In this document: positions 1 to 49,397 of the stretch, one piece after another
How positions within the stretch are numbered: position 1 is the first letter of the stretch
How the letters are laid out: every line of letters starts with the position of its first letter
IMG/VR virus record: IMGVR_UViG_3300047462_000101
Coordinates: 1-49,397 of that record
DNA: 49,397 nt
Origin: a virus
Reading direction: 5' to 3' (one strand)
Notes under the pieces: generated by a model
What the model was told of the DNA's origin: nothing
The model's database searches: none
Seen by the model: the letters and a program-made list of their open reading frames with translations, nothing else
Position numbers and translations under genes: made by a program

Positions 1-1
1 C

Positions 2-481
2 GATCAAATCAAAAAGAACGTCTTCTACGGAAGGAAGTTTAATTACACTAAAGTACTTGAAGCTTTACGTGCATCCGATTATATGACTAACCGCATGATC
101 GCAAGTTTTGTCCGTCCGTACGGAGAGATTAATCCTCTCGATGAAAAGACTGAACTCAAAGTCAATCCACGAATCTTCCATTGTATTGTTGGTCTCGCAA
201 CTGAAACTGCTGAACTACTCGAAGCAATCAAGTTGGATAGCCCTGACTTTGACAAAGTAAATATCCTTGAGGAGCTTGGAGACCAACAATGGTATCAAGC
301 TATCGGTATCGATGCGCTAGGCGCATCGATGGAACAGGATGTCCTCGATCGAGTGATCGCAAAATTGCGGGCTCGATACCCAGATAAGTTTACAAGCGAA
401 AATGCTATCAACCGAGATTTAGTTAAGGAAAGAAAGGTCCTCGAGGGTGATTCAGGTAAAACCCTTGAAGGTAGTAATTAA
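2..481 (+). CDS. MazG-like nucleotide pyrophosphohydrolase (5' partial)
   Basis: The frame is open from base 2 to the stop at 479-481. The ATG at 83 has no ribosome binding site, and the residues before it read like normal protein, so the gene probably starts outside the window. The visible protein has the all-alpha MazG-like pattern: GLATETAELLEAI (about residues 37-49 from the ATG at 83) followed by NILEELGDQQWY, which would carry the acidic Mg-binding residues E-x-x-E and E-x-x-D. It continues with DRVIAKLRARYPDKF, a usual tail of phage members. Such enzymes hydrolyse (d)NTPs to monophosphates. That would suit the nucleotide metabolism genes further on, but substrate cannot be told from sequence. 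Confidence 0.75.
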   Translation, partial: DQIKKNVFYGRKFNYTKVLEALRASDYMTNRMIASFVRPYGEINPLDEKTELKVNPRIFHCIVGLATETAELLEAIKLDSPDFDKVNILEELGDQQWYQAIGIDALGASMEQDVLDRVIAKLRARYPDKFTSENAINRDLVKERKVLEGDSGKTLEGSN

Positions 482-528
482 AGATTATATTGTTGATACA
501 CCACCAACAAAGATAGGAGAGAGTTCAG

Positions 529-2490
529 ATGACAACACACAATATTTTTGCAAAGTTTCAGAAGCGCTACGAAGCGCGACAAGCTGAAGAGATGTCAATT
601 CAAGAGTATCTTGAACTTTGCAAATCAGATCCAACCACATACGCAACAACATTCGAACGTATGTTAAAGGCAATCGGGGACCCCCAGATTGTTGATACGA
701 GAACAGATGACCGCATGTCGCGCATCTTCATGAATCGCAAAATTAAGGTCTACCCTGCATTCGCAGACTTCTACGGAATGGAAGATACGATCGAGAAGAT
801 CGTCGCCTACTACAAACACGCTGCTCAAGGTTTGGAAGAATCCAAACAGATCCTTTACCTACTAGGACCTGTCGGTGGTGGTAAGTCGTCTCTGTCTGAA
901 CGATTGAAGGAACTTGCGCAGCGTGTTCCTATCTATGCATTGAAGTGCTTCAACAAGCAACGCAATGTTGATCAGATATCACCAATCCTTGAATCCCCTT
1001 TGGGACTATTTGATTCGAAGGAAGATGCAGCACTGATCCAAGAACAGTATGGAATTGGATCTCGCTACTTGAAGACTATCCCTTCACCATGGGCTGCAAA
1101 GCGTTTGCGTGAACATCAGGGAGATATCTCACAATTTCGAGTTGTAAAGATTTGGCCTTCGATTCTTGATCAACGTGGTATCACAAAGGTTGAGCCAGGT
1201 GATGAGAACAACCAGGACATCAGTTCGTTGGTTGGTAAGGTGAACATGCGTGAGTTGGAAGAGTACGAACAGAACGATCCAGATGCATACAATTGGGCTG
1301 GTGGCTTGAATGTCGCTACTCAAGGTGTGATGGAATTCGTTGAAATGTTCAAGGCACCAATTAAGATGTTGCACCCATTGTTGACAGCAACACAGGAAGG
1401 ACATTACAACGGTACAGAACAGTTCGGTGCGATCCCTTTCCAGGGTTCTATCCTTGCTCACAGCAACGAAACGGAATGGCAGAACTTCCGCAACAATAAG
1501 ACAAACGAAGCATTCTTGGATCGTGTCTACATTGTTAAGGTTCCATATTGCTTGCGCGTTACAGAAGAAGAGAGAATTTACCAGAAGTTGATTACTAACT
1601 CTGAACTCTCACAAGCTCCTGTTGCTCCAGGTACATTGAACTTGCTTGCACAGTTCTCAGTCTTGACTCGCTTGAAGGAACCAGAAAATAGCACTCCATT
1701 CTCAAAGATGGAAATCTATGATGGTAAGAACCTTAAGGATAAGGATCCAAAGGCAAAGAGCTTGGAAGAGTATCGTGATGCTGCAGGTGTTGATGAAGGT
1801 ATGGAAGGTTCTTCTACACGGTTCGCTTACAAGATTCTTTCACAGGTGTTTAACTTTGATCCAGATGAAGTTGCTGCAAATCCAATTCACCTTTTCTATG
1901 TGTTAGAGAAGCAGCTACAACAGGATGGATTGCCACCTGAAGAAGAGACTCGTCGCATTGATTTCATTAAGGGAATCCTTGCACCTAAGTATGCAGAGTT
2001 CATTGGTGATGAATTGCAGAAGGCATACCTCGAGAGCTACCACGAGTATGGTCAGAATTTGTTCGATCGATACATTATGTTTGCAGATGCTTGGATCGAA
2101 CAGAAGGATTACCGCGATCCAGATACAGGCGAGATGTTTGATCGTGAAGCATTGAACAGCGAACTTGAGAAGATCGAGAAGCCAGCTGGTATTGCAAATC
2201 CAAAGGACTTCCGAAACGAGACTGTTGGATACGTACTTCGCTACGGTAAGAGCAATCAGGGTAAGAACCCAGATTGGACGAACTACGAGAAGCTTCGTCA
2301 GGTCATCGAGAAGAAGATGTTTGCAAATACGGAGGAATTGCTTCCAGTAATCTCCTTCAGCAAGAAGGCTACTGCTGAGGAAGAAGAGAAGCACAATGAC
2401 TTCGTATCACGTATGACCAAGAAGGGTTATACTGCTAAGCAAGTTAGGTTGGCCGTAGAATGGTTCATGCGCTATCGCAAGCACAACTAA
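529..2490 (+). CDS. prkA: PrkA/YeaG family serine protein kinase (AAA+ domain)
   Basis: This 653-residue protein is close to the usual length of bacterial PrkA/YeaG (about 640). A Walker A motif GPVGGGKS lies at residues 113-120 and the PrkA-type C-terminal region follows. The ATG at 529 is preceded by AGGAGAG at good spacing. PrkA is known as a serine kinase with an AAA+ domain, later also reported as an ATPase/protease-like factor, involved in stationary-phase, stress and sporulation responses. It is the first gene of a three-gene set with YeaH and SpoVR, in the order seen in bacterial genomes. A role in rewiring host stress physiology during infection is inference. Codon use looks like the neighbouring phage genes, so the acquisition is not recent. 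Confidence 0.9.
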   Translation: MTTHNIFAKFQKRYEARQAEEMSIQEYLELCKSDPTTYATTFERMLKAIGDPQIVDTRTDDRMSRIFMNRKIKVYPAFADFYGMEDTIEKIVAYYKHAAQGLEESKQILYLLGPVGGGKSSLSERLKELAQRVPIYALKCFNKQRNVDQISPILESPLGLFDSKEDAALIQEQYGIGSRYLKTIPSPWAAKRLREHQGDISQFRVVKIWPSILDQRGITKVEPGDENNQDISSLVGKVNMRELEEYEQNDPDAYNWAGGLNVATQGVMEFVEMFKAPIKMLHPLLTATQEGHYNGTEQFGAIPFQGSILAHSNETEWQNFRNNKTNEAFLDRVYIVKVPYCLRVTEEERIYQKLITNSELSQAPVAPGTLNLLAQFSVLTRLKEPENSTPFSKMEIYDGKNLKDKDPKAKSLEEYRDAAGVDEGMEGSSTRFAYKILSQVFNFDPDEVAANPIHLFYVLEKQLQQDGLPPEEETRRIDFIKGILAPKYAEFIGDELQKAYLESYHEYGQNLFDRYIMFADAWIEQKDYRDPDTGEMFDREALNSELEKIEKPAGIANPKDFRNETVGYVLRYGKSNQGKNPDWTNYEKLRQVIEKKMFANTEELLPVISFSKKATAEEEEKHNDFVSRMTKKGYTAKQVRLAVEWFMRYRKHN

Positions 2491-2513
2491 TAGCTCGGTA
2501 TCCATAAGTAATA

Positions 2514-2539
2514 GAGGGGATTACGAAAGTAATCCCCTC
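2514..2539 (+). promoter_or_regulatory. Perfect intergenic stem-loop with GAAA tetraloop
   Basis: GAGGGGATTAC, loop GAAA, GTAATCCCCTC: an 11-bp perfect stem closed by a GNRA tetraloop between prkA and yeaH. No T-run follows, so it is not a standard terminator. The yeaH ribosome binding site (GAGGAG, 2542-2547) starts two bases after the stem. It may stabilise or punctuate the mRNA or modulate yeaH translation. Confidence 0.7.
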
Positions 2540-2553
2540 ACGAGGAGAAATTA

Positions 2554-3864
2554 GTGGCCTACGTAATTATCGATCGTCGTAAAAATGACAAGAACAAGTC
2601 TTCGACAAATCGCTCAAGATATGTTCGTCGTGTTCGTGAACAAGTCAAAGAAGCCGTAAAGGACATCATTCGTGATGGTTCCATTCAAGATAGTTTGAAT
2701 GGTGGTGCTAAAAAAATCAATATTAAGAAGAAAGGATTAACTCAACCTGAGTTCCAACACGATCGTTCGGGTGGGATTCGTGATATTGTTCGTCCTGGCA
2801 ATAAGGAATATGAGGCAGGTGATCGTTTTCCAAAACCACCTGGTGGTCAAGGTGCAGGAGGAAAAGGCAAAGGATCTCCTGATGGTGAAGGTAATGATGA
2901 GTTCGAGTTCACACTCTCTCGTCAAGAGTTCCTTGATTTATTCTTTGAGGATCTTGAACTTCCTGATATGATTAAGAAGGATATGGTCTCTACTGAAACC
3001 TACACAATGAAGCGTGCAGGATTTAGTGTAGATGGTAATCCAAGCAGGTTGAATATTCTTCGTTCGATGAAGTTTGCAAAGAGTCGTCGTATCGCTCTTA
3101 AGGCTCCAAAGAAGAAAGAGATTCGTGCATTGGAAGAAGAATTAGCTTTACTCCAAAAATCATTTGGGTTTGACAATGACACAAATGGAGAGATCGCAGC
3201 TCGTATCGAATTCTTAATCGAAGAGATTGCAAGATTGTATCGTAAGAAGAAGGCAATTCCATTTGTTGATGATATGGACTTGAGGTATAATCGTTGGGAG
3301 AAGTTTCCAAACCCAACTACACAAGCTGTAATGTTTGGATTGTTGGATGTATCTGCTTCTATGGATGAGTGGAAGAAGGAAATGGCAAAGAGGTTCTTTA
3401 TCCTTATGTTGCTATTCCTACAGCACAATTACGAACGTGTTGATATTGTTTGGATTCGTCACCATACAACTGCAAAGGAAGTTGATGAAGATACATTCTT
3501 TCATTCGCAGGAAAGTGGTGGTACAGTTGTATCTACTGCATACGAACTAATGATGCAGATCATTAAGGAAAGGTATCCACTAAGTCAATGGAATGTTTTT
3601 GGTACTCATATCTCTGATGGAGATAATTATAGTCCTGATAATACTATTGCAACAGAAATACTTAGTAAGCAAATTCTTCCTGCAAGTCAGTACTTTGCGT
3701 ATGTTGAAGTTAAGAAGGGAGCCGACTCTCAAGGAACAAATAGCGATTTGTGGCCTATCTTTAAACCAATTCAAGACGTTAACAAGAACTTTGTTATGTC
3801 TGTAATAGGTGATGTTAATCAGATCTATCCAATGTTCCGTAAACTATTTGAGAAGAGAAAGTAA
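2554..3864 (+). CDS. yeaH: YeaH/YhbH family protein (DUF444, vWA-like)
   Basis: The 436-residue protein begins at a GTG preceded by GAGGAG. The N-terminal part is basic and Gly-rich (around residues 85-115), as in YeaH/YhbH proteins. Near residues 263-270 the motif LLDVSASMD matches the metal-binding D-x-S-x-S of von Willebrand A domains. The family partners genetically with PrkA/YeaG in bacteria. Its biochemical activity is not well defined; a metal-dependent adaptor role is inference. The stop codon is one base from the spoVR start, so the two are very likely translated together. Confidence 0.9.
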   Translation: MAYVIIDRRKNDKNKSSTNRSRYVRRVREQVKEAVKDIIRDGSIQDSLNGGAKKINIKKKGLTQPEFQHDRSGGIRDIVRPGNKEYEAGDRFPKPPGGQGAGGKGKGSPDGEGNDEFEFTLSRQEFLDLFFEDLELPDMIKKDMVSTETYTMKRAGFSVDGNPSRLNILRSMKFAKSRRIALKAPKKKEIRALEEELALLQKSFGFDNDTNGEIAARIEFLIEEIARLYRKKKAIPFVDDMDLRYNRWEKFPNPTTQAVMFGLLDVSASMDEWKKEMAKRFFILMLLFLQHNYERVDIVWIRHHTTAKEVDEDTFFHSQESGGTVVSTAYELMMQIIKERYPLSQWNVFGTHISDGDNYSPDNTIATEILSKQILPASQYFAYVEVKKGADSQGTNSDLWPIFKPIQDVNKNFVMSVIGDVNQIYPMFRKLFEKRK

Positions 3865-3865
3865 T

Positions 3866-5422
3866 ATGTCTGAATTTTTAATTACTGATGGTCAAGAGTG
3901 GTCGTTTGATATGGTTGATGATACGTACAACCACTTGAATCGTATTTGGAAGGCAAAGTATAACTTTCCAATCTATCCAAACCAACTTGAGATTATTTCA
4001 AGCGAACAAATGCTTGATGCATATTCTGCTGTTGGTATGCCACTAATGTACAATCACTGGTCATATGGTGAGCAATTCATTCGTGAACAAGAAGCATACA
4101 AGCGTGGCTATATGGGACTTGCATACGAAATTGTTATTAACTCTGATCCATGTATTGCATATCTGATGGAAGAGAACACAATGTTGATGCAAGCGTTGGT
4201 TACTGCTCATGCATCGTTTGGACACAATACGTTCTTTAAGAACAACTATTTGTTTAAGCAGTGGACAGATGCTGGATCGATTATTGATTACCTTGCATTC
4301 GCAAAGAAGTATATCACCACTTGCGAAGAGAAGTATGGAATGGATGAAGTTGAATCAATCCTTGATGCTGCACATGCTCTCCAACGATATGGTGTCGATA
4401 AGTACAAGCGTCCACCAAAACTATCTGCTGCAGAGGAAGAGAAGTTGCAAAAGGATCGTGAAACGTATCGTCAATCACAACTAAATGATTTGTGGCGTAC
4501 GATTCCTATTGGACCAAGGACAAAAGATAAGTTGGTTAATGAAGATCAATTTCCAAAGGAACCACAAGAGAACTTGCTCTATTTTATTGAGAAGAATGCT
4601 CCACGTCTTAAAGAGTGGCAGCGTGAGATCATTCGCATTGTTCGCAAAATTGCTCAATACTTCTATCCGCAGGGACAAACGAAGTTGATGAATGAAGGTT
4701 GTGCAACATACTTTCACTACAAATTGATTCACGATCTCTATGATGAGAAGTTGTTGGATGATGGTGCGTTGATGGAATTCTATCATTCGCATACTGGTGT
4801 TATTCGTCAACTTGACTATGATCACAAGTACTATTCAGGAATTAATCCATATGCACTTGGGTTTGCAATGTATCGTGATATTGAACGAGTTGCAATGGAA
4901 CCAACAGAAGAGGATCGCGAGTGGTTTGGTAATCAGGATTGGGTAGGTAGTGGTGATTATCTTTCAACAATTCGTTTTGCAATTGAAGGTTTTAAGGATG
5001 AAAGTTTCGTACAGCAATTCTTATCACCAAAAGTAATTCGAGACTTCAAGCTATTCACAACACACGATGATGAAGCAGATCCAAAATACTTAATCTCTGC
5101 TATCCACAACAAGCAAGGTTATAAATTAGTTCGTGAATCACTTGCAAAGAACTATAACTTTGGTTATATGATTCCTGATATTCAAGCTGTCAGTGTTGAT
5201 CGGTGGGGTGATCGTTCTCTAACACTTCGCCACTATATGGTAGATAACCGTCCGCTTGAAGCTGAAACTGCAACAGAGACATTGAAGAGAGTTGCATTCC
5301 TTTGGGGATATGATGTCAAGTTGGAGTCCGTAGACGCGAAGCATGAAGTACGTGCTTCGTTTGAAGTACAAGGTGATAAAACTCTACTGGACGTGTTCCT
5401 GGATGATGGAAGTAAAAAATAA
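3866..5422 (+). CDS. spoVR: SpoVR family protein
   Basis: The 518-residue protein matches the SpoVR/YcgB family in length and in many features: the early W-x-D-T-Y-x-H-L-N-R region, FGHNTFFKNNYLF near residues 115-127, and the NEGCATYFHY segment near residue 275, where conserved acidic and His residues lie. An upstream in-frame ATG at 3809 exists, but it would overlap yeaH by 56 bases. The ATG at 3866 follows the yeaH stop directly and has a purine-rich GAAGAGAAAG before it. Bacterial SpoVR is needed for spore cortex formation in Bacillus and is co-conserved with PrkA and YeaH in non-spore formers. Function in a phage is unknown. Confidence 0.9.
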   Translation: MSEFLITDGQEWSFDMVDDTYNHLNRIWKAKYNFPIYPNQLEIISSEQMLDAYSAVGMPLMYNHWSYGEQFIREQEAYKRGYMGLAYEIVINSDPCIAYLMEENTMLMQALVTAHASFGHNTFFKNNYLFKQWTDAGSIIDYLAFAKKYITTCEEKYGMDEVESILDAAHALQRYGVDKYKRPPKLSAAEEEKLQKDRETYRQSQLNDLWRTIPIGPRTKDKLVNEDQFPKEPQENLLYFIEKNAPRLKEWQREIIRIVRKIAQYFYPQGQTKLMNEGCATYFHYKLIHDLYDEKLLDDGALMEFYHSHTGVIRQLDYDHKYYSGINPYALGFAMYRDIERVAMEPTEEDREWFGNQDWVGSGDYLSTIRFAIEGFKDESFVQQFLSPKVIRDFKLFTTHDDEADPKYLISAIHNKQGYKLVRESLAKNYNFGYMIPDIQAVSVDRWGDRSLTLRHYMVDNRPLEAETATETLKRVAFLWGYDVKLESVDAKHEVRASFEVQGDKTLLDVFLDDGSKK

Positions 5423-5447
5423 GAATAAGAACTATCCAGGATTTAAG

Positions 5448-5480
5448 CCGTGCAAGCCGCCTTGCACGGTTTTTCTTTTT
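5448..5480 (+). terminator. Rho-independent terminator after spoVR
   Basis: CCGTGCAAG, loop CCGC, CTTGCACGG, followed by TTTTTCTTTTT. A 9-bp perfect GC-rich stem with a T-tract, closing the prkA-yeaH-spoVR operon. Confidence 0.9.
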
Positions 5481-5484
5481 GCTG

Positions 5485-5492
5485 CATAAATA
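5485..5492 (+). promoter_or_regulatory. T4-like late promoter box upstream of phoH
   Basis: CATAAATA differs by one base from the T4 late consensus TATAAATA. It lies directly after the terminator and about 54 bases before the phoH start, a sensible place for a new transcript. Confidence 0.5.
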
Positions 5493-5545
5493 CAGGTGCA
5501 ATTTGACAAGTTGCAAATCCCTATCCCTTCCAAATGGAGGAGAGT

Positions 5546-6331
5546 ATGTCAGCAAAGAAGCGCTCTTACACAAAGAGCACTAAGAGTAGACGGAACGAAG
5601 AAATTGAGTTTCTTAAAGAAGCTTTATATGCAAACGGACACGCGTTAGAGGAGGGTCCAAAAAAGAAAAAATGGAGTACACAAGATCTGAAAAATATTAG
5701 ACCAAAGACAGACGCACAAGAGGATATGTTTCAAGCATGGTTCTCAGGAAAGCATGTGTGCGCATCCGGTTCCGCAGGAACTGGAAAAACCTTTCTAGCT
5801 TTCTACCTTGCATTGAATGAATACTTACAACAACGCACCCAACGTATTATTGTTGTCCGCTCAACAGTTGCCACAAGAGACGTAGGTTTCTTACCTGGTA
5901 CATTGGAAGAGAAGACAGCGCAGTATGAATTACCATACCACGATATTACTTGGGAGTTGCTTGGTAAGTCATCAAGTTATCAAGATCTGAAAGATGCTAA
6001 AGTGATTGAGTTCATGACGACATCATTCATTCGAGGACTAACTTGGGATAACGCTGTTGTTATTATTGACGAGACACAGAATATGACTTTTCACGAAATC
6101 AATTCTATCATGACTCGTATCGGTGAGAACACCAGAATCATTCTAACAGGTGATACCAAACAAACAGACCTTAACGAAGGCAAGAAACATTTAGGACTAG
6201 AAGGTATGTCTCAAGCACTCCGCGTGTTTGATCACATGGATTCGTTTGCAAGTGTTCATTTTACAAAACATGATATCGTACGAAGCGAGTTTGTTAAGTC
6301 ATGGATTGTAGCTGTAGAGCACATAACTTAA
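5546..6331 (+). CDS. phoH: PhoH-like ATPase
   Basis: The 261-residue protein carries the P-loop GSAGTGKT near residues 76-83 and a Walker B-like VVIIDETQNM, then TGDTKQTDL (motif of PhoH and related helicase-like NTPases). PhoH is widespread in marine and T4-like phages. Its cellular role is uncertain, with suggestions including RNA metabolism and phosphate stress. ATG 5546 is chosen over in-frame ATG 5534 because the GGAGGAGA Shine-Dalgarno lies between the two. The gene is flanked by a terminator on each side and so may be its own transcript. Confidence 0.92.
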   Translation: MSAKKRSYTKSTKSRRNEEIEFLKEALYANGHALEEGPKKKKWSTQDLKNIRPKTDAQEDMFQAWFSGKHVCASGSAGTGKTFLAFYLALNEYLQQRTQRIIVVRSTVATRDVGFLPGTLEEKTAQYELPYHDITWELLGKSSSYQDLKDAKVIEFMTTSFIRGLTWDNAVVIIDETQNMTFHEINSIMTRIGENTRIILTGDTKQTDLNEGKKHLGLEGMSQALRVFDHMDSFASVHFTKHDIVRSEFVKSWIVAVEHIT

Positions 6332-6350
6332 GTAGTGATGATTGATAGGG

Positions 6351-6386
6351 ATAAACAGAAAGGACCGAAAGGTCTTTTTTGTTTAT
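6351..6386 (+). terminator. Long GAAA-capped hairpin, likely bidirectional terminator
   Basis: Bases 6351-6366 pair with 6371-6386 over 16 bp (two G-U) around a GAAA loop. The 3' arm holds a T6 run for the + strand and the 5' arm is A-rich, giving T-rich RNA on the other strand. It separates phoH (+) from the converging small gene (-), whose stop codon lies inside the 3' arm. Confidence 0.8.
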
Positions 6387-6634
6387 AGGGACTTATGAAA
6401 CAACCCAACGACAGCTGATAGAATTGCTACAACGGTTGTAAAGATACCTACAAACCACGATTGCTTGTTTTCTAACTTACCAATACGGTCATCTTGAGAA
6501 CTTAGCTTTTCAATAACAGTATCCATCTTCTTACCATTATCAAGTAGTTGTTGTTCAAGACGGACCAAGCGATCGCTATCTTCACGGGTGAAGGTAATAA
6601 GTGAACGTCTGTCAGGTCCCTGATAATTCGCCAT
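6383..6634 (-). CDS. Small coiled-coil membrane protein, holin/XhlA-like topology
   Basis: An 83-residue protein with a start preceded by AAAGGA. Residues 20-58 look like an amphipathic helix or coiled coil (DSDRLVRLEQQLL, IGKLENKQ). A hydrophobic segment, WFVGIFTTVVAILSAVVGLF, sits at the C-terminus before a short basic tail. This topology resembles XhlA-type hemolysin or holin-associated proteins, but no specific match is claimed. It is the only - strand gene in this part, isolated between the terminator and a + strand promoter. It might take part in lysis or membrane remodelling. Confidence 0.7.
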   Translation of the reverse strand: MANYQGPDRRSLITFTREDSDRLVRLEQQLLDNGKKMDTVIEKLSSQDDRIGKLENKQSWFVGIFTTVVAILSAVVGLFHKSL

Positions 6635-6654
6635 GATAAATCCTTTGTAGATAG

Positions 6655-6683
6655 TTGTGGAATGCGTGGTGTTGTTCTATAAT
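6655..6683 (+). promoter_or_regulatory. Sigma70-type promoter
   Basis: TTGTGG, 17-base spacer, TATAAT (6678-6683). The predicted start is about 30 bases before the ATG at 6717, and this promoter would drive the run of small genes through thyA and the DHFR gene. It partly overlaps the leader of the divergent small membrane protein gene. Confidence 0.55.
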
Positions 6684-6716
6684 ATTTGATAACCTATTTA
6701 CGAGGATTTAACCAAA

Positions 6717-7163
6717 ATGCGTGCATATTTTTTTGGTAATTTATACCTGTCTTCCATCCAACAGGGTATCCAAGCTGCCCACACAGTTGTTGAGATGTAC
6801 AACAAATATCCAGTTGATTCGCACCAGTATTCGATTTTGGATCATTGGGCACGTGATCACAAAACTATGATCCTATTAAATGCTGGCTATAGTGAAAATA
6901 TTCACGAGCTTGTAAGCGTGTTCAATACAACCGCAAATCCTCTCCCTTGGGCTCACTTCAATGAAGGAAAGGACGCGTTGGATGGTGCGTTGACTTGCGT
7001 TGGAATCATTCTTCCTGAAGAGTTCTACGAAGCAGCAAAGGAAATTCGTAATGGTGTTCCACCTACTGATCAATGGGCGGTGGCGCCAAACTATTTCAAA
7101 CTACAAACCGATTGGGAACGAGCAATGGCTCAACGTTTAAATATCTACGGAATGGCACGCTGA
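6717..7163 (+). CDS. Conserved-looking phage protein of unknown function
   Basis: A 148-residue protein preceded by GAGGA. It starts MRAYFFGNLYLSSIQQGIQA, is mixed helical and has no clear catalytic motif that I can name. It is acidic to neutral and probably cytoplasmic. It opens the operon of small genes leading to thymidylate synthase. Its stop overlaps the next start (TGATG), so the two are translationally coupled. I do not recognise the family with certainty. Confidence 0.75.
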   Translation: MRAYFFGNLYLSSIQQGIQAAHTVVEMYNKYPVDSHQYSILDHWARDHKTMILLNAGYSENIHELVSVFNTTANPLPWAHFNEGKDALDGALTCVGIILPEEFYEAAKEIRNGVPPTDQWAVAPNYFKLQTDWERAMAQRLNIYGMAR

Positions 7164-7300
7164 TGTTTGGTCCATGGAAATTTCTTGATACCCAACAAAA
7201 GATTGTAGCTGGTTTTGTTTATTTTGTTTTTGCAATCTATGTATTTGCAATTTTGTTTATCGCATTTTCTTTTGGAATGATAGTTGCTCAAATGCACTAA
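7163..7300 (+). CDS. Small single-span membrane protein
   Basis: A 45-residue peptide starting at the ATG that overlaps the previous stop. A longer in-frame reading from 7073 would lie entirely inside the upstream gene, so the short form is preferred. The first 13 residues are soluble; residues about 14-42 are strongly hydrophobic (IVAGFVYFVFAIYVFAILF). Function is unknown; it may be an inner membrane peptide acting on host physiology. Confidence 0.65.
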   Translation: MFGPWKFLDTQQKIVAGFVYFVFAIYVFAILFIAFSFGMIVAQMH

Positions 7301-7311
7301 TAAGGATAAAA

Positions 7312-7509
7312 ATGTCGGACGATAAGACTTACGTCTATAAAGAGACAGAAGTAAAACTAACAGGGCGCACAGCCGAAAAAGAAATTAAGGGACTTCGAAA
7401 GGGCACACCATCTCGAGTTGCTGTCCTTCATGAAATTACTCCTGTTGATTCATTAAATGGTTCTTGGAAAAAGTGGGTTCAAATGGTTGAACTCTTTGAG
7501 ATCATGTAA
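7312..7509 (+). CDS. Small hypothetical protein
   Basis: A 65-residue charged soluble protein preceded by AAGGA. No motif is recognised. The stop TAA at 7507-7509 shares its last A with the ATG of the next tiny frame, which supports both as real coupled genes. Confidence 0.6.
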   Translation: MSDDKTYVYKETEVKLTGRTAEKEIKGLRKGTPSRVAVLHEITPVDSLNGSWKKWVQMVELFEIM

Positions 7510-7583
7510 TGGATGGAATAGCGTTCATACTTGTTCTATGGTTTATTTGGGCACTTGCAAGTATTGGTGGAGATGATAAATGA
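7509..7583 (+). CDS. 24-residue membrane micro-protein
   Basis: The reading from ATG 7509 gives MDGIAFILVLWFIWALASIG followed by GDDK and a stop: almost entirely one hydrophobic helix with a charged C-terminal end. It is coupled on both sides, TAATG with the preceding gene and ATGA with the following one. It fills what would otherwise be a gap in a row of overlapping genes. Function is unknown. Confidence 0.5.
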   Translation: MDGIAFILVLWFIWALASIGGDDK

Positions 7584-7978
7584 TCGGTGTTATAATCTCT
7601 TCTCTGCTTGCTTGGACAATTGTTAGCATTACTTATTTTATAACTCGTATTGGATATAAAGATTCGCCTCGTGGCTTTCGTAAGTATGCAGAATGGTTTA
7701 TTTGTCCACCTGTACTTATTATTGCATATGTAATTGGTGGTATCCGTTGGCTTATAAAGAAACCAGATGTCCCTCATGTTGGTGATAATAATACTTGGGT
7801 TAATTTACAAATACCTAATCACGAATCTAAAAAGAAATACTATACACAAATACGATTTACTGGAGAGAAAGGTATTGAATGGGTAATTAACGTATCCAGC
7901 AACGAGCCTATGGTTTCAGAAATGTTTAACCATAAAGGGTATACCTGGAACAACTATTCCAACGGAGACGACAAATGA
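7580..7978 (+). CDS. Two-span membrane protein of unknown function
   Basis: A 132-residue protein. Residues 1-24 and about 42-60 are hydrophobic, separated by a basic loop (YKDSPRGFRKYAEW). The C-terminal 70 residues are soluble. No family is recognised. It overlaps the preceding micro-protein and the following thyA start (ATGA at 7975-7978). Confidence 0.65.
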   Translation: MIGVIISSLLAWTIVSITYFITRIGYKDSPRGFRKYAEWFICPPVLIIAYVIGGIRWLIKKPDVPHVGDNNTWVNLQIPNHESKKKYYTQIRFTGEKGIEWVINVSSNEPMVSEMFNHKGYTWNNYSNGDDK

Positions 7979-8832
7979 ATGCTGATATGACTTACATTAA
8001 GTTGGTTGGTGATATTATCAACTATGGAACAGAGAAAACAGATCGAACAGGAACAGGAACGATTAGTCTTCCATTTCAACAGATGCGATTTGATTTGACA
8101 GACAATAAGATCCCATTGCTAACAACAAAGAAGATGTTCACAAAGGGAATCATTCATGAGATTCTTTGGTACTTGATGGGTAGCACAAATATTAAATATC
8201 TAAACGAACATGGAATCCATATATGGGATTCGTGGGCAGATAAAAATGGTGAGTTGGGTCCCATTTACGGCGCAGCCTGGAGAGGATGGAATCAATATTA
8301 CGAATATGGTGAAACTTGGGACAATCCACCTCTCCCAACTTATGTTAAGGGTGAACCAATCGATCAGGTTGCTGAAGCGGTCCAGAAGCTTCGTACCAAT
8401 CCAACCGATCGCCGAATCATTATTAGCGCTTGGAATGTTGCTGACATTCCTAAGATGCGTCTCCCACCTTGTCATGCATTGTTCCAGTTCTGGAGCAATG
8501 GCAAGGGTGAGTTAAGCTGCCACCTCTACCAGCGTAGTTGTGATGTTGGGCTTGGCGTACCTTTCAATATCGTGCAGTATTCAATACTTACACATATGTT
8601 CGCACAGGTAACAGGACATACAGCGAAAGAGTTCGTGTGGACTGGTGGCGATGTTCACATATATAATAACCACAAGTCTGCTTTAATAAAGCAGATAATG
8701 TTAGACCCATATGAATCACCGACTCTGAAGTTGAATCCTGCAGTCAAGGAGATTGACGATTTCAAGTTTGAGGACTTTGAAATTGTAGGCTATCAACACC
8801 ACCCCGCGATTAAGATGGAGGTTAGTGTATAA
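7975..8832 (+). CDS. thyA: Thymidylate synthase (ThyA type)
   Basis: This 285-residue protein methylates dUMP to dTMP with methylene-tetrahydrofolate. The catalytic Cys is C166 in LPPCHALF. The double Arg (DRRIII, about 145-150), the RTGTGT folate/phosphate loop near residue 24 and QRSCDVGLGVPFN are intact. An insert near residues 106-135 is common in ThyA enzymes. The C-terminus reads IKMEVSV rather than the frequent IKM-A/P-V-A-V, a mild variation at the folate-capping end. The start overlaps the upstream gene and the stop overlaps the next start. The DHFR two genes later regenerates tetrahydrofolate from the dihydrofolate this enzyme makes. Confidence 0.97.
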   Translation: MNADMTYIKLVGDIINYGTEKTDRTGTGTISLPFQQMRFDLTDNKIPLLTTKKMFTKGIIHEILWYLMGSTNIKYLNEHGIHIWDSWADKNGELGPIYGAAWRGWNQYYEYGETWDNPPLPTYVKGEPIDQVAEAVQKLRTNPTDRRIIISAWNVADIPKMRLPPCHALFQFWSNGKGELSCHLYQRSCDVGLGVPFNIVQYSILTHMFAQVTGHTAKEFVWTGGDVHIYNNHKSALIKQIMLDPYESPTLKLNPAVKEIDDFKFEDFEIVGYQHHPAIKMEVSV

Positions 8833-9206
8833 TGGACAAGCCAACAGCCGAGTACAAACTCGAAAAGAAATCTGTAAACAACAAAGCAATATTCAATGAG
8901 GTCAATACGTTCATTGACGAAGGTATCCTAACAGGTGGAGTACTTTGGGGCAATGACATTCACCGCGAAAGTTTTGTTGAGATCGTAGGGGATTTCCTAG
9001 ATCAACTTATGGACGATAGTCGTATCGATCAGTGGAATGTTATTTGCGATCTTCGCAACAATTCAATCGCTTCAATGGACAAAGGCGTCTATGTAATGGA
9101 AGTACAGTACCGCCAGAAGAATTGTTTGAACACAACACGTTTGATATACACAATTTCTGATCTTCTAGTTAAGAACATTAAGGATCTAATCGATTTTGCT
9201 GTATGA
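8832..9206 (+). CDS. Hypothetical protein between thyA and the DHFR gene
   Basis: A 124-residue soluble protein that starts on the last base of the thyA stop and ends overlapping the DHFR start. The C-terminal half has a beta pattern (NVICDLRNNS, YVMEVQYRQKNCLNTTRLIY). I do not recognise the family. Its tight coupling suggests co-expression with dTMP synthesis genes rather than a proven shared function. Confidence 0.7.
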   Translation: MDKPTAEYKLEKKSVNNKAIFNEVNTFIDEGILTGGVLWGNDIHRESFVEIVGDFLDQLMDDSRIDQWNVICDLRNNSIASMDKGVYVMEVQYRQKNCLNTTRLIYTISDLLVKNIKDLIDFAV

Positions 9207-9736
9207 AGAAGATACTTCCAGAAATAGTTGTTGCTGTTGATTGCGAAGGTGGATTTGGCAAGGATGGTCAAATCCCATGGCACTTACCAGAGGATATGAA
9301 ACGATTCAAGGAATTGACGACAGGTCATGTCTGTGCAATGGGTCGTCATACATTCAACGATATGTTGGATATGAGAGTGAAGAGAGATGCAGAGAAAGGA
9401 ATCAATCTTCCTATCAATGAGATTCTTCCTGGACGTGATTGTTATGTGATTACTAAAAATCAAGATTACAAAACACCAGGTGCAACTCGTGTTAACAGTT
9501 TAGGTAATGTTCGAGATAAGATTAAAGAGGATTCCAAAAGACTATTTGTGATTGGTGGTCGAAGGATGTTTATTGAAGCACTATCATGGTGCGAGACAAT
9601 TCACATGACGGTAGTAAAGGGTGATAGGTATAATTGTGATACCTTCTTTCCTATACAGGTACTAAATAAAAAATTCGAAATTAAGTCAGGCGAAGAAACT
9701 GACAAAGCCTATTATGCTGTTTATAAACGCAAGTAA
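9203..9736 (+). CDS. Dihydrofolate reductase
   Basis: A 177-residue protein with the DHFR layout: VVAVDCEGGFGKDGQIPWHL at residues 9-28 (Met20-loop equivalent, ending in W-H-L-P-E-D with the catalytic acid), MGRHTFNDM (NADPH site) and VIGGRRMFIEAL (second cofactor loop). It reduces dihydrofolate with NADPH and so partners ThyA. An insert near residues 55-75 (KRDAEKGINLPINEI) separates the MGR helix from the next strand. In T4 the equivalent is frd, next to td, the same neighbourhood as here. Confidence 0.93.
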   Translation: MKKILPEIVVAVDCEGGFGKDGQIPWHLPEDMKRFKELTTGHVCAMGRHTFNDMLDMRVKRDAEKGINLPINEILPGRDCYVITKNQDYKTPGATRVNSLGNVRDKIKEDSKRLFVIGGRRMFIEALSWCETIHMTVVKGDRYNCDTFFPIQVLNKKFEIKSGEETDKAYYAVYKRK

Positions 9737-9748
9737 GGGGTATAAGAA

Positions 9749-9943
9749 ATGGCGAAGTTGTGCACTGCAGGAGTACGTGGTCCGTACTCGTATGTAATTT
9801 TAAATAACGTTAGCGACGTTGTTGTGGCAGTTAAGGAAGATGATAGAGAGATCATCACAACACATCTCGATATGGATGTAGCAGAAAGGTGGGTCGATAA
9901 ACATTTAGACTCACTAGTTGAAAGGAATTATGAAGTTGATTGA
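9749..9943 (+). CDS. Small hypothetical protein
   Basis: A 64-residue acidic protein with a start preceded by AAGGGG. No motif is recognised. Its 3' end overlaps the start of the Acb1-like gene by 14 bases, which supports coupled translation. Confidence 0.6.
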   Translation: MAKLCTAGVRGPYSYVILNNVSDVVVAVKEDDREIITTHLDMDVAERWVDKHLDSLVERNYEVD

Positions 9944-10424
9944 AATTGCTTCGCCACGAGGAACATACTTCGGGTTGAAGCCAACAAAAGAAACTGTAGC
10001 AGCAATGCGAGAGTTCATGGGAGATCATAGAATCCCAAATCCATTAGAGGATCACAAGCTACATGCAACGGTTGTCTATAGCCGAGCATTTGTTGGAGCT
10101 CGCCCTCTTGGTGAACTTGATCCAACCTGGAAAGGAAAGTTTACAGATTACGATATCTTTCAAACGAGTCCAAAGGTAGAAGAGAGTACTGGTGAATCAA
10201 GACGTTGTTTAGTAATGAAGTTTGATTGTCCTGAAATTCACGAACGTCATCATTACCTTCGTAAGCATCATGGTGCAACTCACGACTTTCCAAACTTTGA
10301 TCCGCACATGACAATGTCGTATGATGTTGGTGAATTTGATCATCAGAATTTACCAGAGTATGATGGTCCTCATGAATTTCATGAAGAATATTCTGAACCT
10401 CTTGACTTGAACTGGGTAAAATAA
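9930..10424 (+). CDS. 2H phosphoesterase, Acb1 (T4 57B)-like, candidate anti-CBASS nuclease
   Basis: A 164-residue protein with two H-x-T motifs, H45-A-T47 (KLHATVVYS) and H126-M-T128 (DPHMTMSYD), the signature of 2H phosphoesterases. The stretch GATHDFPNFDPHMTMSY and overall length resemble T4 gp57B, known as Acb1, which cleaves the cyclic oligonucleotide signals of CBASS immunity. ATG 9930 has AAAGGAA upstream and is preferred over the TTG at 9918. Assignment to Acb1 rather than another 2H group is from recalled motif spacing. Activity on cyclic nucleotides is inference. Confidence 0.72.
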   Translation: MKLIEIASPRGTYFGLKPTKETVAAMREFMGDHRIPNPLEDHKLHATVVYSRAFVGARPLGELDPTWKGKFTDYDIFQTSPKVEESTGESRRCLVMKFDCPEIHERHHYLRKHHGATHDFPNFDPHMTMSYDVGEFDHQNLPEYDGPHEFHEEYSEPLDLNWVK

Positions 10425-10463
10425 AGGTCTTGACATTACGGTCTCAGTATTTTTAACGAAGAG

Positions 10464-10494
10464 TTGACCAAGTTTACTGGGTAGTGTATAAATA
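10464..10494 (+). promoter_or_regulatory. Promoter of the tmRNA gene (sigma70-type plus perfect late box)
   Basis: TTGACC (10464-10469), 17-base spacer, then TATAAATA (10487-10494). The same bases serve as a good -10 element and as a perfect T4 late promoter box, so the tmRNA could be made both by host sigma and by a late phage sigma. Transcription would begin near 10500. Confidence 0.7.
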
Positions 10495-10563
10495 CGCCCA
10501 TGGTTGTATATCTGTTGAACTGACAGAATGATGGACCCGGTTTCGATACCGGCATCTCCACCA

Positions 10564-10607
10564 AATACAGTTACCAGCATGATCGTTTCATAACTGGTAA
10601 CTACTGA
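10564..10607 (+). ncRNA. Intervening segment of the permuted tmRNA precursor
   Basis: This lies between the encoded CCA and the 5' G of the coding piece. It contains a perfect 9-bp hairpin, AGTTACCAG (10569-10577) with CTGGTAACT (10594-10602). In known two-piece tmRNAs the corresponding segment is removed by processing. The hairpin sits where RNase P and 3'-processing enzymes would cut. Confidence 0.75.
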
Positions 10608-10690
10608 GGGGATGATAGGATTTCGACACATTAGATAGGAACAACGGCAACACGTCAGGTGATCGACGTTAATGAAACAAAACTATAAAC

Positions 10691-10738
10691 GCAGCAAACG
10701 ATGCTATGTTTGATCAGGATTTTGCACTAGCTGCTTAA
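10691..10738 (+). other. tmRNA tag reading frame (A)ANDAMFDQDFALAA
   Basis: GCA GCA AAC GAT ... GCA CTA GCT GCT TAA. The start AND and the end ALAA match the conserved ends of bacterial SsrA tags; the terminal ALAA is the kind of signal recognised by ClpXP. Whether the resume codon is the GCA at 10691 or 10694 cannot be fixed from sequence. Confidence 0.85.
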
Positions 10739-10780
10739 TCTCTGAACGGAGTAGAGACCACTTGTCAACAGAACGGTCAG

Positions 10781-10819
10781 AAAAGGCGAACCCCTTAAAA
10801 AGGTTCGCCTTTTTCTTTT
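10781..10819 (+). terminator. Rho-independent terminator of the tmRNA gene
   Basis: AAAAGGCGAACC (10781-10792) pairs with GGTTCGCCTTTT (10802-10813), followed by TTCTTTT. A 12-bp perfect stem. It separates the tmRNA from the ClpP-like gene, which must be read through or have its own promoter. Confidence 0.92.
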
Positions 10820-10879
10820 GGTCTTTAAAAATCATTCCACTAAATAGTTCGTTGAAAAATAAACAATTAAAGGATCGAA

Positions 10880-11467
10880 ATGGTTAATGATAAGCCAAAA
10901 AAGCTCGATGATGATACCGATAGACCTTACGCCCATTACGAACAAACAATTACCCGCAGAGTACTTCACTATTATTTAAGTTGTGCAATCGAGCAGCCAT
11001 CTGAATATATTGAAATGATTCATCGCATACAGACTGCAACTGCTGATGAGATTGTCTACGTTCACTTGAACACTCCAGGTGGACAATTGGATACTGGTGC
11101 TCAAATTATTAATGCAATGCAGTCTACACAAGCTCACGTAATTGTTAGCATTGAAGCAAATTGCCATTCACTTGGCACATTAATCTTCTTAGCTGCAGAT
11201 GAGTTTATTGTTCACGACAACTGCTTAATGATGATCCATAACTACAGTGGTGGTATATGGGGTAAGGGTAATGAACAACAATCCCAACTCGAAGGTCAAA
11301 TGAAATGGTTCAACACATTGGCAAAGAGGTTGTACATTCCTTTTCTATCTGCTGATGAGTTTGACCGTGTAGTTCGTGGCGAGGACTTATGGTTGCAGTC
11401 TGACGATATCCGCAAACGACTTGAGAAAATGGTTAAGATTAAAAAGAAGAACGTTGAAAAGAAGTAA
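10880..11467 (+). CDS. clpP: ClpP-like serine protease
   Basis: A 195-residue protein, the usual ClpP length. The catalytic triad can be placed: S97 in NCHSLGTLIF, H120 in MMIHNYSGG, and D169 in GEDLWLQS, close to E. coli mature numbering (97, 122, 171). NTPGGQLDTG (residues 64-73) is the usual oxyanion and substrate-strand region. The Ser context is C-H-S-L-G instead of the common A-A-S-M-G or A-M-S-M-G. The C-terminus is Lys-rich. The start is preceded by AAAGGA. ClpP forms a barrel fed by ClpX or ClpA; no Clp ATPase gene is in the window, so it would have to use the host unfoldase or act in another way, for instance as a prohead protease. Its place right after the tmRNA suggests a link to degradation of tagged proteins. 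Confidence 0.85.
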   Translation: MVNDKPKKLDDDTDRPYAHYEQTITRRVLHYYLSCAIEQPSEYIEMIHRIQTATADEIVYVHLNTPGGQLDTGAQIINAMQSTQAHVIVSIEANCHSLGTLIFLAADEFIVHDNCLMMIHNYSGGIWGKGNEQQSQLEGQMKWFNTLAKRLYIPFLSADEFDRVVRGEDLWLQSDDIRKRLEKMVKIKKKNVEKK

Positions 11468-11482
11468 GGGTTTACTTATGGT

Positions 11483-12556
11483 ATGGACATGGACGTCCTC
11501 CCACTCGAACAAATAATTCGCCAATACATTCCTCTTCCGCACGTAGCTTCAGGAACAGGTTGGTATCAAGTCCTTTGCAAAGTATGCAACGACTCAGGCA
11601 GAAAGGGTCCTCGAGCTGGATTTAAATTTGATAGTAATCAAGTTGTCGGCTACCATTGTTTCAATTGTGGACACAAAGCAAAATACGATCCTGCTACGAA
11701 TCGAAGCCTATCAAAGGCGATGACAGAAATCCTAACAAGCTTCAATGTTCCAAAGGATGAAGTTGATAAGCTAAAACTTGAAGCTTTCAAACCACGAGAT
11801 TTGATTATTAATACACCAACTCAATCTATCATTCAGCAGATTGAGCCAATGGTAGTTCCACTCCCTTCTCACTTCTATCCGTTATCAGAAGCAAGTCCAA
11901 ATGACGTTTGGGGTCAGATTGCCTTGGACTATTTGGAATATGATAGAGGCATTGACCCTAAATCTCATCCATTCTATTTGGCTCATAAAACTGGTGATCC
12001 GAAGCTAGATCGTTGGTTTGGCAGGGTTATTATTCCAATCTATAAAGATGACAACCTGATCTTCTATATAGGGCGTGATTTAACAGGGAAAAAACAAAAG
12101 AAGTATCTATCTCCTTCATATTCAAAGGAAAAAATAATTTATGGTTTTCACGAGTTATATCGTGAAACAGAAGAACCACTATACATAGTAGAAGGGTGGT
12201 TCGATGCATTCGTGATAAATGGAGTTGCAATTTTAGGCAACGAGATCTCTGAAGCACAAACTACTTGGCTTAACAAATCATACAGAAAGAAAGTTTATAT
12301 TCCAGATAGGTTTGGTGATGGATGGGTTGCTGCTGAACATGCGTTAAAAAAAGGTTGGTCAGTATCAACTCCTGAAATAGGAAATTGTAAGGATATAAAT
12401 GAAGCCGTACTAAAATATGGCAAACTTTATGTAATGAAGTCCATTGCAGAAAACATTGCAGAGGGCTTCACAGCTCAAGCAAGGCTTGGAGTTTATTGCA
12501 AGTATGACTCAACTAACAAGGATCGCAGCAAGAAGAAAAATCAAGGCTCACCTTAA
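11483..12556 (+). CDS. DNA primase (T4 gp61-like, zinc finger plus TOPRIM)
   Basis: A 357-residue protein. A zinc-binding site C32-x2-C35...C59-x2-C62 lies at the N-terminus (LCKVCNDSG, HCFNCGHK), as in primases. A TOPRIM-like core follows: PLYIVEGWFDAFVINGVAILG near residues 232-252, with the conserved Glu in VEGWFD. It makes RNA primers on the lagging strand and would work with the DnaB-like helicase encoded further on. The ATG at 11483 is preceded by AAGGG at slightly long spacing; ATG 11489 is an alternative. Its 3' end overlaps the SprT-like gene. Confidence 0.85.
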   Translation: MDMDVLPLEQIIRQYIPLPHVASGTGWYQVLCKVCNDSGRKGPRAGFKFDSNQVVGYHCFNCGHKAKYDPATNRSLSKAMTEILTSFNVPKDEVDKLKLEAFKPRDLIINTPTQSIIQQIEPMVVPLPSHFYPLSEASPNDVWGQIALDYLEYDRGIDPKSHPFYLAHKTGDPKLDRWFGRVIIPIYKDDNLIFYIGRDLTGKKQKKYLSPSYSKEKIIYGFHELYRETEEPLYIVEGWFDAFVINGVAILGNEISEAQTTWLNKSYRKKVYIPDRFGDGWVAAEHALKKGWSVSTPEIGNCKDINEAVLKYGKLYVMKSIAENIAEGFTAQARLGVYCKYDSTNKDRSKKKNQGSP

Positions 12557-12911
12557 GCGTAGAGGTCATGTTTCTGACTTTAAAGTTTCTCCTGTGTTAG
12601 TTATGCGTTGGTGGAATCTGTTGAATAATGCTCTATTTGATGGTAAGCTAATTCCACCTAAAAAGATTATAGTTAAAAAGTTTCGTGATGATTTGGGTCG
12701 TTGTCAACCATTAAGCAAAAAGGGACATGTTATTCTTGGTATCTGTAGTGAGTTTTATGATAGGGCACAATTTATCAGTATCCTTGCTCATGAAATGATT
12801 CACCAGTATCAATGGACATTCGTTGGCGAAATGACGCATGGTAAATCTTTTTGGGAGTGGAAAGAACCACTTAAAACAATATTGGATCTACCTCTACACG
12901 TATCATATTGA
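12504..12911 (+). CDS. SprT-like zinc metalloprotease
   Basis: A 135-residue protein with the zincin motif H96-E-M-I-H100 (LAHEMIHQYQ) and a downstream His in THGKSFWEW (H112) as probable third ligand. The surrounding pattern (WNLLNNALFDGKL...P) is typical of SprT-like domains. Cellular relatives such as Spartan cut proteins cross-linked to DNA. The frame can be opened from a TTG at 12444, but the ATG at 12504, with GGAG at 12488, is the better start. It overlaps the primase gene by 53 bases. A role in clearing DNA-protein cross-links or in host protein turnover is inference. Confidence 0.85.
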   Translation: MTQLTRIAARRKIKAHLKRRGHVSDFKVSPVLVMRWWNLLNNALFDGKLIPPKKIIVKKFRDDLGRCQPLSKKGHVILGICSEFYDRAQFISILAHEMIHQYQWTFVGEMTHGKSFWEWKEPLKTILDLPLHVSY

Positions 12912-12922
12912 GATATACCATA

Positions 12923-13102
12923 ATGAAAATACATTTAACAGATCGCGATCTTACTCGCGTTCGCGACGATATCATTGGTATGCAACAATGGGTTGCATCG
13001 AATGAGCCAGATTCAAAAGATCCTACGATTCGTGAGTTGGTAAATAATCTCTTTCGAACTCGATGTTCAGTTGAAAGGTTAATGCTTGAGAAGAAAGATT
13101 AG
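12923..13102 (+). CDS. Small hypothetical protein
   Basis: A 59-residue, highly charged, probably helical protein starting at ATG 12923. An in-frame TTG at 12908 is less likely. No motif is recognised. It lies between the SprT-like gene and the large topoisomerase subunit gene in the same direction. Confidence 0.55.
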   Translation: MKIHLTDRDLTRVRDDIIGMQQWVASNEPDSKDPTIRELVNNLFRTRCSVERLMLEKKD

Positions 13103-13109
13103 ATAACAT

Positions 13110-14984
13110 ATGGCAAAGAAATCAGATTATACTGCTGAGGATATTAAAGTCCTTAGTGAAAGGGACCATGTTAGATTACGAACACAGGTCTACTTCGGCA
13201 ACATGTCGAAGACAACATATCCAGTTCCAATTTTTCTAAACGATAAACTTGAAATTAAAAACTTCGAATTTGTTCCTGCTGTCTATAAAGCAGTAGGAGA
13301 GATTATTGATAACTCAATAGACGAATTTGTTAAGATAAATATTCCTAACAAGCTTCTATCAATAGAAGCAAATACAGTGCTTGGGACATACACGATCTCA
13401 GATAATGGTCGAGGTGTACCAATCGATATGCACTCTATTGGCAAATATACTCCAGAGGTTGCATTCGGATCTTTACGATCAGGAAGAAATTTCTCTGATG
13501 GTAAAGAGGCAGGAGTTAAAGGTCAGAATGGTGTTGGATCTGCTTGCACAAACTATTGTTCAGTTGAATTCTCTTTAGATATCCATCGTGATGGCAAGCG
13601 CTACCGTCAGACATTTTCAGACGGTGCCAATCAAATTTCGAAGCCAAGCATTCGTGCTGGTTCCGATCAGACTGGAACAAGTGTTTCTTTTCAACTTGAC
13701 AGTCGAGTATTTGTAGATCCAACTCTACCTGATGACCTCTTGCATAATCAGGCAATTGAAATTGCACTAACCAATCCTGGACTTGCTGTTGAGTACAATG
13801 GCAACAAATATAAGTTCAAGAAAGGATTTGAGGACATTGTTAAGAAGTTATCAAATAGCTACTTTAAATTTGAACAAGATGGTATTGAGTTCTATGTTAT
13901 CTTCGACATCAGTACAAGTTTGGATGAGACAATCTTCTCGTGGGTCAATAGTTCTTTGCTATTTGATGGTGGACTTTGTAATACGCAATTTTTAAATTCA
14001 TTCTACGATCACGTAATTGAGCATCTTGCAAGTCAAGCTAAAAAGGCTAAATGTGAGATAACAAAGAACGATGTTCGAGATCATTTGTTTGTATTGGGGA
14101 ATTTAAAAATTTCAGACCCTCAATACGATGCACAGAGTAAGACAAGATTAACTGGTCCTAACCTTCGTAATGAAATAAGTACGATGCTTGATAACCAGTG
14201 GAAGGAATTCTCTAAGAAGAATAAGGATTGGTTGCAAGTTGTATTTGAACGTGCGATGATTCGTCATCACGTTCAAGCAGATAAGGAAGCAATTAAGGAT
14301 CACAAAAAGAACCTTAAGAAGAAGGTCGATGGTCTTATTGATGCTACGAGCACAAATAGATTCGAAACTTGCCTATTGATAACCGAAGGTGATTCTGCTG
14401 CAAGGAAAATTACTGAAGCAAGAAATCCAAAAACAATTGCTTCCTTACCATTAAGTGGTAAAGTGAACAATGTTTACGGAACAACTGTTGCACAATTACT
14501 TAACATGGGAAAGATGACAGATATGTTATCTGCTATTGGATTAATACCTGGACATAAAGCACTTCGAAGTGAATTGAATTATGGAAAGGTAATTATATCT
14601 GTTGATGCAGACGAAGATGGTAAAGATATTTTTACATTACTTATTAATCTATTCTATTCATTTTGGCCTGAATTATTCAGCAAAGATTATGAACCATTTA
14701 TCTATAAAATGGTTGCGCCGAATGTCGTTGCTTCCAAAAATGGTAAGCGCATACATTTCACAACTCGTTCTGACTTTGAAAAGCAGAAAGAGAAATACAA
14801 GGGTTATACTATCGAGTATATGAAAGGACTTGGTAGTATGGATGAAGAAGATTGGAAGCTTGTTATAGCTGGTTTAGATCAGTACAGCATTCCAATCATA
14901 GATGATGGAAAAATTACGGAGACCCTCCAGTTGCTGTTTAGCAATGACACGGAGGCAAGAAAGGAATGGCTACAAAAAACATAA
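13110..14984 (+). CDS. Type II DNA topoisomerase, large (ATPase/TOPRIM) subunit, gp39/60-like
   Basis: A 624-residue GyrB/ParE-type protein. The GHKL ATPase motifs are EIIDNSIDEF (near residue 64), DNGRGVPIDM, and KGQNGVGSACTN (ATP lid). The TOPRIM motifs are LITEGDSAARKI (near residue 424) and SVDADEDGKD. In T4 these parts are split between gp39 and gp60; here a single chain covers both, as in many T4 relatives. It pairs with the medium subunit gene 1.6 kb downstream to form the phage topoisomerase that relieves supercoiling in replication. Confidence 0.94.
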   Translation: MAKKSDYTAEDIKVLSERDHVRLRTQVYFGNMSKTTYPVPIFLNDKLEIKNFEFVPAVYKAVGEIIDNSIDEFVKINIPNKLLSIEANTVLGTYTISDNGRGVPIDMHSIGKYTPEVAFGSLRSGRNFSDGKEAGVKGQNGVGSACTNYCSVEFSLDIHRDGKRYRQTFSDGANQISKPSIRAGSDQTGTSVSFQLDSRVFVDPTLPDDLLHNQAIEIALTNPGLAVEYNGNKYKFKKGFEDIVKKLSNSYFKFEQDGIEFYVIFDISTSLDETIFSWVNSSLLFDGGLCNTQFLNSFYDHVIEHLASQAKKAKCEITKNDVRDHLFVLGNLKISDPQYDAQSKTRLTGPNLRNEISTMLDNQWKEFSKKNKDWLQVVFERAMIRHHVQADKEAIKDHKKNLKKKVDGLIDATSTNRFETCLLITEGDSAARKITEARNPKTIASLPLSGKVNNVYGTTVAQLLNMGKMTDMLSAIGLIPGHKALRSELNYGKVIISVDADEDGKDIFTLLINLFYSFWPELFSKDYEPFIYKMVAPNVVASKNGKRIHFTTRSDFEKQKEKYKGYTIEYMKGLGSMDEEDWKLVIAGLDQYSIPIIDDGKITETLQLLFSNDTEARKEWLQKT

Positions 14985-15727
14985 AACCATTTAGTAAAGA
15001 ACTAAATGTTGAACTACGAACAATGTATCTCAAATCACTACAACATCCAGTGTCGTATGATAATGGATTAACTATACGTCCACGAGTGAGGCATTATAAG
15101 CTATGGGAAGCAATTCCTAAGGCTGGAAATATTCGAGACATTATTGCAGAAGGCAAGAAGATTTGGGTGTGGAGTGATTTACACTTTGGTCACAACAATA
15201 TCATTAAGTTTAGCAATCGTCCATATCCAGATATTGATACGATGAACGAAATGTTCATCAAGACGTTTAACGATATGGTAGGTCCAGATGATATCTCAAT
15301 TTGGGTAGGTGATATTTCATTTAAAGGTGCAGAAGAATCTAAACGAATCGTTCGACGAATGAACGGATACAAAATCCTCGTTGTTGGTAATCACGACTTT
15401 GAAAAGAAGAAAGGAATTAAGCCACTTGCGATGGATGAAGTACACATCGTCTATAATCTTGAGATGAGTGAATCGAAAATCGCATTTACTCACTATCCAA
15501 TGGATAACCTTCCTGAAGGATGGGTTGGAGTTCACGGCCACGTTCATATTGGAGGACACCATGCAGACGAAGTTAAAAGCACCACTCACATTAATGTCAA
15601 TTGTGAATTTTGGGATTACAAACCAATTCCATTAGAAGTTATCTATGATAAAGTTGTTGAGTTTGAACAACTCAACAAAGCAGGTAAAGGTAAACGTGCG
15701 GAGATTGATTATACAGAATACGATTAA
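14966..15727 (+). CDS. Calcineurin-like metallophosphoesterase
   Basis: A 253-residue protein whose ATG overlaps the topoisomerase gene by 19 bases, with GGAGG and AAAGGA upstream. The metal ligands appear in order: D71-L-H73 in WSDLHFGHNN, GDISF, GNHDFE, H in FTHYP, and GHVHIGG. This is the compact phosphoesterase pattern seen in YfcE-like and phage enzymes. The N-terminal 60 residues lie outside the catalytic core. Substrate is unknown; a nucleotide or nucleic acid phosphate is likely. The stop overlaps that of the antisense homing endonuclease. Confidence 0.9.
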   Translation: MATKNIKPFSKELNVELRTMYLKSLQHPVSYDNGLTIRPRVRHYKLWEAIPKAGNIRDIIAEGKKIWVWSDLHFGHNNIIKFSNRPYPDIDTMNEMFIKTFNDMVGPDDISIWVGDISFKGAEESKRIVRRMNGYKILVVGNHDFEKKKGIKPLAMDEVHIVYNLEMSESKIAFTHYPMDNLPEGWVGVHGHVHIGGHHADEVKSTTHINVNCEFWDYKPIPLEVIYDKVVEFEQLNKAGKGKRAEIDYTEYD

Positions 15728-16323
15728 GCGTAAGCCCACTTATATCCGTACGATGTTATATTTCGTAAAATAGCTGTACGTATATTTGATCCTACACTTG
15801 ATTGTGTCAATCTGGTACAACCTGGTTTAAGTGTTCGTGCAGCTTCGTAAAACCCAGCATGTGTAGTTATAAATTTACCATCTCGTGTATATTGATGTAC
15901 TGGTTTAGACGTTGGGTTTAATTTACCCACAAGACCATAGTTGTGGTTATTTTTACCACTCATTTGTTTAATGGATTTAGCAGTATGACGCATACCATAG
16001 GATCCATCACCTCCATCGGTAAGGTTCATACCAATGCCATTAGGATATCTACATTTGTTTAACTTCCGTTTTTTGATTAAGTAGCGTTCTTTCTTCTTTG
16101 CAGATACTGGTGTTTTACATTCGTGTAGCAGTTCGATTGTAAAATTTTTTTCACCGTATTTGTGAATACAATTGTGCAAGTATGAAGTACTACCCGGACG
16201 ATTAACATGCCGCCAAAACCGTTGCGATAAATATTGCATCGTTGTGATACCAACATAAATCTTATTGGTGGGAATACATGTAATTTTGTACACTTTACAG
16301 GTTGTATTGTTTTTGTTTTTCAT
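15724..16323 (-). mobile_element. GIY-YIG homing endonuclease (free-standing)
   Basis: A 199-residue protein on the opposite strand between the two topoisomerase subunit genes. The N-terminal GIY-YIG domain shows KVYKI and KIYVGIT, then an Arg in QRFWRH and KYGEKNFTIELL. The middle holds SIKQMSGKNNHNYG, like NUMOD3 DNA-binding repeats. The C-terminus (VHQYTRDGKFITTH ... YGYKWAYA) resembles the NUMOD1/IENR helix-turn-helix type. Such genes spread by cutting alleles that lack them. A CATAAATA box on the - strand lies only 4 bases before the ATG, too close for a normal leader; a GTG at residue 11 is an alternative start. The stop overlaps the metallophosphoesterase stop. Confidence 0.9.
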
Positions 16324-16379
16324 GTACTATTTATGTCTCATCCGTGAAAATTAATAATACCCTAACGGATAATAAAAAT

Positions 16380-16625
16380 ATGACTGATACAAGACCAATA
16401 ACAAAGCGTAGCGATATTATCATTCCAGAATGTCCCAAGTGTAGCGGACGAATGGATCCAGATACATTACTTTGGGCACCAGAAGAACCTGGTATTCGAG
16501 GTAGAACATTGGATTGCCACTATGGTGATAAGTGTCGTCAGTGTGGATTCATTATTCGAAAGGTTAACTGCTGTGATCGTTGTGCAGCTGTAGTTAAGAA
16601 TCATTATGACGAATATCAAAAGTAG
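16380..16625 (+). CDS. Small zinc-ribbon protein
   Basis: An 81-residue protein with three C-x2-C pairs: CPKC (residues 21-24), CRQC and CDRC, plus an extra Cys in NCCDRC, enough for one or two zinc sites. It starts at ATG 16380 with a weak GGAT upstream and overlaps the next topoisomerase gene by 20 bases. A nucleic acid or protein binding role is likely; the partner is unknown. Confidence 0.7.
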   Translation: MTDTRPITKRSDIIIPECPKCSGRMDPDTLLWAPEEPGIRGRTLDCHYGDKCRQCGFIIRKVNCCDRCAAVVKNHYDEYQK

Positions 16626-17922
16626 TACTTACATTAATGAGCAACGTAGGGAGTATTCTCTTTACGTTCTTCAAAGCCGTGCGATCCCTCACGCTGCAGA
16701 TGGATTGAAAGCTGCTGCACGTAGAGTAGTTTGGGTAGCAAAGGATGGCAAGAAACGAAAGAGTGCAACGTTGGCTGGTGAGTGTATGCCATTGCATCCG
16801 CATGCTTCTCCTGAAGGTGCTGTTAATACGTTAGCCGCACCATTTGGTAATAACATTCCATTGCTTCATGGCTATGGTGCATTTGGTACTTTACTTGAAC
16901 CAACCGCATATGGTGCTGCTCGTTATACATCTGCAACGATTTCAGACTTTGCAAAGGATGTTGTCCTTCGTGATATTGAAATTGTTCCAATGATGGAAAA
17001 CTACGATGGAACATTAGAAGAACCAGTTCACTTCCTACCACTGATTCCAATCGTATTGCTTAATCCACAAGAAGGAATTGCAGTAGGATTTGCATCTGAT
17101 ATTTTACCACGTGCACTTCAAGACATTGTTCATTCACAACTTGCATACCTTAACTACAAAGGATTTAGAGAACCAAAACCAACATTCGAACCAATCGAAC
17201 AAAAATCTGTTGAAGCAATTGATGGTAGGTGGAAGTTTGTTGGAAAGATTGAGAAGGTAAATGCTACACAGGTACGAGTACTTAATCTTCCGTATGGACT
17301 TACACATTCAAAGTTTATATCAAACCTATCAAAGCTACAGGAAGTAGATGATCCAATTGTACTTAGTCATGTAGACGATTCTGTTAAACAATACGATATT
17401 CTCGTTCAGTTTAAGAAAGGATCAATCTCACAATGGAGTGAAGAGGAAATACTTGACTGCCTTGGATTGATTACAAAAATATCTGAAAACCTAAATGTAA
17501 TTGATTTTGATGGTAAGCGAGTATGGGCTGCTTCGTATATTGAAATTATCGAAAGGTTTTGTGATTGGAGACTTACTTGGTACAAAGTAAGGTATGAGCG
17601 ATTGGCTGATTTACTTGCTATCGATATGCAACGTTATGAGGACATCCTACTTGCAATTAAGAAGAACGTAGGTGGAACCGCTCGCCAGATTCAATCCCGA
17701 AGCGATTTAAAGGACATCCTTAAAGATTTGGGTATCGTTCATATTGACTACATTGCAGATTTGCAAATTTATAGGTTCACAGAAGAAGAGAAGGAAAAGG
17801 TTGAAGAGAAACTCAATGCTGCTCGTGAACTAATGAAAAGGTACAAACAGTTGTTGAAAAGCGAAGATGAGCGTCGTAAGGTCTACATAGAAGAACTGAA
17901 AGAAGTTGCTTCTAAATATTGA
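16606..17922 (+). CDS. Type II DNA topoisomerase, medium (DNA-cleaving) subunit, gp52-like
   Basis: A 438-residue GyrA/ParC-type protein without the C-terminal beta-pinwheel, as in T4 gp52. The catalytic Tyr is Y107 preceded by R106 (GAARYTSATISDF), and YVLQSRAIPHAADGLK is the typical N-terminal region. A coiled coil near residues 395-435 is the usual tower/C-gate part. It cleaves and rejoins both DNA strands with the ATPase subunit encoded upstream. The interruption between the two subunit genes carries a homing endonuclease. Confidence 0.94.
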   Translation: MTNIKSSTYINEQRREYSLYVLQSRAIPHAADGLKAAARRVVWVAKDGKKRKSATLAGECMPLHPHASPEGAVNTLAAPFGNNIPLLHGYGAFGTLLEPTAYGAARYTSATISDFAKDVVLRDIEIVPMMENYDGTLEEPVHFLPLIPIVLLNPQEGIAVGFASDILPRALQDIVHSQLAYLNYKGFREPKPTFEPIEQKSVEAIDGRWKFVGKIEKVNATQVRVLNLPYGLTHSKFISNLSKLQEVDDPIVLSHVDDSVKQYDILVQFKKGSISQWSEEEILDCLGLITKISENLNVIDFDGKRVWAASYIEIIERFCDWRLTWYKVRYERLADLLAIDMQRYEDILLAIKKNVGGTARQIQSRSDLKDILKDLGIVHIDYIADLQIYRFTEEEKEKVEEKLNAARELMKRYKQLLKSEDERRKVYIEELKEVASKY

Positions 17923-17930
17923 TATAAATA
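17923..17930 (+). promoter_or_regulatory. Perfect T4-like late promoter box
   Basis: TATAAATA begins on the base after the topoisomerase stop codon and lies 17 bases before the ATG at 17947. This leaves a short leader that contains the AGGGTAAGG ribosome binding site. Confidence 0.6.
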
Positions 17931-17946
17931 CAGGGTAAGGAATTTT

Positions 17947-18135
17947 ATGAAATCAATGAGCGATGAGATCCCAACAAAATCTGACTTGGATGCAATTGCA
18001 ACGTTAGCAAAATCTGATGTCGATCAGCTACGTGCAGATTTAGTGAAATCACATTTTTGGATTTACATTTCAATCGCAAGCACTTGGGTTGGACTATTTG
18101 CTACTATTGCATTAATGTTTGTTCACTACCACTAA
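17947..18135 (+). CDS. Small tail-anchored membrane protein
   Basis: A 62-residue protein. The N-terminal 36 residues are charged and helical; residues about 37-58 form a membrane segment (WIYISIASTWVGLFATIALM). ATG 17956 is a possible alternative start. It resembles in plan the - strand protein at 6.4-6.6 kb (helix followed by a C-terminal membrane span), though no clear sequence identity is claimed. A late promoter box precedes it, so a role in lysis or membrane changes is possible. Confidence 0.65.
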   Translation: MKSMSDEIPTKSDLDAIATLAKSDVDQLRADLVKSHFWIYISIASTWVGLFATIALMFVHYH

Positions 18136-18154
18136 AGGAAATTTAAAACCGTTT

Positions 18155-18418
18155 ATGAATCGCCGTTATTCGCCCTCCAGCGAGGCAGCTCACCTTGTAG
18201 CTGAAGTTAGTAGTCTCTCCGATGAACAATGTTTGGAAATCTACGGAATCGAAATTGATCGACTCCTCCTTAAAAATAAAAAAGGACTTATCTACGATAC
18301 AACGTACGATAAGTATTTTAAAACTGTTCCTGAATGGGCTGCATTTTGTGTAGCTCAAGATAGGGATGATTACGAAGACGAAGATGAGTATAGTGGTAAG
18401 TGGGGAGATGATGAATAA
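18155..18418 (+). CDS. Acidic hypothetical protein
   Basis: An 87-residue protein starting at ATG 18155; an earlier in-frame ATG at 18119 would overlap the preceding gene. The last 20 residues are very acidic (DRDDYEDEDEYSGKW). No family is recognised. The 3' end overlaps the HAD-family gene by about 11 bases. Confidence 0.6.
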   Translation: MNRRYSPSSEAAHLVAEVSSLSDEQCLEIYGIEIDRLLLKNKKGLIYDTTYDKYFKTVPEWAAFCVAQDRDDYEDEDEYSGKWGDDE

Positions 18419-18950
18419 CGAAGAAGAACAACAGTACACAATCTATGTAGATATGGATGGTGTCGTTGCAGATTTTGGATCTGCAGCAAATAAAGTTATG
18501 CAAGAAGCAGGACATTCAACGTATAACTTTCATCAAGCACAAGCAGCAGTAGCGGATAAGAAAACTCGTAATGATGTTTGGAAGGCAATTACAGAATTTC
18601 AAAAGAGACACGGATATGTTTTTTGGCGAGATTTAGAACCAATGCCAGATGCATATACGTTATGGAATTACTTAAAGCCATATCATCCACAGATTCTAAC
18701 AGCAACTGGTCAAGCACATTATAAATCTGCTGAACAAAAGCGTGGTTGGATAACAGAACACTTTGGATCAAACGTTCGTGTCAACACTGTGCAGCTTGCA
18801 GCAGAGAAGGCAAAGTTTGCAGATCCAACAAGAATCTTGATTGACGATCAACGCAAAGCACTTGATCCTTGGATTCAGGCAGGTGGGATCGGAATCCTAC
18901 ATACGAGTGCTGTAGAAACAATACGCAAACTTAAAGAACTTGGATTATGA
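18408..18950 (+). CDS. HAD-family 5'(3')-deoxyribonucleotidase-like protein
   Basis: A protein of about 180 residues. The HAD motif I is YVDMDGVVADF, with the nucleophile and acid Asp as D-x-D. Motif II is LTATG, and the late acidic motif is ILIDDQRKALDPW. The layout resembles NT5C-type deoxynucleotidases that dephosphorylate dNMPs. ATG 18408 and ATG 18411 are adjacent candidate starts. A role in recycling host nucleotides or trimming dNMP pools fits the many dNTP genes here. Substrate is inference. Confidence 0.8.
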   Translation: MMNNEEEQQYTIYVDMDGVVADFGSAANKVMQEAGHSTYNFHQAQAAVADKKTRNDVWKAITEFQKRHGYVFWRDLEPMPDAYTLWNYLKPYHPQILTATGQAHYKSAEQKRGWITEHFGSNVRVNTVQLAAEKAKFADPTRILIDDQRKALDPWIQAGGIGILHTSAVETIRKLKELGL

Positions 18951-18967
18951 AATTAAAGGAAATGACA

Positions 18968-19339
18968 ATGACGAACAAATATTCAGCATACGTTTTGGAT
19001 GATGCATCTCGAGATCAATTACTTGCAAAGTTTCCACCAAAGTATCCAAAGGTAATTGCACATCACATTACTGTTCAATCTCCAGGAACTCCTGATTTAG
19101 AAATTCCTCAACCAGCAAAGGTCAAGGTAATTGGATATGCAGATTCAGGTGATGGACTTGAAACGTTGGTTGCATCTGTTGATGGCAAGGCTGATCGCCC
19201 AGATGGAAAGCGTTATCATATTACTTGGTCGCTTGATCCAGAGAAATACAGTCCAGTTGATTCCAACAAGCTACTTGCAACAAATAAGTTTACACTGACA
19301 ATGGGAATCCCTGTTTCTACCACACCAGCTATTCTATAG
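18968..19339 (+). CDS. Possible second 2H-type phosphoesterase
   Basis: A 123-residue protein. Two H-x-T motifs stand about 50 residues apart: H33-I-T35 in IAHHITVQ and H84-I-T86 in KRYHITWSLD, each in a predicted beta strand, the pattern of 2H phosphoesterases and tRNA-ligase type cyclic phosphodiesterases. ATG 18968, with AAAGGA 7 bases upstream, is preferred over ATG 18947 and ATG 18962. It directly follows the HAD gene. I cannot assign it to a named family. It may act on 2',3'-cyclic phosphates or on cyclic nucleotide signals. Confidence 0.6.
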   Translation: MTNKYSAYVLDDASRDQLLAKFPPKYPKVIAHHITVQSPGTPDLEIPQPAKVKVIGYADSGDGLETLVASVDGKADRPDGKRYHITWSLDPEKYSPVDSNKLLATNKFTLTMGIPVSTTPAIL

Positions 19340-19400
19340 TTGTAAAGGAGCGAGCCTTCTTATGGCGATCGACTCCCCATAAAAATAAGCGATAGCAATA

Positions 19401-19436
19401 CATTGGAAGGAAGTGGATGTATACTCCCTTCCAATG
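19401..19436. other. 10-bp perfect inverted repeat in a convergent intergenic region
   Basis: CATTGGAAGG (19401-19410) and CCTTCCAATG (19427-19436) with a 16-base loop. Two smaller inverted repeats follow (CGTTGG/CCAACG region near 19464 and TAAATGT/ACATTTA near 19480). The 198 bases between 19339 and 19538 hold no convincing gene. With no T-run after the main stem, it is not a classic terminator, but it lies between converging genes and may still end or protect transcripts. Confidence 0.5.
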
Positions 19437-19537
19437 CTCGTGCCACGATACGAAAAACACCTTCCGTTGGAACCAACGTTTAAATGTTAACCACATTTAC
19501 TTCTCCTATGAAACGCTTCCATTTTGATAATTGTAAA

Positions 19538-22123
19538 TTACGAACATTTACTGCTTGAACACGAAAGACATTTGCTACAACCTTCTTGGAAGACGATCGT
19601 TGTTGAACCACAATTATCACACTTAGCGTTTTCAACTACTTCGCCATCTTTAATATATGTAGATAAGTATTTCTTAATTGCAAATACAAATGAACCTACG
19701 TATGCGCTTTCTACTTGATCAAGCGCAAATACAATGTTCTTAATTAGAACACCATGTCGAAGCAAAAATGAAAGCAATCGGGCTGTCTTATTAACATTGT
19801 TATCTTTTTCAATTTTTGAAAGCACAACATCTACGTGTCGCTTTGGTATTCCTTTTTTACGAGCAAGCGCAATTAGAACTTCTACTGCTTCTTCAGCAAC
19901 AATTTTCTTTTCGTAGTCGTTGGTTTGAACAAACAGTGCAAACGGACGATGATTATTCTCGTGGTAGACAACAGAAACATACCACTTACGTTGTTCAGCT
20001 TTCAGCGTAACCATATTGGATGGTGCAGAGTCAGGAAGTTGAACGTCTTCCTTAATAATTTCCTCTTCTACTGCTTCTTCGTTCTTTGCAGCAAGGACAG
20101 TTGTCATTGTACCAGAACGATAAGTCGTTACGCCCTTAACGTATCCAGACTTATAGGAATCAAGATAGATATCCTTAAACTTATCAAATGGATAATTGTT
20201 TGGAACATTAACTGTCTTACTCATTGCAGAGTCAACCCAACGAGCGAATCCTTTCAAGTCGCTTACGTGATCTTCTACGTTTAGGTTAAGAGTTGTTACT
20301 GCCCAATTTGCATTTGGATCCCATTCGCCACGTTCTGCAAGATAACGAACTCCATAATCCTGACAGAGAACTTCTTTTGTGAGTCCACGATTCTTATCGA
20401 TCTTATAAGTTGTGCCATTATGAACACCCTTTAGGATCTCTTCATCTCCTTCCTTTGCAAACTTAAAGAGTTCAGTCTCTTTCCATTCACCCTCAAACCA
20501 CTTTGGACAGACGTGTTCGATTTCATCAGGCATTGTGTTTACAATAACTGTACGAACATATTCAGGCATAAAAATAGGTTCAAGACCACCCGAAACTACG
20601 TTTGCAAAGATAGAAGTATTGCCAGTTGGTTGGATCGATAATAGGCTGGAATTGCGAATACCCGTAGTCCTGAGCTTGTCCATATAGCTTTGTGAAAGAC
20701 CCAAGCTTTGGATAAATGGACCAGCAGCGTGCTTCTCAGGAATGCAATACTCAAACATACCCTTCTCAACCGCCAAATCAATAGAAGCCATATATGCTTC
20801 CTTTGCGATTACTGACATTACCTTCTCACGAAGTAGTGCAGCGTCCATACTTCCGAATCGGATCTTTAGCATAAACAATGCTGAACCCCAACCAAGAATA
20901 CCAACGCCAATGCGGCGCTTCTTTCTCATTGAGTCAACATATTCAGGTAGTGGTGCGTGAGAGAGTGAATTAATGTTATCCAAGAAGCGAACCAAGAATC
21001 GTGTGTACTGGCGAATCTCGTGCAAGTCAAATCCATTGTCGCTAACAAACTGTGTTAGATTTAATGAACCAAGATTACAGACACCACCTGGTGCAAGTGT
21101 CTGTTCACCACAAGGATTCGTTGCGTAAATTGTTTCCAAGTAGTTAAGTGGTCCAAAATGGTTAGCACGATCCAAAAATAGTACACCTGGTTCTGCTCGG
21201 TTGTATGTACTTTCCATAATTAAGTTCCACAACCACATTACAGAAACAGTACGGAATGTTGTTGTTGGATAACCAGCAGCCTTCCACTTTTTAATATCTC
21301 CTTGCCATTCTGCATCGTAGTTTGGATGCTCTGTATCAGGAAAAATCAAATCCCACTTATCAAGTTCAGCAATCTGTTCGTTAAGATTAAGAGGAATCGT
21401 TCCACAGAAATTTCCTTGAAACACTTTCTTATAATCTTCAAGTTCTTTCTGAAGATTCAAAATCTTAACAACGCGTTGCATAAACTCATCTGTGCAATTG
21501 ACAGAGATGTTAAACTTTGTTAATCGTCCAGGTTGTTGCTTTGCAGTAATGAACTCAATGATGTCCGGATGCCATACATCCATTAATCCCATCATTGCAC
21601 CTTTACGAATCTTTCCCTTTGCCTTTGCGTTAGCACTCTTACGACCAGAGCCAGATGTGATAACATCAGAAGTCTTATCGTAGATTTCCATATACTTAAC
21701 AGCACCTGGAGTCTCAACACCAATTCCTTTAATGAATGCACCACGAGGACGAATGAAGGAGAAGTTCTGTCCCCATCCACCTTCACTCTTCAAAGTTTGA
21801 GTTTGGTTTAGGATATCACTTAAGATACCAGCAAGTGAATCTACTTTCTCTTTTGGACGAGGAGATACGAAGCAGTTCATCATCGTAGTGCCACCATACT
21901 CCGTTCCAGCATTAGCATAAATTCTGCCACCTGCTGTTACTTTGAAGTCGGAGAGCAAACGGAAGAATCTATCCGTCCACAATGCCTTAAGTTCATCTGT
22001 TTGTTCTGCGCTTGCTACATACTTAGCAACTCGCATCATCGTATCATCTACTGTGTTGTCTGCAAAATCTTTATACGTAGAAGCCCATACCTCTTGTGAG
22101 AACGAATCGACAAATTTAGTCAT
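19538..22123 (-). CDS. nrdJ: Class II (adenosylcobalamin-dependent) ribonucleotide reductase
   Basis: An 861-residue single-chain reductase. C84 (MMNCFVSPRP) and C349 are the likely redox pair. N336-P-C338-G-E340 is the active-site loop with the radical Cys and Glu, and PTGNTSIFANV is the phosphate-binding region. The C-terminus has Cys clusters (CDNCGS, EGCSKCLSCSSSKCS) like the swinging arm and zinc ribbon of NrdJ. It reduces ribonucleotides using B12 rather than oxygen or a second subunit, so it works without NrdB and needs a host that has cobalamin. The start has AAGGA upstream. A decayed homing endonuclease lies immediately upstream and overlaps the first codons. Confidence 0.93.
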   Translation of the reverse strand: MTKFVDSFSQEVWASTYKDFADNTVDDTMMRVAKYVASAEQTDELKALWTDRFFRLLSDFKVTAGGRIYANAGTEYGGTTMMNCFVSPRPKEKVDSLAGILSDILNQTQTLKSEGGWGQNFSFIRPRGAFIKGIGVETPGAVKYMEIYDKTSDVITSGSGRKSANAKAKGKIRKGAMMGLMDVWHPDIIEFITAKQQPGRLTKFNISVNCTDEFMQRVVKILNLQKELEDYKKVFQGNFCGTIPLNLNEQIAELDKWDLIFPDTEHPNYDAEWQGDIKKWKAAGYPTTTFRTVSVMWLWNLIMESTYNRAEPGVLFLDRANHFGPLNYLETIYATNPCGEQTLAPGGVCNLGSLNLTQFVSDNGFDLHEIRQYTRFLVRFLDNINSLSHAPLPEYVDSMRKKRRIGVGILGWGSALFMLKIRFGSMDAALLREKVMSVIAKEAYMASIDLAVEKGMFEYCIPEKHAAGPFIQSLGLSQSYMDKLRTTGIRNSSLLSIQPTGNTSIFANVVSGGLEPIFMPEYVRTVIVNTMPDEIEHVCPKWFEGEWKETELFKFAKEGDEEILKGVHNGTTYKIDKNRGLTKEVLCQDYGVRYLAERGEWDPNANWAVTTLNLNVEDHVSDLKGFARWVDSAMSKTVNVPNNYPFDKFKDIYLDSYKSGYVKGVTTYRSGTMTTVLAAKNEEAVEEEIIKEDVQLPDSAPSNMVTLKAEQRKWYVSVVYHENNHRPFALFVQTNDYEKKIVAEEAVEVLIALARKKGIPKRHVDVVLSKIEKDNNVNKTARLLSFLLRHGVLIKNIVFALDQVESAYVGSFVFAIKKYLSTYIKDGEVVENAKCDNCGSTTIVFQEGCSKCLSCSSSKCS

Positions 22124-22333
22124 TTTTTATTTCCTTGGTCTTATAAAAACATTTCCAGCCTCTATGTGTTTGTTCCTTACCTTTAGCTACACTGTACATA
22201 TTAGGTGGTGATAGATTGTGTTGTTTTGAAAATTGCATTAGATTAAATACTTCGTATATTTCTCCGAGTCAAAACCAATATAATGCTTACCATTAAGCAA
22301 ATTGGTGGCTTTATAAATTGAATATATTTTCAT
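22116..22333 (-). pseudogene. Decayed GIY-YIG homing endonuclease remnant
   Basis: On the - strand, ATG at 22333 opens MKIYSIYKATNLLNGKHYIG, a textbook GIY-YIG start, but stops after 31 codons at 22238. A second frame begins at the overlapping TAATG and gives 40 residues: FSKQHNLSPPNMY and then GKEQTHRGWKCFY, the C-terminal helix-turn-helix of such enzymes. It ends inside the nrdJ start. The catalytic middle is missing, so this is a deletion remnant with a frame change. The alternative, two tiny functional genes, is less likely. Confidence 0.75.
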
Positions 22334-22345
22334 TCGCAACGCGCC

Positions 22346-22762
22346 TTATTCAATTGTAAGAAGTTCAACTTCAATACCTTTGCGAACAAGATAATCTATT
22401 CCTGGTTGAGAGGTAGGATAATATTCAGCATAATAAACTTTTGCAATTTGAGCATCTACTAAACGAGATGAACAAAGTAAACAAGGTGCGAGTGTAACAA
22501 AGACTGTTGCACCAACTGCACTTTCGTGGTTTCTTGTTAACTTACGTAAGCAATTATCTTCTGCGTGAATTACTTCAGGTTTAGTTTTTCCGTTTTGATC
22601 TTCACAACAATTATCTTCACCAGCAGCCATTCCGTTCCACCCCATTGATATTATGGTATCATTTTTTACTATAATACAACCAACGTGCTTGCGAGTTGAA
22701 TACGAAAGACTAGCATAAACAAATGCTGTTTTCATATGAGCGATGGCATGTCTTAGTTTCAT
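22346..22762 (-). CDS. Deoxycytidylate (dCMP) deaminase
   Basis: A 138-residue zinc deaminase. The catalytic H-A-E is in EVIHAEDNCL and the zinc ligands are in APCLLCSSRL (P-C-x2-C). The early GCIIVKNDTIISMGWNG is the usual substrate-binding strand. It converts dCMP to dUMP for ThyA, and corresponds in role to T4 cd. The next genes downstream on the same strand are the endonuclease remnant and nrdJ, making a small nucleotide-synthesis unit. A TAAATA element lies upstream on the - strand, but no promoter is clear. Confidence 0.93.
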   Translation of the reverse strand: MKLRHAIAHMKTAFVYASLSYSTRKHVGCIIVKNDTIISMGWNGMAAGEDNCCEDQNGKTKPEVIHAEDNCLRKLTRNHESAVGATVFVTLAPCLLCSSRLVDAQIAKVYYAEYYPTSQPGIDYLVRKGIEVELLTIE

Positions 22763-22872
22763 ATTTGTCTTCTTGTTTTTGTTTTGTGTCGCTATTTAGT
22801 TGCGACTTGTTGGACGAAACATAATACACAAAAGTACCTGTATACACAACAGAGTACACGTGTTGTATGTTC

Positions 22873-22914
22873 AATAAATATTTTATACACTCGAAGGAAC
22901 AGCAAGGATAAATA
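22873..22914 (+). promoter_or_regulatory. Two late-box-like motifs before a small gene
   Basis: AATAAATA (22873-22880) and GATAAATA (22907-22914), each one base from TATAAATA. The first is at a sensible distance (40 bases) from the ATG at 22920. The second overlaps the AAGGA ribosome binding site and is probably chance. Confidence 0.35.
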
Positions 22915-22919
22915 CGGTT

Positions 22920-23141
22920 ATGACACAAGATGAAAGAGATGCATTGTTAGGTTATCTCGAATTCAATTTAACAACAATGGTTGAGCAAATTGAGGTTTCT
23001 TTACGAGATCAACTTACTCCAAATGCATTGACAGGGTTGTACGATAAGGCATATGAGGTTCTTTATGAAATCGAACGCTCACTAAATGAAGTTGCTGAAT
23101 TCGAACAAATCTCTACCTTAAATAAAAAGTTGACAAAGTAA
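22920..23141 (+). CDS. Small helical hypothetical protein
   Basis: A 73-residue acidic, probably all-helical protein with AAGGA upstream. No known motif. It stands in a short + strand island between - strand gene groups. A sigma70-type promoter for the next gene starts within its last codons. Confidence 0.6.
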   Translation: MTQDERDALLGYLEFNLTTMVEQIEVSLRDQLTPNALTGLYDKAYEVLYEIERSLNEVAEFEQISTLNKKLTK

Positions 23142-23158
23142 GCATTATATAGTAATAT
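23130..23158 (+). promoter_or_regulatory. Sigma70-type promoter with dyad at the start site
   Basis: TTGACA (23130-23135), 17-base spacer, TAATAT (23153-23158): the best early-type promoter in this area. The predicted start (near 23165) coincides with an inverted repeat TACGTTAT-CC-ATAACGTA (23165-23182), which could be an operator or a 5' hairpin. Confidence 0.65.
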
Positions 23159-23240
23159 AGTTGATACGTTATCCATAACGTAAGGTGCACTAACGAAAAA
23201 GTTGGTGTGAGTTTTAACCTCTGTAATCGAAGGAATTATT

Positions 23241-23591
23241 ATGTCAGAGGAAAGCAATCGAGTTGAGCGCAAGCCTTATTCTCGTCCCCAGCGAGGTCCT
23301 CGTCCCGAGGAAAGAAAAATAAACACCGAACAAGTTGTCTCTTATCTCTCGCACGCATTCGTTCGTGCGATGCAAAAGGCAGCTCATAGTATCGGCAATC
23401 GCAATCACAAAGGGACTTGTTTGTATCGATACCAAACGGAATTTTGTTATCTCGTTGATGAGATTCAACGTGGTCCTGAATACATTTTGCCTAAAGTTAT
23501 TCAAGATGCAAACCAAATGATTGTTGCATTGGAACGAGAGACGTTTACCTTTGTTCAAGACAAAGAAGAAGCACTAAACGCTCAAGCGTAA
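23241..23591 (+). CDS. Basic hypothetical protein, probably early-expressed
   Basis: A 116-residue protein with AAGGA upstream. The first 28 residues are Arg/Pro-rich and likely disordered (RKPYSRPQRGPRPEERK); the rest is helical. No family is recognised. It has its own strong promoter, a leader of about 75 bases and a terminator, so it is probably a single-gene transcript. This arrangement is typical of early host-takeover genes, but that role is inference. Confidence 0.65.
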   Translation: MSEESNRVERKPYSRPQRGPRPEERKINTEQVVSYLSHAFVRAMQKAAHSIGNRNHKGTCLYRYQTEFCYLVDEIQRGPEYILPKVIQDANQMIVALERETFTFVQDKEEALNAQA

Positions 23592-23595
23592 GTTT

Positions 23596-23625
23596 AAACC
23601 CCTCATCCGAGGGGTTTCTTATTTT
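23596..23625 (+). terminator. Terminator, probably bidirectional
   Basis: AAACCCCTC, loop ATCC, GAGGGGTTT, then CTTATTTT. A 9-bp perfect stem between the converging + strand gene and the - strand fibre genes. The A-rich 5' side gives a shorter T-run for the other strand. Confidence 0.85.
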
Positions 23626-25376
23626 GTTAGTAGTTGTTGAACGAGAGCCTTTAACTCTTCAATCTGTGATTGTTGTTCTTTAACTGCTTCCACAAGTACA
23701 CCAATTATACCATTATAATGTAGGCTCTTGATTTCATCTCCACTACCCTCAACAAGTTGTGGATAAATGGCTTCTACATCTTGTGCAATTAAACCAACAC
23801 TTGAACCAGGACGATCTATCCAATCAAATGTAACACCATTTAATAATTTGATATTATCAATTGCATTTGTTATAGGAGTAATATTTTTCTTGATACGAGC
23901 ATCAGAAGTTAATGCTGTTCCCCCTGCATATACTGTACTAGCATTTATTGTACCAGCCCCTTTGTCAGCACCAGATGGTGCCCCTACAACAAATCCACCA
24001 AGAGTTCCAAAATATCCACGTTGAGTTAATGTGCTAGTGATTGTTGTATAAAAAATAAGTTGCCCAGTAACAGATCCACTTGTGTGGTTTGTAGTTTGAG
24101 CCATTATTGCAGCAGATGATATTTGATTAATGCCACCACTGTCCAATCCACCAAATCCAATACAAGAAAAGTTACTTGCTGTTTGAGTATTATTAGTTAA
24201 ATAAAGATTATAGTTAGCATATGGGACTGTTGTGTTAGCACTTGGGCTATCTACCAGAAGTGCGCCAGTTGACAATCCACCAACGCCCGATACTGTTAAT
24301 GTCGTACCACTTGCTGGTGCATTAAACGTTACACCGCGCGTTGATGCAACTTTAAGAATTTGATTCCAAGCGCTACTATTATATTGCCACAATTCAGTTT
24401 GACCACCAGAATTTTGCAGTATAGTTGAAGTTGCATTTGTAGCATCGTATAATTGAAGGGAAGGACCTTGCGCAATAGTATTTGCAGTACTACCATTACG
24501 AGATATATATATGTCACTTCCTGTTGAAGTTCCGCTTCCACTATTAACTTGCAAAGCAACTTGACCAGATACGCCATTAATACCTAACGCTACACCACTT
24601 GATGGTGCCGAAATACTAAGATTACCAGTTGCTGAACAAATTAATGTTGGAGCGCTTGCTGCACGAAAATAACTCCAAGAGCTATCACCAAGCAATGCAT
24701 AATAATTAAAGGTTGATGCAGCATTAGTTAATACAAATGGAGCATCGCTTGAGTTTGTACCTGATGTAATTGCTAATCCATTTGATTGTCCAGTTGTGTT
24801 GGGAGCATTAATTTGCACTGTTGAACCATATCCAGTTCTTGCTACACCAGTTACTGTTAATGCTGCTGCAGTACTTGTTGTTGGAGCGCCAACTACCAAA
24901 TTACCAGTTGCACTATATGTTAAAGTTGAACTACCAGTTAGAACACCACTTGAATTTCCATATCCTACATATGTTGAAGTTAATGATGCAGATGTTGTAT
25001 TAATTGTTTGTTTAATCTGTCCATTGATATCACGAACAGAAAATCCGTACATATCTTGATAGTAAAGAACTTCACCTGGATTTAGTGTAATAGCACCAGT
25101 AATATTATATGCTGTACCTGTGCTCTTTTGAACTGTTACTGTTTGTGCAGTAGTTGTGCTATTGTTTCTAACAGATATCATTTTTACCTGACGCTGGGTT
25201 GCAGATGCAGGCGATGCTACGATTGTTGTAGTTGTTGCTGTTGCAACGTTAGCTTGAAAACTACCAGGAGTTACACCAGTTGTTGTAATGTCAACATAGG
25301 AGGTTACAATATCTGTTGATAATGCTGAACCAGTTATCAGTTGTACTAAATCGCTTGTTGTTGTTAATAGTAACAT
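23619..25376 (-). CDS. Tail fibre protein with C-terminal S74 chaperone domain
   Basis: A 585-residue protein poor in charged residues until its end. Residues 1-165 are closely similar to the N-terminus of the next fibre gene (MLLLTTTSDL, VLYYQD, GFSVRDINGQIK). The middle is Ser/Thr/Gly-rich beta repeat. From S491 (TSDARIKKNI) the last 95 residues are a peptidase S74 intramolecular chaperone, with the expected Ser-x4-Lys pair S491/K496 and a terminal coiled coil (EQQSQIEELKALVQQLL). Such domains trimerise the fibre and then cut themselves off just before that Ser. AGGA precedes the start, one base after the upstream stop. Confidence 0.88.
   Translation of the reverse strand: MLLLTTTSDLVQLITGSALSTDIVTSYVDITTTGVTPGSFQANVATATTTTIVASPASATQRQVKMISVRNNSTTTAQTVTVQKSTGTAYNITGAITLNPGEVLYYQDMYGFSVRDINGQIKQTINTTSASLTSTYVGYGNSSGVLTGSSTLTYSATGNLVVGAPTTSTAAALTVTGVARTGYGSTVQINAPNTTGQSNGLAITSGTNSSDAPFVLTNAASTFNYYALLGDSSWSYFRAASAPTLICSATGNLSISAPSSGVALGINGVSGQVALQVNSGSGTSTGSDIYISRNGSTANTIAQGPSLQLYDATNATSTILQNSGGQTELWQYNSSAWNQILKVASTRGVTFNAPASGTTLTVSGVGGLSTGALLVDSPSANTTVPYANYNLYLTNNTQTASNFSCIGFGGLDSGGINQISSAAIMAQTTNHTSGSVTGQLIFYTTITSTLTQRGYFGTLGGFVVGAPSGADKGAGTINASTVYAGGTALTSDARIKKNITPITNAIDNIKLLNGVTFDWIDRPGSSVGLIAQDVEAIYPQLVEGSGDEIKSLHYNGIIGVLVEAVKEQQSQIEELKALVQQLLTK
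24882..25376 (-). repeat. Duplicated fibre N-terminal module (copy 1)
   Basis: This encodes residues 1-165 of the 585-residue fibre. It is paralogous to the module at 26488-26967, with the same order of motifs and high identity through the GFSVRDINGQIK stretch and the VGYG repeat after it. Confidence 0.8.
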
Positions 25377-25377
25377 T

Positions 25378-26967
25378 TTATTTTCCTAATGCGGCAATCT
25401 TTGCTGTTAAAGCATCAATTTGTGTTTGTTGTTCTTTTACAGTATTAACTAATGCAGCAAGGATTGCACGAATATCCAACGATAAATGTCCTGATGCATT
25501 TTGTCCAACAGCTTCAGGAATATTTGATTGTACATTTTGAGCACTAAATCCAACATATTCCGTATCCTTTCCTGGATCCATTTCACTTTCTTCAGACCAT
25601 TGAAATTTAATTGGATTAATACCTTTGATAACATCTATTCCATTGGTATATGGAATAATATTCTTTTTTAAATTTTCATCGGAACTTGCTGAAATTACAC
25701 CTGCAGAACTTGTTGATAAGGTACCAGCACTATATTTGCTAAAGGTTACAACACCACCAGAAGATATGGTTTGTAAAAATCCAGCAGTAGAATAGATAGC
25801 AAAGTAAGTACCGCTAAATCCTGATAATAAATATATATTAGCAGCACCACTTGCGGAGCTAGCTAATGCAACTTGCGCATAACTTCCTGAACCAGAAGTA
25901 ATCGTTATACTACCTGCATTTGAACCATTACCAGTAACAACTACACCACCAGTGGATGCAATTGTCATTGCAGTGGTACCAACTCCACTATCACCACCTA
26001 CAAAGAAATTATATCCACCTGTTGATGTTGTAGTAAAATTTAAATTTCCAGCGTAATCGTTACGAATACGACCACTAAGAGTACCAGCAATAGAAAAATC
26101 TATACTTGTTTGTCCAACAGTATTTGCATTTGCTAATACCAGAGTTGAAGTTGCTGATGAATTGTTGGTGTAATTTCCATTGCTTGTACTAAGTAAAAGA
26201 GCTGGAGTATAACTTGCACTACTACCTGAACCAGAACCAGGAGCATTAAGGGTCAAAGGATAACCACTTGCTGGAGCATTAATAGTGACAGCACCATTTG
26301 CATTAATAGCCATACGTGCTACTGCTGCTGTATAAAGTGTTAGTGTTGTGCTTACGGCATTTGTACCAATGCTAAAATTATTTACGCTTGCTATTTCAGA
26401 TGTATTGGTAAGTAGTACATTACCATAACTTATAGTAACACCAGATGCGGCAAGCGATTGTGTGCTATTTGTAGCACCTTGCAAAGACAATACATTGGTT
26501 GTGCTGTTGTATGTAAAATTTGAACTTCCAGTTAATGCACTTGTAGAACTTCCATATCCAACATATGTTGCTGTTAGCGATGGACTTGTTGCATTTGTCT
26601 CTTTAATTTGTCCATTGATGTCACGAACTGAAAATCCAATACCATCCTGATAGTAAAGGACTTCACCAGGCTGCAATGTGATACCACCAGTTACATTGTA
26701 TGCGGTTGTTGAGCTCTTTTGGATAGTTACAGTTTGTGGTGTTGTTGTACTTCTATTTGTAACAGACAACATTTTAATCTGTCGTTGTGTAGATGAAGCA
26801 GGTGCTGCAACAATCGTTGTAGTTGTTGCTGTTGTTGTGTTTGTTTGCTGACTACCAGGGGTAAAAGTGGAAGTTGTAATATCTACAAACGATGCAACAA
26901 TATCCGTAGAGATTGCAGACCCTGTAATAATTTGTAGTAAATCGCTTGTAGTTGTTAATAGTAACAT
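25378..26967 (-). CDS. Tail fibre protein with C-terminal S74 chaperone domain (paralogue)
   Basis: A 529-residue protein. The N-terminal 160 residues are a paralogue of the neighbouring fibre; the middle is a different Ser/Thr/Gly-rich region. The last 101 residues form an S74 domain starting SDENLKKNI with the S429/K434 pair, and end in a coiled coil (KEQQTQIDALTAKIAAL). The two S74 domains differ more than the N-termini do, so the proteins probably share an attachment point but differ in receptor or glycan binding. The ribosome binding site is GAGGAT. Only one base separates it from each neighbour. Confidence 0.88.
   Translation of the reverse strand: MLLLTTTSDLLQIITGSAISTDIVASFVDITTSTFTPGSQQTNTTTATTTTIVAAPASSTQRQIKMLSVTNRSTTTPQTVTIQKSSTTAYNVTGGITLQPGEVLYYQDGIGFSVRDINGQIKETNATSPSLTATYVGYGSSTSALTGSSNFTYNSTTNVLSLQGATNSTQSLAASGVTISYGNVLLTNTSEIASVNNFSIGTNAVSTTLTLYTAAVARMAINANGAVTINAPASGYPLTLNAPGSGSGSSASYTPALLLSTSNGNYTNNSSATSTLVLANANTVGQTSIDFSIAGTLSGRIRNDYAGNLNFTTTSTGGYNFFVGGDSGVGTTAMTIASTGGVVVTGNGSNAGSITITSGSGSYAQVALASSASGAANIYLLSGFSGTYFAIYSTAGFLQTISSGGVVTFSKYSAGTLSTSSAGVISASSDENLKKNIIPYTNGIDVIKGINPIKFQWSEESEMDPGKDTEYVGFSAQNVQSNIPEAVGQNASGHLSLDIRAILAALVNTVKEQQTQIDALTAKIAALGK
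26488..26967 (-). repeat. Duplicated fibre N-terminal module (copy 2)
   Basis: This encodes residues 1-160 of the 529-residue fibre, the partner of the module at 24882-25376. The tandem arrangement implies an in-place gene duplication followed by divergence of the distal parts. Confidence 0.8.
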
Positions 26968-26968
26968 T

Positions 26969-29900
26969 TTAAATCCTCAATGAAGCTACTGTATATACTG
27001 TGGCTAACGATGGAACTGCTGCCCCATTTACATACAATCCTTGTGCATTAACCGTACCAGCACCTTTATCACCACCTGTTGGTGAACCTACTGTTACACC
27101 ACCATCAGAAGCAATTGTCATTGCTGTAGTGTTTGTAGTTCCAGTACCAGTTTTAAAAAGAATATTGGCAGTGTTTGTACCACTTGATGAAATACCTGTT
27201 TGAATAGTTACACTACCACCAGAACCTGTAGAGCCATTATTACCACCTTGAATTGTTACAGCACCGCCGGCACCAGTATTACCACACTGACCACCTGTAA
27301 TTTTTACTGCACCAGCAGCACCACCTGATGTAGCATTATACAATGCACCAGTGATTGCAAGTGTAGCGCCGGATGTACCATTATTTCCGGCTGCTTGAAT
27401 AGTAAGACTTGTTAATGTAGATGTAGATGTTGCACCAAGAGTTAAGATTGGTGCTGTTGTGCTTTCTGTCCAAGTAAAATCTAATGTGCCTGTCAATACA
27501 TTTGAACCATTTCCATAGCCAATATATGTTGATGTTAGGGATGGCGTGGAGGAAACTGTTGTCCACTGTGGAGGCGAACCTGCACCTTGTGAAGTTAATA
27601 CTTGACCTGATGTACCAGTAATTGTTGCTGATGCTGGCAGAGACCAGTCACCACCAGAACCAATTATTAAACGAGTTGATAATGCACTGCCTGATGTAGC
27701 GGTTTTAAATACAATTGTACCTGGTGTGCTTGCATTGGAAGTGCCTGCTTGTATTGTTACGGTACCACCTGCAGAAGCAGTACCAGCAGTGGCATTACCA
27801 CCACTGATTGTTACAGTACCGGCAAAAGATCCATTTGCTGTTGCTTGACCACCAGATATGCTTACATTGCCAGCTGTGGAACTAGTGACAGAACCAGTAG
27901 CACCACCAGTTATGTTTACATTACCAGCTGCAGAACTATTTGTTACTGATGGACCACCAGCTATGTTTACGCTACCAGCTGTACCACCGGAAGACTGACC
28001 ACCGGTAATATTAACAGCACCAGCTGTACCACCACCTGAGTTAACATTTGCACCACCAACAAGATTAAGAGCTTGAGCTGTACCAGTGCTTAAACTTTGA
28101 TCAGTACCTTTTACGATAAAAGATAAACCAGTTGCTGTTGCATTGCCTGTGATAGTAGTATTTGCTGTTCCATTACCAAGAAACATTGTGTAACTTGGAC
28201 TTGCAACGTTTGCACCATACCAAAGAAAATCAGCAGAACCAGATAATGCACCAGAACTATTACCATAGCCAACCTGTGTTGCTGTTAAAGAAGCACCACT
28301 TGCAGCTGCTGCCCACGTTGGAACACCACTTGCAAGAGTTAATACATAACCGTTTGTGCTTGCTGGCAACATTGTTGTTGTACCAGCAGCTGTCTGATAA
28401 GGAATACTTCCAGCAGCACCACCAGCAAGGTTAGTTGCTGTTGTTGCAGTTGTAGCGCTTGTTGCTGTTGATGCATTACCACCAATGCTTAATCCAGCAG
28501 CAGTACCTGTTAAGTTTGTACCAGCACCACTAAATGTTGTTCCTGATACTGTACCCGAAATTGATGCTCCACCAGTTGTAACGGACAATCCTTGTGACAT
28601 TGTTACAACACCAGATGGCGCAATAGACATTGCACTTACATTACCACCCGACACGGTTGTACCCGTATAGAAAGTAATTGAACCAGCTGTTCCAGATGGC
28701 GACAAACCTGTTTGGAATGTAACATTACCACCAGCACCAGTAGTTAATGCATTACCTGCACTAAAATTAATTGTACCACCGTTATTTCCGGCTGCACCTG
28801 CTGGACCGGCAAGCATTGTTATGCTTCCACCAGCTCCACCTGCAGCTCCACCTGTACCACCCTGAAATGTCATTGTACCTGCGGCAGATGTACCAGAGGA
28901 TGCACCATTACCAGTTGTCAGAGTTATGTTACCACCAGCCGAGCCAGAAGATACACCACCACCTGAAATTATAGATACATTTCCACCAGCACCACCAGAT
29001 GTTGATGTCATATAAATTGTTGCAGATGTTGTATTTGCAAGATATGATCCACCGGATGCAAGAAGCAAATAACTACCAGTTGCACTTGAGATTAAATTAT
29101 ATCCTGTACCACCCAAGGTAAGTGCTGGACCTCCTAATGCTCCTGCTGATGTATATGTATGATTTGGATCAAAGGTTGTTGTTCCTGATCCTGATTGATA
29201 AGGAATTTGTCCTGTTCCACCACTAGCAATATTTGTTGCTGTTGTTGCTGTACTTGCATTACCAGTTAATGCACCAGTAAATGTTGTTGCTGATACTGCT
29301 GTCAATCCATTAATTGAAGCTAATGTTGCACCCAAAGAAACAGAACTCGTACCAAGAGTAATAGAACTATTTGTTAATGCAGTATTTGGAACAGTACTCC
29401 AAGATGGTAAAGCATTATTACCACCGGATAGTAATACATTAGCACCAGATGTACCATACGATGGTGAACCAGAACCAATACCAATAGCACCATAACTATT
29501 AATTACAAATCGTTGAGATGGAGTTGTTAATCCCGTGCTAAAAACAATTCCACTGGTACCAAATGAATTAGAACTGCTTCCTGATGAAATGTTAACACCA
29601 CCACTTTGTCCATATGCATTACCACCTTGAATACTTACGCTGCCACCAGTACCATTGCCTGAACCTGCAGTTGTTGAACCACCGGTTATTGATATACCAC
29701 CAGCATTTGCACCAGATACGGATGTTGTGCTACCTACAATACTTAATGTTTGAGCTTGTGTTGTTCCAGCACTAGTATTTGCTTGAATTGTAATACTTGC
29801 TACATTTGATATTTGTCCTGGTGCACCAAGTGTTAATACAGGTGCTGTTGAACTTTCTGTCCAAGTAAAATCATTTGTACCAACTAGCGTATTTGACCCA

Positions 29901-32900
29901 CCACCATATGCAATATATGTTGCTGTTTGTGTTACAGCACTACCCGAAATGGTTGATGTCCAAGTTGGAGAACCTGTACCACCAGAAATTAATAATTGTC
30001 CAGATGTTCCTGGTGCCGTAAAGCCTGTAGAGCCTCCAGAAGTTTGATATGGAATTTCTCCTGCTGCGCCGCCAGAAAGATTTATTGCAGTTCCTGATGA
30101 AACTGAACCAGGTGCTGTCCAAACAGGAGCACCACCAGAAGTTGATGTTAATACATAACCAGTTGTCGTTGCGTTTGTAAGATATGAAGTTGTTCCAGCA
30201 GCTGTTTGATATACTAATGTATATGCACCACCACCTGTAAGGTTAGTTGCCGTTGCAGCATTACCACCAATACTTAAACTTGTTGCAGTTCCTGTTAACC
30301 CAGTACCTGCACCAGTAAATGATGAACCTTGGATTGTTCCACTTGCTACGATACTTGATGGTGTAATAGCACCAAGCGTTAATGTAATTGCTGGAGTTGT
30401 TGTTGCTGTTGCAACAGATCCAGAAATACCATTAGCAGTTGTTACGGAGACGGATGTTACAGTACCAGTTGCAGCATTTGCCCACGAAGCAATACCGCTT
30501 GAGTTTGTTGTTAATACTTGACCGTTGGTACCAAGTGTATTGGATGCACCCATACCAATTGCACCACTTGGATTAATTGTCATTACTGTTGCTAAAGAAC
30601 CAGCTACAGGACCAGTTTTAAATATAATTGAACCAGATGTACCTTGGGTTGCAGTTGCAATACCAGCCTGTATTGTTACATTACCAGCTAAATTGTATCC
30701 ACCTGGTTGACCAGTACTTGATGTTGAAGAACCACCACTTATTGTTACACCACCACCTGATGCATAAGGAACAGATACGGTTGCACCAGATATATTAACT
30801 GCACCACCAAGACCATTACCATTTTGACTATTAGACCCACCACCTGTTATATTAACTGCACCACCACCAATAGTTGTATTGCTTGTAGCTGTTTGTGCAC
30901 CACCAGTAATGTTTACAGCTCCTGGTGCACCACCAGAATTTGATGCAGTTGAACCAGCAGTAATGTTTACAGCTCCAGCACTTGCAGTAATGTTAGTTGC
31001 GGTTATACTTCCACCAAGGATAGTAACAGCGGTGCCAGTAAATCCATTACCTGCACTCTGACCAGCGATAGTAAATACTGTGTTATTTGCACCTATAGAA
31101 ACCGGTCCTTGAATAGTTGGACCAACTGATGCATTTGAAGGACCAAGAGTCATTGTGTAGGTTGGACTTGAATTGTTTGCACCAGACCACGTAAAATCTG
31201 TAGAGCCTGACAACGCACCAGAACTATTACCATAACCAATTTGTGTTGCTGTTAATGCTGTAGTTTGTGTTGTCGCATTAATAGTTACAGCACCAGTTCC
31301 ACCCGAAGGCGAAATTGTAACATTTGTACCAGCAACAATACTTGTTACACCAGTATTTGTTAATGTTACAGCACCAGTTGCTCCTGATGTTGAAATACCT
31401 GTTCCTGTTGCAATAGATGCAACACCAAAGGAAGGACCACTAAATTGTATCCAAGTAATTGCAGTACTGTCAAATGTTACTGATTTGGTCGTTTGTGTCC
31501 AACCGGTGTTGTATTGTGTTGCACCTGATGTTACAAGTATTGCTGCACCATCTACTTCATCAATTGGTGTATTTTCATTAAAATCGCTTGTACGAGTAAG
31601 GACCCAGTTGGTTGAAGATGAACCGGTTGATGTTACAGTATAGATACCATTTTGTGATTGTGTTGTTTGATTTTTTACAAGAACACGAATACCAGCACCT
31701 GGTGTATTACCATCAAGTACCAATGCAGCCTGCGTTGAATTATTTGTAAGTGTAAACGTTGGAGAACCAACGTACGTACCAGATAGGTTTGCTGTTGTTG
31801 CAAATACAGCTGGTTGCTTCCAAGACAAACCTGCTGCAACAGCATCAACATATGCCTTGTTTGCTGCATCACTTGAATTAACTGGAGTTGCAATTCCTGT
31901 TACCTGGCTTGATGTATTAGCAAATATAAACGTACCAGAAATACTTGTGCTTCCTGATGGATTAATTGGAGTGTACCCAAGAGCAGTTGTAATTTGACTT
32001 GAAGTTAACGAAGCGGCTGTATATGTTCCTGCACCTGTGCGTTGTACAAAACCGATTGTTGAAAGTCCTGCTAATCCTTGAAGTTCTGTACCAAGCGTAA
32101 ATGTTAATGTACCAGAATTTGTAATTGGTGAACCACCAATTGTTAACCCAGTTGAAGTTGTTGTTGCAGCTACTGATGTAACACTTCCATTTGCTTGGCT
32201 TGTCCACGACATTGAAGCACCAGGACCACCAGAAGTTAAAACCTGTCCTGCAGTACCTGGATTTGAACCAGCAATATACAATTCGCCATTCTTATACCAT
32301 TCATACAAAAGAGAACCAGTTGCAGAAACAAACAATAGTGCACCAGGTGCACCTGTTCCATTACCAGCAGATGGTGCAAGTTGTACATTACCACCATTAC
32401 CGTTTGTACCTGTTGCAGTACCACCTTCAAAATATGCACCACCTGCATTGTATCCAGAACCACCAAGGATTACTACATCACCACCTTTACCAGATGTGTT
32501 AGTTGTTGATGATGAACCACCACCGTGCAAGTATGCTGTACCACCTGTTGCTGTTGCAGAAGTACCTGCGTACAAATACAAACTACCACCAACTGCTGTT
32601 CCTGTTGAATTTGTATCGCCTGCTTCAATAACCAATGAAACACCTGCAGTTGAATTACTACCCCCTGCACTAACTTCAGGGACTGCATCAGGAATAATAA
32701 CTGCTGCACCCTTTACATAGTTACCAAGTAAGATACCTGGGATCTGTCCGTATGTACCACCATTTGGATTTGATAATCCACTAATTGCGTTTGGTAATGA
32801 CAATCCAAACGCAAATGCTGTATTACCTGCTAATGTGTATCCATCTGTTGCACCAGCGTATTGAATATAGCCAGCTTGGAATGTAGCATTATATGCTGAC

Positions 32901-34246
32901 GGACCACCACCGACCAATACCTGTGCTGTAATTGAACCAACACCGTTTGTAATTTGTAATGAAGAACCACCTGTAATTGTTGTACGAGTAAATCCAGTAC
33001 CATTACCAATATCAATTTGACCTGCTGTTGGTAATGTTGAAAGTCCTGTACCACCATTAGCAACACCAAGAGTTCCTGCTAATGTTACTGCACCAGTTGA
33101 AGTACCTGTTGGAGTTAATCCCGTTGTACCTGCACTAAATGAAGTTACGCCATTGTTTGAAGTTAAAACTGCCACTCCATTTACATACAAACCTCGTGCA
33201 TTAATTGTACCATAGCCTTGAGAACCACCAGTAGCACCATAACTTGTACTACCTCCTGCACTACTTGGTAATAATCCATTCATTACCAAACCACTATTGC
33301 TTGCTAAAAAGAAAGCTTGTACTGGACCCGAACCATTATAATTTTGATATACTTCAATCTGTCCACCGGAAAATTGAAGTACTGCTCCTGTACCATTAGT
33401 ACCTGAAATATCTTTAAAAAAGATTGATGGTCCAGCACCAAAGGTATTTGCTGTACTACCGCTACGAGTAATAAGAACATCAGGAAGCTGATTTGTTGAA
33501 TTACTTGCACTTGCAAATGTTGCAAGTGGATATGTTGGAGTTCCACCACCATTTACAATTAATCCACTTGTCGTTCCATTTGATGGTTGTGTTAGTGTTA
33601 ATGCAGCACCGCTTGATGGTTGGGTAAGTATGACATTACTTGGTAGGCTTAATGTTACTGCACCAGTTGAAGCACTTGCAGTAATTTGATTTGCTGTACC
33701 TGTAATAGATGTTACACCACCAGCACTTCCACTTGATGCTGCTGTGATACGTCCTTTAGCATCAACAGTGATACTTGCATTTGTAAAAGAGCCAACATTG
33801 CTGTTTACAGTTGCAAGCGTATTAACAGAACTACCCGCAGGAGATGTTACATCTCCTGTAAATGCTGGAAGCTGTGTTGCAGCCAAAGAGCCAGAAATTA
33901 AACTAAATGAGTAATCACCACTTGTTGGAGTTACAGCACCTGTACGAGAATTAAACGAAAGTACGCCAGTGTTGGTAATTGTAAGAATGCCAGATGTGGT
34001 AATTGGTGAGCCAGAAATGCTAATACCAGATCCGCCAGTTGCTGCAACGGATGTTACGGTTCCAGATCCACTTCCACCAGATGTATTAACCCACGTTGTT
34101 CCATTGTAGAAACGAAGTTGTTGTAAATCTGATCTGTAGTAAATTTCACCAGCTTGGGCAGAAGAAGGATCAGATGTGCCAGAATCAACGACGATCTCAA
34201 TGATCTCCGCACCACCTGTCATATTAAAATTACCGTAAACCTTCAT
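26969..34246 (-). CDS. Giant repetitive tail fibre protein (2425 residues)
   Basis: The largest gene in the window. The N-terminus has GEIYYRSDLQQLRFYNGTTW and LPAFTGDVTSPAGS, typical of T4-like and cyanophage fibres. Residues about 780-935 hold a known fibre module (DAANKAYVD, then GIRVLVKNQTTQSQNGIY). The rest is built of repeated cassettes: a VGYGNSSGALSGS strand, runs of G-x-V-x-I-x-G-G repeats (GAVNITGG, GSVTIQGG) that suggest a beta-helix, an F-K-T-G strand, and a linker such as GTTSYLTNATTTGYVLTS. Charged residues are rare. It ends at GGDKGAGTVNAQGLYVNG plus about 15 residues, where the smaller fibres continue into S74, so it has no chaperone of its own. AGGAGATCC precedes the ATG. Confidence 0.9.
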   Translation of the reverse strand: MKVYGNFNMTGGAEIIEIVVDSGTSDPSSAQAGEIYYRSDLQQLRFYNGTTWVNTSGGSGSGTVTSVAATGGSGISISGSPITTSGILTITNTGVLSFNSRTGAVTPTSGDYSFSLISGSLAATQLPAFTGDVTSPAGSSVNTLATVNSNVGSFTNASITVDAKGRITAASSGSAGGVTSITGTANQITASASTGAVTLSLPSNVILTQPSSGAALTLTQPSNGTTSGLIVNGGGTPTYPLATFASASNSTNQLPDVLITRSGSTANTFGAGPSIFFKDISGTNGTGAVLQFSGGQIEVYQNYNGSGPVQAFFLASNSGLVMNGLLPSSAGGSTSYGATGGSQGYGTINARGLYVNGVAVLTSNNGVTSFSAGTTGLTPTGTSTGAVTLAGTLGVANGGTGLSTLPTAGQIDIGNGTGFTRTTITGGSSLQITNGVGSITAQVLVGGGPSAYNATFQAGYIQYAGATDGYTLAGNTAFAFGLSLPNAISGLSNPNGGTYGQIPGILLGNYVKGAAVIIPDAVPEVSAGGSNSTAGVSLVIEAGDTNSTGTAVGGSLYLYAGTSATATGGTAYLHGGGSSSTTNTSGKGGDVVILGGSGYNAGGAYFEGGTATGTNGNGGNVQLAPSAGNGTGAPGALLFVSATGSLLYEWYKNGELYIAGSNPGTAGQVLTSGGPGASMSWTSQANGSVTSVAATTTSTGLTIGGSPITNSGTLTFTLGTELQGLAGLSTIGFVQRTGAGTYTAASLTSSQITTALGYTPINPSGSTSISGTFIFANTSSQVTGIATPVNSSDAANKAYVDAVAAGLSWKQPAVFATTANLSGTYVGSPTFTLTNNSTQAALVLDGNTPGAGIRVLVKNQTTQSQNGIYTVTSTGSSSTNWVLTRTSDFNENTPIDEVDGAAILVTSGATQYNTGWTQTTKSVTFDSTAITWIQFSGPSFGVASIATGTGISTSGATGAVTLTNTGVTSIVAGTNVTISPSGGTGAVTINATTQTTALTATQIGYGNSSGALSGSTDFTWSGANNSSPTYTMTLGPSNASVGPTIQGPVSIGANNTVFTIAGQSAGNGFTGTAVTILGGSITATNITASAGAVNITAGSTASNSGGAPGAVNITGGAQTATSNTTIGGGAVNITGGGSNSQNGNGLGGAVNISGATVSVPYASGGGVTISGGSSTSSTGQPGGYNLAGNVTIQAGIATATQGTSGSIIFKTGPVAGSLATVMTINPSGAIGMGASNTLGTNGQVLTTNSSGIASWANAATGTVTSVSVTTANGISGSVATATTTPAITLTLGAITPSSIVASGTIQGSSFTGAGTGLTGTATSLSIGGNAATATNLTGGGAYTLVYQTAAGTTSYLTNATTTGYVLTSTSGGAPVWTAPGSVSSGTAINLSGGAAGEIPYQTSGGSTGFTAPGTSGQLLISGGTGSPTWTSTISGSAVTQTATYIAYGGGSNTLVGTNDFTWTESSTAPVLTLGAPGQISNVASITIQANTSAGTTQAQTLSIVGSTTSVSGANAGGISITGGSTTAGSGNGTGGSVSIQGGNAYGQSGGVNISSGSSSNSFGTSGIVFSTGLTTPSQRFVINSYGAIGIGSGSPSYGTSGANVLLSGGNNALPSWSTVPNTALTNSSITLGTSSVSLGATLASINGLTAVSATTFTGALTGNASTATTATNIASGGTGQIPYQSGSGTTTFDPNHTYTSAGALGGPALTLGGTGYNLISSATGSYLLLASGGSYLANTTSATIYMTSTSGGAGGNVSIISGGGVSSGSAGGNITLTTGNGASSGTSAAGTMTFQGGTGGAAGGAGGSITMLAGPAGAAGNNGGTINFSAGNALTTGAGGNVTFQTGLSPSGTAGSITFYTGTTVSGGNVSAMSIAPSGVVTMSQGLSVTTGGASISGTVSGTTFSGAGTNLTGTAAGLSIGGNASTATSATTATTATNLAGGAAGSIPYQTAAGTTTMLPASTNGYVLTLASGVPTWAAAASGASLTATQVGYGNSSGALSGSADFLWYGANVASPSYTMFLGNGTANTTITGNATATGLSFIVKGTDQSLSTGTAQALNLVGGANVNSGGGTAGAVNITGGQSSGGTAGSVNIAGGPSVTNSSAAGNVNITGGATGSVTSSTAGNVSISGGQATANGSFAGTVTISGGNATAGTASAGGTVTIQAGTSNASTPGTIVFKTATSGSALSTRLIIGSGGDWSLPASATITGTSGQVLTSQGAGSPPQWTTVSSTPSLTSTYIGYGNGSNVLTGTLDFTWTESTTAPILTLGATSTSTLTSLTIQAAGNNGTSGATLAITGALYNATSGGAAGAVKITGGQCGNTGAGGAVTIQGGNNGSTGSGGSVTIQTGISSSGTNTANILFKTGTGTTNTTAMTIASDGGVTVGSPTGGDKGAGTVNAQGLYVNGAAVPSLATVYTVASLRI

Positions 34247-34276
34247 TGGATCTCCTGGGATAACACTATTGTTGTA

Positions 34277-34284
34277 TATTTATC
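34277..34284 (-). promoter_or_regulatory. Late promoter box of the fibre operon
   Basis: GATAAATA on the - strand, about 30 bases before the giant fibre start codon and one base from TATAAATA. It would drive all three fibre genes as one late transcript. Confidence 0.55.
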
Positions 34285-34312
34285 CTGGGTTATGTTTATT
34301 CTAAATAGAACC

Positions 34313-34900
34313 ATGCGCATCAACGACATCTACGAATACAGTGAAAGTACAAAACAAATTGAAGTTCTGAAAAAGGAATGTGGGCAATTCCTTTCGGAAT
34401 CAGAAGGTAATCCACTTCTTAAAAATCTTTCAATCTCTATCCATTCGTTCCATAAAGTGAAAGTCCGTAAACGAAAGAACGATACTGGTGAGTTTACACA
34501 GACATTTAATGAAGCGTTTGAATCAAAGCATCCAGGATTAAGACAAAGAGCAATATTTGCAAATGGCTTAAGTTCCTTTCGTCCAGTGTTAGACGAGAAG
34601 ACTCAACCTTGCTACATCTTTCCAATAGATGGATATAAGTTTATGTACAGCCGAGAAGTAGAAAATTCGGGTCATGAATATAAGCAAGTATTTGAAACAC
34701 TATTTGAACAGTTTGGTGAAGAGAAGGGGAATGAGGTACTAACTGATCTTCTTCGTTTTACATACACATCAAAGAACCTATCAGAAGGGATTGAATCAGG
34801 TTCAGAGATTATCATTTACGGAATCCCCTATTTTTATGCATACGATGTTTCGTCAGCATTTGGTGGGTATCCAGGTTTGTTGTCCAAGATAGGTGTTTAA
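34313..34900 (+). CDS. Hypothetical phage protein
   Basis: A 195-residue protein starting at ATG 34313. A longer open frame from 34154 would overlap the divergent fibre gene and is rejected. No clear Shine-Dalgarno is present; a TAAATA element lies 7 bases upstream. The sequence is mixed alpha/beta (YIFPIDGYKFMYSREV, EIIIYGIPYFYAYD) and not recognised. The stop overlaps the next ATG (TTTAATG), so it belongs to the + strand operon leading to the helicase. Confidence 0.7.
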   Translation: MRINDIYEYSESTKQIEVLKKECGQFLSESEGNPLLKNLSISIHSFHKVKVRKRKNDTGEFTQTFNEAFESKHPGLRQRAIFANGLSSFRPVLDEKTQPCYIFPIDGYKFMYSREVENSGHEYKQVFETLFEQFGEEKGNEVLTDLLRFTYTSKNLSEGIESGSEIIIYGIPYFYAYDVSSAFGGYPGLLSKIGV

Positions 34901-35151
34901 TGTACACTACGGTTAAAACCACTCTGCGTCCAGGCAGTACGATTGAAGGATTGATTCGACACTACAATTCGTACAACATAGAAAAAGAACAATTGCAAGA
35001 GTTGGTTCAAAAATTTAACGAATTGAATCCTCACGCAAGACCACCAAAACTCTATCAGGAAGTAGAAGTTCCTATTGCTTGCTTCATAGAATTATCAAAA
35101 AAGACCACTCATAAATATCGGAAAGGAGAATCAGAATGGAAAAAACAGTAG
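34900..35151 (+). CDS. Small protein with possible LysM-like fold
   Basis: An 83-residue protein. The pattern LRPGSTIEGLIRHYN ... LQELVQKFNELNP ... YQEVEVPI resembles the start, helix and end of a LysM peptidoglycan-binding domain (pGdTl, LxxxN, vxIP). This is a visual resemblance only; the spacing is somewhat long. It overlaps the following gene by 16 bases. Confidence 0.6.
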   Translation: MYTTVKTTLRPGSTIEGLIRHYNSYNIEKEQLQELVQKFNELNPHARPPKLYQEVEVPIACFIELSKKTTHKYRKGESEWKKQ

Positions 35152-35447
35152 CGTTGTTTAAGTTAATTAGCGGTGAAGAGTTAATTGCAGAGTATAAGTC
35201 AGATGGTGAGTTCTATGTACTCAAATCTCCACGTAAAGTGTTTGTTCAGCAAACAAGTCAAACTACATTTGGTGTTAAGGTAGCTCCTTGGTTGGTTGGT
35301 GCACCAGATGGTGTCTTTCCAGTTCACGCAGGACATATCCTCACAGTATGCGCAGAACCAAATCCTGAACTCGTTGCAGGCTACTTGAAAGAAACTTCAC
35401 CAATCGATCTTTCAGCAACAGCACCAAAGTCAATTATTGCGCCATAA
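35136..35447 (+). CDS. Conserved T4-like phage protein, possible Sm-like beta barrel
   Basis: A 103-residue protein beginning VALFKLISGEELIAEYKSDG, a pattern found in a group of T4-like and cyanophage proteins and reminiscent of Sm/Lsm-type barrels (K-L-x-S-G-E-E-x-I). GGAGAATCAG precedes the ATG. If Sm-like, it could bind RNA; this is tentative. Confidence 0.6.
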   Translation: MEKTVALFKLISGEELIAEYKSDGEFYVLKSPRKVFVQQTSQTTFGVKVAPWLVGAPDGVFPVHAGHILTVCAEPNPELVAGYLKETSPIDLSATAPKSIIAP

Positions 35448-35456
35448 GGAATCTCT

Positions 35457-36713
35457 GTGGCTGTTGTAGCATATCAATGTTCGGTTTGCAAAAGAACAAT
35501 TAATCTCATTCAGAATAAGAATGGGCTTGACCATATTGGAAATTGTAATATCACATTGGGATGTAGAGGTCAGTTAATTCAACAGGAAGTGTACCTTGAT
35601 TATGTTCGTGGTAGTTTACCTCCTGATGTTGTTGGTTTACAGAACTGGGTTCAACGTCAGGTTCTTTATAACTTTACACAAACAGTTTCAAGGCAAACGT
35701 GGGTTATTACACATAATTTAGGTGTCCTTCCTTCTGTGCAAGTTTATGTTAATGTTCCTACTACTGCAAACGCAAACAATATGGAAGAGATTCTTCCAAC
35801 AGAGATTGTTTACAATACTGACGATCAACTAACATTAACTCTCCCTGCTTCATATACTGGGATAGCCCAGTTGATTGCTCGTGCATCAAATCCAGATATT
35901 CTAAATCCAAGACCGCAGCCAGCACCTATTACAACAGTACCAACAATCCAATTAACAAATGCAGGTGAACTTACGATTGCATCAAGAGTATCAACAGTTG
36001 ATATTCCTCTTGGACTTATTAATCCAACTACTGGCTTACCAGTTGCAAATGCAGGATTGCCACTTACACTTACATTTACACCTTCTACTGGAACACCAAT
36101 CTCTGTTGGATACGTTGCATCAAATATTACCTCGGAACTTTCACCTTGGTCAGATACCTCACGTGTCCTCTTTATGGGAAAGGTCTATACTGTAAGAACG
36201 TTTAACGTTCAAACATCTGCAAGTACAATTTCAAATGGTTCAGCAGTTTCTTTAACTGGTATCTCTCTTCCAAGTAGCATTACTATTCCTATCGTTAGTG
36301 TTGATACTGCAGGAAATACGTTTACTGTTTCAGGAGATTATGTAGAGGACTTCACTCCAGGTACAAACTTCCTAACTGATAACGGGGCAGGTGCACTTAA
36401 TTGGTCAGTTGGTAGTTCGTTATATGATCCAACAACAAATGAAACAACAATAAGTCCGGTAGGAACAATCTCATCATTTTCTCTTCCTGGAACAATTGTC
36501 CTATCAGGTTCTCGAGAAGTTGTTGAAGGTGAAATCATTATCCTCCTAGGAAATTCCCCTTACACAATCTACGATAAGATTACAAACTCATACATTGATA
36601 TTACAGCAGTTGATACAACTGCTACACAATTTGACCTCTATTATAATGCGGGTAATCTTGTTGCTGATACCTCTATTGAACAGACTGTATATCCTCCACT
36701 TCGTTCCGTATAA
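35457..36713 (+). CDS. Putative virion structural protein with N-terminal zinc finger
   Basis: A 418-residue protein starting at GTG with AAGGA upstream. Four Cys in QCSVCKRTI and NCNITLGCRGQ look like a small zinc site. Next comes QTWVITHNLGVLPSVQVYVN, a motif seen in phage fibre and baseplate-associated proteins. The remainder is Thr/Ser/Gly-rich beta sequence with very few Lys, like the fibre genes. A role as fibre, whisker or baseplate accessory is likely but not proven. Confidence 0.65.
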   Translation: MAVVAYQCSVCKRTINLIQNKNGLDHIGNCNITLGCRGQLIQQEVYLDYVRGSLPPDVVGLQNWVQRQVLYNFTQTVSRQTWVITHNLGVLPSVQVYVNVPTTANANNMEEILPTEIVYNTDDQLTLTLPASYTGIAQLIARASNPDILNPRPQPAPITTVPTIQLTNAGELTIASRVSTVDIPLGLINPTTGLPVANAGLPLTLTFTPSTGTPISVGYVASNITSELSPWSDTSRVLFMGKVYTVRTFNVQTSASTISNGSAVSLTGISLPSSITIPIVSVDTAGNTFTVSGDYVEDFTPGTNFLTDNGAGALNWSVGSSLYDPTTNETTISPVGTISSFSLPGTIVLSGSREVVEGEIIILLGNSPYTIYDKITNSYIDITAVDTTATQFDLYYNAGNLVADTSIEQTVYPPLRSV

Positions 36714-36759
36714 GTAAGAACGTTGTCTCAACCAGAGCCAGCAAATATAATGGAGTCTT

Positions 36760-38094
36760 ATGGATAACAAGAAACAAAAATTATTAATTGAGATGCTGAT
36801 TTCTAGTCCCGATACGTTTGCACTCTGTCAAGGTATTGTCGAACCAGAATACTTCGATCCAGAATTTCACAACGCCGTTAAGTTTGTTAAACAGTATTAC
36901 AACGAATACAACACTACTCCCTCACCACTTCAGATTGAAGCAGAAAGTGGTCAACATTTAAAAACACATAAAATCGAAAGAGATCAAGTCTTATACTGCG
37001 CAGATGAGATTGAGCAGTTCTGTAAACAGATGGGAATGCAAAAAGCAATCTTAAGTTCTGTTGATGATGTTAACAAAGGAAACTTTGGAGCAGTAGAGAG
37101 TAAGATTCGCGATGCTGTTATGATCTCTTTGAATAGAGATTTAGGATTACGCTACTACGATGATCCAGAGAAGAGATTAAATGCAATGCTATCAGGTGGT
37201 GGTGTTGCATCAACTGGTTGGGCTGAAGTAGATGAGTTATTGTTTGGAGGACTGTCAAGAAAAGAACTTCTTCTTGTTTCTGCAAATTCAGGTGGTGGTA
37301 AGTCTATCTGTCTTGCAAACCTTGCCTTGAATATGAGCAATCAGGGACTTAATGTTCTATATGCATCGTTGGAATTATCTGAAGAGATTATTGCTCAACG
37401 ATTTGATACAATGGTGACGGGAATTAGTCGTAAGGATTGGAAGCAACACGTTTCAGAAATTGCAGTTCGAGTACAAGAAGCAGGTGTAAATAAGGGTCAT
37501 ATTGATATTAAGCAATTCGCAGTTGGTACGAATGCAATCCAGATTCACGCATACCTTAAAGAGTATTATCTACAATACAATTGTATGCCTGATTTGTTAG
37601 TCTTGGATTACGTTGATCTTATGCACCCTAATGAAAAAACCGTTAATATTGGGGATCTTTGGACGAAAGATAAACTCTGCTCTGAACAACTTCGTGATAT
37701 TGGGGTAAGACATAATATGATGGTTGCAACTGCTTCACAGTTGAATCGTTCAGCCGTAAATGCGACCCATCAATCACACGACCAAATTGCTGGTGGTATC
37801 TCAAAGATAAATACTGCCGACGTTTATTGGTCAATCCTTATGAACGAATCAATGAGAGCGAAGGGAGAGATTTGTTTCCACTTTCAGAAGACTCGTAATA
37901 GTGATGGTGTTGGTAAGACTGTATACTTGACGTGGGATGGAAAATACCTACGAATAGTAGACAAACAAAATTCAGGTTCAAATCCTCTTCCTTTCGTTAA
38001 GAAACAAAAGGATAAGAATTCTGCAATTAAGGAAGCCATATTGGGAGATATTCCAAGTGGCGATGGTTTAACAGGCTTAATGACTTCAACATAA
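36760..38094 (+). CDS. Replicative DNA helicase, DnaB-like (T4 gp41-like)
   Basis: A 444-residue protein with a RecA/DnaB core. Walker A is SANSGGGKS near residues 174-182, YASLELSEE is the H1a-type motif, LLVLDYVDLMHP is Walker B, and ATASQLNRSA is the H3 region. The N-terminal 140 residues form the helical primase-interacting part. GGAG precedes the ATG. It unwinds DNA at the fork as a hexamer, with the primase encoded at 11.5 kb and polymerase at 44 kb. Confidence 0.92.
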   Translation: MDNKKQKLLIEMLISSPDTFALCQGIVEPEYFDPEFHNAVKFVKQYYNEYNTTPSPLQIEAESGQHLKTHKIERDQVLYCADEIEQFCKQMGMQKAILSSVDDVNKGNFGAVESKIRDAVMISLNRDLGLRYYDDPEKRLNAMLSGGGVASTGWAEVDELLFGGLSRKELLLVSANSGGGKSICLANLALNMSNQGLNVLYASLELSEEIIAQRFDTMVTGISRKDWKQHVSEIAVRVQEAGVNKGHIDIKQFAVGTNAIQIHAYLKEYYLQYNCMPDLLVLDYVDLMHPNEKTVNIGDLWTKDKLCSEQLRDIGVRHNMMVATASQLNRSAVNATHQSHDQIAGGISKINTADVYWSILMNESMRAKGEICFHFQKTRNSDGVGKTVYLTWDGKYLRIVDKQNSGSNPLPFVKKQKDKNSAIKEAILGDIPSGDGLTGLMTST

Positions 38095-38097
38095 TAG

Positions 38098-38126
38098 TTG
38101 ACGATAACAAATAGAATAAGTATGCT
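38098..38126 (+). promoter_or_regulatory. Sigma70-type promoter
   Basis: TTGACG, 17-base spacer, TATGCT, directly after the helicase stop codon, about 45 bases before the next gene. The -10 is only fair. Confidence 0.45.
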
Positions 38127-38172
38127 TCTTTAGGTACTCGAACAAAAATAATAACAATTAGGAGACTCCACC

Positions 38173-38442
38173 ATGGCAACAGTACAACCAGTAACAACAC
38201 TCAACATCGATGGCACATCATTTAACGTATCCGACCTTTCACAACAGGTTCAAGGACTTGTAGGCGTTTACAACGAATGGAATCAGAAGCTTGCTGATGC
38301 ACAGAGTTCAGCTGCTCTTGCAGCAGCCGCAGCAGCAAACGATGCAGCTCCAGCAGCTGACGCAGCACCAGTTGCTCCATTGGCAGATGTTCCAGCAGCA
38401 CCAGTTGCTGACGTTGCACCAACAGACGCAACCGTAAACTAA
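38173..38442 (+). CDS. Small Ala/Pro-rich protein, DUF6447-like N-terminus
   Basis: An 89-residue protein with AGGAGA upstream. The N-terminal NIDGTSFNVSDLSQQVQGLV resembles short phage proteins of the DUF6447 type (from memory). The C-terminal half is a low-complexity Ala/Pro/Asp tail (AAAAAANDAAPAADAAP). It is a single-gene unit with a promoter in front and a terminator behind. Function is unknown. Confidence 0.65.
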   Translation: MATVQPVTTLNIDGTSFNVSDLSQQVQGLVGVYNEWNQKLADAQSSAALAAAAAANDAAPAADAAPVAPLADVPAAPVADVAPTDATVN

Positions 38443-38475
38443 GATTCGACTAGGTCGCTCCTAGGAATCGCAGTC

Positions 38476-38508
38476 AAACTCCAGGTCGCACCTGGAGTTT
38501 TCTTTTTG
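38476..38508 (+). terminator. Rho-independent terminator
   Basis: AAACTCCAGGT, loop CGC, ACCTGGAGTTT, then TCTTTTT. An 11-bp perfect stem. Confidence 0.93.
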
Positions 38509-38514
38509 TGTACT

Positions 38515-38522
38515 CATAAATA
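38515..38522 (+). promoter_or_regulatory. T4-like late promoter box
   Basis: CATAAATA right after the terminator and 17 bases before ATG 38539, with AGGAGA between. The same terminator-then-late-box order is seen before phoH. Confidence 0.55.
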
Positions 38523-38538
38523 TCCATAGGAGACCCTT

Positions 38539-38769
38539 ATGGATATGAAACGAATTCGTGAACTTGCAGGTTTGCAAGAGAATATGAGCCCAACACTTCA
38601 GGGAATAGCTGAAGAAGTGTATACGCTTGCTGAATCTCGCGTTGCTGATACCGCTGCTGGTCAAGATGGTCGTGGATTCGATCGTACTGCCATTATGCAC
38701 GATGTCGATAAGATTTTCATAGAAATCAAGGCACACATTGAGTATAAACTCCGAAACAATAAGTTTTAA
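38539..38769 (+). CDS. Small hypothetical protein, probably late
   Basis: A 76-residue protein beginning MDMKRIRELAGL, a start that recurs in short proteins of T4-like phages. It is helical with no catalytic motif. It is preceded by a late box and AGGAGA and lies just ahead of a scaffold-like gene, so a minor capsid or assembly role is conceivable. Confidence 0.6.
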   Translation: MDMKRIRELAGLQENMSPTLQGIAEEVYTLAESRVADTAAGQDGRGFDRTAIMHDVDKIFIEIKAHIEYKLRNNKF

Positions 38770-38805
38770 TCACTAAATACGAGATAATTTGGAAAGGTGT
38801 ACTCT

Positions 38806-40053
38806 ATGGGTCTATTAAACGATGTTGTTAATGAAATGGGAGCTGCTGGCTCTATCGGAGCAAACTCTGTAGCAGGTGTTCGTCAACCATTGATGGGTAG
38901 TCGCAAGAAGAAAAAGAGAGAAGTAATTACCCGTAGTTTTTCTGTTGGTGAATCCGCAAATCGTTTCGTTAACTATGCCCGCACAATTACAAGAGAAGGT
39001 TCACTCAATCGTGGTGGAATCCTAAACCTTCAAAACGTTCGTCAGAAAGGACAAACCCAACTTCAGTACGCAATGTCTCTTATCAGTGAAGATATTACTG
39101 GTGCAACAGACTTTGACGTAGCAGATGTACTTTCAAAACTAGAAGCTGCAGAAAAGAAGGCAAAGGTTGAAAAGGATACCGTAACGTTTGGACTTGAGAA
39201 TGAAGATGGTGGCATCGTTCGTGTCTATGTAAAGAAAGATCAAGCAGACGAATTTGAGCAAGCGCTCGCACAGATGCTTGCAGGTTCAGATAACAATCAA
39301 GATAATGAGAATACCTCACTTGAAATTGCAGAAGTGCTGTTTAAGTTGAAGGATCGTTATGACATTGTAGATGTTGACTGGGGCGATATTCCAGAAGATG
39401 AAGAACAAGAACAAACCGTAGATGGTGGTGAGCAACAAGGTCAAGAAGGACAACCACCAGCAGAAGGTCAGCCAGGTCAGGATGGACAAGAGAATCCAAT
39501 TGATCAAGAAGCTGATCAGGAAGGCGAACAACCACCTGAAGGTCAAGAAGGTGGCGATATGGGTGCTGGTGGCGAAGAACAAGCAAAATCCGCACTAGAC
39601 TCCGTAATTGATTTAATGAAGGCAGATGCAAAAGCAAAGCAAGCTGAAGCAGATGCACGTGCTGCTGAAGCACGTGCTAAAGAAGCAGAGTGGGCAGCAA
39701 AGGCATCAGCAATTAAAGTAAAACAAGAAGAGAAGATCCTTGATATGGAAACCCACGAGAAGGATATTCAGAAGCAAGAGAAGGAAGCAAAGAGACTTGC
39801 AAAGCTTGCAAAGTATGAACACGATAAGGCTTCAAAGTATGGTGGTGAATTACACGGCGCGCCAGATACTTCAGATGAACCAATTCGTGGTGGTGCTGAT
39901 GTTGGTGATTCTGAAGAAGAGGAAAGTGGTGGCTCACACGTTCCATTTGATCCAAAATTAAAGTACAAAGGTGATCCAGAAAATCCAGAACGTGTTTCTT
40001 TAGAACAGCTTCGCGATTTGATATTCTATCACTTGAAGGGAGCTAATAAGTAA
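38806..40053 (+). CDS. Coiled-coil, low-complexity protein, candidate capsid or scaffold component
   Basis: A 415-residue protein starting at ATG 38806 with GGAAAGG before it. Residues 1-60 are Gly/Arg/Lys-rich (MGLLNDVVNEMGAAGS, SRKKKKREV). A helical region follows, then an acidic Gln/Gly/Glu-rich linker (about 200-260), a long Ala/Lys/Glu coiled coil (about 265-345, KADAKAKQAEADARAAEARA) and a short folded C-terminus. This composition recalls phage scaffold or internal head proteins, but no specific match is claimed. The next gene starts on its stop. Confidence 0.65.
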   Translation: MGLLNDVVNEMGAAGSIGANSVAGVRQPLMGSRKKKKREVITRSFSVGESANRFVNYARTITREGSLNRGGILNLQNVRQKGQTQLQYAMSLISEDITGATDFDVADVLSKLEAAEKKAKVEKDTVTFGLENEDGGIVRVYVKKDQADEFEQALAQMLAGSDNNQDNENTSLEIAEVLFKLKDRYDIVDVDWGDIPEDEEQEQTVDGGEQQGQEGQPPAEGQPGQDGQENPIDQEADQEGEQPPEGQEGGDMGAGGEEQAKSALDSVIDLMKADAKAKQAEADARAAEARAKEAEWAAKASAIKVKQEEKILDMETHEKDIQKQEKEAKRLAKLAKYEHDKASKYGGELHGAPDTSDEPIRGGADVGDSEEEESGGSHVPFDPKLKYKGDPENPERVSLEQLRDLIFYHLKGANK

Positions 40054-40343
40054 TGTTTACATTCACAGAATTCCTTGGCGTTTACGATGAACTACGCGAA
40101 GACCTTGCTGCCCTTCAGCAACAATCTCAACAGTATCAAGGTCAAATTCAAGACTTGACTACAAAGGCTCAACGTCTTATGCAGTTGAAAGCTCAAGTTG
40201 ATAAGCAAATTCAACAACAGAGTCAGCAACAGACTCAAGCTAATCAGACTGCTAACCAGTCTGCCTCTGCAAATGCAACTTCCGTAACGCCAGGAGCAGC
40301 ACCTGCTGCTGGTGGAGCAATGGCTGCCCCATCTGTTGCCTAA
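40053..40343 (+). CDS. Small coiled-coil, Gln/Ala-rich protein
   Basis: A 96-residue protein whose ATG overlaps the previous stop (TAATG). Residues 8-60 form a predicted coiled coil rich in Gln (QQQSQQYQGQIQDL); residues 60-96 are Ala/Ser/Gly low complexity. It is probably an assembly partner of the preceding coiled-coil protein. Confidence 0.6.
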   Translation: MFTFTEFLGVYDELREDLAALQQQSQQYQGQIQDLTTKAQRLMQLKAQVDKQIQQQSQQQTQANQTANQSASANATSVTPGAAPAAGGAMAAPSVA

Positions 40344-40346
40344 CCC

Positions 40347-40375
40347 TTGAAAGGACCATTGGTTTAAGTTATAAT
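40347..40375 (+). promoter_or_regulatory. Strong sigma70-type promoter
   Basis: TTGAAA, 17-base spacer, TATAAT: near-consensus. It starts directly after the stop of the preceding gene and would drive the nuclease, protease-like, oxygenase-like and hydrolase genes. The start site is close to 40382, so the nuclease start at 40431 leaves a leader of about 50 bases. Confidence 0.75.
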
Positions 40376-40430
40376 CGGGTGTATGAACTATTGTCCACTC
40401 GATACGAAAATCATAGAGATAAATAGGACT

Positions 40431-41108
40431 ATGGGTCCATTTACACATCTACCTAAACCCGAACTTCCAGAGTTAAAAGTCGTAACGCTTCCAAACGGAA
40501 AGCGACACTATACAACTCCTGAAGGAGTCAAGTATCCATCAATTACAACTGTCCTTGGTGCTCAAGAAAAACCTTGGCTTACAGATTGGCGAAACTCTCT
40601 TGGTAAACAGAAAGCAGACGCTGAAACAAAACGTGCTGGTGAACGAGGAGATGCAGTTCATAAGTTAGCGGAAATCTACTTGAATAATCAACTAACATCA
40701 GAAATTACCAAACCCTATAAACCAGAACTTGTAAATTGGTTTAACAAAGTGAAACTTAATCTTAATAAGATTGATAACATTCGTATACAAGAGGCTGCTC
40801 TCTATAGTGATGTCCTCCGAGTAGCTGGACGAGTTGACTGTATTGCAGAGTATGATAAAACACTCGCAATTGTAGACTTTAAGACTTCTACAAACAGCAA
40901 AGTAAAGGCAATGATCTATGATTATTACCTACAAACTACTGCATATGCATTAATGTGGGAAGAACAAACTGGTGAACATATTGACGATATTGTAATCATT
41001 ATGTCTGTTGAAAAGGGTATGGGTCCGTTAATATTCAAAGAAAAGGTGCATAAATATATCTCGCCGTTAATGAAACGCATTAACAAGTATTATGAGGATC
41101 ACAAATGA
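40431..41108 (+). CDS. PD-(D/E)XK exonuclease (MGME1/Cas4/RecB-like)
   Basis: A 225-residue protein. The catalytic core reads AGRVDCIAEY ... LAIVDFKTS, the D-x(n)-D/E-x-K pattern of PD-(D/E)XK nucleases, followed by a Q-x3-Y helix (YYLQTTAYALMWEE) and an earlier RGDAVHKLAEIY helix. This arrangement matches MGME1-type single-strand exonucleases found in T4-like phages. ATG 40383 is in frame but would sit at the transcription start of the promoter, so 40431 is preferred. It is likely involved in recombination or host DNA degradation. The next gene overlaps by ATGA. Confidence 0.85.
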   Translation: MGPFTHLPKPELPELKVVTLPNGKRHYTTPEGVKYPSITTVLGAQEKPWLTDWRNSLGKQKADAETKRAGERGDAVHKLAEIYLNNQLTSEITKPYKPELVNWFNKVKLNLNKIDNIRIQEAALYSDVLRVAGRVDCIAEYDKTLAIVDFKTSTNSKVKAMIYDYYLQTTAYALMWEEQTGEHIDDIVIIMSVEKGMGPLIFKEKVHKYISPLMKRINKYYEDHK

Positions 41109-42013
41109 CAGATATCGTAGAATATGGAACAATCGAGCTATTAAACCAATACTTTGTATCCGGTAAGTTCAAGCTTGATCCTCAAGTCGCAGTTGGTCCA
41201 GATGTTTATACAAAGTTTGAAACATCACCATTTACAATTTCCGAAGCATTGGATGGTAAGAATCCAATGGTTGTTTACGTCAATAAAGACGCTACTGATA
41301 TGTTGGTCTTCTGTTGGGAAGCAACCTCTCGTAATGGAATACAACCATCAGGCTGTGCAATTCTTTCAGAAGTAGAAAAGTATAAGACAAAACCAAAAGT
41401 GATTAATGAACTTGATGATGGAAAGATAACAATCCGTCCTGACCAATTGGTTGGTGATTTAGTTCGTGTTGTCTTTACAAGCCTTACTTCTCCAAAGGAA
41501 CTTCAAGGTAAAATTGATACTGGTGCGACAGTAAGTTCTCTTCACTCTGATCGCTATACAGTTAAAGGACAAAACATTGAGTTTGAATGTCGTCCACTTA
41601 CAGATCACGTTATTACTGTCCCTCTTAAAACACAGCACGCTGTTAAATCACCAGATGGTGGTACTGTTTACCGTCCAGTTGTTGAACTTGATGTTAAAGT
41701 AAATGGAAAACTCATTAAAGGTGCGATGTTTAACCTAAACGATCGTAGCCATATGGATCAACCTGTATTGATTGGACAAAATGTTCTACAGGCTGGAAAG
41801 TTTTTTGTTGATCCATCACGGACTGAAGGTGTAGAATCTGAATTCGATTGGGAGATCCTTAATGAGACCTCCCGTATAATTCCAACACAGAATGCAAATG
41901 ATGAAGCATTATCCGCATTCTACCAAAATATGTTGGAAAGCGATATAACGTTCAACGACCTTGTCCGTTATATCAAGCGTGAAGTAATTAAGACGTTTGA
42001 GGATATTGAGTAA
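41105..42013 (+). CDS. Retropepsin-like protease (RimK-associated, PF05618-type)
   Basis: A 302-residue protein. D138-T-G-A141 in GKIDTGATVSSLHSD is the aspartic-protease active site. It is followed by YRPVVELDVKVNG, NLNDRSHMDQPVLIGQN and FVDPSR, the conserved blocks of the family often labelled ATP-dependent zinc protease but built like a retropepsin. The N-terminal 130 residues are an extra domain and the C-terminal 70 are helical. In this phage it might be a maturation protease or might act on a RimK-like system; neither can be seen here. It overlaps both neighbours by 1-4 bases. Confidence 0.75.
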   Translation: MTDIVEYGTIELLNQYFVSGKFKLDPQVAVGPDVYTKFETSPFTISEALDGKNPMVVYVNKDATDMLVFCWEATSRNGIQPSGCAILSEVEKYKTKPKVINELDDGKITIRPDQLVGDLVRVVFTSLTSPKELQGKIDTGATVSSLHSDRYTVKGQNIEFECRPLTDHVITVPLKTQHAVKSPDGGTVYRPVVELDVKVNGKLIKGAMFNLNDRSHMDQPVLIGQNVLQAGKFFVDPSRTEGVESEFDWEILNETSRIIPTQNANDEALSAFYQNMLESDITFNDLVRYIKREVIKTFEDIE

Positions 42014-42636
42014 TGGCAGTTGCAAAATCACCATTTAGAGTTTTTAGACAATTCCTTTCACCAAAGTACTGCGAGTACATTTGTGATGCAATTGCATTTA
42101 CAGATGCAGATACAGATAAGGAAGGTGATCTTCTTAAAATGGTTAAGCACAATGAGTATGCCGAAGGGTTGATCTATGAAAGATTGCAACCACTTATTCC
42201 TGACCTTGAGAAGTACTACGGAATTACTTACAAAGGTACAGAGCAAATTATGGTTGAATGGTTTGCGGAGGGTACAACAGGAAAACCACAATGCGAAAAC
42301 AGCCACTATCTTCGTAAGAAGTGGGTTAGAACATTATCTCGTGATCTTTCAGCAATCCTATTCTTAAGCGATTACAACGATTCTGAAAATTTTGATAGCG
42401 ATTATGAAGTCTATGGTGGTAAGTTAGAGTTTCCACAGCACCAATTTGGCTTCAATCCAGAACGTGGTACATTAATTGTCTATCCAAGTGTTCCGCATTT
42501 TATAAATGCTACTGCTGAAATTAAGGCTGGTGAGCTCTATCAAGCTCGTATCCATATGTCAGCTACAACTCCTTTATTGTATGATCCGTCCAAATTTCCT
42601 GGCAACTATACCAATTGGTTTAATGACATAGAATAA
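42013..42636 (+). CDS. 2OG-Fe(II) oxygenase-like protein with altered metal site
   Basis: A 207-residue protein. The double-stranded beta-helix signature YGGKLEFP ... ERGTLIVYPSVPHFINATAEI ... YQARIHM is that of the prolyl-4-hydroxylase-type 2OG oxygenases frequent in T4-like marine phages. The distal His is H162 and the 2OG-binding Arg is probably R179. The expected H-x-D pair before the W-x-R-x2-RDL region reads Q93-C-E95 here. The enzyme may therefore be inactive, use other ligands (for example H98) or act as a binding protein. Confidence 0.7.
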   Translation: MAVAKSPFRVFRQFLSPKYCEYICDAIAFTDADTDKEGDLLKMVKHNEYAEGLIYERLQPLIPDLEKYYGITYKGTEQIMVEWFAEGTTGKPQCENSHYLRKKWVRTLSRDLSAILFLSDYNDSENFDSDYEVYGGKLEFPQHQFGFNPERGTLIVYPSVPHFINATAEIKAGELYQARIHMSATTPLLYDPSKFPGNYTNWFNDIE

Positions 42637-42638
42637 CT

Positions 42639-43142
42639 ATGCGTTGGCTAATTTTAATTCTCCTGCTATTCGTAAGCACTCGAATATTCGATGGTGTTGT
42701 TGAATATACTCCAACACCTCCAAAGTTTGTTCGCTATGCAACAAACGCAAATGAAAAACAAGAAGCAAAGTGCCTTGCTCTTAACATTTACTACGAAGGA
42801 AGAGGCGAACCATACAATGGTAGACTTGCAATAGCAAATGCTACCATTAATAGAATTAACTATCCAGCCTATCCAACAACAATATGTGGTGTTGTTTATC
42901 AACCTGGACAGTTCACTTGGACAACAGTTGAACACGGGTTAAAGAACCCATACAGTTGGTACCTTGCTAACAAACTTGCTCGAAAGGTTATCCAAAACCA
43001 TCTTCAAGATGTTAAAGATAATACAGAAGGTGCCGTTAGTTTTCACACGTTAACAGTTCACCCAGATTCACATAATATGGTTCCAACTATTGTAATAGGT
43101 CATCACATATTCCTACGACCCGTTGCAAATAAGCCTTCGTAA
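42639..43142 (+). CDS. Cell wall hydrolase, SleB-like, with N-terminal signal anchor
   Basis: A 167-residue protein. Residues 2-13 are hydrophobic (RWLILILLLFVS), a probable signal or signal-anchor segment. The Hydrolase_2/SleB domain follows: CLALNIYYEGRGEPYNGRLA with E53 and E57, then INYPAYPTTICGVVYQPGQF. These enzymes are lytic transglycosylases or amidase-like hydrolases of peptidoglycan. As a secreted lysin it would be the endolysin of this phage or a helper of it. No classic holin gene is adjacent. Confidence 0.82.
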   Translation: MRWLILILLLFVSTRIFDGVVEYTPTPPKFVRYATNANEKQEAKCLALNIYYEGRGEPYNGRLAIANATINRINYPAYPTTICGVVYQPGQFTWTTVEHGLKNPYSWYLANKLARKVIQNHLQDVKDNTEGAVSFHTLTVHPDSHNMVPTIVIGHHIFLRPVANKPS

Positions 43143-43187
43143 AAGATATACTACATACCTCACTATAACAATAACAGGAGATTTCCA

Positions 43188-43457
43188 ATGGCAGATGAAA
43201 CAACTATCAATGCAAAAGAACGCATTGAACTCAAGACTATGCTTGTTGAAATGACCAAGCTATTCCAAATGACTGACGACAATAAAGAAGCGTTGAAAGA
43301 TATTGCTTCTGCTGCTGAAGAGAAGTTTGGTATCAAGAAGAAGCACATTAATAAACTTGCGAAGACAATGTACAAACACAATTACCAAGATTTGCAACAG
43401 GAGAACGAACACTTCGAATATTTGTACGAAGCTGTTATAGAAGGAAAAAATCCCTAA
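43188..43457 (+). CDS. DsbA-like double-stranded DNA binding protein (T4 late transcription helper)
   Basis: An 89-residue helical protein, the same length as T4 DsbA. The block IASAAEEKFGIKKKHINKLAK and the end EYLYEAVIEGK resemble the corresponding parts of T4 DsbA (RAKDELGVDGKMFNRLLALY and VELYDTVF, from memory). T4 DsbA binds DNA and assists late transcription, which would fit the late-type boxes in this genome. AGGAGA precedes the ATG. The 3' end overlaps the converging homing endonuclease by 23 bases. Confidence 0.65.
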   Translation: MADETTINAKERIELKTMLVEMTKLFQMTDDNKEALKDIASAAEEKFGIKKKHINKLAKTMYKHNYQDLQQENEHFEYLYEAVIEGKNP

Positions 43458-44217
43458 CCAAATCAATAACAGATTCGGAGTACACCAAACATTCGGTATA
43501 TCCTGACAATTGTTGAGCAGGAATATATCGATGTTGGTTTAACTCTCTAAGGATTGTTTGTTCAAGTTGATAAAGATTAAACAACGATCCTGATTTTGTT
43601 TCGATTGGGTCTATATGGTAGCTTACATTATGATATTTAAACCGAGACTTTATGTCTTGTTGTGTAATACCAATCTTTAAAAACGTTTCAACAACATCTT
43701 GAAATTTAATTAAATACAACAAAGCTGGTGTATTTTTCTTTTCAGGATAAACGGAAAAGTATTCCATACTATATCCACCACGACGAACAGAATCAGCACA
43801 CTTACGACAACCTTGTCCATTTAAGTGATTATTTGGTGTCTGTTGAAAATATCCGTGAACTTTACAACCTATAAGGACGTTGTTGGCTGCAGTTGTGTAT
43901 TGAACTTTATCGTAGGTAAACTTTGTGCCGTGCTTGGAGATAGCCTTATTAATAAAATCCAATGTGTTGCTTCGAACAGATTTTACTCCAGTTCTTGGTT
44001 GTTTCTTACTTGCTCTTCGAGCATCATAACATCGTTTGCATCCATACTTACCATTTATATGAGCATTTGGTGTTTGAAAATAGGAACCGTGAACAGGACA
44101 AATAATTTCTACCTTTATCATCGACCCTTGATAGTTTACATTGGAATAATTATAATGCTGTCCGTGTACAGAATGTGCACGACTTATAAAGGATTCGTTA
44201 GAAAGTTTGTTTGGCAT
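43435..44217 (-). mobile_element. Zinc-finger/GIY-YIG type homing endonuclease
   Basis: A 260-residue protein on the opposite strand next to the DNA polymerase gene. Two zinc-finger-like modules stand in tandem: CPVHGSYFQTPNAHINGKYG with CKRC, and CKVHGYFQQTPNNHLNGQGC with RKC. Each is preceded by a helical block (FISRAHSVHGQHYNYSNV and FINKAISKHGTKFTYDKV). The C-terminal part (ALLYLIKFQDVVETFLKIGI) resembles a GIY-YIG-type nuclease core. The family occurs as free-standing endonucleases in phages. It lies beside a conserved gene (DNA polymerase), a usual homing target. Confidence 0.78.
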
Positions 44218-44236
44218 TTATGGCTCCATTGTACCA

Positions 44237-44248
44237 TATTTATAAATA
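44237..44248. promoter_or_regulatory. Overlapping divergent late promoter boxes
   Basis: TATTTATAAATA contains a perfect TATAAATA on the + strand (44241-44248) toward the DNA polymerase and a perfect one on the - strand (44237-44244) toward the homing endonuclease. Distances to the two ATGs are about 31 and 20 bases. Confidence 0.6.
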
Positions 44249-44278
44249 GACTACAAGCCAGGCACAAAATGGAATAAA

Positions 44279-46984
44279 ATGAGTTATATTTCAGCAATCC
44301 GTATCAACGACGATGTTATCGTATGGGAGAGGACTCCTGAAGGACGAGACTTCAAGACGTTCCGTGCTCCCTACTACTTCTACGCTCGTCCTGATGATTG
44401 GTATGATGAGAACTTAGCTTCGGACGAATCGTACTTGACATTTAAACGTGAAGTTGTATATAGGTACGATTTCAATACAGCAAAAGAGTTTCAGATCTGT
44501 CGTTCAGAACGAATTAACGATCAGGTGCCACTCTTCGAATCAGACATTCCACCAGAGATTCGTATTCTTTCTCAACACTACTATCAGAAGCCTACACCTA
44601 AACTTCATATAACGTTCTACGATATCGAGGTAGACTTCGATATCATTAATGGATTCTCAAGCATTGCAAATCCATATGCTCCAATTAACTCTGTTGCTCT
44701 CTACCATAGATGGTTAAAGGAGTATGTTGTTCTTTGTGTTCAACCAGATCCAGTTTTCCCTCTTGGACCTGCTCCAAAGGAGTTTATAGATCAACTTAAT
44801 GACGTTGCACCACTTCCTAAAGATATGAACTTGGAAGTGATCTTCTGCAAAGATGAAAAAGAACTTCTTGCATACTTCTTAGTTGAGATCGAAGATACGG
44901 ATCTACTATCAGGTTGGAACAGTGATGCATTCGATATGCCATATGTTGGCAAGAGAGCAGAGAAGTATGGAAAGGCAATGTTCCGTGCCCTTTCATTTCC
45001 TGGCGCACTTGATCCATCATTTCGAGATTTTATCGGTCGTAATGAACAGTTAACAACGACATTGGATCTATCAGGTCGTATCAGTTGTGATATGATGGTT
45101 CTTTTTCAGAAGTATGAACAAGCAGGTCGTCAATCCTATAAATTGGAATCGATTGCAGATGAAGTGTTGGTTGATGAAGATGGTAATCCAACACTACCAA
45201 AGTTAGAATACGAAGGATCACTTGCTGATCTTTATAGAAATAACTTTGCTCATTTTATCAGATACAACCTTCGAGATACTGAAGTGTTGGAAGGGTTTGA
45301 GCAGACACTTGGTTATGTTCAACTTGCAAATGAAATGTATCATATGTCTACTGGTGTCTACAAACACGTTACGGGAACGATTAAGTTATCTGAACTTTCT
45401 GTTGTGAATTACTGCCACCACGTACTTGGTGGACTTGTAGTAAATGACATTACAAAGCCAGATGTTGATAAGCAGATTAAAGGTGCACTGGTTCTTCTAC
45501 CACAAATTGGTGAACACAATTTTGTAGGATCAATTGACGTTAACTCTCTATACCCATCTTCTATTCGTTCGCTTAATATCTCACCAGAGACACTTCGTGG
45601 TCAGTTTCCACAAGAGGAATTTGCAGCAAAGGAAATAGCTCTTAATTCAGACGTACCACTCACTTACTCTTCTGATGGACAAGATGAATATGATGGAGCA
45701 ACACTACCAGCAAGTGAGTGGAGAGCATTATTCCTTAAGCGCAAATGGGCTGTTAGTGGATTTGGTACAGTATTTGATCAGAATAAACAGGGAATCATTC
45801 CTGCAATTCTCGAAGAGTGGTTTAAAACTCGTAAACTCTATCAGAAGAAAATGAAAGAGGATAAGCACCTTGCTGGGTATTATGATCGGTTGCAGTACGT
45901 TTATAAGATTAAGTTGAACGCATTCTACGGTGCACTCTCAAACCTATACTTCCGTTTCTATGATCTTCGTATGGGTGAGTCTACAACTGGTACTGGTCGA
46001 GCGATTGTTAGGCACCAATGTCGTGTTGCAAATCAAACACTTGGTGGTGAATACGATATTGACTTTCCTCAATATACTACGATGAAAGAAGCAATAGAAA
46101 AAGGTGGAGATCCAAATACTGCGCTCGATGGACCAGTGTTTAATGGTATGTTCCAGACAGAGAACATTATCTATGGTGATACAGATTCTACATACTTCGA
46201 AACATTTGCTGATAATAAGCAGAATGCGATTAAGATCGCAGACTATGTTGCAAAGAAGGTAAATGAGTCTTACAAACCTTTTATGCAACAAACGTTCCTT
46301 TGCAATCCAGGATTTGATGACATTATTAAATGCGGTCGTGAACTCGTTACGGGTCGTGGTATCTTTGTAGATAAGAAGAGGTACATTCTTCACATTCTCG
46401 ATCAGGATGGAAAATCTTGCGATAAGATGAAAGTAATGGGACTTGATACAAAGAAGACCACTCTTCCAAAGGATGTATCAAAGAAGCTAAATGGTTTCAT
46501 TGAGAGATACTTGAAAGGCGAAAGTTGGGATACTGTTGCAGAAGATATTGTTGCATACAAGGATGAAATTTTAAATACAAATGATATTATGAAGATTGGT
46601 CTTCCAAAAGGTATTAAGGGACTTGAAGAATATAACAAGGCGTATAGGATTGATAAGGATTGTAGGCTTCCTGGTGGACATACTGCAGCAATTTTCTATA
46701 ACCTTTGTAGAGAGCAGTTCAAGGATAATAAGAGTATTGAGATACGTTCAGGAATGAAGATTAAGATATTTTATCTTACAAAGTCATTCGGGCGATTTAA
46801 GACGATTGCAATTCCTGTAGATATTGAAGAAGTGCCAAAGTGGTTTTACGAGAACTTTGAAGTTGATCGTGAAGCGCATTTGGAACGGTTAGTGGATAAC
46901 CCATTATCTAACATAATTTATGCGATTGGAAAAGAGGTTCCTACCAAGCAGAGCTTATTTGTTGATTCCGCCTTGGTTTGGTAG
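44279..46984 (+). CDS. DNA polymerase, family B (T4 gp43-like)
   Basis: A 901-residue protein, close to T4 gp43 (898). Exo I is D115-x-E117 in FYDIEVDF, and Exo II is LLSGWNSDAFDMPYV. Polymerase motif A is SIDVNSLYPSSI, motif B is KLNAFYGALSN, and motif C is IYGDTDSTYF. All catalytic acids are present, so both proofreading and synthesis should work. The Shine-Dalgarno is weak (ATGGAAT), which could reflect translational control as known for T4 gp43. It works with the clamp encoded 1.5 kb downstream and the helicase/primase encoded upstream. Confidence 0.97.
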   Translation: MSYISAIRINDDVIVWERTPEGRDFKTFRAPYYFYARPDDWYDENLASDESYLTFKREVVYRYDFNTAKEFQICRSERINDQVPLFESDIPPEIRILSQHYYQKPTPKLHITFYDIEVDFDIINGFSSIANPYAPINSVALYHRWLKEYVVLCVQPDPVFPLGPAPKEFIDQLNDVAPLPKDMNLEVIFCKDEKELLAYFLVEIEDTDLLSGWNSDAFDMPYVGKRAEKYGKAMFRALSFPGALDPSFRDFIGRNEQLTTTLDLSGRISCDMMVLFQKYEQAGRQSYKLESIADEVLVDEDGNPTLPKLEYEGSLADLYRNNFAHFIRYNLRDTEVLEGFEQTLGYVQLANEMYHMSTGVYKHVTGTIKLSELSVVNYCHHVLGGLVVNDITKPDVDKQIKGALVLLPQIGEHNFVGSIDVNSLYPSSIRSLNISPETLRGQFPQEEFAAKEIALNSDVPLTYSSDGQDEYDGATLPASEWRALFLKRKWAVSGFGTVFDQNKQGIIPAILEEWFKTRKLYQKKMKEDKHLAGYYDRLQYVYKIKLNAFYGALSNLYFRFYDLRMGESTTGTGRAIVRHQCRVANQTLGGEYDIDFPQYTTMKEAIEKGGDPNTALDGPVFNGMFQTENIIYGDTDSTYFETFADNKQNAIKIADYVAKKVNESYKPFMQQTFLCNPGFDDIIKCGRELVTGRGIFVDKKRYILHILDQDGKSCDKMKVMGLDTKKTTLPKDVSKKLNGFIERYLKGESWDTVAEDIVAYKDEILNTNDIMKIGLPKGIKGLEEYNKAYRIDKDCRLPGGHTAAIFYNLCREQFKDNKSIEIRSGMKIKIFYLTKSFGRFKTIAIPVDIEEVPKWFYENFEVDREAHLERLVDNPLSNIIYAIGKEVPTKQSLFVDSALVW

Positions 46985-47020
46985 TATTATTCCCCTAACT
47001 CCCACCTCGAGGTCCTCTCA

Positions 47021-48067
47021 ATGATTAAGAATGTCTTGAATTTTATAGTGTTCGTATTGATATTCTTTGGACTTATCATAGCATTTAGTCATCGTGTTCA
47101 CGCAGATCCTATTGCAGTCAACTATCCAGAATTGTTCACACCACCCGAATCTTTATATGTTGAAGTTCCAAAACTCAAAAAACTTCTTCCTCGATTTCCT
47201 GTTGCATCGGAAAGCGTGTTTGTTGTGAATTTAGATACCCAAGATGTTGAGTATGCGAAGAATGAGAATGAACTTCGCTCAATTGCATCCATTACGAAGA
47301 TGATGACTGCGTATGTTGTTCTCCAACAACCACAAATTGATTTGTCTGAAGTCCTCACAATTACACAAGAGGATGTAAACCTTGCAAAGCGTGCACATCG
47401 TGCGTCCAATCTTCGAGCTGGAATGCACTTTACTCGCGAACGATTACTGAACCTTGCGCTTATGAGTTCTGAAAATACTGCCGCTGCTGCTCTCGGTCGA
47501 ACAACATTCAAAGGTGGTACAGAAGTATTCGTTGAGCAGATGAATGCAATGGCTACAGAACTTGGAATGTTTAAGACAGGGTTTGAAGATCCAATTGGTA
47601 TTGGTACCAGTAATGTGTCTACTGCATCTGACCTTGTGAGATTGCTTGCTGCTGCTTCTTCTGAACAGGTAATACGTCAGTTCAGTACAACGAAATTTGA
47701 ACCAGTTCAACTTCCTATTAAGTACAACAAAAAGCCAATTCAATATCATAATACGAATGCGTTGGTTGGATTTAGCGATTGGAATATTTTGGTTCAGAAG
47801 ACTGGTTTCACAAATGCTGCTGGTCATTGTGTTATAATGATCGTTAATATTCAGGGACAAAAGATCGCTGTTATTGTACTTGATGCACCAAACAACCAAT
47901 CTCGTGCAATGGATGCAATTAAGCTTCGTCAGTGGTTGGAGCAAGGTAAAGAGATAACTGCTGAAGAGGCTGCGTCTGCAAGTCCGTATAAGTTTGTCCT
48001 TTACAGAAAAGGCAAGCCAGTACCAGTTCATCATAGACGTAAACACCGCAGAGGTATTAAGGTATGA
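47021..48067 (+). CDS. D-alanyl-D-alanine carboxypeptidase-like protein (peptidase S11)
   Basis: A 348-residue protein with an N-terminal signal peptide (FIVFVLIFFGLIIAFS, then HRVHAD as a possible cleavage region). The penicillin-binding motifs are complete: S90-x2-K93 (ASITK), S150-E-N152 and K260-T-G262. The last 30 residues are Lys/Arg/His-rich (VPVHHRRKHRRGIKV). This is the PBP5/DacA fold, which trims pentapeptides in peptidoglycan. A phage copy between the polymerase and clamp genes is unexpected. It may alter wall cross-linking during infection or before lysis. Codon use looks native to the phage. Confidence 0.88.
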   Translation: MIKNVLNFIVFVLIFFGLIIAFSHRVHADPIAVNYPELFTPPESLYVEVPKLKKLLPRFPVASESVFVVNLDTQDVEYAKNENELRSIASITKMMTAYVVLQQPQIDLSEVLTITQEDVNLAKRAHRASNLRAGMHFTRERLLNLALMSSENTAAAALGRTTFKGGTEVFVEQMNAMATELGMFKTGFEDPIGIGTSNVSTASDLVRLLAAASSEQVIRQFSTTKFEPVQLPIKYNKKPIQYHNTNALVGFSDWNILVQKTGFTNAAGHCVIMIVNIQGQKIAVIVLDAPNNQSRAMDAIKLRQWLEQGKEITAEEAASASPYKFVLYRKGKPVPVHHRRKHRRGIKV

Positions 48068-48366
48068 AGAATTTACTTTTTTATTTGAAATATGTAATGA
48101 TCTCATTTTGCATGAAATATGTAATGATCTCATTTTGCATGAAATATGTAATGATCTCATTTTGCATGAAATATGTAATGATCTCATTTTGCATCCTATT
48201 CGCTTTCATGGTTATTGTTCATCACTTTCCTAAAGAACCCAAACGAAATAGCACCCCACAAAAAGTGTTGTACCTTGATACGTTTTGTATTATGGGTATT
48301 CAATACTTTCAAGATTTTTTCATGGATATCCATCTTCACCTGTTTATGAGAACGATGGGTCGTTAA
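48064..48366 (+). CDS. Hypothetical membrane protein containing four 9-residue repeats
   Basis: A 100-residue frame starting ATGA on the preceding stop. Residues about 9-43 are four copies of the nonapeptide K-Y-V-M-I-S-F-C-M, produced by a 27-bp DNA repeat, and are hydrophobic enough to span a membrane. After FAFMVIVHHF the tail is unremarkable. The frame could be a gene lengthened by repeat expansion, or the repeats could be the functional part with the frame open by chance. No Shine-Dalgarno is clear apart from coupling. Confidence 0.45.
   Translation: MKNLLFYLKYVMISFCMKYVMISFCMKYVMISFCMKYVMISFCILFAFMVIVHHFPKEPKRNSTPQKVLYLDTFCIMGIQYFQDFFMDIHLHLFMRTMGR
48086..48193 (+). repeat. Four perfect tandem 27-bp direct repeats
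   Basis: The unit TGAAATATGTAATGATCTCA plus TTTTGCA occurs four times without mismatch (48086-48112, 48113-48139, 48140-48166, 48167-48193). Each unit contains the inverted repeat AATGA-TC-TCATT. The length is a multiple of three, so the reading frame is kept. Confidence 0.97.
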
Positions 48367-48430
48367 TGCATTGCACTGGAAGTACAAGACAGCAATTGAA
48401 GATCGTTGACCAACCCTGAAATGTAGTTGT

Positions 48431-48458
48431 ATTGTTCTCCGAACATTCGGAGAACAAT
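48431..48458 (+). promoter_or_regulatory. Hairpin hiding the ribosome binding site of the clamp gene
   Basis: ATTGTTCTCCGAA, CA, TTCGGAGAACAAT: a 13-bp perfect inverted repeat. The 3' arm contains GGAGAA (48449-48454), the only good Shine-Dalgarno for ATG 48463, eight bases away. The hairpin would block initiation unless opened or bound. Confidence 0.8.
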
Positions 48459-48462
48459 AAAA

Positions 48463-49176
48463 ATGATACTCGACGCAATATCGATCGGATACCTTCAAAT
48501 AGTAGTCAAAACAGCCAAGTTAGTTAACATCGATAGTGTTATCATAGAACCAAATATGGTTCGTGCAATCGCTGATGATAACTCTGTGGTCATCTTACAA
48601 ACTAAAGACGTTCCTGATATGCCATTTGGAAGCATTGGTATGAATCGTCTTGATGTCTTTGCATCGCGATATGACCTACTTCGTTCACAAGAGAAGTTCT
48701 CTATTGAGGTCGCAATTGACGATGATGCCAATTGCGTTCGTTCAATTATTATGAAGGCAAAGGGTACAAAACTCGATTATCGTTGTGCAAAGCCACAAGC
48801 GATTAAGGCTCCAAGACAAATTAATGATACACTTAAACACAGAGTAAAACTTAACGGCGATACGGTTGTGTTGTTGAATAAAGCCGTTCAAGCAATGAGT
48901 AGCCCTAAAGCACCAGAACACATTACTTTAATCAGTAATGATGGGGTATCCCTTGAATTAACAGATATAAATAATGATAAGTTCAACCACACATTTATGG
49001 AAAAAGTGGAAACATTGACTCCTGATGCAACAGGTAAGTTTGCACATAGGTACTTTGTTAAGACACTTCTTCCGTTGTTGAAGCAGGACTCCGAAGGACA
49101 TTTTGATGTAGGCGCCAAAGGAATTCTCGCATTCTACGTAAATGGTTTAACAGTATTCGTATTACCACAGGCATAA
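48463..49176 (+). CDS. Sliding clamp, T4 gp45-like (candidate)
   Basis: A 237-residue protein, close in length to T4 gp45 (228). Blocks resembling gp45 include KTAKLVNIDSVIIEPNMVRA, GMNRLDVFASRYDLL, and the end HFDVGAKGILAFYVNGLTVF, consistent with repeated clamp folds. ATG 48463 is used; an in-frame ATG at 48427 would place the regulatory hairpin inside the gene and has no Shine-Dalgarno. The clamp tethers the polymerase and, in T4, activates late transcription. Location after the polymerase gene supports the call, but sequence similarity is moderate. Confidence 0.65.
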   Translation: MILDAISIGYLQIVVKTAKLVNIDSVIIEPNMVRAIADDNSVVILQTKDVPDMPFGSIGMNRLDVFASRYDLLRSQEKFSIEVAIDDDANCVRSIIMKAKGTKLDYRCAKPQAIKAPRQINDTLKHRVKLNGDTVVLLNKAVQAMSSPKAPEHITLISNDGVSLELTDINNDKFNHTFMEKVETLTPDATGKFAHRYFVKTLLPLLKQDSEGHFDVGAKGILAFYVNGLTVFVLPQA

Positions 49177-49180
49177 CATT

Positions 49181-49397
49181 ATGGCAGCAAAGACAGCAAA
49201 AAAGAAGTACAAATCGTACTACAAACCAAAGAGTAAGAAGAAACCTGAAATTACTCCAGAGTTAATGGCATCTTTGCGTGCTGATATTCTTAAAGAGTTG
49301 AAGGCTGAAGATGAACGTCGAGCAGCAGAACTTGAAGTAGAACGTAAGGCTCAAGAATCTGCTCACCAAAAGTTCTTGGAACAGATGTATGCTTCTT
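49181..49397 (+). CDS. Lys-rich coiled-coil protein (3' partial)
   Basis: Starts at ATG 49181, four bases after the clamp stop, and is still open at the window end (72 codons seen). The first 22 residues are very basic (MAAKTAKKKYKSYYKPKSKK); the rest is Glu/Ala/Lys helix (LKELKAEDERRAAELEVER). It is likely DNA- or RNA-associated. I do not recognise it; a replication or transcription accessory protein would suit the location. Confidence 0.65.
   Translation, partial: MAAKTAKKKYKSYYKPKSKKKPEITPELMASLRADILKELKAEDERRAAELEVERKAQESAHQKFLEQMYAS

Follow-up and report, generated by a model that had tools for sequence, protein, structure and literature searches.

A permuted tmRNA gene and a ClpP-like protease gene side by side in a family of uncultured T4-like/jumbo myoviruses: a conserved neighbourhood of probably separable genes

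Introduction

When a phage carries a tmRNA gene and, next to it, a gene for a ClpP-like protease, do the two form one unit that tags and degrades proteins, or are they neighbours by inherited gene order? The locus considered here lies in a stretch of 49,397 nucleotides (IMG/VR record IMGVR_UViG_3300047462_000101; hereafter the window), for which an earlier note, made from the sequence, had proposed such a unit.

Phage tmRNA and phage ClpP have each already been published. tmRNA was reported in 402 of 18,146 phage genomes, with 133 unique structures, 53 of which were suggested to be two-piece, and for the two-piece tmRNA of the T4-like Methylophilales phage Melnitz the recycling of amino acids from tagged host proteins was proposed (PMC9004378). 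The Melnitz tmRNA resembles that of the window in being phage-encoded, permuted and carried by a T4-like myophage, but differs in having a glutamine riboswitch and in lying upstream of a transcription coactivator; the part of that report available describes no adjacency to clpP, and ClpP has 0 occurrences in its main text. The mycobacteriophages Bxz1 and Wildcat and Bacillus phage G also bear tmRNA, which in Wildcat tops lytic gene expression (PMC7474061), and the available portions of the reports describe no linkage to clpP (PMC4131195, PMC7474061). The Sinorhizobium jumbo phage AP-J-162 combines tmRNA with a Clp component, clpX, but this gene is beside IF-3 and topoisomerase genes, and the accessible text describes no clpP next to the tmRNA (PMC11242549). 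ClpP of jumbo phages has been noted in a report whose available part adds that patchy peptidases may be turned on the host (PMC7824862). In the literature searched, outside which most subscription journals lie, no prior report of a phage tmRNA-clpP pair or of a swap of the tRNA-like domain (TLD) of a tmRNA was found.

Results

The permuted tmRNA gene and its tag

ARAGORN detected a single tmRNA in the whole window, permuted (two-piece) and with the tag AANDAMFDQDFALAA. The Rfam model tmRNA_permuted (RF04321) scored it at 109 bits (cut-off 47, E 1.8e-20); with beta_tmRNA (RF01850) the score was 87.2 bits, for a cut-off of 84. A host assignment from such models was dropped, as the window tmRNA scored with the betaproteobacterial model and that of a relative, L002, with the alphaproteobacterial model. 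Among named phages, no nucleotide relative was found for the 24-kb stretch 5001-29000 or for the 358-bp tmRNA gene. The parts of the gene were located as follows.

10472 to 10829, + strand: permuted tmRNA gene (ssrA), called by ARAGORN, with the 109-bit match to RF04321 at 10502-10738
10495 to 10563 (5' end approximate), + strand: acceptor (3') piece with T-arm CCGGT/ACCGG, 6-nt loop, acceptor strand CATCTCC, A and encoded CCA at 10561-10563 (sequence and cofold)
10564 to 10607, + strand: intervening segment between the two pieces (cofold analysis)
10608 to 10780 (3' end approximate), + strand: coding (5') piece with GGGGATG acceptor strand carrying G3-U70, D-arm-like part and resume region (Rfam and cofold)
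10691 to 10738, + strand: tag reading frame AANDAMFDQDFALAA and stop (ARAGORN and sequence)

The acceptor stem consists of 7 bp including G3-U70, and the order is permuted: the encoded CCA, which ends at 10563, comes before the 5' acceptor strand, which starts at 10608. The two-strand cofold formed this helix for the tmRNAs of both the window and its relative L003. The T-stem was formed in the cofold of L003 but not in the best fold of the window, whose sequence allows all five pairs. Counted by eye in nine members of the clade, the T-loop had 6 nt in the window, L194, L198 and L201, 7 nt in L002 and L196, and 8 nt in L003, L195 and L199.

The family supplied 37 tmRNAs, 31 of them distinct, and each was read to the stop given by the model. 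An AA end was present in 29 of the 31 distinct tags, and LAA in 21; the tags without the AA end were those of G211 and G176, the ends of whose frames are ambiguous. The ssrA-type LAA degron is a signal read by ClpX, and the AA- or LAA-ending tags, as read from these frames, fit such a degron. Judged by its sequence, the RNA of the window is a true two-piece tmRNA that the phage itself encodes and that bears an ssrA-type tag; its processing into two pieces, alanylation and binding of SmpB are predicted.

The tags also bear on a different role, that of a decoy titrating SmpB or blocking trans-translation of the host. Such a molecule has a precedent in the tmRNA of mycobacteriophage DS6A, which is close to a tRNA-like domain only and is described, in the available parts of the reports, as inhibitory or as resembling an inhibitory molecule (PMC11915505, PMC4131195). 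A decoy would not need a tag, so the reading frame and AA ends kept across the family speak against it, and we regard this role as very unlikely.

The ClpP-like protein

10880 to 11467, + strand: clpP-like gene encoding 195 aa, triad S97/H120/D169 (Pfam, PHROGs, AlphaFold2 model, alignment)

The open reading frame matched Pfam CLP_protease (E 4.6e-12), and its best PHROG was phrog_1827, annotated 'ATP-dependent protease' in the category 'other' (E 6.2e-56). An AlphaFold2 model from a 40-sequence alignment had a mean pLDDT of 92 and a pTM of 0.83. The best 50 rows listed by Foldseek against the PDB were all ClpPs; the ClpP of a ClpX-ClpP-GFP-ssrA complex superposed on the model with Z 18.4 and 2.2 A over 153 residues, and the best named matches among viral structures were phage Clp proteases. 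The triad had been assigned correctly in the earlier note and was invariant in all 36 distinct family ClpPs (42 before collapsing). ARAGORN and Rfam on the one side, and Pfam, PHROGs and the model fold on the other, thus agreed that both genes are real.

Bacterial ClpPs (E. coli, S. aureus, N. meningitidis) share the fold and the Ser-His-Asp triad with the window protein at about 18% identity. Closer relatives were found in KVP40, ICP1 and CM1 (33-39% identity), which together with XacN1 are T4-like or jumbo phages that likewise encode a free-standing ClpP. A search with the permuted model detected no permuted tmRNA on the records of KVP40, ICP1 and CM1.

Among the outcomes that would undo its proposal, the earlier note had named a prohead protease. 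On this reading the protein would serve head maturation alone, and its place beside the tmRNA would be accidental. Head maturation PHROGs did match the open reading frame (phrog_1684 E 4.2e-23, and others), but more weakly than phrog_1827. Among the labelled neighbours, a gene for primase or topoisomerase, and hence of the replication module, was close to clpP in 42 of 42 loci, and the T4-like Stenotrophomonas phage Marzo carries a separate T4-type capsid protease. A head protease is thus the least probable of the readings considered here, with hardly any chance of being right.

Gene order and conserved adjacency

9203 to 9736, + strand: dihydrofolate reductase (DHFR), syntenic neighbour, which adjoins clpP in KVP40 too (Pfam)
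9918 to 10424, + strand: Acb1-like 2H phosphoesterase (Pfam anti-CBASS Acb1), syntenic neighbour
11483 to 12556, + strand: DNA primase, syntenic neighbour (PHROGs)

The tmRNA occupies a slot in the replication and nucleotide module of a family of uncultured T4-like/jumbo myoviruses, with the conserved order TS-DHFR-Acb1-[tmRNA]-ClpP-primase-SprT-TopL-PPase-TopM. The earlier note described the tmRNA as directly followed by the protease gene. The clpP gene is indeed the next one downstream, but an intrinsic terminator precedes it, and its ATG is 50 bases away from the end of the ARAGORN gene.

A scan of viral contigs for ClpP gave 272 confirmed loci, and the best 80 of them were used. RF04321 was present on 11 of these 80 records. 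Among the ten closest ClpPs (at least 41% identity), the tmRNA was found 78-310 bp before clpP in 7, measured from tag stop to clpP start, and 3 stop at a contig edge. On the other 70 records permuted tmRNA occurred in 4, adjacent in none, the nearest being 2.7 kb away.

To avoid selection on clpP, a second set was anchored on primase and topoisomerase, and its 43 new records were searched whole. tmRNA was detected on 28 of them (27 above the cut-off, and G193 below it with 44.5 bits) and a phrog_1827 ClpP on 32; both genes were present on 26 records, tmRNA only on 2, ClpP only on 6 and neither on 9. The tmRNA was on the same strand, upstream and within 1.2 kb in 24 of the 26 records with both. 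Seven of the nine records with neither gene reach a contig end near the site; in G203, ClpP is lacking from the roughly 1 kb visible 5' of primase, and G192 is related more distantly.

When the 42 ClpP loci were pooled, tmRNA adjoined clpP in 33 (28 distinct ClpPs) and did not in 4, while 5 end too close to judge. The site was resolved in 39 records, which are contigs of 15 to 350 kb and mostly fragments, and the tmRNA was just 5' of clpP in 33 of them. G194 and G195 were excluded from the 39, having distant ClpPs, a primase 33% identical and none of the family neighbours. The conserved pairing ruled out chance co-occurrence in this phage family, and its maintenance over large divergence means that proximity may be under selection. 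The linkage of clpP to primase is at least as tight as that to tmRNA: the distance was at most 70 nt in 34 of the 42 loci and larger in 6, and that primase was lacking in 2. In KVP40, clpP directly follows DHFR, and CM1 and XacN1 have the order ligase-clpP-primase.

Separability of the two genes

The earlier note had proposed co-occurrence in related phages as a check, with random occurrence of either gene alone counting against the unit. Co-occurrence was far from random, as given above, but either gene was also found alone. One gene was missing or had moved without the other in 6 of the 39 resolved records: the tmRNA was in its slot without ClpP in G191 and G208, ClpP was present without tmRNA on the record in G188 and G207, and the two were unlinked in G190 and G211. 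As the virus records are fragments, a missing gene may lie elsewhere. In a primase tree of 43 rows, of which 35 are different, and with 6 of 32 inner branches open, the exceptions were scattered, and by a shuffle test the pair was not clearly clustered (104 of 500 shuffles as low). G190 and G211 group together in the tree and may represent one event. A 317-aa open reading frame of G191 with the motif HELTH may be a protease replacing ClpP, but Pfam gave no match and PHROGs only E 0.077.

The genes are also separate beyond the family. XacN1 carries both a permuted tmRNA and ClpP, 49 kb apart; Marzo shares with the window a T4-like genome and a permuted tmRNA, the latter reported in the available text to resemble that of S. 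maltophilia closely (PMC8928761), but is unlike it in lacking a phrog_1827 ClpP on the record. CM1 has ClpP without permuted tmRNA, and in Phosso the permuted tmRNA is accompanied by distant ClpPs alone, which are not linked to it. A search by a permuted-tmRNA pattern found 88 viral records, on which ARAGORN called 79 permuted and 2 standard tmRNAs; a phrog_1827 ClpP was present on only 6 of the 88, many of them short fragments. For tmRNA phages in general, chance co-occurrence is the likely state.

SmpB (PF01668) was detected on none of 22 records searched, including 12 family records, and AAA_2 (ClpX/ClpA/ClpB type) on one of the 22 (G158, outside the family) and on none of the 12; all of the family records are fragments, so this only suggests that SmpB and the unfoldases of the host are used.

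Promoter-like elements and the terminator

10465 to 10494, + strand: sigma70-like promoter of the tmRNA, TTGACC, 16 nt, TATAAATA, the last at 10487 (sequence)
About 10781 to 10818, + strand: intrinsic terminator between tmRNA and clpP (sequence and fold)
10841 to 10846, + strand: TAAATA element 39 nt 5' of clpP, possibly a separate late-type promoter (weak)

The pattern TTGAC-N15-20-TATA was located 5' of the tmRNA in 6 of nine clade members, as compared with 0.9% of background windows, and under a slightly looser rule a clear -35/-10 pair preceded 12 of the 31 distinct family tmRNAs. The element TATAAATA was also considered as a T4-type late promoter. This was rejected for the window as a whole, where 5 were observed against 3.05 expected, without overall enrichment; immediately 5' of the tmRNA the element was enriched in the clade (7 of 9), and ATAAATA preceded 20 of the 31 distinct family tmRNAs. 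As TTGAC is common at -35 among the closest relatives, we prefer a sigma70-type promoter for the tmRNA. In 6 of 12 cases TAAATA was present in the 70 nt that precede clpP, against 3.6% of background, with no enrichment in the window as a whole.

The strong terminator-like hairpin at 10781-10818 was identified by sequence and fold, the folding energy for 10771-10822 being -19.3 kcal/mol; the terminator scan, with a loop limit of 8, did not list it. The predicted terminator between the genes and the promoter-like sequence before some of the tmRNAs suggest that tmRNA and clpP are separate transcription units. The terminator may be compatible with read-through.

The ClpX-docking pocket and a microprotein before clpP

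Modelling of the ClpX-docking pockets had been another check proposed in the earlier note. The positions, which we take to be those of the pocket for the IGF loop of ClpX in E. coli ClpP numbering, were mapped gap-free, forward from N64 as far as S97 and backward from H120, in an alignment at 18% identity and for the single protein. At M92, the 36 distinct family ClpPs have E (32), D (3) or S (1), and at L114 they have H (22), N (10), Y (3) or T (1). These two positions are hydrophobic in bacteria (I, M or L at 92 and L at 114 in the five solved bacterial ClpPs compared), and the hydrophobic residues expected there in a canonical ClpP partnered with ClpX were not found in the 36 relatives, including the one with S at 92. 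Y62 is replaced by H in 25 and by C in 2 and retained in 9; at I90, 20 have V or I, 13 have S and 3 have H. The aromatic character of Y60 is kept (Y/F in 28 of 36), and position 112 (F112) is I/V/F/L/Y in 34 of 36. The pocket thus appears partly changed, with alterations at 92 and 114, but positions 60 and 112, which stay aromatic or hydrophobic in most, speak against simple loss of the pocket. If the docking surface is partly rewired in this way, the phage ClpP probably relies on another activator and does not serve the phage tag in particular.

A candidate partner is a peptide of 38-64 aa with one hydrophobic stretch and the motif GWNxPQP, encoded 3-79 nt 5' of clpP in 9 contigs; in 8 of these a tmRNA can be seen further upstream. 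Elsewhere in the loci examined, GWNxPQP was not found. Four of the microproteins compared with PHROGs gave only weak matches to phrog_20849, whose function is not annotated (E 8.5e-5 for one and 0.016-0.046 for three), and no match in Pfam. One may suppose that the rewired ClpP has its own partner, either this GWNxPQP membrane microprotein (phrog_20849-like) or a non-ClpX AAA+ protein of the host, and is unrelated to tagging. The acidic residue at 92 in 35 of 36 and the polar or aromatic one at 114 in all 36, as well as the proximity of the microprotein gene, are in favour of this; however, that gene is present in only 9 of the 42 ClpP loci and not in the window, and its family matches are weak. 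We consider this alternative decidedly improbable as the whole explanation.

Exchange of the tRNA-like half

10425 to 10645, + strand: swapped segment comprising promoter and tRNA-like domain, strongly divergent from L003 with almost identical flanks (pairwise comparison)

The window and L003 align in five blocks over the first 20 kb with 92.5-98.8% identity, and are nearly identical in Acb1, the tag, the terminator and clpP. They diverge from the Acb1 stop to about 10645, a part that covers the promoter, acceptor piece, spacer, 5' acceptor strand and D-arm. The T-stems differ and yet are each fully complementary (CCGGT/ACCGG in the window and GGGGC/GCCCC in L003). A second pair, G209 and G212, is 99.1% identical over 700 bp downstream and has a similar break just before the tag, with the replaced part extending further upstream. 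Among the other pairs compared, G178/G179, G177/G196, G204/G206 and G186/G006 show at most a single-base difference, and the members of G199/G009 are divergent along the whole length.

The swap was thus detected in 2 close family pairs, as compared with none of 59 control pairs from 16 clusters of other phages with downstream flanks at least 96% identical, all of which kept the TLD; it was fully identical in 18 of the 59, and the lowest identity among the others was 96.8%. The control was limited to loci with full flanks (101 of 119) and may be biased towards conserved TLDs, since part of it was chosen by a T-arm pattern. Two non-family pairs with a TLD below 90% and a downstream flank of at least 98% (L037/L047 and L033/L064) were rejected as swaps, as the tmRNA is at or near a contig end and they look like truncation artefacts. 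Scans for both swapped pairs yielded no new close relatives. As two pairs are few, the swap is regarded as a lead. The driver of such a cassette exchange may be matching to SmpB or alanyl-tRNA synthetase (AlaRS) of the host, or an RNA-targeting defence.

Discussion

The best explanation, to which we assign a probability of about 60%, is that two separable genes stand side by side by inherited gene order, the tag being read by the host and the ClpP being an older, rewired phage protein that is not dedicated to the tag. The tmRNA would be charged by the alanyl-tRNA synthetase of the host and delivered by host SmpB, and would rescue ribosomes stalled in infection, for example after decay of host mRNA. 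It would add an LAA-type degron to be read mainly by host ClpXP. The ClpP would be an older phage gene, as the arrangements frd-clpP in KVP40 and clpP-primase in CM1 and XacN1 suggest, and, as judged from the model, an active serine peptidase with a partly rewired docking surface and probably another activator. Inherited gene order would then account for the closeness of tmRNA to clpP, with at most a loose functional benefit.

The dedicated unit proposed in the earlier note, in which stalled products receive the tag of the phage tmRNA and are degraded by the phage ClpP docked on host ClpX, is unlikely by comparison. Its two components are intact and occur as a conserved pair, and this much of the proposal stands. 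The adjacency in 33 of 39 resolved records, the LAA-type degron ends of most tags, the triad in 36 of 36, the ClpX-ClpP complexes among the top structural matches and the hydrophobic residues at 60 and 112 in most relatives all agree with such a unit. The proposed coupling is weakened by the terminator between the genes, the clpP-primase linkage that is at least as tight, the loss or unlinking of one gene in 6 of 39 records, the changed residues at 92 (E/D in 35 of 36) and 114 (H/N/Y/T in all), and the scarcity of phrog_1827 ClpP on the 88 pattern-found tmRNA records, many of them short. The pair is better described as a conserved neighbourhood of two known gene kinds, for which a coupled function is possible, though we would not bet on it.

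A more far-reaching reading combines the swap with the docking surface. The tmRNA would be a gene of two modules under opposite pressures, in which the tag half stays constant together with the terminator and clpP, and the whole tRNA-like half, together with its promoter, moves as an exchangeable cassette among phages that are nearly identical. Its neighbour would be a ClpP in which an acidic docking position is conserved and which in some cases has a membrane microprotein of its own, the whole making up a phage-rewired rescue-and-proteolysis island and not a simple copy of host ClpXP. We put this forward tentatively and hold it to be rather doubtful at present.

A family with a fixed tmRNA-peptidase site offers a tractable set of phages in which one can ask whether phage tags are degraded by phage or by host machinery. 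The altered docking positions lead to a clear yes-or-no prediction on whether the phage ClpP uses host ClpX, and the cassette swap of the TLD suggests which part of the tmRNA meets host-specific pressure.

Exchange of the tRNA-like half of the tmRNA

The comparison of the window with the near-identical phage L003 identified a swapped segment (window 10425-10645; about 6383-6673 in L003), which spanned the tmRNA promoter and the entire tRNA-like domain. Despite this swap, the tag, the terminator and clpP were nearly identical in the two phages. A second pair, the viral records G209 and G212, showed a break at the same place, before the tag. At 10537-10552, the window tmRNA had a T-loop of 6 nt, and the T-loops of the relatives consisted of 6, 7 or 8 nt.

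Genes neighbouring the tmRNA and clpP

Two further genes of the window were as follows.

9918-10424, anti-CBASS 2H phosphoesterase of the Acb1 family, immediately upstream of the tmRNA
15724-16323, minus strand, homing endonuclease ORF with a GIY-YIG PHROG among its matches

The former gene was common to many family members, and the latter was flanked by phosphoesterase and topoisomerase genes.

The place of clpP downstream of the tmRNA was occupied in the 190-kb record G191 by an ORF of 317 aa (L427 6365-7318). This ORF contained a HELTH motif, and its product is possibly a metallopeptidase. The match of G207 to the phage ClpP family phrog_1827 (13931-14443) was listed as containing a single in-frame TAA, yet the ORF read at this site was open and had the catalytic triad.

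The family-type primase downstream of clpP was not found in L201 (record G009) or its relative G199. The following was located in its place in L201.

L201 10777-12237, AAA_28 ORF and Prim-Pol type primase (PF09250)

In nine relatives, a gene just upstream of clpP encoded a conserved microprotein characterised by GWNxPQP and a single hydrophobic stretch.

L194 7804-7926, GWNxPQP microprotein gene
L201 9946-10062, GWNxPQP microprotein gene
L401 1637-1768, GWNxPQP microprotein gene
L413 7373-7489, GWNxPQP microprotein gene
Five further contigs, GWNxPQP microprotein gene

The microprotein weakly matched phrog_20849, a family of unknown function, and is a candidate partner of ClpP.

Follow-up and report, generated by a model that had tools for sequence, protein, structure and literature searches.

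Here we describe a circularly permuted, two-piece tmRNA gene, complete in its sequence, in a phage that belongs to the T4 superfamily in the broad sense. In bacteria, tmRNA releases stalled ribosomes and marks the incomplete proteins for degradation. The gene lies in a viral record of 49,397 nt with no stated completeness (hereafter referred to as the window), and in it the 3′ acceptor strand and the encoded CCA precede the 5′ acceptor strand. Its elements and its ClpP neighbour are legible in the sequence (Table 1).

A permuted tmRNA gene

An Rfam model search matched positions 10502–10738 to RF04321 (tmRNA_permuted; 109 bits, E 1.8e-20, cut-off 47 bits), and the gene covers that model over its full length (positions 1–213). 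The RF01850 model (beta_tmRNA) matched at 10450–10816 with 87.2 bits (E 5.1e-25), barely above its gathering threshold of 84 bits; the same locus of L003, an otherwise near-identical phage, scored 93.1 bits. Both scores for the window are far beyond chance. An earlier note on this DNA, which proposed the gene, had staked its reading on a match to a permuted tmRNA model, and both models are matched above their cut-offs. Independently, ARAGORN called a permuted tmRNA at 10472–10829 with the tag AANDAMFDQDFALAA followed by TAA, bearing out the ALAA-stop ending that the note had read. The permuted order, the tRNA-like parts and the tag frame are all where the note had placed them, and its CCA end (10563), 5′ acceptor start (10608) and spacer length (44 nt) are exact. 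The gene itself, extending from about 10450–10502 to 10816–10829, is somewhat larger than the 10500–10780 given there.

Table 1 Features of the tmRNA locus and its neighbours in the window
Feature	Position	Strand	Basis
Acb1-like anti-CBASS protein, upstream neighbour	9918–10424	+	PF23474, 118 bits
Promoter-like TTGACC (10464–10469), 17 nt, TATAAA (10487–10492)	10464–10492	+	By eye
Acceptor piece: 5′ strand of long pairing, T-arm, CATCTCC, ACCA	10502–10563	+	RF04321 alignment
CATCTCC; ACCA	10553–10559; 10560–10563	+	Read from sequence
Hairpin-forming spacer, 44 nt, predicted to be removed	10564–10607	+	Fold z −4.9 (against mononucleotide shuffles)
GGGGATG (10608–10614), D-region, pairing strand GGCAAC, hairpin CGTC/GACG	10608–10690	+	RF04321 and RF01850 alignments
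Tag frame AANDAMFDQDFALAA and stop TAA	10691–10738	+	ARAGORN
Terminator-like hairpin and T run	10784–10819	+	By eye
ClpP-like protease, 195 aa, directly downstream of the tmRNA	10880–11467	+	PF00574, 46.6 bits; phrog_1827, E 6.2e-56; triad; fold
gp61-like DNA primase, next in the conserved order	11483–12556	+	phrog_47, E 5.5e-37; synteny

RNA structure and evidence of selection

The acceptor stem that the earlier note had drawn between GGGGATG and CATCTCC is paired at all seven positions (G10608–C10559 through G10614–C10553), and G10610–U10557 is its G3–U70 pair. A G–U at the third acceptor pair is the identity element for alanine (AlaRS). Across 25 distinct phage tmRNA stem combinations, 172 of 175 acceptor cells are paired (shuffled mean 157, maximum 165); G3–U70 is present in 25 of 25, and compensatory variation is seen at positions 4–5. 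The window and L003 stand outside this count because their T-arms are odd and the script did not place them. The near relative L002 has the acceptor stem GGGCCTG/CAGGTCC, and a tag-side hairpin GGAC/GTCC where the window has CGTC/GACG; these stems differ yet still pair, so both helices are preserved through compensatory change. The spacer hairpin is retained in L003 with G–U changes. Co-folding of the two predicted pieces, a check that the earlier note had proposed, was not significant (shuffled acceptor pieces were as strong in 115 of 200 cases). This is unsurprising because the RNA is pseudoknotted, but it lends no support.

The T-arm of the window carries UUCGA and is one base short, giving a 6- or 8-nt T-loop, as against the canonical 5-bp stem, 7-nt loop and UUCRA. 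The T-arm of L003 is also unusual-looking, so the tRNA-like domain could be altered; that of L002 at the equivalent locus is canonical and one base longer than the window's. The window and L003 arms differ from each other, and each is self-complementary. Since L004/L005, from another phage, carry the T-arm of the window, a sequencing error is unlikely.

Promoter-like and terminator-like signals

The earlier note had credited the gene with its own promoter and terminator. Both are legible by eye, the latter as a hairpin of AGGCGAACC (10784–10792) and GGTTCGCCT (10802–10810) around a 9-nt loop, followed by a T run; a consensus scan of the window listed neither, since it allows neither a 9-nt loop nor a second hexamer ending in a base other than T. 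L002 has TTGACA-17-TATAAA at the position equivalent to the promoter-like site. Overlapping this element, TATAAATA (10487–10494) is common to the window, L003 and L002; it matches the T4 late-promoter motif, but with 5 sites against 3.05 expected the window shows no enrichment of this 8-mer. That this is a deliberate gene, as the note had argued from these signals, is better supported by the compensatory changes and by the conserved position in relatives, to which promoter and terminator add less.

Gene neighbourhood

The DNA polymerase of the window has its nearest matches in the Xanthomonas jumbo phage XacN1 (42%) and the Stenotrophomonas phages CM1 and RAS14 (40%), so the description of the phage as T4-like is valid in a broad sense. 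Other genes of T4-superfamily type in the window encode a topoisomerase II, the gp61-like primase, a DnaB-like helicase, a thymidylate synthase and a DHFR. Elsewhere in the window (529–5422) lies a PrkA (YeaG)–DUF444 (YeaH)–SpoVR (YcgB) trio, a bacterial stress-response set carried here by a phage; three records of uncultured phages, about 640 kb in size, contain PrkA homologues at 57–61%.

The downstream protease belongs to the same ClpP family as KVP40 ClpP and phrog_1827 of T4-type phages (39% identity to KVP40 ClpP). Its triad of Ser97, His120 and Asp169 is invariant in all seven aligned phage sequences, Asp169 being assigned through hand alignment to E. coli D171. A monomer model (pLDDT 78.5) found solved ClpPs in Foldseek with E 1.2e-8 and a TM of about 0.6.

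Within this phage group, three diverged lineages share the order tmRNA–ClpP–primase: A (window, L003 and L002), B (L048 and L036, both read completely, with ClpP at 53%; L008 and L034, with the same tmRNA and adjoining ClpP) and C (L110 and L014, both read completely, with ClpP at 37%; L113, with adjoining tmRNA and ClpP). ClpP identity drops to 37% across the lineages with the triad retained. RAS14 has ClpP and, after it, the same primase (32% identity), with no permuted tmRNA present; the adjacency of tmRNA and ClpP may therefore be ordinary conserved synteny, and we do not claim a functional module. We also considered whether ClpP always follows the permuted tmRNA in phages and rejected this, as endolysin, terminase or unknown genes take that place in other groups. 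Directly upstream of the tmRNA, the Acb1 anti-CBASS gene occupies the same side in lineage C.

Localized divergence of the tRNA-like half

Between the window and L003, identity per 50-bp bin is 96–100% over 9300–10400 and 10650–11400, and only 23–86% over about 10418–10640, which spans the promoter, the tRNA-like piece and the first part of the mRNA-like piece. Between these two phages the tag half has stayed unchanged. The pattern is most simply read as recombination of the tRNA-like half. In L002 (ClpP 77% identical), the permuted tmRNA at the same place is very different (RF04321, 136.4 bits) and was missed by ARAGORN; its best older Rfam model is alpha_tmRNA (90.1 bits), whereas at the same locus that of the window is beta_tmRNA.

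Permuted tmRNAs in other phages and in bacteria

A permuted tmRNA in a phage is not new. The earlier note knew of none; a two-piece tmRNA was reported in 2022 in the marine myophage Melnitz, in a paper that counts 53 phage tmRNAs for which ARAGORN gives a two-piece call (PMC9004378), and we found permuted tmRNA genes in more than 100 IMG/VR contigs and in the T4-like isolate DLP6. The IMG/VR pattern scan gave at least 120 loci, with permuted calls by ARAGORN in most among the matches listed. Predicted tags of 28–33 aa (ARAGORN only) occur in three of the phage genes (L031 6074–6499, L072 511–914 and L047 6136–6524).

Four isolates carry the permuted form: DLP6 (T4-like, Stenotrophomonas; RF04321, 136.8 bits), the jumbo phage XacN1 (123.2 bits), BUCT-ZZ01 (111.9 bits) and HTVC008M (90.6 bits). 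XacN1 has two copies, consistent with terminal repeats. The inspected stretches of the GenBank annotation of all four contain no tmRNA feature, and the DLP6 and XacN1 papers do not mention a tmRNA. Like the window, DLP6 and XacN1 are T4-superfamily or jumbo phages with RF04321 matches; their permuted tmRNAs adjoin tRNA genes, whereas that of the window adjoins ClpP. A GOLLD RNA (227 bits; L128 7571–7984) lies about 1 kb downstream of an unannotated permuted tmRNA in XacN1. Melnitz and its relatives share with the window a circularly permuted two-piece tmRNA in a myophage, but the Melnitz gene is of alphaproteobacterial type with a reported glutamine riboswitch, whereas the gene of the window is best matched by the beta model and has ClpP downstream; a text search of that paper found no mention of ClpP (PMC9004378).

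With betaproteobacterial tmRNA (RF01850/RF04321) the gene of the window shares the order of the pieces, the tRNA-like pairings, G3–U70, the hairpin and the ALAA tag end; it differs in its 15-aa tag (Thauera: ANDERFALAA) and in the T-arm that is one base short. Near and distant BLAST searches of GenBank phages with the gene and with positions 1–24000 of the window returned no match. In a tree of 60 tmRNA sequences, too many forks were weak to place the window, which had no supported bacterial neighbour among those sampled; its nearest row is viral (L099, 63% identical). When bacterial genomes were scanned by pattern, many of the matches were false (tandem tRNA genes, probably), and only ARAGORN-confirmed loci were therefore used. 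Two of these are in Stenotrophomonas genomes, L193 (3468–3810, tag ANQVDYHQARIAA) and L232 (351–703, tag ANADYYDQDEEVILRVA); the L193 genome has a standard tmRNA (191 bits) besides the permuted one.

Proposed mechanism and alternatives

The gene probably specifies a working phage-borne two-piece tmRNA of the bacterial kind that would use host processing enzymes, AlaRS and SmpB. A single precursor would be transcribed from the gene's own promoter, and host tRNA-processing nucleases would excise the spacer hairpin, yielding an acceptor piece with a CCA end and an mRNA-like piece that starts with GGGGATG. Joined by pairing in the acceptor stem and at a second site, the two would be charged by host AlaRS through G3–U70. 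A search for SmpB in the window and 44 other records, complete XacN1 and RAS14 included, found none, from which we infer dependence on host SmpB; with it, the tmRNA would enter ribosomes that have stalled on damaged mRNA in infection and resume on the tag frame. The ALAA-ending tag would then direct the product to a ClpP-type protease, and degradation could involve a host unfoldase paired with the ClpP of the host or with the adjacent phage-encoded ClpP-like protein. Huge phages with both tmRNA and SmpB have been reported (PMC7162821).

The irregular T-arms of the window and L003 would also suit a phage RNA that hinders trans-translation in the host, one that is charged or binds SmpB, works poorly and competes with the host tmRNA; as cited in PMC11915505, a tag-less tmRNA of phage DS6A inhibits the endogenous tmRNA when expressed in E. 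coli. The irregular T-arm and such competition are the chief doubts about a working tmRNA. A competitor would have no need of a tag, however, and an intact tag frame with its stop and ALAA end is retained in the window and its relatives (many other phage tags called by ARAGORN also end in ALAA), which makes interference quite unlikely. Recent capture of a host gene, or of an island remnant, that has no function in the phage is more improbable still: although tmRNA genes are frequent integration targets and the best older model is the bacterial beta_tmRNA, the position is conserved over deep divergence, the stems of L002 and the window show compensatory changes, no close bacterial relative appeared among those sampled and there is no integrase among the annotated genes nearby.

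The conserved order in three lineages and the complete ClpP triad favour a further reading, whereby the tmRNA would act with the phage ClpP next to it to recycle host or aborted proteins. RAS14 has the ClpP–primase pair without the tmRNA, ClpP lies 3–20 kb away from the tmRNA in other phages, and a terminator-like hairpin separates the two genes here; we regard such a tag-and-degrade module, in which this ClpP would have to recognize the tag, as tentative and rather unlikely. Similarly doubtful is its extension, in which a coupled tmRNA–ClpP module would have a tRNA-like half exchanged independently of the tag half, perhaps driven by host nucleases or by adaptation to different hosts. A working two-piece tmRNA that relies on host factors is the reading we prefer.

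Implications

The well-supported permuted tmRNA described here, together with several unannotated ones in cultured phages, joins a small reported set (overlap with the 53 of PMC9004378 is possible). DLP6 and XacN1 infect Stenotrophomonas and Xanthomonas, and the one Stenotrophomonas genome examined has both forms, so permuted tmRNAs may be carried by phages into lineages whose usual tmRNA is in one piece. The tmRNA–ClpP pair and the localized exchange of the tRNA-like half offer a way to test whether an infecting phage conducts tagging and degradation of its own.
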